From contig JAIETZ010000001.1 of NCBI GenBank assembly GCA_019744775.1, positions 186,001 through 250,000 of the forward strand: a stretch of DNA of 64,000 nt. The letters run 5' to 3'. The notes under the pieces were generated by a model, which was given only the letters and a program-made list of their open reading frames with translations, did no database searches and had not been told where the DNA came from. This DNA comes from Candidatus Obscuribacterales bacterium (GTDB taxonomy: Bacteria > Cyanobacteriota > Vampirovibrionia > Obscuribacterales > Obscuribacteraceae). The translations under genes were made by a program, and so were the position numbers. Position 1 is the first letter of the stretch; each line of letters begins with the position of its first letter. Positions 1-64,000 of this stretch are shown piece by piece.

Positions 1-3000
1 GGTGGAGATAATGCTGTCGATTTGCGTTATGTTGCCGGCACCAGAAACAGTCAATTTCACTTTATTGCCTGCAGTACTTGTGGTCGACAAGTTCTTGCCC
101 AATTCAATGTTGTTGCCGTTTTGTGCGGTCAAATTGATACTGCCAGTTGCATAAACTGGTCCTGTAACTTCAATCTTGCCATTAGCAGTTAAATTCAAGG
201 TGCCTGCAGTTGATGGCAGATTTGCCGTGGTGCCAAGTTTGACACCGCCGGTCATCGTGAAGTTTGCAGTGCCTGTTGTACCAATAACTAATTGTCCGGC
301 GTTGCTGGAATTCACATTGATACCACCTGTACCGGCATAGACACCTAGCATTGGCGCATTCAAGGTATTAACAGAAACAGATGAATTAGCAGCCGCTGCC
401 CATAGGGTTATGGAATTGCTTCTGCTCAAAGACGTCATCGAGATATTGCCGTTGTTGGACACCAATACCAAGTTCGGTGCAATCAATTTGGAGATGCCGT
501 TATTATCGTTTGTGATTGAGTTGCCTTGTATTAGGTATAGCGAACCCTGCGTACCTAAAGTCGTAACGTTAGCTTTAACCCAAACGTTAGAGATACTCTT
601 AAAGACACCGGCAACTGTGGTTACTGGTCCATTAATAGTCAAATCACCAGCAGTTGCATCAATTTGTATGCCAGAAGCATAGGATTCAAGCAGCGAAACA
701 CTACTGGCTGAGTTAGAGATGTAGGCTAGACCATTTGTCCTAACTGACAAAACAGCGGCATTCATCATGATTGGGTTTATTGACTGACCGAAACTGCCAT
801 TTGATGAGAACAAGTTGGCAGCGCCTGTGGTTATAAGCCCAGTACCTACGTTGCCATCAGAAATTAGATATACGGTTCCCGGAGCAATCATATTGCCACC
901 AGTTGTGGTAGTGACCGTATTCAGTCCGATGGTGCCTGCTCTATCAGTTCCTGTATGAGCTTGTGCAAAGACTAACGACGTTTTGCTAGATCCCAATGAG
1001 ACATTATTGAGTTCAATATTGCCGCCTGTCGATGTACCACCACCAATAACCATCCATGTTTGTTGGTTGGCGCCGGTACCGTAATTCAATGTAGCGGCAT
1101 AATCACCAGCAGCCACAATGATTTGACCATTTGGTCTAGTGGCGCTTGTGCCCGCATCGATCTTTGCGCTAAGCGGTGCGTTGCTTGCAGTTATGTCACC
1201 GGAAGCCAAAATTATGAGATCACCAGGAGCATTGTAGGTAGAACCACCGGCAAAAAGGTTGGTTGATCCAGTTGATAGATCAAGACTGCCGCTGCCGTTT
1301 TTAATAACAGTTACCCCTGTTGTTGCAAGTACTTTGCCCAATCCGCCGCCGATGTTCAAACCGTAGTTTGTATTCCAGCTTAGACGTCCAAAGACAACCG
1401 GCTTAATTAGGTAATTGACACCATTTTGTTGTGTCAAGAAAGTGACCGATCCGCCGGCTACTGTTGCTTGGTTGATGTTCGGTCCGGCTGGTCCACCTGT
1501 TACCGTGACGGTCGGAGACTGAACAAATACCGAACCACCTCTGCCCAGATTAGCAAATGCCGTGTATTGATATTGACTTGTCTGCACAAGCGTCAGAGAC
1601 TGTCCGCCAAGCGCATTGATAACACCATTAACTGTGACGCTTGTTCCGGCAACTAGGTTGATGTTGCCGCCATTAGACACTGGTCCTTGACCTAGGGTTC
1701 CTGCTCCACCGTATGTCGAAACACTTCCGCCTGTCGGCATTGGTGTGGTTGGGAATGGTGAACACAAGAAGCATGGATTGACATTCGATCCTGTTCCACT
1801 CGTGCTGACAAAGTCACCACCTGTAAAACTAGGTACAACAATGTTAGCTGCAGCGGCGAGGAAACTTATAGATGTTTGCGTTACTGCATTGTCGATGACC
1901 AACGTAGAGGTAACACCTGAAACACCAAAGTGGGTTTCATAGCCGGTTGTGCTGCCGTGATCATCTATATAGAAGCTCATTCCATTAATAGGTACAATTC
2001 CGCCGCCGGAGATTAGATCGCGTGCATCTTTGTACAAAGTCGTAGCAACGGTTATATCGTCAACGGTTATGCCCAGTCCCAAACCGGTTCCAACACTATA
2101 CTGCCCACCGTTTAGGATAGCGTTCAAACTTAGTCCAAAGTAGGTTGAGCCAGCACCATTAGAACCGTTCAAACCGTTCTGTCCAGGAGATCCGGGAAGT
2201 CCGCCGGTGTTACCGTAGCTGACGATATCGCCGTTAACAGTAATGCTGCCATTGCGAGCAAGCACGTCTATGTCGCCACCGTCACCGCCATTGCCACCCA
2301 TGCCGCCATTTCCGCCAAAGCCACCAAGTCCGCCATCAGATCCGACATTGCCTATGCTAAAGCCAAGTGTCGCATTGACAGTGACGCCTGTTCCGGATGG
2401 CTGACCGTTCATACCGGCATCACCCATGAAGCCGACACCACTCGAGCCGCCGTTGCCGCCGTTGCCACCATTACCACCGGCTCCGCCACCGCCACCGGCA
2501 CCACCTGTGGTGTTGAGGGCTTTAGTTGTGCCACCAGCACCAACAGTTACGTTGCCCAATTCAGAACTTATGAAAATACGTCCACCGGCACCGCCGGCAC
2601 CACCGACTCCGCCAGGAGCCACAAAACCACCGGTTCCGCCAGTTCCGCCGCTTCCGCCAACTACTGCGCCGCCGCCATTAGAACCACCGTTGCCGTTGCC
2701 GCCGTTGCCGGAGCCACCGCCGGTACCACCGTTACCGCCAGAAGCAGTGATATTTCCTGTTAGAGAAATATTGGTCGTACCTGTAATTTTGAATTTACCA
2801 CCGTTGCCGCCATTGCCGCCGAAGCCACCAGCTCCTGCACTACCGCCATCCCCACCGTTGCCGCCGGAACCACCATATAAGAAGGTATCTGCGCCGCCGC
2901 CGGATGCACCACCATTGGCGCCATTGCCGCCTGCACCGCCATTGCCACCATTGCCACCCATGGCGCTGAAGTTTACGCCGCCTATGGTCGTTGAGCTGGT

Positions 3001-5295
3001 GAGTGTTACGGTAGAACCATTACCACCGAGTCCGCCTCCGGAACCGGATCCGCCGATACCGGCATTGCCGCCGTTACCGCCGCTACCACTCACAATTCCG
3101 CCCGTACCACCGACGCCATTACCACCGGTTCCACCGACTCCGCCCCAATTACCGTTGCCGCCTTGTCCACCGTTAGCAGTAATCGTCGTGACATTAATTG
3201 CATTAGCTGTGATATTTATGTTTCCTGCGTGGCTGCCATTACCACCTTTTGCGGCATTGCCGCCATCTCCTGCAGCACCAGCATTACCACCGTCACCGCT
3301 GGCACCGGCACCATAAGCTGTACCACCGCTGCCGCCATTGCCACCATTGCCGCCGTTACCGCCGCCACCACCAATACCACCGACGTTGCCATTGGTATTG
3401 AGATTAGTCGCAGTGACCGTTCCGCCAGAAGTTATATTAATAATGCCGCTGATACCGGCATTGCCACCTGTACCACCATTGCCGCCATCACCACCCGCAG
3501 CGCCGTGACCGGCGTCCCCGGCGTTGGACGCAACATATGAGTCGCCACCATTACCACCGTTACCGCCTTTGCCACCATTACCACCAGCGCCACCATTGCC
3601 ACCGGCTCCGCCGTAAAGCGCGACGTTGGTTAAATTGACATTTCCACCGGCATTAATTGTTAGGTTGCCACCATTGCCGCCATTACCGCCACTGCCGCCG
3701 TTGCCGCCGTTGCTACCGGCTAAACCGCTGCCGCCGTCAGAGTAGGCGCCACCATTACCACCATTGTTACCGTTTAGACCATTGAAACCTGCAAAACCAG
3801 TTGCACCCAATCCGCCCACAGCTTCAATTCCGCCTGTCGTTACGGTGCCTGAAGCAGTAATCGTGACATTACCGGCATTGAAACCATTTTGACCAGAAAA
3901 TTGTCCATTGAGACCAGTAGTCTTAATAGATCCGGTCGTTACGTTGCCTGAATTGCTGCTTCCAGCGTTGGCAGTCAAAGTAATGTTCTTGCCCACAGTT
4001 TGCAGGTTCAGCCCACCCAACTCAATGTCTCCACCAGTTGTGCTTGCACCGGTAATGTTGTATGTCGGTGTCGCACCGCTGCTGTTGCCTTGGTTGCCTG
4101 TTGGCGTGCTGAAAGTTACGCCTGCGGCAATGGTCAAACTACCGAAATTGCCATAACCAATACTCAACGTTTGTCCGCTAGGACCAGATACTGTTACGTC
4201 CTTTCCGGACAAGAAAACCCAATCTTGTCCTGGAGCATTTGTTACTTGGGTGAGAATTGACGGTGTGATATTCAGATTGTTATTTCTGTCCCAGAAAATC
4301 GGGTCACCGGTTAGATTCAAGTTAGCTAGATCAAAATCGCCTTCGTTGACACCAGCATAAGCAGCGCCGCCTGTGATACTGACTGGTCCGGCGATACTAT
4401 TTGCATCCACATATACATCGCCATCAGGGCTTGTGAAGCTAACCGATGAACCGGATATGTCGCCACCAATCAAATTAAGCAAAGCTTTGGTTACGTAATC
4501 GTTGTTAGCATCTTTGATTGAACCCAAAGTGCTGAAAGAAACAACATCCTTTGCGCGAATCTGACCAAGCATGTTTTGAATATCGAGATTCGTTCCAGCA
4601 AGATTGTGCACGGAAAGGCTTCCGTTTAAAGCTTGCATGATGCCTGAGTTCATGACTGAAGCGGTGGCTAATTGCAAATTACCCTGCATAGCAGCAATTG
4701 TTCCGCTGTTGATGATGCTGGCTGCTTGCAACGTAGCATTTTGAATTGCAGACAAAATGCCGGAGTTGGTTATGCTACCGCCTGCTTGCATGGCCAAATT
4801 ACCGGCAGAAGATATGGTGCCGGTGTTAACTATGTTATTGAGGGCCGTAAAAGACAAACTGAAGTTGCTGACCAACGAGGACACATCCAAATTGAGTCCA
4901 GGAATTCCCCCCTGGGGAATAATGGATGTGATCAAGCTGTTGTTATATATATTGTTGGCGGAAAATGCACCTATCGTGACGCTCGGGTTTGTTGAATACG
5001 CGTAAATTGAACCATTGTTGGTGATGTTGCCATTTACGTTGACGCCGCTAGCAAAGTTCGCAAAGTCGATAGCCATTGTCTGTCCATGATCGACAGAAAG
5101 ATTTGTTATTGGTGCGTTTCCGCCCACGGGTCCAGCATTCAACTGATCCGGAGTTAGCTGTGTAGTGCTAACTGATACGGGAGGCTCGCCTTCAGCAAAT
5201 GCATAAGGAGACAATATGGTCGCCGCCACAAATGCCAATGTACTTAAACCAGCCAGCAATTTTCTTGCTTTAACTGTCAGTAGCTTGTTATTCAT
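1..5295 (-). CDS. Giant exported repeat protein (adhesin-like), C-terminus outside window
   Basis: The frame is open without a stop from the ATG at 5295 to the window edge (1765 codons); I read the regions 5295-4050 and 1-2040 codon by codon. It begins with a signal peptide (basic [12 protein letters not shown], hydrophobic core, cleavage near AFA-EG). Residues about 88-370 hold a module of NxGxI-type repeats that is also present in the giant protein at 43701-52673. Residues about 490-1035 are a Gly-Gly-X region. The rest is Thr/Ser/Asn/Gly-rich with the periodicity of beta-solenoid exoproteins. A PCFLC cysteine pair sits after the Gly-rich part. A short GGGAA lies about 10 bases before the start. 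I infer a surface or secreted role in adhesion or matrix formation. I do not recognise a canonical two-partner-secretion domain. Confidence 0.85.
2190..3830 (-). repeat. Gly-Gly-X coding repeat region
   Basis: On the minus strand, in the frame of the giant gene, this stretch reads mainly as GGN, GGT, GGS and GGA triplets (DNA units such as GGCGGTAAT). It is interrupted every 50-80 residues by short non-glycine segments of the form NITITANG. The layout resembles the PGRS part of mycobacterial PE_PGRS proteins and predicts glycine-rich helical sheets interleaved with beta-solenoid rungs. The opposite strand yields long proline-rich open frames, which are a by-product of this composition. Confidence 0.85.
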
Positions 5296-5553
5296 TTATA
5301 TGATTTCCCGTCGTCACGTCAATTCTGTTTCCAAGAAGTCCTGCGCGCCAACCGTCGGCACTTTTTGGAAGTCAAGAGTATAACATCTTGACAGACACCT
5401 TGAAATCCTTATAACCATTAATATCTGCTAGTTTTGGGGGGGTAATACGAAGGACAATGAGACTTTTTAATATTCAAAATTGAACTTTTTGGCCCCCAAT
5501 TACGTATTAGATATGTAGAGCAAACGTCTCTAACTCATAGAGGGAGATTGAAA

Positions 5554-6084
5554 ATGAGAATTGTAAACTTACTAGCAGCCTCAGTCGTAACAATTGCCGC
5601 AGCAATCCCCGCAATCGCCGACGAGGCAACGATTGCGCGCTGTCCGATGGGCGCAGGACACGGACGAATGCACGGTGAGTGCGACAAATTCAGACGACTT
5701 GATCTAACAGACGAGCAAAACGAGAAGCTTTATCAGCTCAAGGAAAAATTTGCCGACCAGATAGGCACAACCAAAGTTGAGATCAAAAAAGAGCGCAGAA
5801 AGATGCGAGATCTTTTAACCCAGCCAACAATCGACCGCAAAGCTGTGGAAATTACGCAAGGCAAAATAAACAGCCTAAAAACAAGTCTCTGCAATGCCAA
5901 AGTATCCTTCAAGTTAGACGCCAGTGAAATCCTCACAGCCGAACAGCGTAAACAACTGCGCTACGGATCTTTTGGCTCCGGCTGGGGTAAGGCAGGCACA
6001 AAAGTAAGTGATTCCGACACTGAGTTCATACTTTTAAGTCTCCTACCAGATGCTGATTCAGACATCGACAACGACCTCAACTAA
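5554..6084 (+). CDS. Exported Spy/CpxP-like LTXXQ-motif protein
   Basis: The protein has 176 residues. An in-frame TTG six bases upstream is rejected because AGGGAG at 5541-5546 is 7 bases from the ATG at 5554 but only 1 base from that TTG. A signal peptide ends near AIA-DE. The mature part is helical and charged and carries the two motifs typical of the Spy/CpxP/ZraP family, LTDEQ (near residue 50) and LTAEQ (near residue 128). Family members are periplasmic chaperones or metal-stress sensors. The middle is a Lys/Arg/Glu-rich helix and the tail is acidic (DADSDIDND). Cys residues at the start of the mature protein (ARCPMG, GECDK) and at SLCNAK could bind metal or form disulfides; this is inference. 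A hairpin terminator follows. Confidence 0.75.
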   Translation: MRIVNLLAASVVTIAAAIPAIADEATIARCPMGAGHGRMHGECDKFRRLDLTDEQNEKLYQLKEKFADQIGTTKVEIKKERRKMRDLLTQPTIDRKAVEITQGKINSLKTSLCNAKVSFKLDASEILTAEQRKQLRYGSFGSGWGKAGTKVSDSDTEFILLSLLPDADSDIDNDLN

Positions 6085-6103
6085 GCATTAACAGTCAATC
6101 CTG

Positions 6104-6130
6104 CGAGGTAGCGGCACTGTCGCTACCTCG
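6104..6130 (+). terminator. Hairpin terminator between two exported-protein genes
   Basis: CGAGGTAGCG at 6104-6113 pairs perfectly with CGCTACCTCG at 6121-6130 around a 7-base loop and is followed by TCTTGT. The T-run is weak, but the 10-bp GC-rich stem lies just after the stop at 6084 and before the next start at 6224. Confidence 0.65.
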
Positions 6131-6223
6131 TCTTGTATCAGTCTCTTTGCAAAATTCCTGAAAGCGTTAGTGAAAATGCCCACTGGGTAAGAAATTTTGG
6201 GCATGTCCGTAGGGAGAAAAAAC

Positions 6224-6760
6224 ATGCAAGGCAATTTGTTTCAAAGCATATTTCTGACGGTAATATTGAGCACCAGCGCATCTTACGCTGCCATACAAAA
6301 AATTCCACCGCATGCGAAATTACAATCAACTGCAACAAATATCGCATCTGTTAAGGACCTCAATTGGCTAAAAGGGAATTGGACAGCCAAGGGCACTAAA
6401 GGCTCCGTACAAATCCAGACAACGCCAGTAGGCGACGATAAGTACATCTACATGACTTTCATGGATGACAAAAATGCTGCCGGCGAATTGCAAGTAATTG
6501 GCTGGAGCCCAAAAGCAAAGACTGTTATTTCCTGGAGTTATGACAGTGACGGCGGATTCGGCAAAAGTCTTTGGAAAAAAGACGGCAACGACATTGTGGT
6601 CAAATCAATTGCCGGTCATCCGTCAGGAAGAAAGGGGATGGCCAGATATCGCCTGCATAAAATTGACGACAACAGTTTCAGCTGGAAATCAACCATGAGA
6701 TCCTACGACGGCAAAAGAATTCCTGATACGCAAGAAGTAATTGTGACTCGCACACAATAG
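6224..6760 (+). CDS. Exported lipocalin-like domain protein (SgcJ/EcaC C-terminal type)
   Basis: The protein has 178 residues. The start is the ATG at 6224, because AGGGAG at 6211-6216 is 7 bases upstream; in-frame TTG and ATG codons further up have no SD. A signal peptide ends near SYA-AI. The rest (LNWLKGNW, WSYDSDGGFGKSLW, then DNSFSWKST near the end) resembles the beta-barrel domain that follows the SnoaL-like domain in SgcJ/EcaC-family proteins of planctomycetes and related bacteria. Here it stands alone. The role is unknown; the fold suggests binding of a small hydrophobic ligand. It lies between the LTXXQ protein and the Gly-rich protein on the same strand. Confidence 0.65.
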   Translation: MQGNLFQSIFLTVILSTSASYAAIQKIPPHAKLQSTATNIASVKDLNWLKGNWTAKGTKGSVQIQTTPVGDDKYIYMTFMDDKNAAGELQVIGWSPKAKTVISWSYDSDGGFGKSLWKKDGNDIVVKSIAGHPSGRKGMARYRLHKIDDNSFSWKSTMRSYDGKRIPDTQEVIVTRTQ

Positions 6761-6799
6761 CTCACAGAGAAACACGCGGAATACCGGCGGAGACACCCC

Positions 6800-7966
6800 A
6801 TGATCACAAGAGAAAAATTTGCAAGAGAAAAATTCGCAAATGCAATGATAGTTGCTTTAGCACTCACACTTAGTCTTACCCAATTAGCCTACACCAGAGG
6901 CGGCGGCGGCGGACACGGCGGTGGTGGTTATGGCGGTGGCCGCGGTGGTGACGGCTTTCGCGATGGCGGCTTTCGCGACGGGGGCGACAGAGGTTCTGAT
7001 CGCGGCGACGGCGGGGACGATGGGCGTGGATTCGGACGCAACTTCGGTGATAATTTCGGACGCATTGATGATGCTGATGCCTTGCAAGGTCGCATGGACA
7101 GAACGCCTGATGACTTAGCACGCGATGATGCCGAATTGGACAGAGAAGCAAATCATCTTTGGAATCAGCCCATGGATAGTCAAAGATCGATGGCTACTGA
7201 TGGCGGCTTCGGGCGCATAGCAGGCGACGATGCGCGCAGTATGATTCCAGAAGGAAATAAGACGCAAGCCATATCGCAAAGCACGTTGTCCAATCGCGGC
7301 AATTCTGTGAGAAATGCCTTTAACAACAACAATGCCTTTGGCAGAAACTGGTGGAACAACCGTGATGGTCTCTGGTACGGTCCCTGGCTCGATGATGGTT
7401 GGGGCTGGGGCTATACAGGTTGGGACGGACTCTCCGGATTCTGGGGAGATGACTATTCTGATGCTCCGGTTGAATACGACTACGGCAACAACATTACTTA
7501 TCAGGGCAATGATGTTTACTATGGCAGCCAAGACGTAGGAACAGCAGAACAGTACTATGATGAAGCTTACGCGCTTGCTCAAACAACACCAATTTACTCG
7601 GCTACAAATCCACAACAAAAAGCACAAATGACCAAATCAAACTGGAAACCGATGGGCGTATTCTCACTTGTACAGGGCAACCAAACTGACTCTACTGAAC
7701 TATTTCAAATTGCCGTCGGCAAAGACTATTCTATTCACGGAAATTACTACAACACACTAACCAACACAACAAAACAAATTTCCGGCGCAGTCGATAAAAA
7801 GACCAAGCGCGCAGCCTGGACAATTGACGGTTCTAAGGATGTTGTCTACGACACGGGTGTAGCCAACTTGATGAAGGCAGAAAGCCCAATACTTGTTCAC
7901 TTCGGCAAAAACAAAACAGAGCAATTTGAACTTGTGAGACTCAAACAAAACCAGGCCAAAGTATAA
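6800..7966 (+). CDS. Exported Gly/Asp-rich protein with conserved C-terminal domain
   Basis: The protein has 388 residues with a signal peptide (residues about 14-33). Next comes a Gly-rich stretch (GGGGGHGGGGYGGG), FRDGG/RGDGG repeats, and a Trp/Tyr/Asn/Asp-rich middle (WWNNRDGLWYGPW). The C-terminal domain of about 110 residues (from NWKPMGVFSLVQ to TEQFELVRL) contains GNYYN, VDKKTKRAAW and ILVHFG. From memory, such tails occur on exported proteins of planctomycetes and melainabacteria; the function is unknown. The N-terminus carries an internal duplication (REKFA twice) from a near-perfect 15-base direct repeat. GGAG lies about 7 bases before the start. A cell-surface location is likely. 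Confidence 0.7.
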   Translation: MITREKFAREKFANAMIVALALTLSLTQLAYTRGGGGGHGGGGYGGGRGGDGFRDGGFRDGGDRGSDRGDGGDDGRGFGRNFGDNFGRIDDADALQGRMDRTPDDLARDDAELDREANHLWNQPMDSQRSMATDGGFGRIAGDDARSMIPEGNKTQAISQSTLSNRGNSVRNAFNNNNAFGRNWWNNRDGLWYGPWLDDGWGWGYTGWDGLSGFWGDDYSDAPVEYDYGNNITYQGNDVYYGSQDVGTAEQYYDEAYALAQTTPIYSATNPQQKAQMTKSNWKPMGVFSLVQGNQTDSTELFQIAVGKDYSIHGNYYNTLTNTTKQISGAVDKKTKRAAWTIDGSKDVVYDTGVANLMKAESPILVHFGKNKTEQFELVRLKQNQAKV

Positions 7967-7975
7967 ATATCTAAT

Positions 7976-9211
7976 TTATTTTGCTTTCACTGTTTTTTTC
8001 GGCTCCGGCTTAGCTTTTGGTTCCTTGGCTTTGTCCGCTTTTGTCTTATCCGGTTTTGTCTCGGAAGTGGTTTCTTCTACAGGTTCTTCTCTACCTGGGA
8101 CAAAACGCCACTTAACTTGCTTACTCACATCTTCTATAGGATTGCCGCCGGACATAGGCAACATACGCACCTTCAAACCAGCATTTAAATCAAGTCGCTT
8201 CAAATCAATAGAACGCAGATTTTGGTTTTCATAAGTGCGAAAATACATAACATTGTTTGCCAGATCTTTAATGAGTGCCCACTGCGTGTAATCGCAATGA
8301 TCAAGATCACCCGGTTTTGCTCGCACATCTCCTACTGGAATATCCACTGCATTGAGAATATGCTGAGCAAGAATAACGCCATCAAGCGCTTTATCAACTG
8401 GTTTTGCAAAATTGACCATTGCAATAGTTCTCACAAAACGAGACGGAGGAGTCCAGTCACCAGGCACACCGAGAAATCCTGAGCCCTGCCCAGGTGGCGC
8501 CAATACTGTGCCGCGCACTTCAATAGAAGTAGGGTTCGCCGGTTTGAGCGTCAAGTAATTGCGCATGTTTATCGACTGCCAATCAAATGGCGGTGCGTTA
8601 GTTAAAACACCATTGGGATTGTCGTAAAACTTCTGTTGACCATCGACAAATTCCAAGACAGCATTATTGCCTTTTGCATCGTGCAGGGCAAAATGCATTG
8701 TCGAGATTCCACCTAATTGTTCTAGCGGTTTGCACCAGACTTTTACCTTGGGCAAATTCGCTTTTACTTCCGCAACAGTAGAGAAATTACCTAAAATCCA
8801 GTGTCCTAAATCAAGCGCATCGAGTGTGATTTTATTGTCTTTAGGAGCTACCGTCTGATAAGTGGTGTACTCGGGAAGCCAGAGAGCGCCAACTGAAAGT
8901 CCTTTTTCATTCATGCCGTCAATGGCTACATCAATGTCCAGAGCGTCAGCTGCTACATAACCGTATTTCGATAGCCACTTGAGTGCGGCCTTACCATCAG
9001 GCGTGCGTGACGTGTGGTCCTCGCCGCGAGCATGAACTCTCAACTGAGACTTCAAATCAACTGCCCATTCCATCGAGCGACCAATAATTACCGAGTTATC
9101 CTTTGTCTTAACCTGAAAGTCCGTACAGGCTACAGCCGGCAAATGACTAACAAGAGACAGGCTTAAAAATACGCCCGGCAATTTGCCAAAAACACCTTCA
9201 AATGCACGCAT
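7976..9211 (-). CDS. Exported choloylglycine-hydrolase family (Ntn) amidase
   Basis: The protein has 411 residues. The longest frame begins at 9316, but AGGAGG at 9218-9223 is 6 bases from the ATG at 9211, giving a clean signal peptide that ends just before the catalytic Cys (LPAVA-CTDF). In this family (penicillin V acylase, bile-salt hydrolase, linear-amide C-N hydrolases) that Cys becomes the N-terminal nucleophile. Other visible family sites are GRSMEW (Arg kept, the usual Asp replaced by Glu), the Asn in VLTNAPPFDW and the Arg in SRFVRT. It probably hydrolyses an amide in the periplasm; the substrate is unknown. The last 40 residues are a Lys/Glu/Pro-rich tail. It is divergent from the cupin gene at 9315. 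Confidence 0.85.
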   Translation of the reverse strand: MRAFEGVFGKLPGVFLSLSLVSHLPAVACTDFQVKTKDNSVIIGRSMEWAVDLKSQLRVHARGEDHTSRTPDGKAALKWLSKYGYVAADALDIDVAIDGMNEKGLSVGALWLPEYTTYQTVAPKDNKITLDALDLGHWILGNFSTVAEVKANLPKVKVWCKPLEQLGGISTMHFALHDAKGNNAVLEFVDGQQKFYDNPNGVLTNAPPFDWQSINMRNYLTLKPANPTSIEVRGTVLAPPGQGSGFLGVPGDWTPPSRFVRTIAMVNFAKPVDKALDGVILAQHILNAVDIPVGDVRAKPGDLDHCDYTQWALIKDLANNVMYFRTYENQNLRSIDLKRLDLNAGLKVRMLPMSGGNPIEDVSKQVKWRFVPGREEPVEETTSETKPDKTKADKAKEPKAKPEPKKTVKAK

Positions 9212-9314
9212 ATTTGTCCTCCTGCCGCCTATGTACCCCGTTAAATAAACGCATGCAAAGGAATTACGTGATAAGAAAAGAAATTTTAAGCCGGCGTGGT
9301 ATGTCATTACCATC

Positions 9315-9836
9315 ATGCCTAAGAAAATAGATTTGTCAGCTTCCGATTTAATCCAACTTTTGAAGTTGGAAGAGCATCCTGAAGGCGGCTATTACCGGCA
9401 AACTTACAAATCCTACGAGCTCATTCCTCGAGAGGTTTTGCCGCCACGCTACGAAAGTCCCCGCTCTTATGGGACTTCTATCTATTACCTGCTTACTAAA
9501 GAGACTTGTTCCAGACTGCACAAAGTTGCATCTGATGAAACATTCCACTTTTATTTCGGCGCCCCTGTAGAAATGCTTCTACTTTTTCCGGACAACAGGG
9601 CAGACATAGTTGTTTTAGGTCACAACATATTAGCTCGACAACAACCGCAATACACGGTTCCAAAAGGAATTTGGCAGGGCAGCAAAATACTGCAAGATCC
9701 CGATTATCCGGATTATGCTCTTATGGGCACAACTGTGGCACCTGGCTTTGAATACGATGACTTTGAACTGGCTAAACGTGCTGAACTTCTAGCCGAGTAC
9801 AAAGAATTTGAAAAACAAATACTAGACTTGACGTAA
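9315..9836 (+). CDS. Cupin protein, DUF985 (Cupin_5) family
   Basis: The protein has 173 residues and no signal peptide. It shows the family signatures LLKLEEHPEGGYYRQTY near the N-terminus, SIYYLL, the metal-site-like segment DETFHFYFGAPVEML, and TTVAPGFEYDDFE near the end. Members are small cytoplasmic cupins of unknown or sugar-related function. I see no clear SD before the ATG. The gene is divergent from the amidase at 7976-9211 and convergent with the hydrolase at 9841-10914 (4 bases between stops). Confidence 0.85.
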   Translation: MPKKIDLSASDLIQLLKLEEHPEGGYYRQTYKSYELIPREVLPPRYESPRSYGTSIYYLLTKETCSRLHKVASDETFHFYFGAPVEMLLLFPDNRADIVVLGHNILARQQPQYTVPKGIWQGSKILQDPDYPDYALMGTTVAPGFEYDDFELAKRAELLAEYKEFEKQILDLT

Positions 9837-9840
9837 TTGC

Positions 9841-10914
9841 TTACTGAACCAGTATGCCGCCGGCATCCACAATTTTTCTGCCTAAATTTACTTTGTCATC
9901 ACGGGAAGCCGGCGAGTGGTCTTCAAACCAGTCTCTAACGCTGTCGACAACAGCTGCGCGCAAGAACGAAGTCTCTAATTGCAAGTGTCCGTAGCTGCCC
10001 AGCCAACGTACAGTTTGGTCATCAGACGGCATTGCGGATGTTAGGTGAGTCACCATATCCGGTACCACACAACGATCAGAGCTTCCTTGAATAATCAACA
10101 CAGACATATGTGACGGCACGGTCTTACCATATTTAGCTGTCTTCTCGACGAATTCATCAGTAGACAAAAGATCAAATAGCGGCACTTTCTTCAAGATGAG
10201 CGGATCATCAAGCATTTCGTTAACAACTTCTTGTCTTGCCGAAACAAGACTCGTAATGAAATGGTGTAGGTCCAGCTCATGATGCTTATTAACAAGCGCT
10301 TTCATCCCGGAACCAATGTCGGAAGGCGACATATACATTGCAGGATTTACTTTCACAGCAGGAGCCGACAAAATCATCCCCGTAACAAGTTCAGGATGTT
10401 CTCCGGCCAAGCGTACGCAAAATGTACAACCCAGGCTCTCACCAAGAACTATAAGCGGAATATCGGGATATTTCTCTTTGAGCAATTGAGCTAATTTGAC
10501 TAGGTCCGCATAGCTCTTTTCGTGATTGATTTTGGTTTTGTCGTCGCCTTTAGTGCTATAACGCTTTTCCTCATCGAATTTACAGCGACCGAATCCCCGC
10601 ATATCCGGTGCGGCAAAAACAACACCTTCACTGGCAAGCGTTCTTGCCAATACTCTATAGCGTCTTCCATGAAGCGTCAGTCCGTGAATACCCAAGCAGA
10701 CTACTCTGGGCTCTCTATCAACAGGCAGCCATTGATAAACAGGCAAATTCAAGGACTGTCCAAGTTCGCTGTCCTCAACATAAGTAAATTTGCTTGCCAT
10801 TTCAGGGCTAAGCGTATCCTTAATAGATGGAATGGTCAGTTCAGCGCCTCTTACGGACGGAATAGCGACAGCCATTAATGCCAGCGATATGGCCAGGGAC
10901 TTAAAAGGTTTCAT
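9841..10914 (-). CDS. Exported alpha/beta hydrolase (monoacylglycerol lipase-like)
   Basis: The protein has 357 residues with a signal peptide ending near VRG-AE. TGGAG lies 6 bases before the ATG. The hydrolase fold is clear: oxyanion segment GIHGLTLHG, then DMRGFGR, the nucleophile elbow GESLG, the acid region IIQGSSDRCVVP and the catalytic His in SYGHLQLE. This pattern fits Hydrolase_4 (lysophospholipase / monoacylglycerol lipase) proteins. The substrate is probably a lipid ester in the cell envelope (inference). The gene stands alone and is convergent with the cupin gene. Confidence 0.85.
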   Translation of the reverse strand: MKPFKSLAISLALMAVAIPSVRGAELTIPSIKDTLSPEMASKFTYVEDSELGQSLNLPVYQWLPVDREPRVVCLGIHGLTLHGRRYRVLARTLASEGVVFAAPDMRGFGRCKFDEEKRYSTKGDDKTKINHEKSYADLVKLAQLLKEKYPDIPLIVLGESLGCTFCVRLAGEHPELVTGMILSAPAVKVNPAMYMSPSDIGSGMKALVNKHHELDLHHFITSLVSARQEVVNEMLDDPLILKKVPLFDLLSTDEFVEKTAKYGKTVPSHMSVLIIQGSSDRCVVPDMVTHLTSAMPSDDQTVRWLGSYGHLQLETSFLRAAVVDSVRDWFEDHSPASRDDKVNLGRKIVDAGGILVQ

Positions 10915-11022
10915 GGAATCTCCAGACGAGGAAGCCTTGATGATAAGAGCTGACCGCCACTTCCAACAAGAGTTATTAGCTAAGACTAATCAAAATTAGT
11001 AAATTGGTAATTAGGGTATTAG

Positions 11023-11637
11023 ATGAATGGCAACAAAAGGTCGAGAGTCATGCAACGCTTAGGTTTACTTTTAGCTTGTCTTTTGACCATCAACTGTCCG
11101 GCGACTGCCGGAGAAGATGATGACAGACATCGTTCAAGACGGCACAGGCACAGCCATTACGTAAACGGCATAAGAAATTTCCGCGCAGTGCATCCATGGC
11201 TTTTCCGCGGTGGTAAACCACCTCCTCAAGCATTCGAAACAATAAATAAGATGGGCGTTACGACTGTTGTAGATCTGCGCGATAGCGTCAAACTGGCTAA
11301 TGCAGAAAAGGTTCTCTGCAAGCGTTACGGAATGAAGTTCGTACATATTCCCATGTCGCACCGAGTGGCGCCGACAAAGCAACAAATAGACGAATTTCTC
11401 AAGGTAGTAGCAATAGCAAAAGAACACACAGGAAAAGGCTCCGTTTTCGTTCATTGCACCATGGGCGATGACAGAACCGGTTGCATGGTGGCTATATCAC
11501 GCATGGCACAAGATGGCTATACATTTGACGAAGCCTTTGAGGAGATGCTGCATTTTGGCTTCCACAGGCATTTTGATACCTTAGCGTCTGCCGTTAGAGA
11601 GTATGCCGTAAACCATAACAAAATGACGAGCAAATGA
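11023..11637 (+). CDS. Exported DSP-type Cys-phosphatase (paralogue 1 of 3)
   Basis: The protein has 204 residues. A signal peptide runs to about residue 29 (PATA-GE), followed by an acidic/His/Arg-rich linker. The catalytic loop HCTMGDDRTG (C-x5-R) belongs to the protein tyrosine / dual-specificity phosphatase superfamily. The upstream segments WLFRGGKP and TTVVDLRD match the same segments in the proteins at 56679-57272 and 57365-57970. AGGG precedes the ATG by 6 bases. An exported location makes a cytoplasmic signalling role unlikely; a phospho-sugar, inositol phosphate or surface phosphoprotein is a better guess. The gene is convergent with the kinase gene 11642-12652. Confidence 0.85.
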   Translation: MNGNKRSRVMQRLGLLLACLLTINCPATAGEDDDRHRSRRHRHSHYVNGIRNFRAVHPWLFRGGKPPPQAFETINKMGVTTVVDLRDSVKLANAEKVLCKRYGMKFVHIPMSHRVAPTKQQIDEFLKVVAIAKEHTGKGSVFVHCTMGDDRTGCMVAISRMAQDGYTFDEAFEEMLHFGFHRHFDTLASAVREYAVNHNKMTSK

Positions 11638-11641
11638 TCTT

Positions 11642-12652
11642 CTACGGTGCATCGCTCAGTAAGTCCTGCAAGAAACCTCCTGCCAAATACATAAGTAGAA
11701 ATGCCGCAATGAAAATGACGGCAGTAATAATCATTTTTCGCTTCCTTTGTCTTTCAGAAGCTAGACTGACGCGATCCAACTGAACTCCTTTAGTCAGCTT
11801 TTTAAGATCGGCGATAATCTCATCCATTGATTGATATCTGTCCTCAGGCTTTTTCTCCATTGCCTTGAGCATAATCATTTTTAGACCAGTGGAAACGCCG
11901 AGGCTCTGATTGATAGCTGGTGGCGCTTCACTTATGTGCTTATTGGCCGTATCCACAAAGGTTTCACCGACAAATGGCGGCACGCCTGACAATGCCGCAT
12001 ACATCACACAGCCAAAAGAATAAATATCCGATCTTTGATCAACACGCTTGCCTAAAGCCTGTTCAGGACTCATGTAGAGAGGTGTGCCTAAAACAACACC
12101 GGTTTTGGTTAGCCCCTGGCTTTTTATTACATCGCCATCATCGGTCAAAACTTTGGCTATACCAAAATCAACTATTTGAACTTTAGTGTGTCCTTCCCCG
12201 CCACTTCTGGCAAGCATAATATTTTCCGGCTTCAAATCTCGGTGCACGACTGAGTGCTCATGCGCAAGCGCTAACGCCTGAGCAATTTGTAGAAATATGT
12301 GCACAGCTTCCGTTTGTTCTAAAGGACCGTCACGGCGAACTTTACGTTCCAGACTAATTCCATCGATCCAATCCATTACTAGATAAGGCACGTCTTTATT
12401 TATACCGAAGTCGTGCACCTGACAGATTGAGGGATGCTTGAGAGAGCTGGCCGATTTAGCTTCACCAATAAAGCGCTGGCGCATTTCCTCGTCGTAGGCA
12501 CATTCCTTGCGCAAAACCTTTACGGCAAAATTGCCGCCCGTATAACGGTTCTTAACCTTGTAGATTGCACCCATGCCTCCTTCGCTTACCTTTCCGATTA
12601 CGTGGTATTGCTCGGGGAGTATGGGTAACTGATTGTCATTGTCACTGACCAT
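11642..12652 (-). CDS. Membrane-anchored Hanks-type Ser/Thr protein kinase
   Basis: The protein has 336 residues. The N-terminal kinase domain has the ATP loop GKVSEGGMGAIYKV, the lysine in FAVKVL, catalytic HRDLKPEN, DFGIAK and GTPLYMSPEQ, so it looks active. After a basic stretch (RQRKRK) comes one transmembrane helix and only 10 further residues, so there is no external sensor domain. The start is 2 bases after the stop of the exported TPR protein 12655-13647. This implies co-translation and suggests that the TPR protein provides the sensing or effector part. Confidence 0.92.
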   Translation of the reverse strand: MVSDNDNQLPILPEQYHVIGKVSEGGMGAIYKVKNRYTGGNFAVKVLRKECAYDEEMRQRFIGEAKSASSLKHPSICQVHDFGINKDVPYLVMDWIDGISLERKVRRDGPLEQTEAVHIFLQIAQALALAHEHSVVHRDLKPENIMLARSGGEGHTKVQIVDFGIAKVLTDDGDVIKSQGLTKTGVVLGTPLYMSPEQALGKRVDQRSDIYSFGCVMYAALSGVPPFVGETFVDTANKHISEAPPAINQSLGVSTGLKMIMLKAMEKKPEDRYQSMDEIIADLKKLTKGVQLDRVSLASERQRKRKMIITAVIFIAAFLLMYLAGGFLQDLLSDAP

Positions 12653-12654
12653 AT

Positions 12655-13647
12655 CTATTTTTCCGGATTATTCTCAGTTGCTTCAACTGGTTGCGGCAAC
12701 GCAACTTGTGGTGGTAGAGGATCGGCACTAGTCGATGTTACAGAAGATGCAGCCGGACTAGATTCAACGACGGGTGCAACATTTTCCACTACCGGTGGCG
12801 CCAGAGTTTCAGCAGTTGCCGGTTTTGCAGTTGTTTCAGCAGTTGCAGGTGCTTCCGGTGTTGCCGTCGCTGGCGGTGCGCTAACAGTTTCGCTGACTGG
12901 CGGCTTTACCTCGACAGCTGTCGGCAATACTTTGCCAGCGCCGGCATTTTGTGTAATCGACAAATCAACTTTGTCGGCTTCCTCGTTCTTTTTCAAATTG
13001 CGCAACACTTTGCTATAGGTTCTAAGCGTCACCATTCTCTGCACTTGCGGCAAACTTGGATATTTCGCGTAGAGTGCAACTGAATCTTTCAATATAGGTT
13101 CGGCAGCGGCATAGTCATGCTTATCCAAATAAAGTCCTGATAAGTCAGCTTGCATTTTAACAATAGCTCTTTCGTCAGGACGACTTGCTCCTTTGTGATA
13201 GTCGACAATTGATTTTTGATATCCGATTGCTTGATCAAGTTTTTTCTGTGCTTTGGTTGCCGTAACCAACTTTTGCAAAACGGGCACGCGTGTTGAACTT
13301 TTAGCTCCATCTCTCAAAGTAACAACCTGCAAGACGTAGGCAAAAGTTTTCTCCGCATTCGCCCATTGCTTAGCTACTTCGTACCGGCATCCCGATGACC
13401 AATATTGGTTAATTGCCTGAGTCTGCGTATCAAAAGCGGCTTTCTGAGCAGCAGTCATTGCTTTAGTTGCCTTTTGAAACGATTTGTTCAAAGCATTCTT
13501 GTGACCAAGTCCTGCGGACATTCCGGCTCCGGCACCAGTGCCTGCAGCACCGGCACGCAAATCACCAAATTCCATAATGCTCTGCGCCTTAGCAGGCAGC
13601 AAACAGAGGGACAAAAGCAAAGCAGAAGATATTGCAGAAGATCGCAT
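12655..13647 (-). CDS. Exported TPR-like protein with Ala/Pro/Thr/Val-rich tail
   Basis: The protein has 330 residues with a signal peptide ending near AKA-QS. AGGG lies 7 bases before the ATG. A Gly/Ala segment is followed by several helical pairs of TPR character (AEKTFAYVLQV; ADLSGLYLDKHDYAAAEPIL; TYSKVLRNLKKNEEADKV). The last 95 residues are low-complexity Ala/Pro/Thr/Val. TPR solenoids bind proteins; the tail may be a flexible linker or wall-associated. It is the first gene of a two-gene unit with the kinase at 11642-12652. Confidence 0.75.
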   Translation of the reverse strand: MRSSAISSALLLSLCLLPAKAQSIMEFGDLRAGAAGTGAGAGMSAGLGHKNALNKSFQKATKAMTAAQKAAFDTQTQAINQYWSSGCRYEVAKQWANAEKTFAYVLQVVTLRDGAKSSTRVPVLQKLVTATKAQKKLDQAIGYQKSIVDYHKGASRPDERAIVKMQADLSGLYLDKHDYAAAEPILKDSVALYAKYPSLPQVQRMVTLRTYSKVLRNLKKNEEADKVDLSITQNAGAGKVLPTAVEVKPPVSETVSAPPATATPEAPATAETTAKPATAETLAPPVVENVAPVVESSPAASSVTSTSADPLPPQVALPQPVEATENNPEK

Positions 13648-13772
13648 AAGTTCGCCCTATCGCCAGAAAGCTATACCCCTATTATGCATTTCATAATCGA
13701 AGGGCGTAGGCTCTTCACTAAATACGTTACGCGCATGTATCCTAAAGTTATGGTCGTTTTAAGGAGTCATTT

Positions 13773-14165
13773 ATGATGAGAGCCATTTTGAGACTGGTAC
13801 TCACAGCTTTGGCCTTTGTAGCAGTGCTGCCGATGATTCCCGGTATAGACTTTCACGGCAGCTTCCTATCCGCCCTTTTAATATCGCTACTTTTCGGCTT
13901 AATGTTGTGGCTTATTGAACTCGGTGTCGGCTTAATCGCTGCTTTATGGACGGTTGCATCCCTGGGCTTGGCTCTTTTGTGGCTGATTCCTCTATGGGTG
14001 ATTGGATTCTGGGTTTTGCCGGCTCTCGCACTTTTATTAACTGCTCACTTTGTGCCACAACATTTAACGATAACAGGCTTCTGGCCGGCAGCACTAGCCG
14101 GATTGGTAATGATGCTAATAGGTCTTGTCACAAGTAAAACATTCAAACACAGAGCAAAAGACTGA
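13773..14165 (+). CDS. Small four-helix integral membrane protein
   Basis: The protein has 130 residues that are almost entirely hydrophobic, with about four transmembrane helices and a basic C-terminus (KTFKHRAKD). AAGGAG at 13761-13766 precedes the ATG by 6 bases; a second ATG directly follows. It resembles small phage-holin-family-IV / YvlD-type membrane proteins, though the match is by general character only. The stop is followed after 2 bases by the PDZ protein gene, so the two are co-translated. Confidence 0.65.
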   Translation: MMRAILRLVLTALAFVAVLPMIPGIDFHGSFLSALLISLLFGLMLWLIELGVGLIAALWTVASLGLALLWLIPLWVIGFWVLPALALLLTAHFVPQHLTITGFWPAALAGLVMMLIGLVTSKTFKHRAKD

Positions 14166-14167
14166 TA

Positions 14168-14743
14168 ATGAAAATCCCGGCATTACTGTTGGTCATTTGT
14201 GTGTCTGTTCTTGCCGCTCAAGCGCAAGAAGGCAAGCCCTTTGAATTAAAAGCTTCTGAAAGCAAACTTTACATAGATCCTGACTGGGCAACATCAGACA
14301 CCGAAGACAAACTCTTACCGGATAAATTGGCACCACTAATTCCCGGGCATCGCCTGGCTGAACAAGGCCAAATTCAAGAAACTGCGGTGACTAAAGTGAA
14401 GCTAAAAGAAGACGTCAATCACGGCGAAATTCCAGTGGGTGTATTAGGAGCGTATACCGAAGGTGATGACGGCACGATTACAAAGATTCTTCCCGGCAGT
14501 GATTTATTACGTCTGGGTGTTGTCGTAGGCGACAAGATACGAAAAATAGACGGTGCTGTCCACACAAATGCCGACAATTTTCGCAATGCTTGCCGCGGTT
14601 TACCTGGGTCAACGATGATTTTAACGATAGAGCGCAATGGACAAACAGCGCCATATATTATTAAGCGCACCGATGCGCGCCTCTATACAAATGACAGCGA
14701 CGGCTATTACAAATGGTGCGTTGAGCAAATCAAACGCTGGTGA
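14168..14743 (+). CDS. Exported single-PDZ-domain protein
   Basis: The protein has 191 residues with a signal peptide ending near AQA-QE. The central PDZ domain (residues about 85-165) shows ITKILPGSDLLRLGV, then VGDKIRKIDG, and ends in MILTIERNG. No protease domain is present, so it is probably a periplasmic adaptor that binds protein C-termini. It lies 2 bases behind the small membrane protein gene, suggesting a partnership. It is convergent with 14745-15389 (1 base between). Confidence 0.8.
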   Translation: MKIPALLLVICVSVLAAQAQEGKPFELKASESKLYIDPDWATSDTEDKLLPDKLAPLIPGHRLAEQGQIQETAVTKVKLKEDVNHGEIPVGVLGAYTEGDDGTITKILPGSDLLRLGVVVGDKIRKIDGAVHTNADNFRNACRGLPGSTMILTIERNGQTAPYIIKRTDARLYTNDSDGYYKWCVEQIKRW

Positions 14744-14744
14744 A

Positions 14745-15389
14745 TCAAGCCGCTGTTGCTTGCAATGCTAAAGGATTAGGAGTCGGTTCAGCAATTTTCT
14801 TCATCGTGTGACTGTCTGTATGATGAAAGGCTTCATCTCTGCCTTTTATCATCATCACGGTGTCTTCATCATAAGACCAGGTACCGTCATCATTGATTGT
14901 TACTTTGATGCGGAATTCAACAGTCTTGTAGGCGTATTCAAGAAAAGGGTTAGACGAAATACCATTTGTCACAACTCCATGTTCTGCCACAAGCTCAAAC
15001 GATTTGGCGTCTTTGGCTGCTTTACCGATAGCCAAAACCGTTTGTCCACGCGGTATAGCTACTGTGTGAATGACCGTTTCTGTTGCCGGCTCCCAGAGCC
15101 AGTAACCAACTTGATCATGGAATGTTTTTACTTCGCCGGGCTTAGTTATATGCGTGTGATAGCGCAATCCGTAAAGAAGTTGCGGTCCATTAAGTGCTGG
15201 ATCAATCGGCTGCAATTCATATCTCTCCACGTAGATATTTCCCTTCTTGCCGGTTGCCACCGGGTGAAGGTCACTGCCATCTTCGCCATGCCAAATTCCA
15301 GCCATTCCCGTTAATGGACCGAGATTTTTCAAGGTGTCTATATTGACATTGCTCGGTTCTGTAAAAATATCTTGAGGAAAGTCGCTCAT
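14745..15389 (-). CDS. FABP-like heme-binding beta-barrel (nitrobindin-like) protein
   Basis: The protein has 214 residues and no signal peptide. AAGGAG lies 6 bases before the ATG. The family hallmark is the N-terminal LTGMAGIWHGEDGSD (GxWxGxG type), followed by barrel strands such as VGYWLWEPATETVIHTVAIPRG. Relatives (DUF1794, nitrobindin, THAP4 C-terminal domain) bind heme or fatty acids. Several His residues (DLHP; HTDSHTM) could be axial ligands, but I cannot assign one. Confidence 0.8.
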   Translation of the reverse strand: MSDFPQDIFTEPSNVNIDTLKNLGPLTGMAGIWHGEDGSDLHPVATGKKGNIYVERYELQPIDPALNGPQLLYGLRYHTHITKPGEVKTFHDQVGYWLWEPATETVIHTVAIPRGQTVLAIGKAAKDAKSFELVAEHGVVTNGISSNPFLEYAYKTVEFRIKVTINDDGTWSYDEDTVMMIKGRDEAFHHTDSHTMKKIAEPTPNPLALQATAA

Positions 15390-15533
15390 AGTGTCTCCTT
15401 CGGTGCGTCTCCATTACCTTTTACCACGCAAATTAGCCAGGCAACGTAAATATTGCCGATAGTTCATAGATTTTTGGCTATTTTCAGGAATTTAACTGGG
15501 TAGAATCTAGATAGACCTCCTGAAAGGCTCGCT

Positions 15534-17561
15534 ATGACCGATCTCACGCTAATTAGGGATCTAGGTTGCGTGTGGCTCGCCGCACTCCTAGCAGGCTTTT
15601 TCTGCATTCGTTTCAAACAGCCTGTTATTGCCGGTTACGTACTGGCCGGAGTAGCAATCGGTCCCTACGGGGCATCCTTAATAAACAATACTGAGCAGAT
15701 TGAAACGCTGGCCGAATTAGGCGTAGCGCTGCTCTTGTTCGTTTTGGGACTAGAAGTCTCATTTAAAAAGGTCTTTTCGTCAGCCAAGCGTGTTTTGGCC
15801 GCTGCGCTCAGTCAGCTGATAGTTACAATTGCCTGCGCCTGGCTATTTGCTCAGGCGACAGGTCTAGTTACGGCAACTGATGACGGTTTCATCTTCGGCT
15901 GCATTTGTGCTTTATCAAGCACTGTCGTCGCAAGCAAATTGCTATCGGAAAGAGCCGAGGCAGATTCGGCACATGGCCGGCTGCTGGTGGCAATTTTGCT
16001 AATTCAGGATATTTCTCTTGTGCCTATAATTGCCCTATTACCTGCATTAAACCAAGCTACGATAAGTTCAGTGGCAACATCCTTTGCCTTTTTGCCGGCA
16101 TTGCTCATGGCACTCTTCAAGGCAACTCTTCTTATGTCCATTGTTCTTCTTGGTGCAACAAAAGTAGTGCCATATCTTTTGAAATGGGTGACAAGAACAA
16201 ATTCTCGTGAAGTGTTTTTATTAAGCCTCATTACTTTGTGCGTAGGCATTGCCCTTTCAAGCCAGCAACTAGGTCTATCACTAGCATTGGGCGCATTTTT
16301 AGCAGGCGCCATGATTAGTGAATCCCCCTATGGACATCAAGCACTGGCCGATCTTTTGCCCGTTAAAGATCTCTTCTCTACAGTATTTTTCGTATCTGTC
16401 GGCATGTTGTTAAATCCCTCCTTTTTAGTCGAGCATCCGATACAAGTATTTCTCTTCGTGTTGTTAATTCTCGTTGGTAAAGCAACAGTAGGTACACTGA
16501 GTGCCAGAACGGCAGTAGCTAGTTGGTGGAGTGCAATTCTTGTCGGTGTGGGCTTAGCGCAAATTGGGGAATTTTCTTTCGTGTTGGCAACGGTTGCTCA
16601 TTCACTGCAATTCTTGCCCGAAAGCGTCTACGACTTGTTTTTAGCCGGTGCGGTCATCACGCTCATCGTTTCGCCGCTTCTAATGACCATCGTGCCAAAA
16701 CTTCTCTGGCGATATGCGGCCACACATGTAACTGTCGACAAAAATCTGGAAGACACGATTACCACTAGCATAAAAGACCACGTAATTATTTGCGGGTACG
16801 GCAGAATAGGACGCAATGTAGGCATTGCTTTGCGCAGTCTCAATATTCCCATTGTGGTAATCGATATGAACAGTGAAACAATCGAGGAGTTGGAGCGAGA
16901 AGGTATCCCATGCATCTATGGCGATGTCTTCGGGCGTCAGGTACTTTTAAAAGCTGGAGTGAATAGAGCTGCTGCTCTTGTCCTGACTGTGCCGGATCCT
17001 ATTGCCACCATGACCATCATTTCTTTCATCCGCCACCAGAACCAAGACATAAAAATAATTGCTCGCGCTCATAGATCGGACGACATTGAAATCTTTCGTG
17101 CTATAGGTGCGAATGCTGTTGTACAGCCGGAATTTGAATCAAGTATTGAAATTACAAAACTAGCACTAATGAGTTTAAGAGCCGATCATTCAGTTATAGA
17201 AATGGCCCTCAAAGAGATTGAAACCGAGCGCTACAAAATCTTCCAGCATGATTTGCCGGAACTGCCGGAGCTGATTCTCAGCAACGAAAGCGAATCATTT
17301 TCGGGCAATTGGTTTGCCATAAATGATCTGGATGCCGGTTTCGATCTTCGCAAACAAACTATAGGCTCCCTGGATATCCGCAACCGAACAGGCGCCACGG
17401 TGCTTGCTATTAAACGAGACAACCAAACAATTGCCCATCCACCACCTGATGAAGTAATTGGTCAAGGAGACGCATTGTATGTGGCGGGCAACTCCGAACA
17501 ATTACAAGCCTTCGAGACATTGCTCAAGGCTTATCGTTTTTGTCCCAATTTAGAAACTTAG
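15534..17561 (+). CDS. CPA2 monovalent cation/proton antiporter with RCK domains (KefB/YbaL-like)
   Basis: The protein has 675 residues. GAAAGG lies 6 bases before the ATG. Residues 1-400 are a Na+/H+ exchanger domain with about 12 membrane helices (VIAGYVLAGVAIGPYG; LGLSLALGAFLAGAMISES). A cytoplasmic TrkA-N (RCK) domain starts near residue 414 with the nucleotide motif GYGRIG and the acidic VIDMN. A TrkA-C domain occupies about 580-665. This is the Kef/YbaL layout for K+ or Na+ efflux gated by nucleotides or redox ligands. The 3' end overlaps the glutathione peroxidase gene on the other strand by 4 bases. Confidence 0.92.
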   Translation: MTDLTLIRDLGCVWLAALLAGFFCIRFKQPVIAGYVLAGVAIGPYGASLINNTEQIETLAELGVALLLFVLGLEVSFKKVFSSAKRVLAAALSQLIVTIACAWLFAQATGLVTATDDGFIFGCICALSSTVVASKLLSERAEADSAHGRLLVAILLIQDISLVPIIALLPALNQATISSVATSFAFLPALLMALFKATLLMSIVLLGATKVVPYLLKWVTRTNSREVFLLSLITLCVGIALSSQQLGLSLALGAFLAGAMISESPYGHQALADLLPVKDLFSTVFFVSVGMLLNPSFLVEHPIQVFLFVLLILVGKATVGTLSARTAVASWWSAILVGVGLAQIGEFSFVLATVAHSLQFLPESVYDLFLAGAVITLIVSPLLMTIVPKLLWRYAATHVTVDKNLEDTITTSIKDHVIICGYGRIGRNVGIALRSLNIPIVVIDMNSETIEELEREGIPCIYGDVFGRQVLLKAGVNRAAALVLTVPDPIATMTIISFIRHQNQDIKIIARAHRSDDIEIFRAIGANAVVQPEFESSIEITKLALMSLRADHSVIEMALKEIETERYKIFQHDLPELPELILSNESESFSGNWFAINDLDAGFDLRKQTIGSLDIRNRTGATVLAIKRDNQTIAHPPPDEVIGQGDALYVAGNSEQLQAFETLLKAYRFCPNLET

Positions 17562-18166
17562 TTATTCTCTAATTGCTTTTCAATATCGGAAGCTATGTCC
17601 TTGGGCTCGACATTGGAAGCATAGCGCTTAACTACATTGCCGTGCCTGTCCACAAGAAACTTGGTGAAATTCCACTTGATTGCCTCGGTTCCCATAATAC
17701 CGGGGGCGGAACTGGTCAAGTACTTGTACAACGGGTGAGCATTTTCTCCGTTAACGTCGATTTTTTCAAACATCTGAAAATCAACGCCATAATTCTTTTG
17801 ACAAAAGGCACCAATTTGAGTACTGTCTCCCGGCTCTTGCTCACCAAACTGGTTGCAAGGGAAACCCAAAACCTTCAATCCCTTGTCTGCGTATTTTTTG
17901 TTCAATTCCTCAAGTCCTTTAAACTGAGGTGTAAATCCACACTGGGAAGCTGTGTTTACAATCAGAACTACATCACCTTTGTATTTAGATAGGTTTATTT
18001 CTTTGCCGTCTAAGCCTTTAGCTTGAAAATCATAAATAGTCATATGCTTCTGTCCCATGTGTGTCTTGTCGTATTTAGCTGTTTTTCCTATTGCCTTTGT
18101 CTCCGCGGCCTCGGCAGCCTGAACAAATAGAAATGCCGAAATGAGAACCATAATTGTGTTTTTCAT
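17558..18166 (-). CDS. Exported glutathione peroxidase family thiol peroxidase
   Basis: The protein has 202 residues, longer than the usual 160 because of a signal peptide (EAAEA) and a short linker. Catalytic motifs are intact: NTASQCGFT with the peroxidatic Cys near residue 76, FPCNQFG with Gln and the possible resolving Cys, and KWNFTKFLV with Trp and Asn. Bacterial Cys-type members usually use thioredoxin rather than glutathione. The export signal implies peroxide or lipid-hydroperoxide detoxification in the periplasm. Confidence 0.9.
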   Translation of the reverse strand: MKNTIMVLISAFLFVQAAEAAETKAIGKTAKYDKTHMGQKHMTIYDFQAKGLDGKEINLSKYKGDVVLIVNTASQCGFTPQFKGLEELNKKYADKGLKVLGFPCNQFGEQEPGDSTQIGAFCQKNYGVDFQMFEKIDVNGENAHPLYKYLTSSAPGIMGTEAIKWNFTKFLVDRHGNVVKRYASNVEPKDIASDIEKQLENN

Positions 18167-18256
18167 GGCGTAAATTGTGTCATACGAAATACCGCTTTAC
18201 TTCAAATCTTACTCACTTGTGTGCTTGAATTGTATTGTTCTCAGAGGAGTCTACAA

Positions 18257-18568
18257 ATGCTGTCAGCCTATCTATTAAGCCGCGACGCAAGATGTTATGA
18301 GTGCGACAGAAAACTTCTTGCCGGCGAAGTTGCCAAACTAACTCACGAGAGCGAAGAACGCGAACTATTTTGCGCTAAATGCGCGCAGTTGGACAAGCTG
18401 GAAGTGCTGAATAAAGGCAATGCCAAACTGACACGCCTGGCAAGCAAGTATTCACAGGTAAAGTTTGCGCTTCTAAAGTGGTCTCCGCTTTGGAAGGCTT
18501 ACGAACGGCAAGGACTTCTTCTTGAGCCTGAGGCAATTGCCAGAGCTAAGTCGGAGCTTACTTCTTAG
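18257..18568 (+). CDS. DUF2293-type zinc-ribbon-like protein
   Basis: The protein has 103 residues. The ATG at 18257 is preferred over an in-frame upstream TTG because AGAGGAGT (18243-18250) sits 6 bases before it. Two Cys pairs (CYEC and CAKC) about 30 residues apart suggest a metal-bound knuckle. The C-terminal half (LTRLASKYS, then ALLKWSPLWKAYERQGLLLE) matches the DUF2293 pattern ending in RYERQG. The function is unknown; members are often nucleic-acid-associated by guess only. The last 11 bases overlap the ABC-F gene on the opposite strand. Confidence 0.75.
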   Translation: MLSAYLLSRDARCYECDRKLLAGEVAKLTHESEERELFCAKCAQLDKLEVLNKGNAKLTRLASKYSQVKFALLKWSPLWKAYERQGLLLEPEAIARAKSELTS

Positions 18569-20171
18569 AGGCTACCTGGCGAGCACGTGATTTAAATTGA
18601 TGATGCTCAAGATACTCTTCATAGGTGCCTGGGAAATCCACAATTCCTTTATCAGTAAAGGAAAGTACTCGTGTAGCCACGTCAGAAATCAAGTCTCTGT
18701 CATGGGATACAAGAAGCACCGTCCCAGGATAATTTGACAGCCCTTCTGCTAAAGCTGAAACAGCTTCCAAGTCAAGGTGATTTGTCGGTTCATCGAATAC
18801 CAAAATTGGATTTTTCACCATCATCATTTTGGCCATGAGCAAACGTGCAGCTTCACCACCGGATAGTGCCTCAGTCCTTTTCAATGACTCGTCACCGGAA
18901 AATAACATGCGCCCTAAAAGCCCACGCACAAATTGAATGTCGCCTTTTTCAGAAAACTGCATGAGCCAATCAAGAGCAGTCATTCCACCTTGAATGTCAT
19001 CATGATAATCCTGCGGGTAATAACTCCAGGAGGCATTATCTCCCCACTTCATGGTGCCGGCATCTGCTTTGATTTCACCAAGCAAAAGACGCAGAAGAGT
19101 TGTTTTGCCCACACCGTTTGAACCGATGATGGCAATCCTGTCACCGCGCTTAATATCCAAGTTGAAATTCTTCAAAATAACTTTGTCATCGAAAGACTTG
19201 TTCATGCCGCGCACTTGGAGTACTTCACGTCCCATAGGCTTTTCTTGTTCAAAGCGAATAAACGGTCTTTGGATATTAGATCTTTTAAGTTCTTGAGGAG
19301 CCAGACGAGCAATTTCTTTCTTACGGGACTGCACTTGGCTTGATCTTTGACCGGCGGCAAAACGAGCGACGAACTCTTGCAATTGCGCTACCTTCTTTGC
19401 CTTGTCGCGATTTTCTTGCTCAATCGTTTCGCGCGCCTGTATTTTCTGAGTGACCATGTCGTCATAGTTACCCGGATAGATAATGATGGTGTCATAGTCA
19501 ATGTCGGCAATATGTGTGCAAACTGCATTGAGGAAATGTCTATCGTGAGAAATAACTATGAGCACACCTTCGTAATCGTGAAGGAATTCTTCCAACCAGT
19601 GAATTGAATCGAGATCCAAGTGGTTTGTCGGTTCATCCAACAATAACGCCTGCGGTCCGGCAAAAAGAGCTTGAGCCAGAAGAACGCGGAATTTGAAATC
19701 TGTTGCCAGCGTGCTCATCAGATTTTCGTGCTTCTCGTCTTCAATGCCTATACCGCGCAGAATTTCTGCAGCTTCAAATTCAGCCGTGTAACCATTTTCA
19801 TCGGCGATGACTTGTTCCAGTTGAACTAGTCTATCTATCTGCTCAGGCGTGTGCTCAGACAATTCACAAAGAGCATCGCGCTCCTTGAACGCCTTCCAGA
19901 GAACATCATTACCCATAACAACAGTGTCGATGATGCGCTCATTGTCGTAGGCAAACTGGTCTTGTTTAAGAACCCCTACGCGGCGCGGACGATTGATCAC
20001 ACCGGAGTTGGTCGGTTCATATTCGCCAGAGAGAATTTTCATGAAAGTCGACTTGCCGGAACCATTGGGTCCGGTTAAGCCATAGCGATTGCCCGGGCTG
20101 AACTTGGCAGAAACATTGTCGAACAATGTTCGAGCGCCATAGCTTTTGGAGACTTCAGTTACAACAATCAC
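18558..20171 (-). CDS. ABC-F family ATPase (YbiT-like), translation-associated
   Basis: The protein has 537 residues, the usual ABC-F length. The frame is open further upstream to 20315, but AGAGGA 6 bases before the GTG at 20171 and the family N-terminus (IVVTEVSKSYGARTLF) fix the start there. There are two ATPase cassettes, Walker A GPNGSGKST and GSNGVGKTT and Walker B LLLDEPTNHLDLD and LVFDEPTNHLDLE. The second cassette has the signature LSGGEAARL; the first is degenerate (LSTLATD). A charged linker joins them, and there is no membrane domain. ABC-F proteins act on the ribosome in translation rescue or antibiotic protection. Confidence 0.92.
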   Translation of the reverse strand: MIVVTEVSKSYGARTLFDNVSAKFSPGNRYGLTGPNGSGKSTFMKILSGEYEPTNSGVINRPRRVGVLKQDQFAYDNERIIDTVVMGNDVLWKAFKERDALCELSEHTPEQIDRLVQLEQVIADENGYTAEFEAAEILRGIGIEDEKHENLMSTLATDFKFRVLLAQALFAGPQALLLDEPTNHLDLDSIHWLEEFLHDYEGVLIVISHDRHFLNAVCTHIADIDYDTIIIYPGNYDDMVTQKIQARETIEQENRDKAKKVAQLQEFVARFAAGQRSSQVQSRKKEIARLAPQELKRSNIQRPFIRFEQEKPMGREVLQVRGMNKSFDDKVILKNFNLDIKRGDRIAIIGSNGVGKTTLLRLLLGEIKADAGTMKWGDNASWSYYPQDYHDDIQGGMTALDWLMQFSEKGDIQFVRGLLGRMLFSGDESLKRTEALSGGEAARLLMAKMMMVKNPILVFDEPTNHLDLEAVSALAEGLSNYPGTVLLVSHDRDLISDVATRVLSFTDKGIVDFPGTYEEYLEHHQFKSRARQVASKK

Positions 20172-20355
20172 GATGAATCCTCTAAAACACTGCTGGACCG
20201 GCATTTCCCGTCTAGCGATACTAAAAGTGGATATTATACTTGTTTCCAAGCACCCGCCCAAATTTTCCACATTTAATTTTTCGAATTGCCGGAAGAAACT
20301 ATCCGACAAGGGCACGCCCTTGTCATGCTAAGATCGCCACTTTCGTGGGGAACCT

Positions 20356-21585
20356 ATGCGTCTGAAAGTTCTATCACTTGCGTTTTGCTTTGCGCTTTCC
20401 TTTCCAAGCGCAATGGCTCAGGGCCAGTCACAATTGAGTCCTCAGACTTTGGAATTATTCAACGAAATTGAACATCAGTATTTTGGACGTAATTACACAA
20501 CCGAGTCTTACGATGCCCGCGCCCAGCGCATTGAAAAAATCATGTTCGGCGACGTGCAGGCTGGCGACCCCAATCAAAGAGTAGCCAACATCGTCAGCTT
20601 TGTTTTGCAGGCAAACACAGATACACCTGACTCACCAAGTGATGCAGTTGTAGATACAGGTGATGAGTATCCGCATATCACAAAATTAGAAAGTCTCATT
20701 CTTGGTCAGACACATCCGACAGGCGATATAAAAGAAAGACTGGCAAGGCTAGAGACAAAAGCTTTTGGCAAGTCTTCTACCAATGTTGACTTAAGCGCCC
20801 GCACCGATGCACTTGATCTATATGTACAGAAGACATTGCATCAAAACCCTTTCAAACTAAATGCTTCAGCAGACGCGGACAATTCACAGTCGACTACTCA
20901 ACAAACAAGTTCTGCTGCAGACGATGATCAACCAGACTATCCACATATAGATACCCTGGAAAAACAAATCTTGGGCGCTACCTATATAGGGCAACCACTT
21001 GTCGATCGTTTAAGCCGCATGGAAGTTAAAGCGTACGGGAAAGCATCACCCAACCCTGATCTTAGTCAACGAACAGATGACCTTGATACCTATGTTGAAA
21101 ATGTCTTGCATATAAAATCGTTCGAACAGACACAAGAAAGACCTGATGACAGCCGAACAACCTATCAGCAATCGCAACCGAACTCCCAAAGGAAAAAACA
21201 GATTGCCGCTTTTGTCGCCAACTCTCTTTTAGGAATGGCCGGGTTGGGTTTTCTCGGTGTAATGCCACCAGGCATGTCCCCTATCAGCAGGCGTGATGAT
21301 GAAAGTGTTAGTCAGGGATCATCAGCTCCTCAAGAAGATCCTCTTATCACCCAGCCAAACGTGCCGCCCTCCAATACAAGGATGATTACCAAAGTTGGTT
21401 GGTGCGAAATGCATACTTACGGACATACATCACAAAATCTGCATCTGATTGATAGATTGACTCAGCTGAATCAAACATTGAATTACGCGCCTGGACAAAC
21501 CGGCATGGACTTAATGGATGATATGGATGCGCTTATCAAGAAAGTTTGTCAGCGCCAGGCGTCAGCACCCAACGTAACTCAATAA
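20356..21585 (+). CDS. Exported protein with repeated LE..FG motif
   Basis: The protein has 409 residues with a signal peptide ending near AMA-QG. GGGG lies 5 bases before the ATG. It holds at least three copies of a helical unit of about 60 residues that follows YPHI and reads roughly LExxILGxT...RLxRxExKAxGK...DLSxRTDxLDxYV. A degenerate copy lies at the N-terminus (IEHQYFG...RIEKIMFG) and a possible fourth near the end. Spacers are Asp/Ser/Gln-rich. One hydrophobic segment near residue 295 (FVANSLLGMAGLGFLGVMPPG) may insert in a membrane. I recognise no named family. Confidence 0.7.
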   Translation: MRLKVLSLAFCFALSFPSAMAQGQSQLSPQTLELFNEIEHQYFGRNYTTESYDARAQRIEKIMFGDVQAGDPNQRVANIVSFVLQANTDTPDSPSDAVVDTGDEYPHITKLESLILGQTHPTGDIKERLARLETKAFGKSSTNVDLSARTDALDLYVQKTLHQNPFKLNASADADNSQSTTQQTSSAADDDQPDYPHIDTLEKQILGATYIGQPLVDRLSRMEVKAYGKASPNPDLSQRTDDLDTYVENVLHIKSFEQTQERPDDSRTTYQQSQPNSQRKKQIAAFVANSLLGMAGLGFLGVMPPGMSPISRRDDESVSQGSSAPQEDPLITQPNVPPSNTRMITKVGWCEMHTYGHTSQNLHLIDRLTQLNQTLNYAPGQTGMDLMDDMDALIKKVCQRQASAPNVTQ

Positions 21586-21607
21586 TTCGTTTGGTAATTC
21601 GTTTGGT
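21584..21607. repeat. Tandem 12-bp repeat after a stop codon
   Basis: AATTCGTTTGGT occurs twice head to tail, overlapping the stop codon of the LE..FG repeat protein. It is probably a replication-slippage product. Confidence 0.8.
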
Positions 21608-21703
21608 AATTTCTTCGCTGGAAAATTGACGCAATTTACATTTATTAGACACATTTAGTGTAGAATTTGAAAGTTCTTTAACCCAATAGGACTTTTGGAT
21701 AGC

Positions 21704-22561
21704 ATGTACATATACCGTCAGCGTCATAGTGTTGCCACCACACTTCTAGCCTTAGCAATTTCGATGTCAGGTTGCAGTTTGATGCCCAACTTTGACAATT
21801 CAATGAAAGATGGAAGAAACGCTCTTTCAGAAGGGCAACTCAATCGCGCTGAGCAGCACTTTCAACAGGCAATTGCCGAAGCGGAAAAATCCGGCAAACA
21901 CACTCACCAGGTTGCCGTTGGCAAAGTAGGTCTTGCCGACACATATGTAGAACAAGAAATTTATGACGATGCTGAAACCTTGTACGAAGATGCTTTGGAA
22001 ATTGAGGGCACCGATAACAATGAAACAACAGTAAAAATCTATCATGGGTTAGGAAAGCTCAACTGCAAGCGCCAAACTTTTGCGCTTTCGGAAAAATATT
22101 TGCAAAAGGCGCTGAAGATGCAGCTTGAACTTGACTCGCCCGACGAGATCGAAACAGCAAATATATATACCGACCTAGCTGATCTCAATTTGCTAAAGGG
22201 CAAGCCAACTATAGCCAAAGAAAATTTTGAAAAGTCCTTGGAAATTCTTGAAGGACTTGAGAAAAAACAGTACAAATTGCAGGAAAAGGTAACAGCAGCA
22301 TTGGCAAATATTGCCGCTGACGATCAGGATATGGATGCGGCCCAAGATTACAAAAAGCGTCTAACAGATTTGCAATTGGACCATGCAAAAAATGTCATGT
22401 CAGTCTTGCCTTGGGTCACCAATAAACAGGCACAACCGGCTGATACCAACAACTCAAACGTCGCAAATGAATCGCCAAGCACGGATACCAATACTGATTC
22501 AGTTAAGGATTCGGACAGCTCAGACAAGCAAAATGAGCCTGCCAATAAAAGCGAAGATTAG
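21704..22561 (+). CDS. TPR lipoprotein
   Basis: The protein has 285 residues from the ATG at 21704 (an in-frame TTG lies 9 bases upstream; the SD is weak for both). A lipobox, AISMSGC, puts the lipid-modified Cys near residue 24. Four or so TPR units follow (AEQHFQQAIAEAEK; AETLYEDALEIEG; SEKYLQKALKMQ; AKENFEKSLEILE). The tail is Asn/Ser/Asp-rich and disordered. It is probably a membrane-anchored scaffold in the envelope. A strong terminator lies downstream. Confidence 0.82.
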   Translation: MYIYRQRHSVATTLLALAISMSGCSLMPNFDNSMKDGRNALSEGQLNRAEQHFQQAIAEAEKSGKHTHQVAVGKVGLADTYVEQEIYDDAETLYEDALEIEGTDNNETTVKIYHGLGKLNCKRQTFALSEKYLQKALKMQLELDSPDEIETANIYTDLADLNLLKGKPTIAKENFEKSLEILEGLEKKQYKLQEKVTAALANIAADDQDMDAAQDYKKRLTDLQLDHAKNVMSVLPWVTNKQAQPADTNNSNVANESPSTDTNTDSVKDSDSSDKQNEPANKSED

Positions 22562-22641
22562 TAATTTGTTCTACAATGCAATTAGAAACCCTAGGCAATA
22601 TGCCAATGGGCTGCAGGCAACAGAGCCATGCTCCGAGCCTG

Positions 22642-22667
22642 AAGGACGCCATTTGAATGGCGTCCTT
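22642..22667 (+). terminator. Strong Rho-independent terminator
   Basis: AAGGACGCCA pairs with TGGCGTCCTT around a TTTGAA loop and is followed by ACTTTTGTTCT. It ends the TPR lipoprotein transcript. It also lies just after the sigma-factor remnant on the other strand and may work in both directions. Confidence 0.85.
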
Positions 22668-22676
22668 ACTTTTGTT

Positions 22677-22969
22677 CTAGTTTAGATACGACAGCAAATT
22701 AATTGCCTTTGGATTCTTGCAAATCTTCTTCAAAGCGACAGCTTCTATTTGCCTAACGCGTTCCTTGCTGATGTTCATGAAGGTAGCTACTTCCTGCAAA
22801 GTTGCCGGCTTTCTATCCTTAAGTCCATAACGACGAATTATCACTTCCTTTTCGCGTGGACTTAATGTGGACAAAAGTTTAAGCACCTCATTAGTAACTC
22901 GTAGGAGTCATCTTCAATAACGAAATCATCCTCCTCAAGATAATCTTGCAAGGTGTCAACTTTGATTTG
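22677..22969 (-). pseudogene. Frameshifted, truncated sigma-70 factor remnant
   Basis: The intact part (from a GTG at 22886 to the stop) encodes 69 residues of sigma-70 region 4: LSTLSPREKEVIIRRYGL, then the helix-turn-helix ISKERVRQIE. Directly upstream, in a different frame, 22969-22900 encodes an acidic stretch (DTLQDYLEEDDFVIEDD). This is the kind of sequence that precedes region 4 in RpoD-like factors. The two parts are separated by a frameshift near 22895-22905, and a stop (TGA at 22970-22972) closes the upstream frame. Regions 1-3 are absent. It is most likely a dead group 1/2 sigma factor. Expression as a lone region-4 peptide from the GTG cannot be excluded. Confidence 0.7.
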
Positions 22970-23108
22970 TCATAATTCTTGCCCGTACAAAAGCCACGCC
23001 AAAACAGCGCCACAAGGACGCACGAGGCGACGATTCAGCCGCCAATTTCCATACTAACAAGTTTGTCAAAAGCGCGCTTGGATTCACAGGAACAGCTCAA
23101 TATCCCCT

Positions 23109-23114
23109 TATAAT
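23109..23114 (+). promoter_or_regulatory. TATAAT -10 box next to a start codon (possible leaderless transcript)
   Basis: A perfect TATAAT ends 7 bases before the ATG at 23122, and no SD-like sequence lies between them. The expected transcription start is at or next to the ATG. The -35 match is poor (TTCACA at 23083-23088, 20-base spacing). Confidence 0.4.
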
Positions 23115-23121
23115 ATTGTCG

Positions 23122-23949
23122 ATGAAATTCAATAAGCTTCTACCTGCAGCACTTGTTTGGCTTGTTTTTCTAGCCAATCCGGCTCCGGCAGAAGTCATTT
23201 TGTCCAAGTTTTCCGGTAAGGTCGTCCATGACTTTACCGTCTTAAATGCCGGCTCCTTACTAAGAGTTGAAGTTTTAACCCCTTTAGACACCAGCTCGGC
23301 AAAACTTGGTGACAGATTAGAATGCCGAATTATCGACTATATCTCTGTAATTGGACACCAGGTAGCCTGCCCAAAAGACATTGTCACCGGCAAGATAGTG
23401 AGTATTTATCGTCCGAAAAAAACTATCAAAGCTTATATCCCAGGCAGGACGTTTTTAAATGCCGATGCCAGAGTCGGTCTTAATTTCGACACAATAACAA
23501 CAAAAGAAGGCATTCACACAACAATTTCAGCTAAGCCCGCGCCTAAAAGCAGGGTCACAAAATACTATCCTTCCAAGATTGATATTGTGGTTGATAGAAA
23601 CGGTGAATACGAAACTAAATACGACACAAAAAAACTACTTGCCGTCGATGCTGCAATTACCGCCGCCTCATTTGCCGCCGGCCCTGCTGGGATTCTTGTG
23701 GCGCCGGCACTGAGCGGAGCAGCCGGTGCAGTTTCTTCAACATTTGCCCAGGGACGTCCGTTAGAAAAATCAGAAAAGACAAATAAACCGCGCGACATTG
23801 CCGTCAGTGTCGGCAAAGGTCTGCCGGGCGGCAGCATCGTCTCCGGCGTAACCACACGTGGAGCACATTTATTTTTAGAAAAAGGGGATCAATTGCTTTT
23901 GATTCTCAATCAGGACGCCTATTTCTATAGAGGGGCAAATAACAGGTGA
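23122..23949 (+). CDS. Exported protein of unknown function, tandem paralogue A
   Basis: The protein has 275 residues. The ATG at 23122 is preferred to an in-frame TTG 6 bases earlier because it gives the better signal peptide (KLLPAALVWLVFLANPAPA-EV). The body is beta-rich: LRVEVLTPLDTSSAKLGDRL, then DIVTGKIV and IKAYIPGRTFLNADARVGL. A Gly/Ala hydrophobic segment lies near residues 180-215, followed by GLPGGSIVSGV and the end motif KGDQLLLILNQDAYF. The gene product at 23946-24809 has all these landmarks in the same order. I do not recognise a family. The pair overlaps by 4 bases. Confidence 0.75.
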   Translation: MKFNKLLPAALVWLVFLANPAPAEVILSKFSGKVVHDFTVLNAGSLLRVEVLTPLDTSSAKLGDRLECRIIDYISVIGHQVACPKDIVTGKIVSIYRPKKTIKAYIPGRTFLNADARVGLNFDTITTKEGIHTTISAKPAPKSRVTKYYPSKIDIVVDRNGEYETKYDTKKLLAVDAAITAASFAAGPAGILVAPALSGAAGAVSSTFAQGRPLEKSEKTNKPRDIAVSVGKGLPGGSIVSGVTTRGAHLFLEKGDQLLLILNQDAYFYRGANNR

Positions 23950-24809
23950 AACAGTCAATTCCGTTACTAGCATTATTATCTCTAATTCTACAATTGCCCT
24001 CTTACGGACAATACACGGTAATTGACGCGAACCCCGGCGGTCCGACAGCTGAGACCGTGGCTCCTGTTAAGCCAATACTTTACCCACAACTTACAGGCAG
24101 CGTAGAAACCGATGAAGTAAGTCTTTCTAAAGGCTCACGATTTCGAGTGAGTTTAATGACAGATGTGAGCAGCCAGACAGCGACATTAGGCGACACAGTG
24201 GAAGCAAGCTTAGTTGACGATTTGACGATAAACGGTATTACGGTCGCCAAGAAAGGTGATGTCGTCACAGGACAAGTAACCGATGTCGCCCGAGCAGAGA
24301 GGACAATTAAGTCCTATATCCCGCGTCATCATTTTCTTGATCCCGAAGGTCGCCTGGCAATAACATTTCTCAGCCTGCAAAACAAATCAGGGGCAACTTC
24401 AATATCAGCGACATTAGCCCCACAAACTGAAATTGAATCTGCAGGTTCAACCTTAAGGTTGATAGTAAATAAAGGCGGCGATGCTGAAGTTAAAAGCATT
24501 ACTACAAGATATCTGGTCGCTGACGCCGTGTTAGCAGGCGGTCTCGTGGCAGCCGGTCCAATTGGATTAGCGGTAGCACCTGCAGTTACAGGAATTGCCG
24601 GTGCGATATCTCCGTCGTACGCGCTGGGCCATCAGGTAGAAGCCGGTGAATCACACAGCCGGGTCAAAGATTTTCTCCTGGGCGCCAGCCGCGGTGTGCC
24701 CGGTGGTGTCATTGTCTCCGGAATTGCTACACATGGCGAAGACATCAAATTAACTAAAGGCGATGAGCTTGTTGTCGAACTTAGCCAGGATGCCTTTTTC
24801 AACCGCTAA
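23946..24809 (+). CDS. Exported protein of unknown function, tandem paralogue B
   Basis: The protein has 287 residues. It starts at a GTG that overlaps the stop of paralogue A (GTGA), so translation is coupled. A signal peptide ends near SYG-QY. Shared landmarks with A are FRVSLMTDVSSQTATLGDTV, GDVVTGQV, IKSYIPRHHFLDPEGRLAI, a Gly/Ala hydrophobic stretch, GVPGGVIVSGI and KGDELVVELSQDAFF. The sequences have diverged well beyond recent duplication, so both copies have probably been kept for separate or joint roles, for example as a hetero-oligomer (inference). Confidence 0.75.
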   Translation: MKQSIPLLALLSLILQLPSYGQYTVIDANPGGPTAETVAPVKPILYPQLTGSVETDEVSLSKGSRFRVSLMTDVSSQTATLGDTVEASLVDDLTINGITVAKKGDVVTGQVTDVARAERTIKSYIPRHHFLDPEGRLAITFLSLQNKSGATSISATLAPQTEIESAGSTLRLIVNKGGDAEVKSITTRYLVADAVLAGGLVAAGPIGLAVAPAVTGIAGAISPSYALGHQVEAGESHSRVKDFLLGASRGVPGGVIVSGIATHGEDIKLTKGDELVVELSQDAFFNR

Positions 24810-24962
24810 TTGAGCCAAGCTTGCCGCGACAAAATTAGCATCGATTAACCGCAACCTCCATATTTTCTCCACAATCTCCATCGTTACTCCACTTGGGCTA
24901 CCTAGGATGGTTGATGAAAGTCACGAGTCCATGAGGGTGGACATTTGTGAGGTCATGATGCA

Positions 24963-26444
24963 ATGGTATCAACTCGGCTGGGGAAAATTTTGTTGGTCTG
25001 CAACGCCTACTTGCTTATGCACTGCCCCCAAGCAAGCGCAGACACTACAAACGGGTGTTCCCGCTCGTATGCACCTTCCGACGCTACGATCACCCGCAAA
25101 ACAACCATAGAGCCAACCCGTGTTCTAGGGCGAATCCCACGTCTATCGTTGGTACCCATTGCGCATGTCCGCGGCGAACTATTTCTCAAAGATGAGATTT
25201 TATTCGGCCAGCCAACAATGTCCTTGCTGAAAAGCGAGGGCATTGTCGCCGAAAAAGGCAGACATGAAAGTCATTTGGTTTTAGGCTCAGGCAGTCTCTT
25301 ACTGGCGCCAAAAAACACCATTGATATTTCCGTACCCAATGCAGAAATAAACGTGGCGGCAGGCGCCATAGTTTATATACGCACTAAAGGTACTACCACC
25401 GCGATTCTCAATCTACACGACGACAGAGTAAATGCAGTGAATGTACTTTCAGCCCATACTCGCTATTACCTTCCACCCGGGCGCGTTATGCTCGTCACAG
25501 AAGATCGTTATACGGATTTCGATAATGCAAATCCATGTCCTGGTCTCTGGTATAAAACTGTCTACACGCATGAAAGCACAGAAGGCATAACAAGGCTTGT
25601 ATCACAATTTTCACCACTATCAGCAGCCTGGATATTGCCGTCTGTCAGACATTTGATATTAAACAGGAGCAGTCACGGCAATAAGATAATGAAAACTTGC
25701 GCAGCGGTAACTGTAATGTCGCGCGATCACAAACAATTTAGATACAAGCTTGATGATCATGAGCGCAGTCCTGTTCTTTTAGTTTCGGGCAAATTGCAAT
25801 CACAAAATGATGAAGAGACTAATACTTTGGAAACCTGGAAAACCAATGTACAGGGTAATTCACGCGGTGACGAATTGATCTCATTGCTTGATGCAACTAA
25901 TGAAAAGCTATCACAAGACGCCAACGATGCCGACTCACTATATTTAAGAGGCTATTTATACGGTGTTGTCGGCTGCACAACCTGGGCTATCCAAGATTTG
26001 ACAAAAGCAATTGAGAAAAACGAAGACTTTGCCGACGCTTACAAAGAACGCGGCATTTGCTATATGGACAACAAGAATTTCGATGAAGCATTGAAAGACT
26101 TAAACCATGCACTCGAGCTGGATCCAACATCAGGAGATGCTTTGCTTGCCAGAGGACGCCTTTATATGCTCACCTCGCAACCAGACGCAGCGTTGACCGA
26201 TTTAACCAGGTGTACGGAAGAGTCAGTTAAATTCACACCGGCGCTGCCAGGAGAAATGCCGGGGAATTTTTACAATGCTCCAGAATACTATTTGAGCAAT
26301 TGCTATAAAGCTTTAGGTAACGAAGACAAAGCCAAAGAGCATTTGGAAAAAGCTCAGGTAAGCGACGTTCAAGCATCTGTTCCTGACACTGACTACTTGC
26401 ACCGTTTTGCCGACAAGCCCGCTGAAACACAACCCAGTCAATAG
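24963..26444 (+). CDS. Exported FecR-like / TPR protein
   Basis: The protein has 493 residues with a signal peptide ending near ASA-DT. GAGG lies 10 bases before the ATG; other ATGs lie close by. Residues about 108-255 form a FecR-like beta module (SLLLAPKNTIDISV; AILNLHDD; PPGRVMLVTED; EGITRLVSQFSPLSA). This module is also found at the C-terminus of the giant protein at 43701-52673. Residues about 300-470 are TPR units (AIQDLTKAIEK; ALKDLNHALELDPTSGDALLARGRLY). FecR-type domains act in periplasmic signalling or surface assembly; TPRs bind partners. The stop abuts the response-regulator stop on the other strand. Confidence 0.8.
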   Translation: MVSTRLGKILLVCNAYLLMHCPQASADTTNGCSRSYAPSDATITRKTTIEPTRVLGRIPRLSLVPIAHVRGELFLKDEILFGQPTMSLLKSEGIVAEKGRHESHLVLGSGSLLLAPKNTIDISVPNAEINVAAGAIVYIRTKGTTTAILNLHDDRVNAVNVLSAHTRYYLPPGRVMLVTEDRYTDFDNANPCPGLWYKTVYTHESTEGITRLVSQFSPLSAAWILPSVRHLILNRSSHGNKIMKTCAAVTVMSRDHKQFRYKLDDHERSPVLLVSGKLQSQNDEETNTLETWKTNVQGNSRGDELISLLDATNEKLSQDANDADSLYLRGYLYGVVGCTTWAIQDLTKAIEKNEDFADAYKERGICYMDNKNFDEALKDLNHALELDPTSGDALLARGRLYMLTSQPDAALTDLTRCTEESVKFTPALPGEMPGNFYNAPEYYLSNCYKALGNEDKAKEHLEKAQVSDVQASVPDTDYLHRFADKPAETQPSQ

Positions 26445-27131
26445 TTATAGCTCGTAGCGATAGCCCACTCCATACACTGCATGGATAAGTTCTTGTCCGG
26501 GCAAGACTTTAGCGATTTTCTTGCGCAAGTTTTTGATATGACTGTCAATAACTCGATCGTAGACATACTGCTCTTGCTGGTAACAAAGCTCCAACAGCTG
26601 CGAACGAGAATACACTCTTCCCGGACGGCTTATAAGAAGTTTCAGCAAGCGAAATTCAGTACCAGTTAAATCAAGCGGAACGCCATTGACGGAAATTCGT
26701 GATTTTTCATCATCGACATAAAACAGCTTGCCTGTTGTTTCCTTGGCTTGCTGGTTAGACCGGCGCATAACAGTTTTCACACGCGCCACGACTTCTCGTG
26801 GGCTAAATGGCTTGCAAATGTAATCATCGGCTCCTAAGCCCAATCCTAAGAGCCTATCGAGTTCATCTACGCGTGCACTGATAACAATTATCGGCACTTC
26901 TGAAAACTTGCGAATCTCACGACAAATTTCCAGCCCATCGACACCAGGCAACATGAGATCAAGCAAAATTAGATCCGGCGTCTCTTTTTTCACATCAGCC
27001 ACGACACCAGTGCCCTTATCAATGTGCACAGGTTCATAGCCGTCTTGGCGCAGATAATCCATGAGGATTTCGGCAATCCTGTGCTCGTCTTCAACAACCA
27101 ATACTTTTGGCTTATCCGGCATCTTTGTCAT
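26445..27131 (-). CDS. OmpR/PhoB-family response regulator
   Basis: The protein has 228 residues. The receiver domain has the acidic pocket (VVEDE), the phospho-acceptor Asp in LILLDLMLPG, the switch VISAR and the conserved Lys in ICKPF. The C-terminal winged helix has LTGTEFRLLKLL and ends with VYGVGYRYEL. The frame overlaps the histidine kinase gene by 20 bases; an ATG three codons later (27122) is an alternative start. It is the last gene of the operon that starts at 33607 and probably controls that operon or cell-envelope genes. Confidence 0.92.
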   Translation of the reverse strand: MTKMPDKPKVLVVEDEHRIAEILMDYLRQDGYEPVHIDKGTGVVADVKKETPDLILLDLMLPGVDGLEICREIRKFSEVPIIVISARVDELDRLLGLGLGADDYICKPFSPREVVARVKTVMRRSNQQAKETTGKLFYVDDEKSRISVNGVPLDLTGTEFRLLKLLISRPGRVYSRSQLLELCYQQEQYVYDRVIDSHIKNLRKKIAKVLPGQELIHAVYGVGYRYEL

Positions 27132-28620
27132 TTCCAGCTAAAGGCAATTTCAATTCAATCTTCAAACCACCCAGTACTGAAGGAGCTGCGGCAATTTGTC
27201 CATCATGCGCCTCGACAATACTTTTACAAATAGCAAGTCCCAATCCTGCTCCACCAAAGTCTCGACTGCGAGAAGATTCAACGCGGAAAAATCTTTCAAA
27301 AACTTGCGGCAAAGCTGCTCTTGGCACAGAGGGAGCCGAGTCTTCAATTTTTAAAATTACATCCTTGTCTGTAACATCGGTACTGAGTTTTACAACGCCG
27401 CCAGCATCCGTATATCGCAGGGAATTTTCCAGAAGGTTCATGAATACTTGTTTTATTCTATTGCGATCTGCATTGATTACAATTTCACCTTCGAATAGCT
27501 CGCTGGTATCAACGGACAAGTTCTTCTCCTTGAAGCGCTCTTCAAAAGTAAATAAAACATCTTGCAGGCAGACAATAATATCCATAGGCATCAAGGTATC
27601 TGTAAGCTTTCCTACATCAAAGCGGGCAAGCCAATAAAGGTCATCAACCAATTTACTTAAGGACATTATTTCCTTGTGCAAGACAGCTAATGTTTTTGGG
27701 TTGGCTTGTTGAACACCATCCTGGAAAGCCTCTACTTGCGCTCGCAAAATAGCTATCGGCGTGCGCAACTCATGAGATGTATCAGACACCCACTGCTTGC
27801 TCTTTTGATCTTGTTTCTCCAAAGTCTCAGCAAGGAAATTGAAGTCCTTGGCTAATTCGCCAATCTCATCTGACGAAGAAGTATCCAGGCGCGTGCTGAA
27901 ATCCAACGATGCCAATTTATGTGTACCTTTTGAAAGGGCCTTAATGCCAGCCAATAAATGGCTGGAAAGCATCATAGAGGCTATAGTAGCCGCACAAAAG
28001 CCGGCTAAAGCAATGAGCAACAAATTTTTGTTTTGCTCATCGACAAAATTTGATTCAATCTCGCTGTAGAGAGAAGTTCCAGGAGCCAGTGCCAAATATC
28101 CTACTTGTTTGCCGTCAACAGTAAGCGGCAAATTGGCTATCGCCAAATTTGCCGAACCTTCTCCCCAGAGTCGGTTCTTGTCCGCATTGAAAAGAGATAC
28201 TCTATGCAGCAATTCCATAATATGAGGGGGTATTCCCAAAGGGTGAAAGAGCAAGAAATGATGTCGAGTTGGTGCATGCGGAGTATATGAGGTAGAACGC
28301 TCAGCAAAGTCGTCGTCTGTTCGCGGTCCTAATTCCTCACGCCGCTTTTCATCCATGGCTTCTTTCGGAGCCATGGCTCTTTGCATTTCGCGCCAAACAA
28401 GATCCGGATCTGTTTCTAGAAATTCCCAATTGCCGTGTTCTTTGTAAAGTTTTTCGATATGACGAGCCACAGGCTCAACTTTTCTCAACTCCACGCGCGC
28501 CAGGTACCTACCAAAGCCGGTGCCAATACTTGCTTTGGTCAAAGCAACAATCAGTCCAATAACACAAGCTGTTACCAGAATTATTGTAAAAAAGAGCTTT
28601 TTAGTGATTGTAAGCTTCAT
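27112..28620 (-). CDS. Sensor histidine kinase (BaeS-like)
   Basis: The protein has 502 residues from the ATG at 28620. The frame is open further upstream, but that part lies inside the preceding gene and encodes no membrane helix. Transmembrane helix 1 is at about 10-28 and helix 2 near 220-240. The periplasmic part between them contains a His-rich patch (TPHAPTRHHFLLFHPLGIPP), which could bind metal. HAMP, then the H-box SHELRTP, N-box NLLENSLRYT, and G-boxes follow. The ATG lies 4 bases after the stop of the urea-transporter/M23 gene, so the sensor is translated with it. The linked substrate or product of that operon is the natural ligand candidate (inference). Confidence 0.92.
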   Translation of the reverse strand: MKLTITKKLFFTIILVTACVIGLIVALTKASIGTGFGRYLARVELRKVEPVARHIEKLYKEHGNWEFLETDPDLVWREMQRAMAPKEAMDEKRREELGPRTDDDFAERSTSYTPHAPTRHHFLLFHPLGIPPHIMELLHRVSLFNADKNRLWGEGSANLAIANLPLTVDGKQVGYLALAPGTSLYSEIESNFVDEQNKNLLLIALAGFCAATIASMMLSSHLLAGIKALSKGTHKLASLDFSTRLDTSSSDEIGELAKDFNFLAETLEKQDQKSKQWVSDTSHELRTPIAILRAQVEAFQDGVQQANPKTLAVLHKEIMSLSKLVDDLYWLARFDVGKLTDTLMPMDIIVCLQDVLFTFEERFKEKNLSVDTSELFEGEIVINADRNRIKQVFMNLLENSLRYTDAGGVVKLSTDVTDKDVILKIEDSAPSVPRAALPQVFERFFRVESSRSRDFGGAGLGLAICKSIVEAHDGQIAAAPSVLGGLKIELKLPLAGNDKDAG

Positions 28621-28624
28621 CGGC

Positions 28625-30817
28625 TCAAGTATTAGGGAAGCAAGCGGAGGACCTCTCCGGTATGCCATTATCCTCCCGAATACTCTGTGCAGCAAGCATG
28701 GCCGACTGCAGAGTTTCTCCATGTCTCGATACCTCCAAATAAAGCACACCCAGTGATTCACAAAGGTGAACTTCCGTTTTGCATGACCATTTAATTAATC
28801 CCAATTGCAACTTATGTTCAGCTTTCTGAATCCAACGCTTCAACTGACCGTCCCAAGTCCGTTCATAACAACTCACCGCCAATTTATGCCAGGGCGTAAA
28901 TACTGCGCATAATGCTCTTAAATGAAAGGGCAACGGCAGAAACTTCATAGGCGTTAAATCCTGCCAGTTAGTCACTGCTTCCACGAAAGGCGTTAAGCCA
29001 ACTGCCAGTACAAACGCATCCAACAATGAATCCGGCTTACCTGCACGATTGTAAAATGCCACCAAGTCATCATTGAGCGTGAATGCTACACTGGCACCTT
29101 TATCGCTAAACAAATAGAATTGCCCATAAGGATCCAATGTGGTTTCCAGATAGCGCTTTGTCTCACCGGCATTATTTTTACCAACTCGACAATCAAATTC
29201 CAGGCGGCTTCCAACTGAAAGCTTGAAAGCTTTTTTCAATGCATGATTGCGTATTGGAGCAATGACCGTTTGTTTTTCTTTGGGAATAACATTCAGTGCG
29301 TAATAAGCTGAGCCTCCAGCAGGAACAATGACGTCTGTTAGGTGAAATGGCAGCGTGCGGCTACCCAGGCGTGGACTTTCCTGAACATGCATGTGCACAT
29401 GCGGTTGTGGTGACCTTCCGGAATTACCACACAAGGCAAGCACCTGTCCAGGGACAAGATAATCGCCTGCTTTTACACGCAAGCTGTCCTTTTGTAGGTG
29501 GGCAAGAACAACATATTTCCAAAATCCAATTTCAATAACGATGTAATTACCAAAACTGTTCACCGTATCGACCTGTCCAGGTAGATTGTCGGCAAAACCG
29601 TCAAAACATTCAAAGACACGGCCATAAGCAGGCGACAAGACAGGTTTTGCATAACAACGGAAATCTGTGACGCCTACCCCATCATCTTTGTAGCTTACGC
29701 CATTCTCAAATTGAAAAAAATCCAGCGCATATCTAAGACTACCTTTGTGCGTATGGGCACCATCAAACCCCTGATAAACTTGCCAGGCACCGGCAAAAGG
29801 CGCCTTCAATGCGACACTGCGCGGATCGACACCTCGTACATACGCAATTTTCATTTGCTCGATACTTTTTTCAGCAAGACATGGGCTCGTCAACCAAAAT
29901 CTTGCCCATGGTCCACCTTGCTGAGGACTAAATGCCAATATGACAGCATAGGTAGTGACAACAAAGGGCAACGCCAGCGCCGGCAAATGCAAAATCCACA
30001 TAACCTGATTGAAACTTATCGTTAAAAAACAAGCGACTATGCCACTGGACAGCGCCACGGCAATGCTGCGCTTACCAGGCACCGTGTACAAACCACCAAT
30101 TATGCATGCAGTCAAAACCGCATTCATTTGCGCAACCAGATATAAAAGTGAATCCGTCCCCGCCAAATTAAGTATGCGAAAGATGAGCAGGCAAACAATT
30201 ATTTGGGCCAGTCCAATCAGAGCCAAATAACGTGACGAAATGGCAAATGCAAGAAAAGTGAGGATACCACCCAGCGCTGTGCCACTATAGTAAACCGCTC
30301 CAAAGGGCGCCAAGAATTTGAAAGCAGATAAGGTGTTGTTTTCAACACCGGCAAATACAGTTTGATGACTAGCTGGAGAAAGCAAGTTATAGCCTAAAGG
30401 CAAAAGCAAATACGCAGCCACAACATAGGGCATGCCTAGAAGAGGCAACTTAAATACTCTGGTTAGCGAGTCTTGTAAGACTGCACCGGCAACAATAACC
30501 AGTGTCGCTCCTAAAGCTACTACAAAAACAGACTGCCAGGAAAATGCATACAGCGAACCTAATAACATGCCCAGCAAAATACCGTTGACAGTGTCCAGTC
30601 TTTCGTAATCGCGAGGCAAAGAAAACAGTCTTCTAAGGGCAATTACAAACAGCCCGCCAAGCATGCCCATCAGTCCCGTGGCTGGAATTAGAAAACTGAC
30701 GGCAAATAAGAGCAATTTAGAAAGCGTCTTATCCAAAGAGAAAAATGATCCATAACCGTCTAATAGACTGGCAAACGTTTCCGCTATTTGTCTTGCTATT
30801 AACTTTGCCGTATTCAT
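28625..30817 (-). CDS. Urea-transporter-like membrane domain fused to M23 metallopeptidase
   Basis: The protein has 730 residues. Residues about 25-305 match the urea transporter (UT) fold twice over: DTVNGILLGMLLGSLY and LLGMPYVVAAYLLLP in half one, and AQMNAVLTACIIGGLY and ALALPFVVTTYAVI in half two. Residues about 345-500 form an M23/LytM-type Zn-peptidase domain (HTHKGSLRYALDF with His and Asp ligands, VVLAHLQKDSL, and HVHMHV carrying the HxH). About 230 C-terminal residues have no match I recognise. The gene overlaps the decarboxylase gene by 4 bases (ATGA). I infer a channel for a small amide or amine coupled to an envelope peptidase. I believe UT-M23 fusions occur in other bacteria but cannot check. 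Confidence 0.82.
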   Translation of the reverse strand: MNTAKLIARQIAETFASLLDGYGSFFSLDKTLSKLLLFAVSFLIPATGLMGMLGGLFVIALRRLFSLPRDYERLDTVNGILLGMLLGSLYAFSWQSVFVVALGATLVIVAGAVLQDSLTRVFKLPLLGMPYVVAAYLLLPLGYNLLSPASHQTVFAGVENNTLSAFKFLAPFGAVYYSGTALGGILTFLAFAISSRYLALIGLAQIIVCLLIFRILNLAGTDSLLYLVAQMNAVLTACIIGGLYTVPGKRSIAVALSSGIVACFLTISFNQVMWILHLPALALPFVVTTYAVILAFSPQQGGPWARFWLTSPCLAEKSIEQMKIAYVRGVDPRSVALKAPFAGAWQVYQGFDGAHTHKGSLRYALDFFQFENGVSYKDDGVGVTDFRCYAKPVLSPAYGRVFECFDGFADNLPGQVDTVNSFGNYIVIEIGFWKYVVLAHLQKDSLRVKAGDYLVPGQVLALCGNSGRSPQPHVHMHVQESPRLGSRTLPFHLTDVIVPAGGSAYYALNVIPKEKQTVIAPIRNHALKKAFKLSVGSRLEFDCRVGKNNAGETKRYLETTLDPYGQFYLFSDKGASVAFTLNDDLVAFYNRAGKPDSLLDAFVLAVGLTPFVEAVTNWQDLTPMKFLPLPFHLRALCAVFTPWHKLAVSCYERTWDGQLKRWIQKAEHKLQLGLIKWSCKTEVHLCESLGVLYLEVSRHGETLQSAMLAAQSIREDNGIPERSSACFPNT

Positions 30818-32241
30818 GAAGCAGCCTCAATATGCTTTCCCAAGCGGCTATGTTTGTTGAGATCCAAAAAAGGCACGCTTAAATGCTTGGGCAAATTATC
30901 TTGTGCACACATGACTGACAAATCCTCTGCTTTGCGAATAACAGACACCTGTCCATCTTCATGCACCAGAACTACATTTGGGCGGTATTCAATAAACTGC
31001 ATCCATTGGGTGTTGTTGTATGCGCCTACAGATTCGACGACCAGCAGGTCACCTGCCGTTAGGGGCGGCAGGTGAATGCTGTGACGCACTACATCAATAT
31101 TCATACAAAGCGGTCCGTACAAAATAGTGTCTTCAATGGGGCCTTGGCATTCCTTAGTCAGTTTCACCTGATGGTTGTACCAATAGGCAGTGAAAAGCAA
31201 ATTAGTACCGCCATCAAGAATTACTGCTTTGCGCCCGTCGGACAGCCTCTTTGTGCCGACAACAGTCGTCAGCAAGACTTGCGTATCATCAACAATTGCC
31301 CGTCCAGATTCAAATATCAAGCGAGGCAATGGGCGCCCGGCTGCCAGTCTATATTTCGTACCCTCACGCAGAGCGCTGGTCACCGCATTGACATAGTCAT
31401 TTACGGATGGCACTGCTTGTTCCGGTGGTAAATAAATTCCCTTAAGAGCGTTTTGTGAAGGGAAACCACCACCAATATCTATGTATTCAATTTGAGTGTC
31501 GTCATTTTCCACTTCACGCATAAATTCGCACATAATGCGTACTTGTTCGGCATAGGCACGTGGCTCCAAAATAAATGTGCCGATATGGCTATGCAAACCA
31601 ACGAGTTTAAGATGAGGACTTAAGGCTATCCATTTCGCAGCAAGATAAGCTTGTCCACTTTCCAAATTGAAACCAAATTTCCCCCATGGCTCTGTAAAGC
31701 CGGTATCAAAGTTAAGTCTTAAGGTAACCGGCGCAACCAAGTTTAGCTCGGTGGCGACGGCTTCTATGTTATGCAATTCATCAAGGTGATCCACATGAAG
31801 ATGTGCTCCTTCGCGAATTGCCTTTTGTAAGATGCGCTTAGACTTATTGGGACCATTGAAAATAATTCTGTCTCCAGGCACACCTAGAAGTCTTGCCTTT
31901 TCATATTCAAACTCCGATACAACCTCAGCCCACGATCCTTCCTGGTGGAGAATATTACAGATAGCGCTTGTGTAGTTAGTCTTGTAAGACCAACCATGAG
32001 TAACAAGACTGTAGCGTCTTTCAAAAGCACGCTTGAGACGCCTTACGTTTTCGCGAATCTTCTTTTCAGAAGTGACATAAAGTGGCGAACCATATTTTTC
32101 AACCAGATCATTCACGTTTACGCCAAATACTTGGTCGGTAATATTGTCTTGGTGCGTACGTTTACCGAATTTGTTTATTTCACCTATCCTATGCGGTTGA
32201 ATAAATGGTGGTTCCCAGACACTTGAGTAAAGATCTTTCAT
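30814..32241 (-). CDS. PLP-dependent decarboxylase, diaminopimelate/ornithine decarboxylase family
   Basis: The protein has 475 residues. AGGAG lies 6 bases before the ATG. Alanine-racemase-fold features are the PLP lysine in THGWSYKTNYTS, HSHIGTF, the phosphate-binding IDIGGGFP, FESGR, and the dimer-partner motif YGPLCMNIDV with the catalytic Cys, then SVGAYNNTQ. It is about 50 residues longer than LysA, with an N-terminal extension of about 30 residues. The sequence has drifted from housekeeping LysA, and the neighbours (ATP-grasp, PqqD-like) suggest a dedicated pathway that turns an amino acid into an amine. The exact substrate cannot be read from the sequence. Confidence 0.85.
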   Translation of the reverse strand: MKDLYSSVWEPPFIQPHRIGEINKFGKRTHQDNITDQVFGVNVNDLVEKYGSPLYVTSEKKIRENVRRLKRAFERRYSLVTHGWSYKTNYTSAICNILHQEGSWAEVVSEFEYEKARLLGVPGDRIIFNGPNKSKRILQKAIREGAHLHVDHLDELHNIEAVATELNLVAPVTLRLNFDTGFTEPWGKFGFNLESGQAYLAAKWIALSPHLKLVGLHSHIGTFILEPRAYAEQVRIMCEFMREVENDDTQIEYIDIGGGFPSQNALKGIYLPPEQAVPSVNDYVNAVTSALREGTKYRLAAGRPLPRLIFESGRAIVDDTQVLLTTVVGTKRLSDGRKAVILDGGTNLLFTAYWYNHQVKLTKECQGPIEDTILYGPLCMNIDVVRHSIHLPPLTAGDLLVVESVGAYNNTQWMQFIEYRPNVVLVHEDGQVSVIRKAEDLSVMCAQDNLPKHLSVPFLDLNKHSRLGKHIEAAS

Positions 32242-32255
32242 GAATGTCTCCTGTT

Positions 32256-33356
32256 TTAGCCTGCTTCTGAGGTTACAAATTGTTGGGCCAGTCTTCCTTG
32301 AACAAGCATTGATTCGAAATCTTCCAGATCAACTATTAGTTCTTGTGCATGCCGAATAAAAAACGTACCTGCTTTAGCAGGCGGCAAATCGAGATTTACT
32401 TCACCGGCCAAAAGCTTTAAAACTACAGAAGGCAAATTTCTGCCTGCAGCATGGCTCAAGTAGATCCACGAAGGAAAACGTGGATTAATTTCAATCAAAT
32501 GAATTTTGCCATCTTCCGTTTTCATAACTTCTACTTCAAATGGGCCTGACCACATTAGGGCTTTGACGATCTTTTCAGCCATTTCAGCAATTGCGTCATC
32601 AACTACGGTTACACCAGCCCAGGCTTTGCCTTTATCGGTAAGAGCGCGTTTGCGCATCATTACAGCTCCGATTAGGTTACCTTTGCCATCGCCGACTCCT
32701 GCCAAATCGAACTCGTCACCGTCCACCATTTTTTGAACGAGCACAGGATAGCCCCAAGCTGCGACCAATCTATTGAAGATGGCTTTCGCTTCGTGTCCAT
32801 TGTGAGCAATACCGGCATCATAAAAAATGCCTTTCACGACAAGCGGATATTTCCATCCATCTGCTTCGCACTTATCAAAAAACCCAATATTGGAAATAAT
32901 CTTACATTCGGGATGATTGATATCAATGGACCGGCAAAATGCGCTCAGGTGATCTTTAGCGCGCAAATTGTACTGGTCTCTGCTCGGGATAAGCATGGCG
33001 ATTCCTAATTTGGCTAAAGCCGGCTTGATACGGCTGAAATTAGGTATCTCGGCATCCAGACAAGGAATAATGGCATCCAATCCGACATCTTGATGAATTT
33101 GCAAAATCCTATCAAGTAGCGCTCTTTCACCTGCTGACGGATAGGGGATGAGATAGCTGCCGGAACACAACTCTTTTGAGTACAGTCCGGCATCAAATAC
33201 ATCATAGCCAAGACCAATAACTTCACCTGTGAAATTTGCACATTCACGAATACAACGTGCCACTGCCATGCCCGGTCCGGGATTCTCTGCGCGGGCATTA
33301 ATACCTGTCACGGCAACATTGGCATTGCGCCACTGTCTCTTGCTAAAAATTGTCAT
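32256..33356 (-). CDS. ATP-grasp carboxylate-amine ligase (CarB-like)
   Basis: The protein has 366 residues. An N-terminal pre-ATP-grasp Rossmann-type domain (NVAVTGINARAENPG) precedes an ATP-grasp core with YPLVVKG, VLVQKMVDGDEFD and the metal and phosphate site FEVEVM...HLIEINPRFPSW. It resembles carbamoyl-phosphate-synthase-like stand-alone ligases that join a carboxylate to an amine via an acyl phosphate. The start overlaps the PqqD-like stop by 4 bases (ATGA). The decarboxylase gene follows after 14 bases. A peptide-like or amide conjugate is the likely product (inference). Confidence 0.88.
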   Translation of the reverse strand: MTIFSKRQWRNANVAVTGINARAENPGPGMAVARCIRECANFTGEVIGLGYDVFDAGLYSKELCSGSYLIPYPSAGERALLDRILQIHQDVGLDAIIPCLDAEIPNFSRIKPALAKLGIAMLIPSRDQYNLRAKDHLSAFCRSIDINHPECKIISNIGFFDKCEADGWKYPLVVKGIFYDAGIAHNGHEAKAIFNRLVAAWGYPVLVQKMVDGDEFDLAGVGDGKGNLIGAVMMRKRALTDKGKAWAGVTVVDDAIAEMAEKIVKALMWSGPFEVEVMKTEDGKIHLIEINPRFPSWIYLSHAAGRNLPSVVLKLLAGEVNLDLPPAKAGTFFIRHAQELIVDLEDFESMLVQGRLAQQFVTSEAG

Positions 33357-33607
33357 AGATATCTCTCCAGTTGCAACAAGAACGCCTCAACAGAAGTTGC
33401 CGCAACTTCATAGGTGACGCCATACTGCTGCGACAGGCAATTCGCCGTATCTTCAACACTCGTTCCTTTCTTCAAAAGATTGAGCGACATAAGTCCTGTA
33501 CCGTTCAAGGAAAAGCTCTGTCCTGTTTGAGGATCAAAGACAAAACCACTATCACTTACGGCAAGTTTTCTAAGTCGCTCGCTGGGACAAATATTATTGG
33601 CTGTCAT
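33353..33607 (-). CDS. PqqD-like peptide-chaperone (RRE) protein
   Basis: The protein has 84 residues from the ATG at 33607, preceded by AAGGAG (33619-33624, 11-base spacing). An ATG 7 codons upstream (33628) has no SD. The layout is that of PqqD: a short strand pair (SGFVFDPQTGQSFSLNGTG) followed by three helices (MSLNLLKKG; VEDTANCLSQQYGV; EVAATSVEAFLLQLERYL). PqqD-fold proteins bind leader peptides of ribosomally made peptides (RiPP recognition element) or act with HPr kinase-like proteins. It is the first gene of the six-gene operon and is translationally coupled to the ATP-grasp ligase. Confidence 0.8.
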   Translation of the reverse strand: MTANNICPSERLRKLAVSDSGFVFDPQTGQSFSLNGTGLMSLNLLKKGTSVEDTANCLSQQYGVTYEVAATSVEAFLLQLERYL

Positions 33608-33664
33608 GTCTGTACTAACTCCTTTCATGCCAACTGCATCTTACAAAGGGGGCATGGAGAGAGG

Positions 33665-33736
33665 ATGGAATCTATGGAGAAATTGTGGAGACCGGCTAAA
33701 TCTTGGCTAAATAAGCAGGCTCGTAAACTTTCCTAA
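33665..33736 (+). CDS. Possible 23-residue basic peptide upstream of the PqqD operon
   Basis: A short frame starts with ATG 5 bases after GGAG and encodes a cationic, Trp-containing peptide (MESMEKLWRPAKSWLNKQAR then KLS). It sits in the divergent gap between the PqqD-like gene and the kinase gene. It may be chance. It is listed because a peptide-binding PqqD-like protein lies 60 bases away. Confidence 0.2.
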   Translation: MESMEKLWRPAKSWLNKQARKLS

Positions 33737-33815
33737 TAGTATTTATATGTCACCCAGTGTGGCATTATTATTTATATGGGAATATCAGGGGTGGACGCTG
33801 GCTTAGGAATACAAA

Positions 33816-35696
33816 ATGACGGCCCAGGTTCTTGCCGACAAATATGAAATCTTAGACGTGCTTGGCACGGGCGGCATGGGCGTTGTTTATAAAGCTCGCC
33901 ACCTGCTAATGAAGCGCATCGTGGCAATTAAGATGCTCCACGAGAGCCTTACCGCCAACGAAGTCATGCGCAAACGGTTTGAACAGGAAGCTCAAGCCAT
34001 TTCAGCCTTGAACCACCCTAATATCCTCACCGTTTACGATTTCGGGGTAACTGAGGACAACAAGCCTTATCTGGTTGTCGAATTCCTTGAAGGCACAAGC
34101 CTGGAAGAGATCCTTAATGAAGAAGGAGCACTAGATGCCAGCCGCGTTATGCACATTTTCAAGCAAGCCACATCAGGGCTTGCCCAAGCTCACGAAAAAG
34201 GCATTATTCACCGGGATCTAAAGCCGGGCAACATCATGCTGATAAATGTCGGCGACCAAAAGGACTTTGTCAAAATCGTAGATTTCGGCATTGCCAAATT
34301 GGTTCAAGAAAGCACTGAGCAAAATATCGGCTTAACAGCAACTGGAGAAGTCTTCGGCAGCCCGCTCTATATGAGCCCGGAACAGTGCCGCGGGCGCAAA
34401 CTGGACCCACGCTCAGATATCTATTCTCTTGGTTGTGTTATGTACCATGCCCTATGCGGCAAAAGGCCATTTTCAGCCCAAGACTTGCCTGAATGTCTCT
34501 ACAAACAGGTGCATGAAACTCCACCTAAGTTTTCCGAAATCGCTCCGGAATTGAATATTCCTGAAGGACTGGAAAAGGTGGTTAACAAAGCCATGGCCAA
34601 AGAGCCTGATGATCGTTTCGACAACATGACCGATTTCAGGCAAGCAATTGAAGCTGTTGAAACCGGGCAACCGCTGGATATCTCTATGCCTCCTTCTAAG
34701 CCAACAGGCACAACAACTGTAATTGCCACACAAGCGCATGGCGTGCACATAACAGCAGGCACGCCCACCGGTGTAAGCGGCAACACCATAGTGCCTGAGT
34801 CCGCACAAGCTGCCGGCCCTCAGGTCGCTAGCACCAAGCCGAAGAATAAAAAGCTAATTGGTATAGCAATTGCCGCAGGTGTGATTATTGCCGGCGGCGG
34901 CATAGCTTATTTAGCAACCAACAGTCCCACGGCGCAATACGAGACCTTCATGAAAAAAGGCAAGGCTGCCTTTGACGCGCATAATTATCAACTTGCCGAA
35001 GAAGCCTTCCAAGGTGCATTACAAGTCTCTCTCTCATTTGGGGCAGACAGTCCGCAGCGCTCGGATGCCATTGATGATCTTGGACAGATCTACATGAACC
35101 AGAAGAAGTACGACAAGCTTTATCAATTAGCTACACAAACCAACCAAGTCGCCAGATGCATATCCAGTTTCAGTCGCGAATTGGATGGACTCAGAAAACA
35201 AGGCGCCGATAAGACCACACAAGCTGCGGACCTCCTGCAATTGCTCGGCAAATTGTCGGAAAAAGAAGGAGACTTTGCCCGCGCTGAAGGTTTCTATACG
35301 GACGCGTTGACCATAAGAAAAGGAATTGCCGTCCAAGCAAGTGCCATTGAGGACAAGGCAAAAGCAGCCGCAGAGCAACCTCTGCCCGAACAAAAAATAA
35401 AGAAGGCAACGCAGGAAAGAGAAATCAGATCATTGAGCACTCACATAACTCAAGTGCACAAGCAAAAGATTCTCCATCCAAAGCCTATTGCCAAATCCAA
35501 GCCAGTTAAGGTTAGTCCTTTCCCAACTTTTGACGTAACAAGACCAATGACGACTCCAGCACCTACTGTTGTTATTGAGGACAAACCGGAAGTATCTAAC
35601 GATCAACCTAAGAAACGTGGATTTTTTGGTAGCATCGGACACGGCGTAAAAGAGCTATTCCACAAAGACAAGTCGAAAAATTCGACAAAAGAATAG
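33816..35696 (+). CDS. Hanks-type Ser/Thr kinase with membrane helix and TPR exterior
   Basis: The protein has 626 residues. AGGA lies 7 bases before the ATG. The kinase domain (residues about 8-280) has LGTGGMGVVYKA, VAIKML, HRDLKPGN, DFGIAK and SPLYMSPEQ. A Pro/Thr-rich linker leads to one transmembrane helix (LIGIAIAAGVIIAGGGIAYLA, near 350-370). The outer part has TPR units (AFDAHNYQLAEEAFQGAL; AEGFYTDALTIRKGI) and a basic Lys/Pro tail. This puts a TPR sensor outside and a kinase inside on one chain, whereas at 11.6-13.6 kb the two parts are encoded by separate genes. Confidence 0.92.
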   Translation: MTAQVLADKYEILDVLGTGGMGVVYKARHLLMKRIVAIKMLHESLTANEVMRKRFEQEAQAISALNHPNILTVYDFGVTEDNKPYLVVEFLEGTSLEEILNEEGALDASRVMHIFKQATSGLAQAHEKGIIHRDLKPGNIMLINVGDQKDFVKIVDFGIAKLVQESTEQNIGLTATGEVFGSPLYMSPEQCRGRKLDPRSDIYSLGCVMYHALCGKRPFSAQDLPECLYKQVHETPPKFSEIAPELNIPEGLEKVVNKAMAKEPDDRFDNMTDFRQAIEAVETGQPLDISMPPSKPTGTTTVIATQAHGVHITAGTPTGVSGNTIVPESAQAAGPQVASTKPKNKKLIGIAIAAGVIIAGGGIAYLATNSPTAQYETFMKKGKAAFDAHNYQLAEEAFQGALQVSLSFGADSPQRSDAIDDLGQIYMNQKKYDKLYQLATQTNQVARCISSFSRELDGLRKQGADKTTQAADLLQLLGKLSEKEGDFARAEGFYTDALTIRKGIAVQASAIEDKAKAAAEQPLPEQKIKKATQEREIRSLSTHITQVHKQKILHPKPIAKSKPVKVSPFPTFDVTRPMTTPAPTVVIEDKPEVSNDQPKKRGFFGSIGHGVKELFHKDKSKNSTKE

Positions 35697-35725
35697 TCGT
35701 CGTCCGTACTTTTGGGATGGGCAAC

Positions 35726-37720
35726 CTAGACGGGCATAATTGTATGCCCGAAGACAGCTTCTGATACCAGCGTCTTGCGCTTGTCTAGATACTCATGCAC
35801 GGCAGTAATAAATGCCGCATGGCTCCATGTCAGAGGCGAAACAGACAAAGGTTCGTTTGTATACGGATTGACCTGCTCAGCCAAAACTCCTGAAGGCAAA
35901 GCATGGTCAGCTACCCATTCAAGTAATTGCACTGGTTCTTTCAAATCCTCCGGCTCTTTAGCACTAGCTATGCCATAGTTAGCCAGCCAAATTGTGCAGA
36001 TAAACCAGGGATTGCCAGGCACATTACCAACGTCTTGCGACACCTGGTGATAGTAGTCATTTTCATAACGAGCAACGCCACCAACATCTGTTTTTATCCA
36101 GAGGCGCTCGCGAACTGCTTTCATTGTGTCTTTTACTTTGGTGTCGAAGACAGACAATCCGGAAAAAGCAAAGATGGCATACATGGCAGCGTCAATGGTC
36201 ATATCGAGGTCATAACCATCAGCGGTGCGTGTGGCCATGCGGCAGAAACGCCCATTTTCTTCAGACCACATGTGCTTAACCATCGCCGTCTGCACTTCTT
36301 CAGCCACCTGATTGTAGTGATGATAGTCATCCATTTCACCCAGTGCATGAGCAAAATTGGCAGCTGCCTGCAGTCCGGCAATCACACTACAAACAGTAAA
36401 CAGATGCACGCCATAGCGTTCTTCCCAGAGATCGTGAGAAGGCAGAGGAAGTTTTGTCTTTTCATCGCGGAATGACACCAAGAAATCAGCTGCGCTTTTA
36501 AGCAACGTGCCAAATAAAGAGCGCATAAATTCCACATTGCGAAACTTGCGGAATGACTGCCACATAGACCAAATTACAAGAGCCGTTTCGTCTTCCTGAA
36601 TAGGCAGATCATATCTGCCGTCGCGAGTCCAGGGGTGCCAACTGGAAGCCAGAGATTTATCCGGATTGTATTTATGCAACAAGTAACCTTCCGGTTTAAT
36701 TACCTGATGACAGAAATTGAAAAATCGTTCTACCAAATCACGAAAACCGGCTCTGCTTAAGGCATAAGCAACAAGTGCGCCGTCGCGTGGCCACATATAA
36801 GAATAAGTGTCTCGGGCAAACTGCGCTATGTCCCAGTCATTTGCGGCAATAATTGCCCCATCATCATCAATTTGCGTGCGAATAACGAGCAAACTGCGCT
36901 TGTACAGGTCGACAATTTTAGTTGGCAACCCTTGAAAATCAATGGGTTCCGGATTGACCCAGAGACGCCAGTAGTTCTGGTTGCGCGGGACATAAGAATG
37001 CGCGCCATTTTCCTTCACTATCACATTTAACTTTTGTACTTCTTCAAATGACTTACCAAAACACATCCAATAGTGGGCAACTTCTTCTCCGCGCGAGGGA
37101 ACGCTTAATGATATGCGCACTGTGGAATCGACAGAGCCTTGAGATATAGGATTTCCGGACAGTTCACCATCTTCTGCATCTCGCCAGGTGCCTTCGCAAC
37201 CATTTACTTCCTTGTTGCCGCAGCACCAGCCATCAATACCGTGCTTATTTGGAGTCGAGCCACTAATTAAAAACCAGCGATATTTCTTGTAGTGGACAAC
37301 CGATTCGGTTGGTGGATGGTAGTAAGCTGTGTCGCCCACCTCATTTTCCGAAATATGGAAATCATGATGAAAAAACAGGCGTACTTGTCTATTTTGCCCG
37401 CGCAAGTCTTTGATTTTTATCTGGCGAACATAGACATCATCTGTATAGTCAACCAAATCATGGCAGGTTACTTGCAATCCCAGTCTGTCATTACGCAAAA
37501 CGACTTCCGTGACAAGCGTTTCTTTCATGTAATGCCGTTCAATATTCCAATCGGAGCCGACCCAGGAAAATTCACCGTCAGCCCAGATGCCAAAGTGATT
37601 TACATGCCCTCTTGTTTGGTTTTCTTGTCCAACGTGAGGATAGTAAATATCGCGCAGATGATATTCCTTGTCGAAATTGATTAGCACGCGTCCATTTCCA
37701 ACCGGCAAATCACGTGGCAT
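35726..37720 (-). CDS. GH15 family glucan hydrolase (glucoamylase-type)
   Basis: The protein has 664 residues. GAGGAG lies 7 bases before the ATG at 37720; the longer open frame to 37792 is rejected. An N-terminal beta-sandwich domain (DIYYPHVGQENQTRGHVNHFG) precedes an (alpha/alpha)6 barrel with DTYSYMWPRDGA, the catalytic-acid segment HDLWEERYG, and near the end LAEQVNPY...SPLTWSHAAF with the second catalytic Glu. GH15 enzymes release glucose from starch or glycogen, or split trehalose. No signal peptide is visible, so it probably acts on intracellular glycogen. It is followed on the same strand order by the debranching-enzyme gene upstream. Confidence 0.92.
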   Translation of the reverse strand: MPRDLPVGNGRVLINFDKEYHLRDIYYPHVGQENQTRGHVNHFGIWADGEFSWVGSDWNIERHYMKETLVTEVVLRNDRLGLQVTCHDLVDYTDDVYVRQIKIKDLRGQNRQVRLFFHHDFHISENEVGDTAYYHPPTESVVHYKKYRWFLISGSTPNKHGIDGWCCGNKEVNGCEGTWRDAEDGELSGNPISQGSVDSTVRISLSVPSRGEEVAHYWMCFGKSFEEVQKLNVIVKENGAHSYVPRNQNYWRLWVNPEPIDFQGLPTKIVDLYKRSLLVIRTQIDDDGAIIAANDWDIAQFARDTYSYMWPRDGALVAYALSRAGFRDLVERFFNFCHQVIKPEGYLLHKYNPDKSLASSWHPWTRDGRYDLPIQEDETALVIWSMWQSFRKFRNVEFMRSLFGTLLKSAADFLVSFRDEKTKLPLPSHDLWEERYGVHLFTVCSVIAGLQAAANFAHALGEMDDYHHYNQVAEEVQTAMVKHMWSEENGRFCRMATRTADGYDLDMTIDAAMYAIFAFSGLSVFDTKVKDTMKAVRERLWIKTDVGGVARYENDYYHQVSQDVGNVPGNPWFICTIWLANYGIASAKEPEDLKEPVQLLEWVADHALPSGVLAEQVNPYTNEPLSVSPLTWSHAAFITAVHEYLDKRKTLVSEAVFGHTIMPV
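35731..35750. repeat. Palindrome overlapping the end of the GH15 gene
   Basis: CGGGCATA and TATGCCCG flank an ATTG loop within the last eight codons of the GH15 gene, between it and the convergent kinase gene. There is no clear T-run. It could be a bidirectional transcription stop or RNA-stability hairpin. Confidence 0.5.
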
Positions 37721-37835
37721 AGCTATTCTCCTCAAAACATAGACGCTAAGGCGGAAGCCTACTAAGACTTTGTGCCAAAACTCACATCTCAACTAAACTG
37801 TTTATGAAGTTTCGTACAAAATATATACTCGATGC

Positions 37836-40022
37836 CTACAGCAGTTCCGGATATTCGGTAAACACTCTAATTAGTTCAGCTACGGACCATGCCTGGGCAA
37901 CACAACCACGAGGCAACTGACCTACGCCATTTTCATCAGCATCAAATATTTCCGAAACAAAGCCCACACAGCCGTTTGAGAGTATATGCCTACGAATAGG
38001 CAAAAGGTGCTCTTTGATACATTTCCAGTTCTCATCTGTCTTGCCGTACACTTTCACACGCGCATCAACCCAAGCACCAAATAAAAACGGCCAGACAGTG
38101 CCCTGATGATAGGTCATATCCCTATCGTATTGATTGGCTGAGTCCTTACCATCTCCGTATCGCAGGTGATAGGCAGGCGCATTGGGTGAAAGTGTCCGCA
38201 AACCCATAGGTGTGAGAAGCTCACGCTCAACGCAATCCAAAACCGACTTTGCCCTTTGCCCGCTTACGAGTTCAAACGGCAAGCTTATGGCAAACAGCTG
38301 ATTTGGTCTAATGCTGGCATCCTTGCTGCCATCATTGTTGATGACGTCATACAAACAACCCAAATCTTCATTCCAAAAGGACTCAAAGCCTTTTTGCACA
38401 CAATCGGCAATATCCAGATACATTGTCCGTCTCTGATTAGCATCACCACTCAAAGCATGTAAGCAATCAAGTATGCGCAAGAAGTTGTACCAGAGCGCAT
38501 TTATCTCAACCGGTTTTCCAATGCGAGGAGTGACTGCATAATCGCCGCAACGCGCATCCATCCACGTAAGTGCATAACCCGGCACACCACCTGTCACCAA
38601 GCTGTCGGCATGATCGACATGCAAGCAATAGCGAGTCCCTGCTATATGCCAGTCTACGACACTGTCTAAAAGCGGTAATTGTTCTTTGACGAATTGACTG
38701 TCATCAGTCATTAAGTAGTAACGATAAAGAGCCCAAGCCCACCAAAATGTCGCATCGGCAGTGTTGTATTGCGGAGTCATGCCCGAATCTGGAAAGTTAT
38801 TGGGTAGCATCCCTTCACTTAAATACTTGCCAAACGTTCTAAGGATGCCTTTTGCAGTATCCAGTCGACCGGTAGCTAAAGCCAGTCCCGGCAGACTGAT
38901 CATCGAATCACGTCCCCAGTCGTTAAACCAGTGATAACCGGCAATTATCGATGGAGAATCAGTGGATGCTCTTTGAACCACAAAACTGTCAGCAGCAAGA
39001 ATTAGCTGTTTCAAATCCTCAAACCCGGACGAACCATTAGCTGCTGATTCAAGAATAGCTAATTCTTGCCGAATTTCATTTAAGTGGGGATTCACCTTGG
39101 AGGCATTGTGCATCAGTTCTTTGTGATAGCCGGCAATTTGCTCAACTATTTGATCAATGTCGTCGACGTGGTGAGGCGCGTCAGCCGCCAAACTTGCGCA
39201 AATGGTAATAGACTCACCGTTGGACAGATTTACTTTTATTTCTCCTGCATGCAAATTGTCTTCTGAGTCAGGCAGTCCTCTTTCTTTCTCTCGGGGCCAA
39301 AAGTAATTCCAATACCATTCTTGATGCTCACGATATTCGCCGTGGTTGAAGGAAACTACAAGTTCAGGAGCCTCTGAGTTGGCTTTCATACTGCATCTTG
39401 TCTGGGAATTATTAGTCCACAATGACTGCTCGAACAGGCGTCCTGTATCACCATGCGTTTCGCCATGAAAATCACGGTCATTAATAAGCAAATGGAGGGA
39501 CAACTCAATTGGTTTGTAGCCAATCCACGAATAGCCAACATATACAGCCTGCTTTCCAGGCAACATCGCTACTTGTTTAATGAGAAAACCATGAGCTATA
39601 GAATAAACCCAGGTAGGAACAGGATAAGGGCTAAACCCAACAACTTTCTTGTAGCCTTCAGGAGCTACAGATCCTGATGACCAGAAATTTGTCGCCAGTT
39701 GTCCACCCTCTTCCTGAGAATCCGTCGGTACAACGACTTCGTCAATTCGCGAAAGCATCAGCGTTCGACTTACAGGTGGATCGAGTGCGGGCACAAAGAG
39801 TCCGTGATAACGGCGAGTGTTGGCTCCCCAGATATTGGCCGAAGCATATGACCCAAGACCATTGGAGATAAGCCACTCTCGTCTGTCATCTGCAACTTTG
39901 TTGCTTACATCAATTTTGGGAATGTTTAAACTGTAGCGACTGCTGCCGGCTTCATGTCTCAACCATTGGGCGATATCAAAATTCGGCAGAACATCTGCCT
40001 TGTCCTCAATTACACTTGCCAT
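37836..40022 (-). CDS. Glycogen debranching enzyme (amylo-alpha-1,6-glucosidase family)
   Basis: The protein has 728 residues from the ATG at 40022 (AGGG 9 bases upstream); an earlier ATG at 40094 has no SD. The N-terminal domain has WLISNGLGSYASANIWGANT and RRYHGLFVPAL. The C-terminal alpha/alpha barrel has GYHWFNDWGRDSMISLPGL with the catalytic Asp, and TYHQGTVWPFLFGAW. It hydrolyses alpha-1,6 branches of glycogen. Its stop lies 115 bases before the GH15 start, so both are probably made together for glycogen breakdown. Confidence 0.92.
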   Translation of the reverse strand: MASVIEDKADVLPNFDIAQWLRHEAGSSRYSLNIPKIDVSNKVADDRREWLISNGLGSYASANIWGANTRRYHGLFVPALDPPVSRTLMLSRIDEVVVPTDSQEEGGQLATNFWSSGSVAPEGYKKVVGFSPYPVPTWVYSIAHGFLIKQVAMLPGKQAVYVGYSWIGYKPIELSLHLLINDRDFHGETHGDTGRLFEQSLWTNNSQTRCSMKANSEAPELVVSFNHGEYREHQEWYWNYFWPREKERGLPDSEDNLHAGEIKVNLSNGESITICASLAADAPHHVDDIDQIVEQIAGYHKELMHNASKVNPHLNEIRQELAILESAANGSSGFEDLKQLILAADSFVVQRASTDSPSIIAGYHWFNDWGRDSMISLPGLALATGRLDTAKGILRTFGKYLSEGMLPNNFPDSGMTPQYNTADATFWWAWALYRYYLMTDDSQFVKEQLPLLDSVVDWHIAGTRYCLHVDHADSLVTGGVPGYALTWMDARCGDYAVTPRIGKPVEINALWYNFLRILDCLHALSGDANQRRTMYLDIADCVQKGFESFWNEDLGCLYDVINNDGSKDASIRPNQLFAISLPFELVSGQRAKSVLDCVERELLTPMGLRTLSPNAPAYHLRYGDGKDSANQYDRDMTYHQGTVWPFLFGAWVDARVKVYGKTDENWKCIKEHLLPIRRHILSNGCVGFVSEIFDADENGVGQLPRGCVAQAWSVAELIRVFTEYPELL

Positions 40023-40190
40023 AATCGTTAACCCTGCACGAAGGATGTCCGTGTCCCCAGTAAGTCTTGCCCAGAAATAGGGCTTTCGTCCCACTGGAAT
40101 AAAATTCCGATTAACTTCTTAACCTTTTGCCTGGTTTATCCTTGACAGTCTGCTCTATGGCTGCGAGCATTGATGAATTGAGGTTTTGCC

Positions 40191-40376
40191 GTGATTATCT
40201 TCCCGGACAATATTGTTCGTCGTATGGCTATTTTTGCTGTTGCCGTCAGTTTGGTGGCGGAAATTACCATTTCGCCTACAAATTTGGCTCACCGTTCAAA
40301 TCAGGTAAAGGCATCAGAAAATGCTGCCGGAAATTTCCAAAGCTACCAATCGAGTCTGTTTAACGGTCACATGTAA
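40191..40376 (+). CDS. Possible small exported or membrane peptide
   Basis: A GTG-started frame of 61 residues has GAGG 7 bases upstream. A hydrophobic N-terminal segment (MAIFAVAVSLVAEITIS after VRR) could be a signal or membrane anchor. Another frame (40127-40363) overlaps it, so this remains uncertain. No family is recognised. Confidence 0.35.
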   Translation: MIIFPDNIVRRMAIFAVAVSLVAEITISPTNLAHRSNQVKASENAAGNFQSYQSSLFNGHM

Positions 40377-40389
40377 CATGGTAAAACGT

Positions 40390-40414
40390 AAAGGCAACTG
40401 TTTAAGCTGCCTTT
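40390..40414 (-). terminator. Weak hairpin terminator after the small-gene pair
   Basis: AAAGGCA and TGCCTTT form a 7-bp stem with an 11-base loop. On the minus strand it is followed by ACGTTTTAC. It lies 20 bases after the stop of the 40-residue gene at 40435. Confidence 0.45.
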
Positions 40415-40434
40415 AGATCGTGCGCGGTTGCGTA

Positions 40435-40557
40435 TTATTTGTCTTGCTCAATTTCCTGAGGCAGCAGATCAGATCTTCTGTAGCCCATAAGCCAATAGAC
40501 ATTTCCAGTTTTCAAAATAGTAAATGCAAACCATTTACAGCGAAATGTGAAAGACAT
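40435..40557 (-). CDS. 40-residue protein of unknown function with strong SD
   Basis: The sequence reads MSFTFRCKWFAFTILKTGNV then YWLMGYRRSDLLPQEIEQDK. A near-perfect SD, AAGGAGG (40562-40568), lies 4 bases before the ATG. The gene starts 13 bases after the stop of the SDR-like gene 40571-40906, which indicates one transcript, and a hairpin follows. The first half is aromatic and hydrophobic and could touch a membrane; the end is acidic. No family is recognised. The strong SD and operon position argue that it is translated. Confidence 0.5.
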   Translation of the reverse strand: MSFTFRCKWFAFTILKTGNVYWLMGYRRSDLLPQEIEQDK

Positions 40558-40570
40558 CGTTCCTCCTTGC

Positions 40571-40906
40571 TTAAAACGCGACTTTGGTTGTTTCGCGTAG
40601 TGCTTCAAGCAAAATGCCTTTAGAACAATGTGCTATGCCATCTACCCTGCCGAACTTTGCCAGAACCATTTGCATACATGCGATGATGTCACCGCCGTCG
40701 GTGGCATCAATTACACAAAAATGCACACCTAAGCTGTCGGCAATGAGAGCCAATTGGCTACCATGATTGCCGGCCAAAACCACACGAACTCCTCTTGCTG
40801 TCAGATTTTGTGCGATAACACAGCCTTGTTGTCCCAGAACATCAATTACTAAAACTACCGGCTTATCGCTTTCTCTAACATGATCGTTGTCGGAATTGCT
40901 TATCAT
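40571..40906 (-). CDS. N-terminal half of a short-chain dehydrogenase-like protein
   Basis: The protein has 111 residues. GGGAGG lies 10 bases before the ATG. The sequence follows the Rossmann half of an SDR: VVLVIDVLGQQGCVIAQNL (cofactor loop, altered from TGxxxGIG), ARGVRVVLAG, VIDATDGGD and a strand ending DGIAHCSKG where NNAG is expected. It stops there, so the catalytic Tyr-x-x-x-Lys is absent (a full SDR has about 250 residues). It is either a truncated gene or a stand-alone nucleotide-binding protein. The good SD and the closely following small gene suggest it is still expressed. Confidence 0.6.
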   Translation of the reverse strand: MISNSDNDHVRESDKPVVLVIDVLGQQGCVIAQNLTARGVRVVLAGNHGSQLALIADSLGVHFCVIDATDGGDIIACMQMVLAKFGRVDGIAHCSKGILLEALRETTKVAF

Positions 40907-41039
40907 GTTTGAGCGCCTCCCTCGCTTGACTCCACCTTACTGAAAAGGTGTGCACGTTTCGTGGAAGTTCTCAAAATAAGACTACGTGGGACTTTCAGGC
41001 GCCTCAGGTTAGTTCTTAAATGTGCAATTTTCGTGGAAT

Positions 41040-42044
41040 TTAGTGTTTATGCGGGTTTGGACAACAGGTTGATTCGCAAGTATTGGAGGCTGCAGGCATT
41101 GAGCCCACGCACAATGAAGTCTCTCCATTTAAGCGCTCTAGTATTAGTTGAACGATCATTTGCACAAATTTCTTGCTTGTCCCAACAGTAGCGGCACGCA
41201 CCATATTCATACCAAGTTCATCGGCAAGATTTTTTGCTTGCGTATCCAAGTCAAACAAGACTTCCATATGATCGCAAAGGAATCCTATGGGCATAACAAT
41301 AACGTCGTCAGCACCTGATTCCTTCAAGTCTTTCAAAGCATCCAAAATATCCGGTCCAAGCCATGGTTGCGTAGGTGGCCCGCTACGGCTTTGAAAAGCC
41401 AGTCTGTAACTTGCATGTCCAGCGGCTTCTGCAGTCAAACGGCAAGTCTCTTCTAGCTGTTGTTTGTAATGGCAGGTGTCAGCCATTGATAGAGGCAGAC
41501 TGTGCGCGGTAAAAACGACATGTGACTCCAGTCGTTTTTCCACAGGAATTTTTTCCAATGCCGCGCGAAGATTTTCGGTATTGGCTTCAATAAAGCCCGG
41601 ATGATTGAAAAACACTCGCAGTTTTTCCACAGTCGGACAGGAATCACCTACAGCAAGTTGAGCAGCTTCAATGTTTTCCAGATATTGCCGGCAGCCCGAA
41701 TAGGACGAATAAGCCGAAGTGACAAATGCCAGAGCATTTTTTCTACCGTCTGCTTTCATTTGGGCAAGCGTGTCGGCAAGCATAGGATGCCAATTTCTGT
41801 TGCCTAAATAGATTGGCAAGTCAATGCCCTGGCTTTTGAGTTCGTCATCTACCGCCTTCAGAAGCTTTTTATTATTCTCATTTATTGGGCTTATGCCGTC
41901 GAACACCTCATACTGTTTAGCCACCTGCAGCATGCGCTCTCGCGGCACATTTTTGCCGCGCAAGACATTTTCCAAAAATGGCATCACATCCGCCATTTTC
42001 TCCGGACCACCAAAAGACACTATAAGCAGGGAGTCGTATTTCAT
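41040..42044 (-). CDS. hemH: Ferrochelatase
   Basis: The protein has 334 residues from the ATG that gives the family N-terminus MKYDSLLIVSFGGPE; earlier in-frame ATGs at 42059 and 42098 have no better SD, and the latter runs into a palindromic repeat. Family motifs are YLGNRNWHP, FVTSAYSSYSGCRQYLENI, VVFTAHSLPLSM with the metal-ligand His, and PIGFLCDHMEVLFDLD with Glu. It inserts iron into proto- or coproporphyrin. The C-terminus is Cys-rich (SLCVGSMPAASNTCESTCCP) and another Cys lies at GDSCPT. This resembles the [2Fe-2S] ligand set of actinobacterial-type ferrochelatases (inference). Confidence 0.92.
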   Translation of the reverse strand: MKYDSLLIVSFGGPEKMADVMPFLENVLRGKNVPRERMLQVAKQYEVFDGISPINENNKKLLKAVDDELKSQGIDLPIYLGNRNWHPMLADTLAQMKADGRKNALAFVTSAYSSYSGCRQYLENIEAAQLAVGDSCPTVEKLRVFFNHPGFIEANTENLRAALEKIPVEKRLESHVVFTAHSLPLSMADTCHYKQQLEETCRLTAEAAGHASYRLAFQSRSGPPTQPWLGPDILDALKDLKESGADDVIVMPIGFLCDHMEVLFDLDTQAKNLADELGMNMVRAATVGTSKKFVQMIVQLILERLNGETSLCVGSMPAASNTCESTCCPNPHKH

Positions 42045-42086
42045 AGCCAACCGTTGCATGGAGAAAGCAATGCTAGCAAATGTTAA

Positions 42087-42105
42087 GGGCACATGCAATG
42101 CGCCC
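42087..42105. repeat. REP-like palindrome (GGGC...GCCC)
   Basis: GGGC-A-CAT-GCA-ATG-C-GCCC followed by CTACA. The minus-strand form (TGTAGGGGCGCATTGC) looks like palindromic units scattered in many cyanobacterial and environmental genomes. It lies just upstream of hemH. Confidence 0.5.
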
Positions 42106-42126
42106 CTACAGCAGATATTAAAGCGA

Positions 42127-42154
42127 CAATACCCAGGCGTTAACCTGAGTATTG
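42127..42154. repeat. Imperfect hairpin upstream of hemH
   Basis: CAATAC-C-CAGG pairs with CCTG-A-GTATTG around CGTTAA (10 pairs, one mismatch). There is no T-run on either side. It could be a terminator remnant for 42430-43521 or part of the adjacent repeat. Confidence 0.45.
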
Positions 42155-42429
42155 CCCACTGATGAAGGCTCTTTAGTGACGCTCCGGTTGCGCTCTTCGC
42201 TTCACCTTCGCTTGCCGTCCGGCTCGTCCATTTTCGCTCAGCTGCGACCGGCTCCTCGCCGCTCTTGCGCCGCTTCGCTTGTTTTTACCGGAGGGGTCTT
42301 TTAAGAAAGTTGCGCCGATACCGAAGTACCCGCGCAACCCCCAACAATCACTACCAGTTAAATACTATTCAACAAGGTCGAACTATTCAATCACCTCAGT
42401 GGGAAAACCACGTAGTCAAAGAAGAACCT
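42155..42429. other. GC-rich non-coding stretch
   Basis: Between the hairpin and the barrel-protein stop I see no convincing gene. From 42180 to 42285 the sequence is markedly GC-rich and full of CTTCGCTT/TTCGCTC words, unlike its AT-richer surroundings. It could be a decayed mobile or repeat element, or a structured RNA. Confidence 0.4.
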
Positions 42430-43521
42430 TTAATGTGACTTTGGTTGCCCCTGGTTAGAAGGTTCCTCTTCGGATTCGACCATTTCCTTCAATTGCTCTC
42501 TCAACTTGCTGACAGAAGCCACATAGGCCGGCTTATTCAGCGACAGTCTGATACCGCCAAAGAGACGAAAGTCAAAACCACTCAAACCAGGCGTGCCATT
42601 GGCCCCCCAGTTCCAGATAGGCTCGGCTCTGATGAATGCCTGCAATGCGGGCATTTTTTTACTTACCGGTCTGGACAATTCCATGGTCAATATATTCAGA
42701 GAGTTGCTGATAGGCGGAATAGCACCACGAGTGCGAAAGTTGTTGACCAATGTATCGGTTGCCACAAAAGACCACTGTCCACGCCTATATAGAAATCCCA
42801 AGGTATAGAAGGGATCAAGTTCCCTGGTAGCACCGCTGAAAAACCCCTTGCTGCGTCTTTGCAAAAGAGTACTGCCGAACAAAACAAGTTTTGGCGACAC
42901 AACACGAGTAATAGTAATTGACGGCAACAAATCGCCCTGACGCAAATGTTTTGCTTGCCACAATTCTCGCGCTTGAAAGTCAGCTTGAATATTAGTGCGT
43001 GATCCAAGCGGAATATCCTGCCGAAATCCCAGAGACAAGGACTGTGTTGTCGGCTGAGTAAGTATGTAATGTTCGGTAAAAACATCTTTGATTACGAAGT
43101 GGTTGCAATAGACACTAGTGTATTTAAAAATGTTGTAGCCGAGGGATGTATTCGGCATTACCCGAAACACGTAATCAGCAGCATATGGCTGTTTGGTAAA
43201 AAAGACGTTGGTTTCCAGTCGTTGACTTACTTCAGTGCTGGATGTGAACCACATGCGCCTGGGCAGTTTTTGAAACAAGCGGAATTGCAAATCCGGATTA
43301 ATAAGGGCGCGTCCTTGATCATCGGCTACAGGCGTAATATCCGTTGGTAAAAATGTGCGCACAGGATTGATGTTGCCCTGAGCAATTAGAGTGGCACCTT
43401 GAGAAAATCCGCTTTCGTTAGTTTGCGTCCCGGCTGCTTGAGCACCAGCAGGCAGCACAAAGAGACACCAGATAGCCAGTGCCCAAAGCCAAGCAAATTT
43501 CAAGCACCCGGTAGTACTCAT
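42430..43521 (-). CDS. Exported beta-barrel-like (putative outer-membrane) protein
   Basis: The protein has 363 residues. A signal peptide ends near AQA-AG. The rest consists of alternating amphipathic strands rich in aromatic and Arg residues (RRMWFTSSTEVSQRLETNVFF; SLSLGFRQDIPLG; WSFVATDTLV; GFDFRLFGGIRLSL), as in outer-membrane barrels of 12-16 strands. It ends with a charged, helical tail (KLREQLKEMVESEEEP). The gene follows the giant exoprotein on the same strand after about 180 bases, so it may help to export or anchor it. It shows no POTRA domain, so it is not an evident TpsB. Confidence 0.6.
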   Translation of the reverse strand: MSTTGCLKFAWLWALAIWCLFVLPAGAQAAGTQTNESGFSQGATLIAQGNINPVRTFLPTDITPVADDQGRALINPDLQFRLFQKLPRRMWFTSSTEVSQRLETNVFFTKQPYAADYVFRVMPNTSLGYNIFKYTSVYCNHFVIKDVFTEHYILTQPTTQSLSLGFRQDIPLGSRTNIQADFQARELWQAKHLRQGDLLPSITITRVVSPKLVLFGSTLLQRRSKGFFSGATRELDPFYTLGFLYRRGQWSFVATDTLVNNFRTRGAIPPISNSLNILTMELSRPVSKKMPALQAFIRAEPIWNWGANGTPGLSGFDFRLFGGIRLSLNKPAYVASVSKLREQLKEMVESEEEPSNQGQPKSH

Positions 43522-43700
43522 GCTCTTCCTGGGTGGGAATGCCGTGAAAAGCTCACAGCGAAATCATCCAGACAGGTCTGCCCGAGACGATCCTAATTAT
43601 TTTAAGTCATTAACTGAATTCAATTGATTTATATATGGCCGATTTCGCCAGGCTAAAAAATCTGAATGTTTTGCCACATAGGCAGTGCATATATAAATGG

Positions 43701-46700
43701 TTAAAAGGGCGACTTCTGCGCCTTGTAAACACCTGAACTTGAAGTTACTTGGAAAAGAATAACCGCATCGTGAAGCATTGAATCAGCTATTTTCCTTGCT
43801 TTTCGATCAGTGGAGAGTAATAGCTGTCTAAGAGGTTGAATCTTCACAACGGCCGACGGAATTGAAAATTCGGTCACACAAGCCGTCACCCCATCGCTTA
43901 CCTCTTGCCAAACTGGATTGCGATAACCCACTCCGAATCCTGGGTTAACCGAATCCAGTTCACGAGTATTTTTTCTAGTCAAAACCGTTTGCTTGCCTGG
44001 AGTAAGCGTAATGAATTTTTCACCAAAGTGAACGGTAACGCCACCCTTCTTATCGTCATGAAGGTTGTAAACTGCTACATCATTGCCTGTTTCCATGACA
44101 AATACCAAAGAATTAGCAGCTATGTGGACAGTACCTTCATGCGTTCCAACAGTTATGTCATGGTTAGGCGAAAAGAGAATATTCCCTTTGTTCAGGTCAA
44201 AGTGGTTGCCCTCGGTGGACTTACCACTTTGAATCCCTTGACTGGTCAACTGGCTAACATATGCGCCGTCAAAATCGGCATTGAAAGAACTAACGCCGGC
44301 AATTACTCCGCTATCCAGCAGCGTAATATCTGTAGCCAATTTAGTTCCAGGAACATTTGCCGTGCTCAAAGAAGCGGCACTTTCCGGTATCGAAAAATCA
44401 AAACCACTTTGACCGGAAGCGGCATCCGTCGGGGTCGAAGGTGTTGGCGGCGGAATTGGTGTAGCAGGGTTTTGTTCCAGAGAGTTGAGGATTGATGTCT
44501 GACTATACGTAATGAATCCTGCATTTACCGGTGACAATGCCAGTGTCGTTTGATCTAAATTACCCAGACGCACTACCTCACCACCCAAAATATTACCTGT
44601 TCCACTTAAATTGAGATTTTGACCAGCTCCTGAATTGATGCCCACTATGCCGGAATTGTCAGCCGCGTTGGTGGCACTGATGAAACCGTTGTTAACAACA
44701 GCAAGTGATCCTGTACCGGGAGTGCAAGTCTCCAGCAAGATCATGCCACCGGTACCGGTGCCGCCGTTAGCGGCAACTGTCTGCCCGGCATTTACTTGCT
44801 GTCCGCCACCATTTTGCAAATTTATTCTGCCGCCGTTTACTGCTCCATTGGCAAGGATGCCGCCTAAAGACACATTGGTGCCCACTGCCGTGCCAATTAC
44901 GAAAACATCGCTGCAGCATGTTTTAACAGTAACCGTGCCACCACTGCCGATCGTGTTTGAAGCATCAATACTGCTACCATTACCGTTGAGCCCCAGAAAG
45001 CGACCAAAATTAGTGGTAATAGTTATTGAGGCACCGTTTCCAACATTGGTGCTAGTGGCACTAACCTCATCAGTTTGAACAACATTACCGGCAGTCAGGT
45101 CCACGTTGCCACCGACAGCACCACCAGAACCGTTTGAGACAATTGATCCGGTTGTAATACTGGTTAGAGCATTCATAGACACTGAACCTCCGGCGTTACC
45201 GGCGCCGCTACCATTGCTGGTAATATCAAGAGTGGTTATTGAGCCGGCAAGAGCGCTTAAGACAATATCACCACCATTGGCAGCACCCGAGGAAAGATCA
45301 ATATTTACTGTTGCAGCTAAATTTCCAGCCGTGCTGGTCAGAGTTAAAAGAGTTGCCGCCGCCGCCGAACTTAGAGTCAGGTCATTCTGAGCAGTAATTG
45401 TTAGAGTATTACCGGCGACGGCCCCGGTAACATTTATAGCACCACTTGCTTGCACAGTGACATCACCTGCTGCACCAGCCGAGCTCACGCTTAGATTGGT
45501 AGCCGTTACAAGAATAGGGCTGGCACCTGTGCCAATGTCACCTGAACCGGAAGTTAGATTAACAGTTGTTGCCGTAAGCGTCGACGCTCCTGATCTTGTT
45601 ATAGTGCCGGAACCATTTGCCGATAAGGTAATTGTTGTAGCTGATGCATTCGCCCCGATAGTAATCGCTCCATTAGCAGCAGTTGTCTGCAATTGAAGCG
45701 TCCCACCAACTAATGACGAACCCAAGGTAATTCCATTGGGTTCATTCACAAAGGCACTACCGGTTGTATTCATCGTTACGATACTGGCCGAAGTCTGCAA
45801 TGGAGTCACACTGGAACCAATGTCACCAGAACCTGATACCAAATTCACAGTGGTCGCCGTCAGTGTGAAGGCTCCAGAACGATCAATAACACCTGCGCCG
45901 TTTGCAGTAAGGTTCATAGTGGTCGCGGATGAATTTGCACCAACTGTGATTGAACCATTGCTTGCCGTGACCAGCTGCAGTGTCCCTGTTATCGTTGACG
46001 CTCCCAATATCACACTGTTTGCTTCGTTGACAAATGCTCCACCAGTAGAACTTACAGTCAGCGTTCCGGCTGCTGTCTGAATTGGTGTTCCTGAAGAACC
46101 AATTGCTCCCGATGTGGATACTAAACTTACGGTTGAACCGGTAAGTGTGAAATTACCTGTCCGACTTATCGTCCCTGTGCCTGCCGCAGTCAACGTCAAC
46201 GTCCCTGTCGCGCCGGCATTCGCCTCAATCGATATGGCACTGTTGGTCGTTGTGGACAACGACAGCGTCCCTGTTGTCAGAATCCCGCCTATGGTGACGG
46301 TGCCTGCTGCCGCAGTCGTCAACGACAGCGTGCCTGTCACATTTGATGTGCCGACTGTTATAGCATTAGATTCATTTAGAAACGCGCTGCCGCCGGTATT
46401 TGCCGTCACTGTCCCGGCTGTTATCTGAATCCGCGTTGCCCCTGAGCCAATATCTCCTGTCCCAGATGTTAGATTTACCGTCGCTGCCGTCAGCCTTACT
46501 GCTGCTCCACTTCTCGTTATTGTCCCTGTGCCATCGGCCGTTAAATTCATCGTGCCGGCCGATGAGTTGGCATTGTAAATAATGCCGCCATTACTACCAG
46601 CTGCCGTCGCCAGCTGCAATGTCCCTGTTACAGTCGAAGCTCCTAATGTAACACCATCAGCTTCGTTTACGTAGGCGCTACCACCGCTGTTCAAAACTAA

Positions 46701-49700
46701 TGTCCCCGCCGCTGTCTGCATCGGTGTTGCTAACGAACCAACTTCCCCGGTGCCGGCTGTTAACGTAATAGTACCTGTCGAATTCAAAGCAAAATTACCA
46801 GACCGACTAATTCCTCCGACTCCACTTGTCGATAACGTTATCCCTCCATTTCCGGTGAGGTTAGCCGCTACCGTGATATTGCTGCCACTATTGGTTGTCA
46901 CTGACAATGCCCCAGTTCCTGTGTTGACTGCATTTATTTGAATACTTCCTGTCTGTGTTAAGGTAACCGCCCCATTTCCTGTTGTTGCCGTCAACTGCCC
47001 AACGGCTGTATTAATGGTCGAAGCACCAGTCCCAGCATTTATCGTAAGCAAACCAGTGCAATTAAGTGATCCAGCGCCACTAATTGTGCCAGCCCCTGCC
47101 GTCGTCAGTGTGATACCACCATTGGCTGTCACTGACCCGGTTACCGAAATATTACTGCCGCTCACTGCCGACACCGTTAACGTATTTGCTGATATTGGTC
47201 CCCCTAACGTTATTGTCCCTGCTCCTGTCGTGACAAGCGACAAAGCCCCGCCCACTGTCGACGATCCTAAAGTTATCGCGCTTGCCTCACTGGCATAGGC
47301 GCTTCCTGTCGTATTCATCGTCAATGTCGTAACTGAAGTGAGCATCGGTGTCCCAGATGAGCCAAAATCTCCAGACGCCGACACTAAATTCACCGTCGTT
47401 GCCGTTAGTGTAAATGCTCCTGATCTGTCAATTACTCCACTACCATCCGCTGTTAAATTCATCGTCGTTGCCGATGCATTGCCTCCTACTGTAATAGAGC
47501 CATTGCTTCCAGTAGCTGTCACCAACTGCAACGTCCCTGTTATAGTCGACGCTCCTAAAATTACGCTATCTGTTTCGTTGATAAATGCTCCACCGGTTGA
47601 ACTGGCAGTAATTGTCCCTGCCGTTGTCTGAATTGGCGTGCCTGATGAACCAATAGCTCCTGATGTGGACACCAAACTTACTGTTGATCCGGTCAATGTA
47701 AAATTACCAGTCCGGCTTACAGTCCCACTACCTGCTGCCGTCAAAGTCAGAGTTCCAGTAGCACTGGCATTGGCTTCAATTGAAATGGCGCTGTTGGTGG
47801 TTGTGGATAGCGATAACGTCCCTGTCGTCAAAACTCCGCCTATCGTCACAGTGCCCGCTGCGTTGGTTGTTAAATTCAACGTCCCTGTCACATTGGATGT
47901 TCCAACTGTTATCGCATCAGCCTCATTTAAAAAAGCGCTGCCGCCCGTGTTGGCTGTTACCGTCCCAGCGGTTATCTGTATTCTTGTACCAACCAGTCCA
48001 ATATCACCTGAGCCGGAAGCTAAATTAACCGTTGTTGCCGTTAAGCGCACATTGTTGGTACGAGTAATTGTGCCGGATCCATCGGCAGTTAAATTCATTA
48101 TGCCGGCACTGGATGCCACAGCGTAGTTTATGCCGCCGTTACTGCCTGTGGCAGTCACCAATTGCAAGGTGCCTGTAACTGTCGACGCTCCTAAAATAAC
48201 GCTATCCGCTTCCGTCACATAGGCGCTGCCGCCACTGTTCATGGCTACCGTAGCAGCTGCGGTCAGCATAGGCGTTGCCAGTGATCCAACTTCACCTGTG
48301 CCGGCTGTTAAGGTGACAGTTCCTGTGGAAGTCAGCGTGAATGCCCCGGACCGGCTTATGCCGCCGGTACCACTTGTCGATAGCGTTATGCCACCATTAG
48401 CTGTCACACTGTCTGCTACCGTTATATTACTGCCACTAACGGTTGTCACCGACAATGCCCCAGTTCCAGTGTTAACGGCATTCAGTTGAATACTTCCTGT
48501 CTGCGTTAGCGTTATACCGCCGTTGGCAGTTGTCCCTGTCAATTGCGCCACTGCCGTTGTTAAGGTAGATGCCCCTGTGCCGGAGTTAATCGTCAACAAC
48601 CCAGTTGAACTTATTAGCCCAGCGCCTGTTTTTGTCCCTCCTGCCGCCGTCGTTAACGTAATGCCACCATTAGCAGTCACCGAACCTGTAACTGATATAC
48701 TGCTACCGCTGACCGGTGCTACAGTCAACGTATTTGCCACAACTGGTCCTGCCAATGTAATTGTGCCGGCCGCTGTATTTACCAATGATAAATCCCCACC
48801 AACGGTCGATGCTCCCAGAGAAAATGCATTTGCCTCACTGGCATAAGCATTGCCGCTTGTGTTCAACGTCAAGTTTGTAACTGACGTTAACATTGGTGTA
48901 CCGGAAGTACCAAAGTCTCCGGATCCCGATACCAAATTCACGGTCGTTGCCGTCAGGGTGAATGCTCCCGATCTGTCAATAACACCTGTGCCATCCGCGG
49001 TAAGGTTCATAGTAGTAGCTGATGAACTTGCACCTATTGTGATTGAGCCGTTGCTTCCAGCGGCCGTCACCAACTGCAATGTTCCCGTTATCGTTGATGC
49101 TCCCAAAATCACGCTATCTGTTTCGTTGATAAATGCCCCACCTGTGGAACCGGCCGTAACCGTCCCTGCTGTTGTCTGAATTGGCGTACCCGAAGAACCA
49201 ATTGCCCCAGATGTGGATGCCAAGCTCACAGTTGATCCCGTCAGTGTAAAATTACCTGTCCGGCTAACTGTCCCTGAGCCGGCTGCCGTCAAAGTCAATG
49301 TACCTGTTGCGCTGGCATTAGCTTCAATTGATATGGCGCTGTTTGTGGTTGTGGAAAGCGATAGCGTACCTGTCGTCAACACACCGCCTATTGTTACGGT
49401 GCCTGCTCCCACTGTCGTCAACGACAACGTCCCTGTCACCGTCGATGTTCCGACTGTTATCGCATCCGTCTCATTTAAAAACGCGCTGCCACCCGTATTT
49501 GCCGTCACTGTCCCCGCCGTTATCTGTATACGCGTGGCGGCTGCTCCAATATCTCCTGTCCCTGATGTTAAATTTACCGTCGTTGCCGTTAGTCTAACGG
49601 CTGCACCACTGCGAGTTATTGTCCCTGTGCCGTCTGCAGTTAAATTCATCGTGCCAGCCGATGAATTCGCATTGTAAATAATGCCGCCATTGCTGCCTGT

Positions 49701-52673
49701 TGCCGTCGTAAGCTGTAAGGTGCCTGTCACAGTTGAAGCTGCTAATGTGACACCGTCAGCTTCACCAACATATGCGCTGCCACCACTGTTTAAAACCAGC
49801 GTCCCTGCCGCTGTCTGCATCGGTGTTGCCAACGATCCCACTTCACCTGTGCCGGCTGTTAAATTAACCGTCCCTGTCGAATTCAAGGAGAAATTACCTG
49901 TGCGGCTTATTCCACCGGCACCGCTTGTCGATAACGTTATCCCTCCATTGCTTGTTATATTCGCTGCTACGGTAATATTGCTGCCGCTACTCGCCGTTAC
50001 CGATAACGCACCGGTTCCTGTGTTGACTGCATTTATCTGAATACTTCCTGTCTGTGTTAGCGTTATTGCCCCATTGGCTGTCGTCCCTGTCAATTGCCCA
50101 ACCGCTGTTGTTAACGTTGACACCCCGGTTCCTGAATTTATCGTAAGCAAACCTGTTGAACTTATTAGCCCAGCGCCTGTTTTGGTGCCTGCACCAGCTG
50201 TGGTCAATGCCACGCCACCATTTGCCGTCACTGACCCTGTTATCGAAATATTGCTACCACTCACTGCCGACACTGTTAGCGTATTTGCCGAAACAGGACC
50301 AGCTAACGTTATTGTTCCTGCCCCTGTCGTCACAAGCGATAGAGTCCCACCCACAGTTGAGGCGTCAAGACTGACAGCACTGGCTTCGCTGACGTAGGCA
50401 CTGCCTGTCGTGTTTAAGGTCAAGTTTGCCGCACTGGTTAAAACTGCAGCGCCGGAGGCACCGATATCTCCCGAGCCTGAGATCAGGTTGACCGCCCCTG
50501 ACGTCAATGTACCGGCTGAGCGCGTAATTGTCGCGCTGCCTGTAGCTGTCAGAGTTATACTGCCGGTACTGCCGGTGCCGTTGGAACTTACACTATTGGC
50601 GATGGCAATACCACCAGTACCATAATTGGTTATCGATACAGTGCCGCCGCTACCGGCACCTGTGGCTGTGGCGGTTATGGATCCGGCAACACCATTCACG
50701 GCCGCTGATCCTATGTTGAAAGCAGTCGAACTGTTAGTAATAATACTGACAGTGCCGGCATTGTTACCCGCGGCAGGGCCGTTATTGCTAATAACTACTC
50801 CTGCGCTGCCGATTCTAGCGGTGCTGCCCGTGAAAATCTCAACCGTCGAGGCACGAGCAGTTATGTTCCGAGTTGAAATTTCACCTGCTTGAGTGACTAC
50901 ATCCGATCCCGAACGCGTGGCATCAAAGGCACCGGAATCAGCTTGCACTAATCCTGTTGTCGAATCAAATTTGATACATGGCGAGCAAGATGCCGCGCTT
51001 GTTGAAATAGTCGGCGTGGAAGAATAAAGTTTCACGTTGCCGGTGTTGGCAGCACCAGCGGCATTACTTATTACACCAATATTAATCCCAACACCACTTG
51101 TTGCTCCTGCAACCATCAAAATGTCGCCATTGGTGCCGGCGCCACTTCCTGCTGAAGATATAGTCACTCCAACAGGCGTGCTTATCGTACCGCTGCCAGC
51201 AAGCGAACCCTCATAAGCAACCAGGGTGATTTTGCCGCCGTTGGCACCGGCAAGGGTGGTAGCTGTGGATAGCGAGGTTATAGGCGTTCCTGTCACCAAA
51301 TCAATTTTGCCACCGAAAGTTGACGGCCCTGTAATTTCGTAATTGCTGCCGTTCAGGCTGACATTAGCTCCTGCCACCATAAGCAAGTCACCGCCAGGGT
51401 TTGTTGCGTTGCCTGTGGTAATAGCTCCGGCACCGGCTGCTGTAACTATGTTCTTTTGAGCAACAATTGTCAGAGGCTGTCCCGGCGCCGTGTTATAAGC
51501 AACGCTGATAGTTGCATCACCGGCCGTATTTACAAGCAGCGGATCACCTGTCACTACCATATGACCAATGCGTAAATTGTCCGTTGCTGCAACTACATAA
51601 GCCGAGCCTCCATAAATACTGGTTAGGGCGGTCAGCTGTTTTACATTTACACTGGCTGCACCATCGCCGGAATACAAATTCAGTTCTTTGGCAAAAACGT
51701 CACCACCGGTAAGCGCTGTACTTACTTTTGCTGTATTCAATATATTGCCGATATTGATGCTACCGTTCAGCGCTGATAGAACTCCGCTGGCATTATTGAC
51801 GGCCAAATTAGATGCCATCTGTGAAGCAATATTGATATTGCCTGTCAATGCGGAAATTATTCCGCTATTTACAATATTGGCTGCATTCAAATTAACGCTC
51901 GTCGCCGCCTGCATCATAGCCGGCAGCGAACTTATTGTTGTCGCATTGACAATTGATCCGCCAGCTGACATGGACAGAGCAGCCGAACTTGAAATGACGC
52001 CATTATTTACTATGTTGTTAATGGCATTTATTGAAAGATTCAAACCAGGCATACCGGACATGATGCTGGTAATAGTGGCGCCGGTCTGATTGTAGACATT
52101 CAACGCATTAATAACACCTGTTGCTACTTGCGGGTTGCTTGTGAATGCACTTAGAGTTCCTGCATTGGTTAACGAGCCGGCAAGATTGAGAGAACTAATA
52201 TTGCCGAAGTCATGCATCATTTGCACATTTGCCGGCACGACTAAATTATTGAGCATCGAGGCCATATTTTGCGTGAGCGAAAAGCCACCGCCTGTTGCTG
52301 CCCCCAACGCACTTAATTGTAGGTTTTGCGTGCCGCTTGTCACCATCTGAGACACAGCGACAAGCTCAGCAGCTGTGACTAAATCCGTAGCCTGCACCAT
52401 ACGACTGGCGTCCCCGGCCATAATACTCACTGCTTGCGTCACACCCATAGCAGCAGGTGTGAATTGAGCTTGCGTTGATGTTAGGTCAAGGTTCATCGCT
52501 CCTGCCGCCGCCACCGGCGCGGCAACAGGTATTGCCGCTGCTGAAGCAGCAGCTTCGGCGCCACCAGCACTCTCGGCAGGTATGGACTCTTGGGCTTGTG
52601 CCACATTAAAGAAGCCTGAGATTATAAGACTCAGAAAGATGACAAATGCAGATTTGAGTGGTCGTGACACCAA
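43701..52673 (-). CDS. Giant exported repeat protein with C-terminal FecR-like module
   Basis: The protein has 2990 residues. The start is TTG at 52673 with AGAGG 7 bases upstream; a GTG follows directly. A signal peptide ends near AQA-QE, then an Ala-rich linker. Residues about 160-410 are the module shared with the giant gene at 1-5295 (GSLTNAGTLSAFTSNP; NNIVNNGVISS; NIVNSGIISAL; GSAYV...VTGDPLL...APGQPL). Most of the rest is Thr/Ser/Gly/Ala repeats predicted to form a beta-solenoid, including three copies of a 1.55-kb superrepeat. The last 200 residues form a FecR-like module (AVYNLHDD; TLTPGKQTVLT; DGVTACVTEFSIPSA) shared with 24963-26444. A likely secreted adhesin or matrix protein; no protease or autotransporter barrel is visible. 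Confidence 0.88.
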   Translation of the reverse strand: MVSRPLKSAFVIFLSLIISGFFNVAQAQESIPAESAGGAEAAASAAAIPVAAPVAAAGAMNLDLTSTQAQFTPAAMGVTQAVSIMAGDASRMVQATDLVTAAELVAVSQMVTSGTQNLQLSALGAATGGGFSLTQNMASMLNNLVVPANVQMMHDFGNISSLNLAGSLTNAGTLSAFTSNPQVATGVINALNVYNQTGATITSIMSGMPGLNLSINAINNIVNNGVISSSAALSMSAGGSIVNATTISSLPAMMQAATSVNLNAANIVNSGIISALTGNINIASQMASNLAVNNASGVLSALNGSINIGNILNTAKVSTALTGGDVFAKELNLYSGDGAASVNVKQLTALTSIYGGSAYVVAATDNLRIGHMVVTGDPLLVNTAGDATISVAYNTAPGQPLTIVAQKNIVTAAGAGAITTGNATNPGGDLLMVAGANVSLNGSNYEITGPSTFGGKIDLVTGTPITSLSTATTLAGANGGKITLVAYEGSLAGSGTISTPVGVTISSAGSGAGTNGDILMVAGATSGVGINIGVISNAAGAANTGNVKLYSSTPTISTSAASCSPCIKFDSTTGLVQADSGAFDATRSGSDVVTQAGEISTRNITARASTVEIFTGSTARIGSAGVVISNNGPAAGNNAGTVSIITNSSTAFNIGSAAVNGVAGSITATATGAGSGGTVSITNYGTGGIAIANSVSSNGTGSTGSITLTATGSATITRSAGTLTSGAVNLISGSGDIGASGAAVLTSAANLTLNTTGSAYVSEASAVSLDASTVGGTLSLVTTGAGTITLAGPVSANTLTVSAVSGSNISITGSVTANGGVALTTAGAGTKTGAGLISSTGLLTINSGTGVSTLTTAVGQLTGTTANGAITLTQTGSIQINAVNTGTGALSVTASSGSNITVAANITSNGGITLSTSGAGGISRTGNFSLNSTGTVNLTAGTGEVGSLATPMQTAAGTLVLNSGGSAYVGEADGVTLAASTVTGTLQLTTATGSNGGIIYNANSSAGTMNLTADGTGTITRSGAAVRLTATTVNLTSGTGDIGAAATRIQITAGTVTANTGGSAFLNETDAITVGTSTVTGTLSLTTVGAGTVTIGGVLTTGTLSLSTTTNSAISIEANASATGTLTLTAAGSGTVSRTGNFTLTGSTVSLASTSGAIGSSGTPIQTTAGTVTAGSTGGAFINETDSVILGASTITGTLQLVTAAGSNGSITIGASSSATTMNLTADGTGVIDRSGAFTLTATTVNLVSGSGDFGTSGTPMLTSVTNLTLNTSGNAYASEANAFSLGASTVGGDLSLVNTAAGTITLAGPVVANTLTVAPVSGSSISVTGSVTANGGITLTTAAGGTKTGAGLISSTGLLTINSGTGASTLTTAVAQLTGTTANGGITLTQTGSIQLNAVNTGTGALSVTTVSGSNITVADSVTANGGITLSTSGTGGISRSGAFTLTSTGTVTLTAGTGEVGSLATPMLTAAATVAMNSGGSAYVTEADSVILGASTVTGTLQLVTATGSNGGINYAVASSAGIMNLTADGSGTITRTNNVRLTATTVNLASGSGDIGLVGTRIQITAGTVTANTGGSAFLNEADAITVGTSNVTGTLNLTTNAAGTVTIGGVLTTGTLSLSTTTNSAISIEANASATGTLTLTAAGSGTVSRTGNFTLTGSTVSLVSTSGAIGSSGTPIQTTAGTITASSTGGAFINETDSVILGASTITGTLQLVTATGSNGSITVGGNASATTMNLTADGSGVIDRSGAFTLTATTVNLVSASGDFGSSGTPMLTSVTTLTMNTTGSAYASEASAITLGSSTVGGALSLVTTGAGTITLGGPISANTLTVSAVSGSNISVTGSVTANGGITLTTAGAGTISGAGSLNCTGLLTINAGTGASTINTAVGQLTATTGNGAVTLTQTGSIQINAVNTGTGALSVTTNSGSNITVAANLTGNGGITLSTSGVGGISRSGNFALNSTGTITLTAGTGEVGSLATPMQTAAGTLVLNSGGSAYVNEADGVTLGASTVTGTLQLATAAGSNGGIIYNANSSAGTMNLTADGTGTITRSGAAVRLTAATVNLTSGTGDIGSGATRIQITAGTVTANTGGSAFLNESNAITVGTSNVTGTLSLTTAAAGTVTIGGILTTGTLSLSTTTNSAISIEANAGATGTLTLTAAGTGTISRTGNFTLTGSTVSLVSTSGAIGSSGTPIQTAAGTLTVSSTGGAFVNEANSVILGASTITGTLQLVTASNGSITVGANSSATTMNLTANGAGVIDRSGAFTLTATTVNLVSGSGDIGSSVTPLQTSASIVTMNTTGSAFVNEPNGITLGSSLVGGTLQLQTTAANGAITIGANASATTITLSANGSGTITRSGASTLTATTVNLTSGSGDIGTGASPILVTATNLSVSSAGAAGDVTVQASGAINVTGAVAGNTLTITAQNDLTLSSAAAATLLTLTSTAGNLAATVNIDLSSGAANGGDIVLSALAGSITTLDITSNGSGAGNAGGSVSMNALTSITTGSIVSNGSGGAVGGNVDLTAGNVVQTDEVSATSTNVGNGASITITTNFGRFLGLNGNGSSIDASNTIGSGGTVTVKTCCSDVFVIGTAVGTNVSLGGILANGAVNGGRINLQNGGGQQVNAGQTVAANGGTGTGGMILLETCTPGTGSLAVVNNGFISATNAADNSGIVGINSGAGQNLNLSGTGNILGGEVVRLGNLDQTTLALSPVNAGFITYSQTSILNSLEQNPATPIPPPTPSTPTDAASGQSGFDFSIPESAASLSTANVPGTKLATDITLLDSGVIAGVSSFNADFDGAYVSQLTSQGIQSGKSTEGNHFDLNKGNILFSPNHDITVGTHEGTVHIAANSLVFVMETGNDVAVYNLHDDKKGGVTVHFGEKFITLTPGKQTVLTRKNTRELDSVNPGFGVGYRNPVWQEVSDGVTACVTEFSIPSAVVKIQPLRQLLLSTDRKARKIADSMLHDAVILFQVTSSSGVYKAQKSPF
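45750..50400 (-). repeat. Three tandem copies of a 1.55-kb coding superrepeat
   Basis: The segment starting GATGTGG occurs at 46111, 47662 and 49210, a spacing of 1551 and 1548 bases. Another landmark (the strand around CAACGTATTTGC) recurs near 47178, 48727 and 50277. Each copy encodes about 517 residues built from smaller units of about 70 residues. These are marked by GxAFxNExxxxxLGxSTxTGTLxL and by TxNLxSGxGDIG. Copies differ at scattered positions, mostly synonymous or conservative. The period stays near 517 residues without frameshift. Confidence 0.85.
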
Positions 52674-52685
52674 GAGGTAACCTCT
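52673..52685 (-). promoter_or_regulatory. SD-sequestering hairpin at the giant gene's start
   Basis: On the minus strand the SD AGAGG (52681-52685) is followed by TTA and by CCTCT (52673-52677), its exact complement, which runs into the TTG start codon. In mRNA the two can pair (5 bp, 3-base loop) and hide both the SD and the start. Confidence 0.4.
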
Positions 52686-52889
52686 GCTCTGTATGCAAGT
52701 AGGTAGGGGATCAGAGTCAGACTGTATTCAATTAATCGACAATCGCCAGATCGTCTCAGGTAACTTATCAGGAAAGATCTATCACCCAAATATGATTATA
52801 GGTTCCATCCGTGTAGGATTTGTGAAATACAAAGCCTACACTTCACTATATACTTTAATTCCTCTTGCCAATGTCAAACATAAGCAAAC

Positions 52890-52912
52890 CGGGACCACCG
52901 TGAGCGGTCCCG
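52890..52912 (-). terminator. Terminator of the ribonucleotide reductase gene
   Basis: CGGGACC at 52890-52896 pairs with GGTCCCG at 52906-52912. On the minus strand the stem is followed by GTTTGCTTATGTTTG. It lies 29 bases after the nrdJ stop. The remaining gap up to the giant gene at 52673 shows nothing else clear. Confidence 0.65.
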
Positions 52913-52940
52913 ATGAACATGGGGTTACTTGTACGTCAGC

Positions 52941-55900
52941 TTAGCCGCACTTGGAATAGCCGCAGCCCTGGCATACCTGGCAACCATCTATTTTCAGCCA
53001 ATCTTGCGTACCGCACTTACTGCAAGCAGCAATGCGGCTGGCAGTCTGGCTTGTAGCTGGAGCATCAGCATCAGGTGCCGTCTGGATCTCTACCTTTGCC
53101 ATGGTCTTAAGCAAAACATTGAAGTTTTCCTTTGAGGTACTGAAATTGCGGCGATAGCGCTGAATGGCTTTAGCCAGTCCATCGCAAGGCGATTGCACAA
53201 CAACTGCCTTTTCTTCATCGGCAAACTTATGGAATGCCGGGTAGCCGGATTGAATATTCACAAGTTGTTTAACTATGGACTCTTCGGCCTTGGTTCTTTC
53301 TTCTTCGCCGAATTGAGCGGCATACTGCAAGAAGGCAGAAGCCAAACGACCGACAGCTTCAAATAGACCTGATTCGATGGCACCTGGTTTGCCCATGCGC
53401 GCATAGACTTCTATTAGTTCACCAGGATGGCTTGTCTCGTGATTCAAACTTACATGCAGGGTCGAACCACCTGATTCGGAACCAACACGCACTTTGTAAT
53501 TTAGACCGTTTGTTTCTTCCGTATTGATGTTGCGCTTTTCCTGGTGTCCAATCAAACTCAAAATATCGGAATCTTGAGCGTAATCTTCTTTGGCAATCTT
53601 CTCTACAGGTTGGCTTAATCGACTGCCATCCGGATAGAAGGTAATGTCCTTAACACCCAATTCCCAGGCGAGCATTGCAGCATCATAAACTGCTTGCTCA
53701 CTGCTATCGAGAGGTATAGAACAAGTATTTGACACAGAGTTAAATGCTTCCGGACAAGACGCTGCACCTTTGTGAATAGCAGCGAGGTGACGGATATAAG
53801 CTTCCGGTTCAACTTCTACTCTTACAGGGAATGCCTTCTGCACAGCTTCCGGAACTTCAGCAATTCCACGGCACGATTTGTGGTTGGCACGAATCTTTTG
53901 CATCAGAGCATTTTGCTCTTCTTCAGAAGCCGGCCAGGCATTGTGCTTCTGCATCAGTTCTCTGAAGCCTGGGGCAACAAAGTCAACATAGCGCGAACGC
54001 ACTTTGCGCGAGAAGACGATACCGTTGTGCGGATCAACTCCCCAACTTGTTTGCAGAGCTTGAGCAAGCGTACCTGTCGGAGCATTATTGGTCATGCAGG
54101 AGTTGCGTACTTTTAAGCCTTTTTTGGCAAAGCGGCTACCTTCCCACAGTGGATAAACCCCACGCTCTTCCGCTAAGGCTTGAGAGGCTTGCACAGAAGC
54201 TTTCGTGTAGTTTGCGAATAATTCGCATGTGGCATCCAATGCCTCCGCACTGCCAAATTCCAACTCAAGACGAGAAAGGAATTCAGCGATACCGGCAAAT
54301 CCACCACCATTACGACGTTCAAGACGCGCAGTCATGTTTTGAGCAACAATTGGATACCAGCTCACGTCAGTGACGTTGTCCATGAAGCGCTGCTGCACTT
54401 TGACAGCATCCATCATTGCTTCATAGTTGTATGTGCCGTCAGCAAAGAAGAAGTCAGCGTGCGCTGCATGCAGTGAAGACAAATTGCAATTGCCCATGTA
54501 GGTGCGACCATCTTTGCCTGGACCTGCGGGCAAGAATTGCTCACCACATGGATTGCATGTATTCAAGTCATAAGCATGTGGGTTGGCATTGCCTTCATTG
54601 ACTGCTTCATAAAATGCTAGTCCGGGCTCACCTGAATCACGCATACCTTCAACGATTCTCTGGAATACATCCGGTGCGTAAAAATAGCCTTTGACACGAA
54701 CTTGTCTGTCGGTTAGATGTACTACTGCATTTTCCATAGAGCGCGCAGCATTAATTGATTCAGGATACTTATCTAAATCAACAGCATATTCTTCAAAGAT
54801 AGACTCTTTGGTCAATCTGTTGACCTTGGGCATTCCGGTTTTCTCGTCCATCACAACACGACGTGGATCATAGAGAGCACCGGTCCAGGCTTTATTGCTG
54901 AAAGTCGCTTGATAGAAGCGCTTCTCTTTAACAGCTTCCATAAAGCCCGGCATAGCCAAGACTGTAACGTTGGTATTTTTCAGGTAGTTCTGACGATCTA
55001 TATATTGAGCATAAAGTTGACCGTAGCGCTTTTCTGATTCGGCAATTGTCTGACGCTTGTAATCAAAAGCGCTTTGACCTGGCTTTTGACGAATTTCTTT
55101 TACTACTTGTTTGTAGATTTGCGAAAGCGATGGAGGTGGAATGAGTTTTTTCTTGTCGATAAAGAAAAGAATGTCCGGGTGATCGGAATTACGCAATTCA
55201 ATAAGGGCGCCACCACGGCGTCCACCTTGCGCAACTGCTTCTACTGCTTTGGCAATTGTCTTTTCATAGAATCTATCCGGTCCTGATGCTGCTGCACCAT
55301 TGCTTATTACAGATGACCAAGGGCGCAGTGTAGATGTATTCAACCCCATGCCCATAGCAGCTTTGGCTGCTAATGCTTCAATTTTTGCAGCTTCCTGAAT
55401 GCCTTCCAAAGTATCGGTTACATAAGCAACACCACAGGCAGCCAAACAGCCTTTGCCGCGCAAGTTGTCCGCTAACTGTCCCATTGCCGCTTCGTGCTTG
55501 GAGAGACCTTCTGTCTTGCGCTCGGTATAAGCCTTGCGCAAAGCATCCGCCTTAAGCCAAATATCTTCTTCGGCAAGTCCAGCTAATGTTCCATGTGCCC
55601 AATATTGCAAGACCATCAAAGAGACTTCGCGATCAGCATTTATATTGGCCGGTGTATTTGCCCAAAATTTTTGCTTACCTATATGCTCAGCAAAAATTTC
55701 CGCCCATTCAATTACTTTTGGATGATCAAGAGCCTTATCCAATGTCAACGAAATAATTTCGCTTGGCTTGAGAACATACTTAAGTTCAGCTAAGGCAATT
55801 GATTCGGCCACACGATGAATGATGTCATTGACGGTTTCAATTGGTTGTCCCGTTGATGAGTCACGGTTGCCATAGAGACCAACTAGGGTATCTTGGGTCG

Positions 55901-55982
55901 ATTCCCAATATCTTTCTGAATAGTCCTTGCGATTTTTTGTGTCAATTGGCTTTGCGGCAATATCGGTATTAATGGTGACCAT
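52941..55982 (-). CDS. nrdJ: Class II (adenosylcobalamin-dependent) ribonucleotide reductase
   Basis: The protein has 1013 residues. AAAAGG lies 8 bases before the ATG. It makes deoxyribonucleotides with a B12-derived radical. It has KGCLAACGVAYVTDT with the first active-site Cys, a segment with GMGLNTSTLRPWSS, the radical-site motif NTCNPCGEQFLP (Asn, Cys, Glu), and the phosphate-binding NNAPTGTLAQ. The C-terminal zinc ribbon (CSKCG...CQVCQGCGYSKC) also bears the redox Cys pair typical of NrdJ. No small subunit is needed, and none is present. I found no cobalamin-riboswitch B12 box or NrdR box in the upstream gap. Confidence 0.95.
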   Translation of the reverse strand: MVTINTDIAAKPIDTKNRKDYSERYWESTQDTLVGLYGNRDSSTGQPIETVNDIIHRVAESIALAELKYVLKPSEIISLTLDKALDHPKVIEWAEIFAEHIGKQKFWANTPANINADREVSLMVLQYWAHGTLAGLAEEDIWLKADALRKAYTERKTEGLSKHEAAMGQLADNLRGKGCLAACGVAYVTDTLEGIQEAAKIEALAAKAAMGMGLNTSTLRPWSSVISNGAAASGPDRFYEKTIAKAVEAVAQGGRRGGALIELRNSDHPDILFFIDKKKLIPPPSLSQIYKQVVKEIRQKPGQSAFDYKRQTIAESEKRYGQLYAQYIDRQNYLKNTNVTVLAMPGFMEAVKEKRFYQATFSNKAWTGALYDPRRVVMDEKTGMPKVNRLTKESIFEEYAVDLDKYPESINAARSMENAVVHLTDRQVRVKGYFYAPDVFQRIVEGMRDSGEPGLAFYEAVNEGNANPHAYDLNTCNPCGEQFLPAGPGKDGRTYMGNCNLSSLHAAHADFFFADGTYNYEAMMDAVKVQQRFMDNVTDVSWYPIVAQNMTARLERRNGGGFAGIAEFLSRLELEFGSAEALDATCELFANYTKASVQASQALAEERGVYPLWEGSRFAKKGLKVRNSCMTNNAPTGTLAQALQTSWGVDPHNGIVFSRKVRSRYVDFVAPGFRELMQKHNAWPASEEEQNALMQKIRANHKSCRGIAEVPEAVQKAFPVRVEVEPEAYIRHLAAIHKGAASCPEAFNSVSNTCSIPLDSSEQAVYDAAMLAWELGVKDITFYPDGSRLSQPVEKIAKEDYAQDSDILSLIGHQEKRNINTEETNGLNYKVRVGSESGGSTLHVSLNHETSHPGELIEVYARMGKPGAIESGLFEAVGRLASAFLQYAAQFGEEERTKAEESIVKQLVNIQSGYPAFHKFADEEKAVVVQSPCDGLAKAIQRYRRNFSTSKENFNVLLKTMAKVEIQTAPDADAPATSQTASRIAACSKCGTQDWLKIDGCQVCQGCGYSKCG

Positions 55983-56672
55983 GATCCGTACCTTTTGGGG
56001 ACAAAGGAGTAACTAACGCCAAATTGTTTGGACTCCAGAGCAAAGGAGCACGAGCTCCTACGCCCAATTCGTTCAAAAAATATGATGCGATTAAGTTACT
56101 ACTCCCTGGGGGTATCGATCAATATGGCCAATTAGGGCAATAAATCTCAGATCAAGCCTAACTCAAGGCCACGTAAGGCTTTGCGAGAAAGATAAAATCC
56201 ATTCGGAACGATCACTTTTAATGCAAAAAAGACATCTCTTGTTAAGGGATAGAAAATTTACACTTATCAAGCGGTGCAAATCCTGACCAGATGGGCGTTT
56301 TCAACCACAAAGCAAAGAGCGTATATGCCACCAATTATGATGGCACATATCAATCGGATCGGATGTATATAACAAACATATCGTCAGTGATCAAACACTC
56401 AAAATAAGCGGAAAACAGAGGATATGACTTCGATATCGAATGATCTTTTTAGTACTAGTCTCTATCGTTTGCTATCGTAAGTATTCTTTCCGAATTCAAT
56501 TTTCAAAAACACTTCCCTCTTGGAAAGAAACATTTAACCAAGCCTATTCGCATCTTCTCAACGCTTGACAGCGTGAGACTTTCATCAAATCAGATTTTCA
56601 CGAATTATCATGGCGCAATTGTTCAAAACTCTCAGCCCATGCTATTCTCATGCCGCCTGACATGGAGATGCG
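55983..56672. other. 690-base intergenic region upstream of nrdJ
   Basis: Both flanking genes read outward from this gap, so it must hold their promoters. No open frame with an SD was found. Visible structure: the hairpin AGGAGC-ACGA-GCTCCT at 56044-56059 (of the type found as dispersed palindromes) and an imperfect inverted repeat TGCCACCAATTATGATGGCA near 56326-56345. No tRNA or riboswitch was recognised. Confidence 0.6.
56044..56059. repeat. Short perfect palindrome in the nrdJ leader
   Basis: AGGAGC and GCTCCT flank ACGA, in a wider context that reads CGTAGGAGCTCGTGCTCC on the nrdJ strand. It would lie in the 5' leader of nrdJ mRNA if transcription begins upstream of it. Confidence 0.5.
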
Positions 56673-56678
56673 TTGCAC

Positions 56679-57272
56679 ATGTCCTCTCAATTCTTGTCTA
56701 ACTTACAAGTGATACCACTTGCCGCACTTCTATTTATATCTTTTGCCGCTCCAGCTTCGGCAGATATCGATACAAGAGGTGCCATTTCCAATTTTGAAAA
56801 TTTTGCCCCCAATCTTTATAGGGGTTCTCAACCAAGCTTTGAAGCTTTAAAGGAGTTGCGAGCTAAAGGCGTCAAAACAATCATCAACTTGCGTTTAGAC
56901 AGGGAAGAAGCAGCTCAAGAAAAAGCCTGGTGCGCAAAGCACGGCATAAATTATGTAGGTATGCCTATGGGCTTTAAGACCCCCAAGCAGAAAGAAGTTT
57001 TGTCCTTCCTAGGAATTGTCACCGACCCGAAGATGCAGCCTGTTTATTTGCATTGCCGCTACGGCTCTGACCGAACCGGCACAATGGTTGGACTCTATCG
57101 AGTAATTGTGCAGAATTGGTCATTTGATAAAGCCTATGCCGAAATGCGCAAACATCATTTCAAGCCTTTTTTGAGTGCCCTAAAGCATTCCGTCCGCGAC
57201 TATTCATTGAGCAAACCGGCTGATAAAGAGCAACTGCTGGCTAATTCCCGCCGCAGCGGACAAGTTCAATAA
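56679..57272 (+). CDS. Exported DSP-type Cys-phosphatase (paralogue 2 of 3)
   Basis: The protein has 197 residues from the ATG at 56679; a TTG two codons earlier (56673) lies 5 bases from GGAG and may be the true start. A signal peptide ends near ASA-DI. It shows NLYRGSQPS, KTIINLRLDRE, and the catalytic loop HCRYGSDRTG. The later segment SFDKAYAEMRKHHFKP is conserved in paralogue 3. It is followed after about 90 bases by paralogue 3, a tandem duplication. The substrate is unknown; the export signal places it outside the cytoplasm. Confidence 0.87.
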   Translation: MSSQFLSNLQVIPLAALLFISFAAPASADIDTRGAISNFENFAPNLYRGSQPSFEALKELRAKGVKTIINLRLDREEAAQEKAWCAKHGINYVGMPMGFKTPKQKEVLSFLGIVTDPKMQPVYLHCRYGSDRTGTMVGLYRVIVQNWSFDKAYAEMRKHHFKPFLSALKHSVRDYSLSKPADKEQLLANSRRSGQVQ

Positions 57273-57364
57273 GCACATTAAATCGAGCACATTCCAGCTT
57301 CTTAACGTACCGCTTAATTTCCCAGCCTAAGGGCATATTGTTCGTGAGTATCCGAGGTAGGGAT

Positions 57365-57970
57365 ATGCTCAAAGCTAATAAGCTCTTTGCCGGACTTTTA
57401 AGTCTTGCCTTAGTCCTAAGTGCAAGTCCGTCTTTTAGCCAGGGTGTCAAAAAGCACTTATTCGCTCGTGAATTTTACAAAGTTTCCGACACGCTTTATT
57501 GCGGAAGCGAACCTACTGCCAAAGAAAAAATGCAGATGCTCAAAGATTTGCACATCAAAACCATCATTGATTTGCGCTGGTTCACAGGCGTAAAGGAAGA
57601 AGAATCCTGGGCCAAAGAATACGGCATTGATTACTTCCATATATCAACAGGCATTCTGCAACCTGATGCGGCAAAAATCAAAACAGTGATGTCCATGGTG
57701 GAAGATCCCAAGTATCAACCTCTTTATGTTCACTGCCGCACTGGCTGTGATCGCACGGGAGTAATTGCCGGTTTATATAGAGTATGTAATCAGGGTTGGA
57801 CAAAAGAACAAGCTTACAAGGAGATGCGAGATCATCATTTCCGTCCAGTGTTCATGGGTATTAAGCGCAGCTTTGACGACTTCTTAGCCGATCCGGCAGT
57901 AGCAAAACCAAAGGTTCCCGTTACTGCGGAAACTACAAGCTGGGTCACGCAACCTGACTCGCGCGACTAA
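57365..57970 (+). CDS. Exported DSP-type Cys-phosphatase (paralogue 3 of 3)
   Basis: The protein has 201 residues. GAGG lies 7 bases before the ATG at 57365; a longer frame from a TTG at 57338 is rejected. A signal peptide ends near SFS-QG. It shows TLYCGSEPT, KTIIDLRW, the catalytic loop HCRTGCDRTG and QAYKEMRDHHFRPVF. It is close to paralogue 2 in length and order of motifs, and more distant from the copy at 11023-11637. Confidence 0.88.
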   Translation: MLKANKLFAGLLSLALVLSASPSFSQGVKKHLFAREFYKVSDTLYCGSEPTAKEKMQMLKDLHIKTIIDLRWFTGVKEEESWAKEYGIDYFHISTGILQPDAAKIKTVMSMVEDPKYQPLYVHCRTGCDRTGVIAGLYRVCNQGWTKEQAYKEMRDHHFRPVFMGIKRSFDDFLADPAVAKPKVPVTAETTSWVTQPDSRD

Positions 57971-58011
57971 AACTGATACATTTATTAGTTGTCGGTTATG
58001 TGGCAGGGCTA

Positions 58012-58989
58012 ATGGCACTACTAGATATACAAGGACTATCTACCGTTTTTGACACTGAGGGTGGCACAGCTAAAGCTGTGGACAACCTGAGCTTCTCTTT
58101 AAAGAAGGGCTCAGTATTAGGGATTGTCGGAGAATCAGGTTGTGGTAAGTCAATTACTTCCTTATCGATCTTGCGTCTTGTGCCGCCTCCGGGAAGAATC
58201 GTGTCCGGCAAAGTGCTTTTCGACGGGCAAGATCTTCTAAGTCTTTCTGAAACGAAGATGCAAGAAATTCGCGGAGACAGGATTGCGCTAATTCCGCAAG
58301 ATCCAATGACCTCGCTCAATCCTGTCTACACTATTGGCGAACAAATTATTGAAGCAATTGAATTGCACCAAAACGTGTCCAAAAAAGAAGCACGCAAAAG
58401 AGCAATTGAAGTTTTAGATCAGGTGCGTATTCCGGAAGCTGCCAACCGCATTGATGATTATCCACATCAATTCTCCGGCGGCATGCGACAGCGTGTAATG
58501 ATCGCCATGGCACTATCATGCAAGCCGGATTTACTTATAGCTGACGAACCGACAACAGCACTAGATGTAACTGTACAGGCACAAATTCTTGATCTCCTGC
58601 GCAGCATCCAAAAAGAAGAGGGCATGTCCATTCTTCTTATTACGCACGATCTTGGCGTAGTAGCCGAAATGTGCGATGACGTAGCAATTATGTACGCGGG
58701 CTCAATAGTTGAACATGCACCGGTTGTCGACTTGTTTAAACGACCAAAGCATCCTTATACAGTTGGTCTTTTGAACTCCATTCCACGTCCGGGCAGTACT
58801 CGTCTGACACCAATCGATGGTCAACCGCCCAGCCTAATAAACTTACCTGCCGGTTGCCGCTTTGCCAATCGTTGTCCAATGGTTGAGCCAAGATGTTTGG
58901 AAGCTTTGCCGGCACTGGAAGAAAAACTTCCCGGACACACAGCACGTTGTGTTGTAGTGCCAAGTGAAACAGCCGCAGCAAAATCATAA
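58012..58989 (+). CDS. Oligopeptide/dipeptide ABC transporter ATPase (OppD/DppD-type)
   Basis: The protein has 325 residues from the ATG at 58012 (the frame opens with a GTG at 58000). It shows Walker [10 protein letters not shown]-loop [11 protein letters not shown], signature FSGGMRQRV, Walker [13 protein letters not shown], and the C-terminal oligopeptide-family extension with the Cys pattern [14 protein letters not shown], which in relatives can bind an Fe-S cluster. No permease or binding-protein gene is nearby, so the partners are elsewhere. The next gene starts right after its stop. Confidence 0.9.
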
Positions 58990-60594
58990 ATGAATCACGC
59001 TCTACAAATCCCCACGACTGCCGAGCTTCGCGAGTTGGAAGCAAAATGGATAGAAGCATGTCATGCCAACTGGGGCTTGGTGCTCATGGAATTAGCAGGC
59101 AAGCGTGCCGCAGAAATTGCTCGTGAAATGTGGCAGAAAAACAAAGGTGACGTCGTAATTTTCTGCGGTAGCGGTAATAACGGCGGCGATGGTTTGGTTG
59201 TTGCCCGCTATTTTTCCATGTGGGAAATACCTGTGTCTGTTTTTATGGTTGACGGAAAACAAAAAGCCTCGCAAAACCGCTCTGAAAGTCTTATCAACAA
59301 AGAAGCCCTGGAAAAACTTGGTATTAACATCAAGAAGGTCTCATCAGATGATGTTGCTGCAATTAGCCAACAAGTGAGAAACGCAGGCATTATTGTCGAT
59401 GCACTTTTGGGCACTGGGCTTTCTCGAGACGTCGAGGGAATCTACAAACAATTAGTAGACTTGATTAATGAATGTTCCGACAACAACATTCCTGTCCTAG
59501 CCATAGACATCCCATCAGGTGTAAATTCGGACAACGGTCAAATAATGGGATCAGCCGTCAAAGCGACAAACACTGTTACTTTTGGTTATTTAAAATCCGG
59601 TCTACTTTTGTATCCAGGGGCGGATTTGGCAGGCAAACTTTCGCTGATAGATATTGGCTTACCTGAATTTCACGGTCAAAGCAAACAATGGCTAACGACT
59701 ATTGATCACGTACGCAAACTATTACCTGTGAGAAAAGCCGATTCGCATAAAGGCACTTTCGGCTCAGTTTTGAGTATTGCCGGCTGCACAAACTACAGAG
59801 GAGCCGCAACGCTAGCCAGCCTGACTGCCTTACGTACAGGAGCCGGATTGTCGGTATTGGCTACAGCAAAATCAGTGATACCTGAACAAAATATCCTTGA
59901 AGTCATTTACAAAGCATTGAAAGAAACTGACACCGGCAATATTGCCTCTGATGCTCTTGATGAAGTACTCCTAGAAATCCCCAAACACACGGCAACAATT
60001 GTTGGTCCCGGCTTAGGGGACCATGAGGAAACTATTGCCTTTGTGCAAAACCTTTTGCCGTTCCTGGAAAAGCCAACAATCATAGACGCCGATGGACTCA
60101 ATGCCATCGCCAAAAATACATCTCTTTTCCCACGCAACAAGAAATTTGTACTGACTCCTCATCCAAAAGAATTTTCCCGCCTAACAGGATTGTCCACGCA
60201 AGAGATTCACGAAAATAGAATTGAATCGGCTCTCAAAGGCGCGAAAGAATTTGATACCGTCGTTGTTCTTAAGGGCGCACATTCGGTAATTGCCGCGCAG
60301 ACCGGCGAAGTCTTCATCAATCCTACAGGCAATTCAGGCATGGCGACTGCCGGAGCAGGCGATGTCTTATCAGGAATAATTGGCGGGCTTTTAGCTCAGG
60401 GATTGACTCCCTTGGATGCTGCGGTTGCCGGCACATACATACATGGACTTGCTGGTGACATTGCCCAGAGCCAAATTGGAGAAGTGGGATTTCTTGCAGG
60501 CGACATAGCAAATGCTGTGCCCCATGCACTGACATCAATTCACGATGTTAAATTCCAAGGCTCTTCTTTGGAAATGAGTTTATCGATTAATTAG
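58990..60594 (+). CDS. nnr: Bifunctional NAD(P)H-hydrate epimerase / ADP-dependent dehydratase
   Basis: The protein has 534 residues, the usual length of the fused enzyme. The N-terminal YjeF_N epimerase domain has FCGSGNNGGDGLVVARY and DALLGTGLSRDVEG. The C-terminal ribokinase-like dehydratase has KGTFGSVLSIAGC, LTPHPKEFSRL and the phosphate loop TAGAGDVLSGIIGG. It repairs hydrated NADH and NADPH. The ATG directly abuts the OppD stop, so it is co-translated with it. The 3' end overlaps the universal-stress gene by 4 bases. Confidence 0.95.
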   Translation: MNHALQIPTTAELRELEAKWIEACHANWGLVLMELAGKRAAEIAREMWQKNKGDVVIFCGSGNNGGDGLVVARYFSMWEIPVSVFMVDGKQKASQNRSESLINKEALEKLGINIKKVSSDDVAAISQQVRNAGIIVDALLGTGLSRDVEGIYKQLVDLINECSDNNIPVLAIDIPSGVNSDNGQIMGSAVKATNTVTFGYLKSGLLLYPGADLAGKLSLIDIGLPEFHGQSKQWLTTIDHVRKLLPVRKADSHKGTFGSVLSIAGCTNYRGAATLASLTALRTGAGLSVLATAKSVIPEQNILEVIYKALKETDTGNIASDALDEVLLEIPKHTATIVGPGLGDHEETIAFVQNLLPFLEKPTIIDADGLNAIAKNTSLFPRNKKFVLTPHPKEFSRLTGLSTQEIHENRIESALKGAKEFDTVVVLKGAHSVIAAQTGEVFINPTGNSGMATAGAGDVLSGIIGGLLAQGLTPLDAAVAGTYIHGLAGDIAQSQIGEVGFLAGDIANAVPHALTSIHDVKFQGSSLEMSLSIN

Positions 60595-61046
60595 TCAACA
60601 GATGTCCAGCTATCAGGATCACCGTCTTGATCACGCGCCACGTAGAGATTAATTGGACAGCGATCAAGCAAGAAATGCAAGATAGGATCCTGAATGGAAA
60701 TACCAAAAGCGCGCTGCTTTATCGGGCCGCTACCAACATAGACTGTATCGACGCCCAGTTCAGAAGCTGTACTTACGAGCGTCTCTGCAACTGGTCCTAT
60801 TTTGAGCATGCCTGACGCATTAACGCCTTTGTCCTGCAGTTCAGCAACGACCATATCAATTTGATTTTGGGCGGTTTCTTTAGGCGCATCTGTGGAGATC
60901 AACTCCGCAATCACGCCTAATTTTGCCGGATCGGCAATTACCCGCACTAAGACTAGCTCGGCATCCATGGCCTTAGCATGAGCAGCAGCAATACGCACAA
61001 TCTTGCGACTGCGCTTGGGGCTAGCAAATGCGACCATTAATTTCAT
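60591..61046 (-). CDS. Universal stress protein (UspA family)
   Basis: The protein has 151 residues. The start is the ATG at 61046, 5 bases after AGGAGG; the TTG one codon earlier is too close. It shows the Rossmann-like UspA order: KLMVAFASPKRSRKIV, ELVLVRVI, a helical middle, then DTVYVGSGPIKQRAFGIS and CPINLYVARD. The ATP-binding G-x2-G-x9-G-S motif is not fully kept. It starts 9 bases after the Pit stop, so it is translated with the phosphate transporter and may respond to phosphate or energy state (inference). Confidence 0.87.
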   Translation of the reverse strand: MKLMVAFASPKRSRKIVRIAAAHAKAMDAELVLVRVIADPAKLGVIAELISTDAPKETAQNQIDMVVAELQDKGVNASGMLKIGPVAETLVSTASELGVDTVYVGSGPIKQRAFGISIQDPILHFLLDRCPINLYVARDQDGDPDSWTSVD

Positions 61047-61055
61047 CAAGCCCTC

Positions 61056-62102
61056 CTAATGCCAGAACAAGCGTAACACAAAATAACAAGATGCCGACAA
61101 GGTCGCAGCCACAGGCAATGTCAAAACCCAGGCTAAAACTATTAGCCAGAGCGTTTTCACATTGAGCTTTTTGATGCCGTAAACAGGCACTGTGCCTCCG
61201 GCAACGGCAGAGCTAAGAGTATGGGTCGTACTTATTGGTGCTCCAATGGACGAAGCCGTCAAAATAATTGCTGCCGTCGACATCGATGCACCAAATCCCT
61301 GCGCATGACTCAAACGTTCCTTACTTATTTTGGTGCCGACTGTGCGAATTACTCGCCAACCGCCGACGACAGTACCAAGAGCAATAGCTGTGGCAGCAGC
61401 TAGCATTACCCACCAGGGTACTTGATCGTACCGAAAGCCGAAAGAGGCAAAATGAGATGCCAAAATCAAAGTAATAATACCCATGGTCTTTTGTCCGTCA
61501 TTGCTGCCATGACTAAAGCTGACGCAACCACTGGATAAAACGTGCAGCCAACGCATTGCCGGGTGTTGATCTTTTTTCTTCTCACCCTCAGCCAATACTT
61601 CCTTGGCTTGTTTAGCCTCTCCTGAGACAACAAATGCCACCCAAGTGACTAGCGCTCCAGCCACAAAGCCAACTAGCGGTGAAACAAGCAAAGCACCAAA
61701 GACCTTTTCTAATTCATGCCAATGCACACCATTCAAGCCATTAGCTGCTACGCCTGCACCAAATAAACTACCAATCAAGCAATGGGAAGAACTTACAGGC
61801 AGTCCATACCACCAGGTAATTAGATTCCAGATAACAGCCGCTAAAAGCACGGCAACGATAAGAGGCAAACTAATGAGTTCCTGCGGAATTATCTTAGTTA
61901 TAACAAGAGCCACAGCAGTGCCTACAAAAACAGCACCCATAAAGTTCAAAATACCGCTCATCACAATTGCTACACCAGGTCTCAATGCCTTGGTATAGAT
62001 GACAGTGGCTACGGCATTAGCCGTGTCATGAAAGCCATTTACAAAATCAAAGCCTAAGGCTAGAAGGACGGCAAGAACAGCAACGATGCTTTCCCAATTC
62101 AT
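61056..62102 (-). CDS. Low-affinity inorganic phosphate transporter, Pit family
   Basis: The protein has 348 residues with about ten transmembrane helices. The Pit/PHO4 signature occurs in both halves: FDFVNGFHDTANAVAT near the N-terminus and SFSHGSNDGQKTMG in the middle. Also visible are WWYGLPVSSSHCLIGSLFG and IGAPISTTHTLSSA. It imports metal-phosphate with protons. No DUF47/PhoU-like partner is adjacent; a UspA gene follows. Pit is of interest in Obscuribacter-type organisms that store polyphosphate. Confidence 0.93.
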   Translation of the reverse strand: MNWESIVAVLAVLLALGFDFVNGFHDTANAVATVIYTKALRPGVAIVMSGILNFMGAVFVGTAVALVITKIIPQELISLPLIVAVLLAAVIWNLITWWYGLPVSSSHCLIGSLFGAGVAANGLNGVHWHELEKVFGALLVSPLVGFVAGALVTWVAFVVSGEAKQAKEVLAEGEKKKDQHPAMRWLHVLSSGCVSFSHGSNDGQKTMGIITLILASHFASFGFRYDQVPWWVMLAAATAIALGTVVGGWRVIRTVGTKISKERLSHAQGFGASMSTAAIILTASSIGAPISTTHTLSSAVAGGTVPVYGIKKLNVKTLWLIVLAWVLTLPVAATLSASCYFVLRLFWH

Positions 62103-62175
62103 GCCACTTTATCCATTCGCGGTAAACCTAGACGTGTCTATTTTACCAATCGGCAATATCAGTTGCTCACTGTGT

Positions 62176-62209
62176 AAAAAACGCGTTACCAGTTATGACG
62201 CTGATAACT
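62176..62209 (-). terminator. Terminator after the LD-carboxypeptidase pair
   Basis: AGTTAT and ATAACT form a 6-bp stem with a GACGCTG loop (62191-62209). On the minus strand a run of six T follows after about 9 bases. It is of moderate strength. Confidence 0.4.
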
Positions 62210-62216
62210 TTACAAC

Positions 62217-63179
62217 CTAGTTAACAGCCGAGTCAAGAAAGGAGAGTTGCCCTTTTTTTGTATCAAGACTGGCAATTACACCAATAGGAATCGTGTACGA
62301 GTCCTCAGCTTGTCCAAAAGGGAAACCAAAGCAAGAGGTTTTCTGTAGTTCTTGCAAGCGCTGACCAAACAAATCTTCAATGGAAAGCATATTAGAAGAA
62401 CCCTTGCGACCACAATTAACGAAATCGCCTAAAGCTACACCAGAGACTTTGCCTAAGTCGCCTGAAACATAGAAAGTTGAAAACCATCTATCAAGCATAT
62501 CGTTTCGTTCGTTCTTGTCCTCTAAAAATAAAATGCTGTTTTCAAATTGTGGTTGAAACGGTGTACCCATAAGCGAACCGATTGCCGTAAGATTGCCGCC
62601 CATGAGACGCCCGGATACAACTCCTTGCACAGGGGCATAGTGCGCGCTGCCAAAAGCTATTTTGCCTATGCGCACATTCAACGGTTTCAATAGTTTCTTT
62701 TGTCCAATAGCGTGCTGTAAGTCTTCAAAACTAGCCGGTGAATTTAATTGATCAAGATTAGGACCATGGAATACAACCATGTTGGTGCGCTTATTTATAG
62801 CTAATAAGAGCGCCGTATTATCGTCCGAACCAACAATTACTTTCGGGTGTTCAGCAATTAAATTGTAATCGAGCCTATCCAATAACCTAAGCGATCCATA
62901 ACCACCGCTCAGACAAAAAATTCCTTTTACTGAATCGTCTTTAAAAAAGGTCATTAAGTCGGCAAGTCTTTCCGAATCCGACCCTGCCAGAAATCCTTGC
63001 ATATTGAGGGCATTTTCACCGACGACAGGCTTAAAGCCCATCCACTCCATAACTTTTACTGCCTTGGCAATAACTGCCGGACCATCAGGACGAGAAGCCG
63101 GTGAGACTAGACCAACTTTGTCACCGCGCTTTAGAGCATGCGGCTTAACGAGCTTCAGAGTGGTATCACTTCCGGTCAT
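62217..63179 (-). CDS. LD-carboxypeptidase (S66) family paralogue, probably catalytically inactive
   Basis: The protein has 320 residues with S66 family layout: KRGDKVGLVSPASRP, FLAGSDSERLADL, IFCLSGGYGSLRLLDRLDY, FHGPN, and ILFLED with the usual Glu. In active enzymes the nucleophile Ser lies in GxSD and a His lies in FGH near the end. Here the first reads VGSDDNT, with Asp119 where the sister gene has Ser, and the second reads FGQ (Gln290). Both triad positions are changed. The gene overlaps the upstream sister gene by 4 bases (ATGA), so the two are made together. A regulatory or substrate-binding partner role is plausible. Confidence 0.85.
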   Translation of the reverse strand: MTGSDTTLKLVKPHALKRGDKVGLVSPASRPDGPAVIAKAVKVMEWMGFKPVVGENALNMQGFLAGSDSERLADLMTFFKDDSVKGIFCLSGGYGSLRLLDRLDYNLIAEHPKVIVGSDDNTALLLAINKRTNMVVFHGPNLDQLNSPASFEDLQHAIGQKKLLKPLNVRIGKIAFGSAHYAPVQGVVSGRLMGGNLTAIGSLMGTPFQPQFENSILFLEDKNERNDMLDRWFSTFYVSGDLGKVSGVALGDFVNCGRKGSSNMLSIEDLFGQRLQELQKTSCFGFPFGQAEDSYTIPIGVIASLDTKKGQLSFLDSAVN

Positions 63180-64000
63180 GGCATGACCCCGCTTTCATCA
63201 ATGCGGAAAAGCACTTTATCCTTACTTGCCTCAAGTGTTGCTTGAACACCTATAGGCAAAGTCACTTTGTCTTTTGTGTGGCCGAAACGAACTCCGTAAA
63301 TTACTGGAATTCCTAATTCCCCAAGTCTATCTTTCAAAACATGTTCGATGCTGTAGTTGTAATTGAGCACATTGCGCCTGCTGTCACCTGGACGGCAATC
63401 TATACATTCACCGACAACAATGCCGGCAGCATCTTTCAACTTGCCTGCCAACAATAGTTGCGTAAGCATCCTATCAATACTGTGGGGTTCTTCTTGCAAG
63501 TCCTCCAGGAAAACGATGCAATTACGCGTATCAATTTCAAATTCCGTGCCCATAAGTTGTCTTAGAAGTGTCAGACAACCGCCAATCAATTTCCCTTTAC
63601 CTTTTCCTTCAGCAAGAACTACATCCGGCGGCGGGTAATTCTCATCCCAGGCTGATTGAGGCGGGTGGACAACTTCGCCTACAGGCGAATTTTCCATAAC
63701 AGCCTTTACAAAATGATCGTAGGTATATTGGCTATGACGAACATTGCCGGCAGTAGGTCCATGAAAAGTTATGAGCCCTGTCTTTTGATGGATAGGAATA
63801 AGCAGTCCTGTTATGTCTGAATAACCAACGAAGGGCTTGGGATTCTTCTTCACCAAATCAAAATCAAGCTTAGGCAAAAGTCTAACCGTGCCATTGCCGC
63901 CACGCAGAGGAATTATTGCCGATACTTCTTTATCAGCAAAGTGCTCATGCAAATCCTCAAGCCGGGCTTCATCGGTCCCTGCGTAGGTACCGTAACTATC
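63176..64000 (-). CDS. LD-carboxypeptidase (S66 family), N-terminus outside window
   Basis: 275 codons are visible and the frame is open to the window edge. The first residues visible (DSYGTYAGTDEARLEDL) are family-typical, so only about 50 residues are missing. A complete catalytic set is visible: VGYSDIT with the Ser nucleophile, CIVFLED with Glu, and VRFGHTKDKVTLPIG with His. Such enzymes (LdcA, microcin-resistance MccF) remove the terminal D-Ala from murein tetrapeptides in recycling, or cleave peptide-nucleotide toxins. It is translationally coupled to the altered paralogue downstream. Confidence 0.9.
   Translation of the reverse strand, partial: DSYGTYAGTDEARLEDLHEHFADKEVSAIIPLRGGNGTVRLLPKLDFDLVKKNPKPFVGYSDITGLLIPIHQKTGLITFHGPTAGNVRHSQYTYDHFVKAVMENSPVGEVVHPPQSAWDENYPPPDVVLAEGKGKGKLIGGCLTLLRQLMGTEFEIDTRNCIVFLEDLQEEPHSIDRMLTQLLLAGKLKDAAGIVVGECIDCRPGDSRRNVLNYNYSIEHVLKDRLGELGIPVIYGVRFGHTKDKVTLPIGVQATLEASKDKVLFRIDESGVMP

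Follow-up and report, generated by a model that had tools for sequence, protein, structure and literature searches.

What joins a PqqD-like protein, an ATP-grasp ligase, a PLP decarboxylase, a urea-transporter (UT) protein fused to an M23 peptidase, a sensor histidine kinase and a response regulator? The question is raised by six minus-strand genes in the window, the stretch of 64,000 nucleotides of Candidatus Obscuribacterales DNA that was analysed. A preliminary description proposed that their products make a small peptide-like or amide compound, move or process it at the envelope, and sense it through the two-component system.

Gene Arrangement

The junctions between the genes, first described as 4, 14, 4, 4 and 20 bases, are the same when re-measured. 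The PqqD-like and ATP-grasp genes overlap by 4 bases, a 14-base gap leads to the decarboxylase gene, and this in turn overlaps the UT-M23 gene by 4 bases. A 4-base gap follows, provided that the kinase starts at ATG 28620 (the open reading frame itself opens at 28761), and the kinase and regulator genes overlap by 20 bases. The gene for a TPR protein on the plus strand abuts the 3' end of the regulator gene. The original domain assignments (PqqD, ATP-grasp, decarboxylase fold, UT and M23, histidine kinase, response regulator) all scored above the Pfam cut-offs (Table 1).

Table 1. Genes and predicted control elements, in window coordinates.
Feature	Position	Strand	Remarks
PqqD-like protein	33353..33607	-	84 aa, start ATG 33607; PF05402 42.7 bits, cut-off 23.4
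ATP-grasp ligase	32256..33356	-	366 aa; PF15632 (ATPgrasp_Ter) 49 bits, above cut-off
PLP decarboxylase, alanine-racemase fold, non-LysA	30814..32241	-	475 aa; Orn_Arg_deC_N/C above Pfam cut-offs
UT-M23 fusion	28625..30817	-	730 aa; PF03253 84.8 bits, PF01551 40.5 bits, above cut-offs
BaeS-like sensor histidine kinase	27112..28620	-	HAMP/HisKA/HATPase above Pfam cut-offs; NCBIfam BaeS_SmeS 400.7 bits
BaeR-like OmpR-family response regulator	26445..27131	-	Response_reg/Trans_reg_C above Pfam cut-offs; NCBIfam BaeR 296.6 bits
Secreted TPR protein	24963..26444	+	493 aa; convergent with operon; TPR families above cut-off
Operator 1, CTCCAC-N5-CTCCAT-N5-CCAT, 11-bp period	33665..33690	-	Upstream of operon; BaeR-box-like
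-10-like TAAGAT	33638..33643	-	Behind operator 1; putative promoter
Operator 2, CTCCAT-N5-CTCCAC-N5-CCAT	24856..24881	+	Upstream of TPR gene
-10-like TAGGAT	24903..24908	+	Behind operator 2, spacing equal to that of operator 1; putative promoter

Conservation of Gene Order

Eighty named loci were fetched by UT-M23 alone, independently of the other genes. The order PqqD, ATP-grasp, DapDC-like decarboxylase, UT-M23 is intact in 47 of the 80, and this four-gene core occurs in at least ten phyla, including Cyanobacteriota, Pseudomonadota, Aquificota, Campylobacterota and Acidobacteriota. Contig ends account for most of the loci where the core is not intact; UT-M23 stands without any partner, though there is room on the contig, in six of the 80. 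The median gaps within the core are -4, -4 and +4 bases. In the Obscuribacteraceae, 13 loci have enough room around the operon to be tested, and 11 of them carry all six genes in order, with the kinase and regulator at the same place. These two genes are missing at family loci L118 and L119.

With the four-gene order recurring so widely at near-zero gaps, and the six genes recurring within the family, the operon is not a chance arrangement. The synteny in several lineages that had been looked for is there: the core shows it in many phyla, the complete set of six in the family. Rare co-occurrence, which had been set beforehand as the outcome that would speak against the proposal, was seen at neither level. 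The operon is more conserved than is visible from the single stretch.

The trees of the enzymes and of UT-M23 also agree. Tree distances for the ATP-grasp, decarboxylase and UT-M23 proteins correlate with r of 0.93-0.95 and those involving PqqD with 0.76-0.83, values attained in none of 2000 permutations. As judged from these sequence comparisons, the four core genes are passed on together across many phyla. Synteny, tree agreement and the shared operator (see below) all uphold the idea that the operon is one functional unit. A second type of UT-M23 operon, found in other lineages, pairs an Orn/Lys/Arg decarboxylase of fold I with an ATP-grasp protein unrelated to that of the core. Since this pair beside UT-M23 is non-homologous to the first, the combination of ligase and decarboxylase appears to be the functional constant.

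The Decarboxylase, the Ligase and the PqqD-Like Protein

The decarboxylase is not LysA. It scores 236.8 bits against the LysA model, below the cut-off of 297.9, and a separate LysA (442 bits) is encoded elsewhere in the genome. Both determinants of DAP recognition are replaced as well. CMNID and TAYWYN stand in place of the FCESGD and NPRP of the genome's own LysA; the acidic residue beside the catalytic Cys has become Met, and the DAPDC Arg is gone. The roles of the acidic residue and of the specificity-helix Arg in recognizing DAP have been described (PMC7857480). With these residues lost, the DapDC-like activity first assigned to the enzyme is disfavoured.

What the enzyme resembles is N-citrylornithine decarboxylase, of which a Met after the catalytic Cys is a trait. 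C379-M380-N381 is present in 59 of 59 sequences, and the closest solved structure, 7kh2 (182 bits), is an N-citrylornithine decarboxylase. The score against the FslC model is 209 bits, short of the cut-off of 500. The relatives FigC, SbnH, MccE and BtrK all have conjugated substrates. The replaced DAP determinants, one of them as in N-citrylornithine decarboxylase, suggest that ligation comes first and decarboxylation after.

This order has a parallel in the FigA/FigC (FslA/FslC) rhizoferrin pathway, which shares the alanine-racemase-fold decarboxylase with Met beside the catalytic Cys (PMC7857480, 7kh2). There the ligase joins first and the decarboxylase then works on the conjugate; a second route to the product, with decarboxylation first, also exists and is counted among the likenesses (PMC7857480). 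In contrast to the operon, the FigA/FigC ligase is an NIS synthetase rather than an ATP-grasp enzyme, and the pathway lacks a PqqD-like protein, a UT channel and an M23 domain. Decarboxylases of the same clade also act on conjugated amino acids in butirosin (BtrJ/BtrK, where BtrJ is an ATP-grasp ligase) and microcin C (MccE) synthesis. The enzymes of these two pathways have a carrier protein or else a peptide-nucleotide as their substrate, whereas the PqqD-like protein has no carrier-type conserved end.

Aligned homologues of the PqqD-like protein conserve a core, GF[VI]FDPxTGxSF. A carrier role with C-terminal ligation, as in LysW or BtrI, was rejected because the C-terminus is not conserved, and the analysis turned up neither a precursor peptide nor a carrier that the protein could bind. 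In the ATP-grasp ligase E276, E289, N291 and other residues are invariant among 52 sequences; its sole solved relative is 2pn1 (39.7 bits). An amide-forming ligase with an amine-forming decarboxylase, the pair first proposed, is still plausible from the sequences. The tight pairing would make the product predictable enough for a search by mass spectrometry.

The UT-M23 Fusion

This protein has three parts: a UT channel fold (residues 1-300), an M23 domain (335-480) and a C-terminal beta domain (537-725). The AF2 model has a pLDDT of 93.7 and a pTM of 0.89. With Foldseek, the UT part matches dvUT (3k3g, TM 0.82 of target) and the M23 part matches the M23 domains of LytM/DipM. The Pfam score of the UT part, against a cut-off of 25, places it in the UT family, and it shares the fold and the pore-loop Pro/Asn motifs of the bacterial urea transporters dvUT and UT-B. 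It differs from them in the fused M23 and beta domains and in the large-scale replacement of Q24/E187 and the signature Thr. In 70 UT-M23 sequences, the position of the urea-binding Q24 of dvUT holds E (26), S (15), A (10), G (8) and one Q; that of E187 holds A (31), S (16) and T (10), with no E or Q among the residues listed. These changes argue against the suggested passage of urea-like amides. The replacement at Q24 (E or S/A/G) differs by lineage, so that the pore function could be lost.

The zinc ligands H357, D366 and H475 and the catalytic H440 and H473 of the M23 domain are invariant (70/70). The charge distribution (positive-inside) puts the C-terminal part of the protein in the cytoplasm, and a further moderately hydrophobic stretch is present in merely 6 of the 70 sequences. 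The M23 domain is therefore predicted to be cytoplasmic, which argues against a cell-wall substrate and against the cutting at the envelope first envisaged, invariant though the zinc site is. No relative of UT-M23 with a known substrate was found. Both the urea-transporter and the peptidoglycan-cutting ideas are weakened.

The peptidase-containing ABC transporters of RiPP clusters are built in a like manner: the membrane transporter itself carries a cytoplasmic peptidase domain, and its gene lies with those of modification enzymes. These transporters have a C39 domain and an ABC exporter, whereas UT-M23 has a zinc M23 domain and a passive UT-fold channel; unlike in such clusters, no leader or precursor was found at the operon.

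Regulation

E. coli BaeSR is the best family match for the kinase and regulator, and the operator is like the BaeR box, with its core CTNCA / TTTTTCTCCATDATTGGC (PMC3799227). However, both proteins miss the family cut-offs (500 bits for BaeS, 380 for BaeR), and the predicted regulon consists of one biosynthetic operon plus a TPR gene and includes no efflux pump. The type of kinase varies by lineage (BaeS-, CpxA- or CopS-like), a pattern that agrees with a response to envelope or metal stress no less well than with product sensing. CusA pumps and CopS-like kinases occur near the operon at a few loci only.

BaeR-box-like CTCCAY repeats are present at both predicted promoters. Family loci keep operator 1 ahead of the operon's first gene, and the arrangement of operator 2 before the TPR gene recurs in L109, L113 and L120. 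With at most one mismatch allowed, the operator has exactly two copies in the 4.1-Mb genome; the reversed control has none. In 542 kb, CTCCAY pairs at 11-bp spacing number 18, compared with 0-3 at nearly all other spacings, and every such site precedes the first operon gene or the TPR gene. TANNATG lies at a fixed distance behind the operator in nearly all aligned sites. Since the operator occurs just twice in the genome, the predicted regulon consists of two units, the operon and the secreted TPR gene, and the system would be a dedicated switch. The operator and this regulon are new here. A two-site regulon would also be a ready reporter in a search for the signal.

A TPR homologue adjoins the operon in most family loci and is itself the first operon gene in several. 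A FecR domain in the TPR protein was considered and dropped, as Pfam gives TPR alone; true FecR proteins are found near L024 and L033. In many phyla an outer-membrane barrel (14-strand, FadL/OmpG-like) is encoded behind UT-M23; it is missing at the window locus.

Proposed Pathway and Alternatives

We give about an even chance to the operon encoding a self-contained pathway, under two-component control, for one small amide-linked amine, which it would make, process and move. The PqqD-like protein would present a substrate to the ATP-grasp enzyme or organize that enzyme, which would form an amide bond onto an amino acid. The decarboxylase would then strip a carboxylate from the conjugate, as FigC does with N-citrylornithine, to yield an amine. 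The zinc peptidase on the cytoplasmic side of UT-M23 would cleave or trim the product and the UT-fold channel would be its passage through the inner membrane, a coupling modelled on peptidase-containing exporters. In other phyla, the 14-strand barrel and the TPR protein encoded behind UT-M23 may complete the route; at the window locus the TPR protein would be co-regulated with the operon. The kinase would respond to envelope or metal stress, and the pathway possibly has a role in one of these.

A bolder form of this proposal is tentative, and we hold it to be somewhat doubtful. In at least ten phyla, a UT-fold channel with its own cytoplasmic zinc peptidase would couple product processing to membrane passage, UT-M23 being a fixed hub into which two unrelated ligase/decarboxylase pairs feed a like amine amide. 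Among the papers available, a search for UT together with M23, ATP-grasp or PqqD found nothing relevant and no characterized equivalent.

The same proteins might form a RiPP-like pathway. The PqqD-like protein would bind a leader peptide, the ATP-grasp enzyme and a decarboxylase of MccE/BtrK type would modify the core peptide, and M23, on the cytoplasmic side, would remove the leader where the UT channel opens. In RiPP clusters PqqD folds serve to bind leaders (NCBIfam lasso/PqqD relatives), MccE decarboxylates a group linked to a peptide, and the peptidase of UT-M23 is predicted to be cytoplasmic and is fused to a channel. ATP-grasp enzymes also make graspetides, certain loci of which have peptidases and no detectable precursor (PMC8939145). 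However, small ORFs (15-110 aa) in the 900 bp upstream of PqqD are shared solely by very close relatives and none is conserved across lineages, although a precursor could be unlinked. The fetched neighbourhoods contain no short conserved family, and UT pores are narrow. A pathway of this kind is unlikely.

Another reading is uptake and salvage: an amide or a fragment of the cell wall would enter through the barrel and the UT channel and be cleaved inside by M23, its amino acids being recycled by the decarboxylase and the ATP-grasp enzyme. The direction of the channel is not fixed by its sequence, peptidoglycan peptides are the usual M23 substrates, the barrel is like FadL/OmpG-type uptake channels, and BaeS/CpxA-type kinases monitor the envelope. 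Salvage is rendered improbable by the absence of both DAP-recognizing determinants from the decarboxylase, by an ATP-consuming ligase, which suits synthesis better than catabolism, and by neighbourhoods that lack a conserved gene for an amidase, a urease or amino-acid catabolism. Envelope remodelling, with UT merely anchoring a periplasmic M23 endopeptidase for peptidoglycan editing and with a wall-attached amine as the product of the ligase and decarboxylase, would suit the five invariant M23 residues, the TPR and outer-membrane proteins close by, the envelope-stress type of two-component system and the diamine-modified peptidoglycan of Veillonella-type bacteria, but is very unlikely given the positive-inside charges, the rarity of an extra hydrophobic stretch and the retained UT pore architecture.

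If the proposed amine pathway is correct, UT-family channels extend beyond urea, and one with a fused peptidase is the hub of an uncharacterized biosynthetic and transport pathway. Annotation is affected too: the labels likely given, LysA for such decarboxylases and urea transporter for the fusion, are both probably wrong.

Operon layout and distribution

The window sequence carries the six genes, with the junctions that the preliminary description gave, and domain models uphold their domain assignments. PqqD starts at ATG 33607, with AAAGGAG ahead of it; the earliest possible kinase start is 28761, but ATG 28620 is the most probable one. The genome containing the window is 4.1 Mb in 13 contigs.

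Distant relatives were sought with an alignment of UT-M23 only, one genome per species, so that neighbor genes stood outside the query; 110 were confirmed and 80 kept, with genes assigned by ORFs and iterated profiles. The proposal that the six genes belong together is supported within the family, and for the first four genes more widely. All six are found in order at 11 of the 13 Obscuribacteraceae loci with room (UT-M23, kinase, regulator, same strand), and the core of PqqD, ATP-grasp, decarboxylase and UT-M23 occurs at 47 of the 80 distant loci. The others have a partial core and a contig end (11), no upstream room (8), a different decarboxylase/ATP-grasp pair beside UT-M23 (7), UT-M23 alone (6) or another arrangement (1). 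By record title (MAGs are in the majority and some bins are possibly mislabelled), core loci come from Cyanobacteriota, Pseudomonadota, Acidobacteriota (Geothrix), Desulfobulbaceae, Aquificota, Campylobacterota, Ignavibacteria/Melioribacter, WOR-3, Thermotogota, Eremiobacterota, Verrucomicrobia and Lentisphaerae. Gaps within the core are close to zero (medians -4, -4, +4). Tree distances correlate at 0.93-0.95 among the three large core proteins and at 0.76-0.83 between each of these and PqqD (0 of 2000 permutations near the observed values); since such correlations also carry species history, they are evidence of joint inheritance, not physical interaction.

A UT-M23 search of 240 genomes from the class gave full-length matches in the window's family alone. 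The core is present in all 16 family stretches except L122 (L numbers denote fetched homologous loci), which begins within the ATP-grasp gene. The exceptions to the kinase-regulator placement are the divergent L119 and L118, where UT-M23 is truncated and kinase and regulator are absent. In the wider set, 18 of 48 core loci have kinase or regulator genes within 2.5 kb; outside the window's family these often belong to other types, CpxA-like in L025 and CopS/CopR-like in cyanobacterial L095 and beta-proteobacterial L033. To judge from these sequences, the four-gene core is the ancient unit and the two-component system a family-level attachment. The L118 UT-M23, about 490 aa, runs into the TPR gene with the operator retained, and may reflect a recent deletion or an assembly fault.

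A putative operator

CTCCAY-N5-CTCCAY-N5-CCAT, with an 11-bp period, precedes PqqD in the window and most family loci, with TANNATG at a fixed distance behind the repeat. Scanning 542 kb on both strands gave 18 CTCCAY pairs spaced 11 bp apart, 9 spaced 20 bp apart (largely the same sites) and 0-3 for each other spacing from 7 to 30. All 11-bp sites lie about 40-150 bp ahead of the operon's first gene or the TPR gene; the latter is the first gene in L114, L115, L123 and L124, where the site precedes it. The motif was derived from these same loci, and the genome-wide count is the independent test: the window's genome has exactly two copies, both perfect, with no extra copy at one mismatch and none in the reversed control. 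The regulator is BaeR-like, and the repeat may be set beside the conserved element CTNCA of E. coli BaeR, which reportedly binds TTTTTCTCCATDATTGGC (PMC3799227). We infer from the sequences that the regulator binds the CTCCAY operators. Directly upstream of operator 2, the copy ahead of the TPR gene, lie neighboring genes for two secreted proteins of 277 and 287 aa, which appear to be related to each other and match no Pfam or NCBIfam family.

The UT-M23 fusion

The AlphaFold2 model (pLDDT 93.7, pTM 0.89) resembles dvUT in its UT part (target TM 0.82) and LytM/DipM domains in its M23 part. All five M23 residues are invariant across 70 sequences, with an unusual H-x8-D spacing. The loops expected inside have a net positive charge (N-terminus +1.8, L4 +0.8, L6 +0.9, L8 +0.9, C-tail +1.8) and those expected outside acidic or near neutral, the inside-positive pattern of known UTs, so the M23 domain is predicted to be cytoplasmic. 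Passage of urea, as might be expected of a UT protein, is unlikely because the urea-binding positions are altered (70 sequences). The genes behind UT-M23 in Magnetococcales and Magnetospirillum encode an asparagine-synthase-like protein and one combining the second half of a UT domain with TPR repeats.

The decarboxylase and a second operon type

The operon decarboxylase scores below the LysA cut-off, and a separate LysA (442 bits) is encoded elsewhere in the genome. Relative to DAPDC and ODC, the N-citrylornithine decarboxylase FigC has Met in place of the acidic residue beside the catalytic Cys and has lost the Asp/Arg of the specificity helix (PMC7857480). The operon enzyme likewise has Cys-Met-Asn-Ile-Asp (59 of 59) and a Thr-x-x-Trp-Tyr helix, where the genome's LysA has CESGD and NPRP; the best structural match is 7kh2. 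These features point to the clade of FigC, SbnH, AcsE, MccE and BtrK, for which a role in polyamine metabolism is unlikely (PMC7857480). An additional LysA-like gene matches weakly in two stretches.

The second operon type is found in Psychromonas (L053), in beta-proteobacterial records (L032, L033, L036, L037) and at L035 and L093. In it the partner of UT-M23 is an Orn/Lys/Arg decarboxylase whose fold differs, mostly accompanied by a PRK06524-like ATP-grasp protein and a C45 acyltransferase-family protein. For rhizoferrin, one genus ligates then decarboxylates and another starts from putrescine (PMC7857480); by analogy, two different step orders could lead both operon types to a single class of product.

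Possible function and neighboring genes

That the operon makes, processes and moves a product has, in our estimate, an even chance of being right. A role under metal or envelope stress is no more than a lead, suggested by CopS-like kinases, siderophore-type decarboxylase residues and nearby CusA-type pumps (above the score cut-off in L020 and L030 of the three loci tabulated).

Within 2.5 kb of the core, 33 of 48 loci have genes of one linked cluster that encode an outer-membrane barrel, a TPR protein or both. The barrel is modelled confidently with 14 strands and resembles porins, FadL and OmpG among them; in Iningainema an OprB porin takes its position, and the window has the TPR protein only. 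An ORF of about 108 aa, on the operon strand some 76-419 bp upstream of PqqD in the close relatives L109, L113 and L120 (72-80% identity), was not found in the window. In several proteobacteria, PqqD is the C-terminal domain of a protein of about 260 aa with a TetR-type DNA-binding N-terminus, possibly a fused regulator; lengths are similar in L019, L025 and L042. The window's genome has a second PqqD-domain gene.

Coordinates of features at the homologous loci, in the window and in its genome (G000; C6 and C8 are contigs)
Feature	Location	Remark
CusA/CzcA-type heavy-metal efflux pump genes near operon	L020:6985-12962; L030:541-6307; L040:14582-20557	three proteobacterial loci
Second UT-M23 operon type	L053:9878-17998; also L032, L033, L035, L036, L037, L093	fold-I decarboxylase with extra N-terminal region
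Shortened UT-M23	L118:7651-9491	
Genes following UT-M23	L024:12118-15256; L026:4028-7097	
TetR-type/PqqD protein	L030:6523-7329; L021:1857-2648; L040:6705-7487	
Secreted protein pair	window 23116-23949, 23946-24809 (+)	
LysA-like decarboxylase gene	G000:C8:99870-101225	
Second PqqD-domain gene	G000:C6:154921-155118
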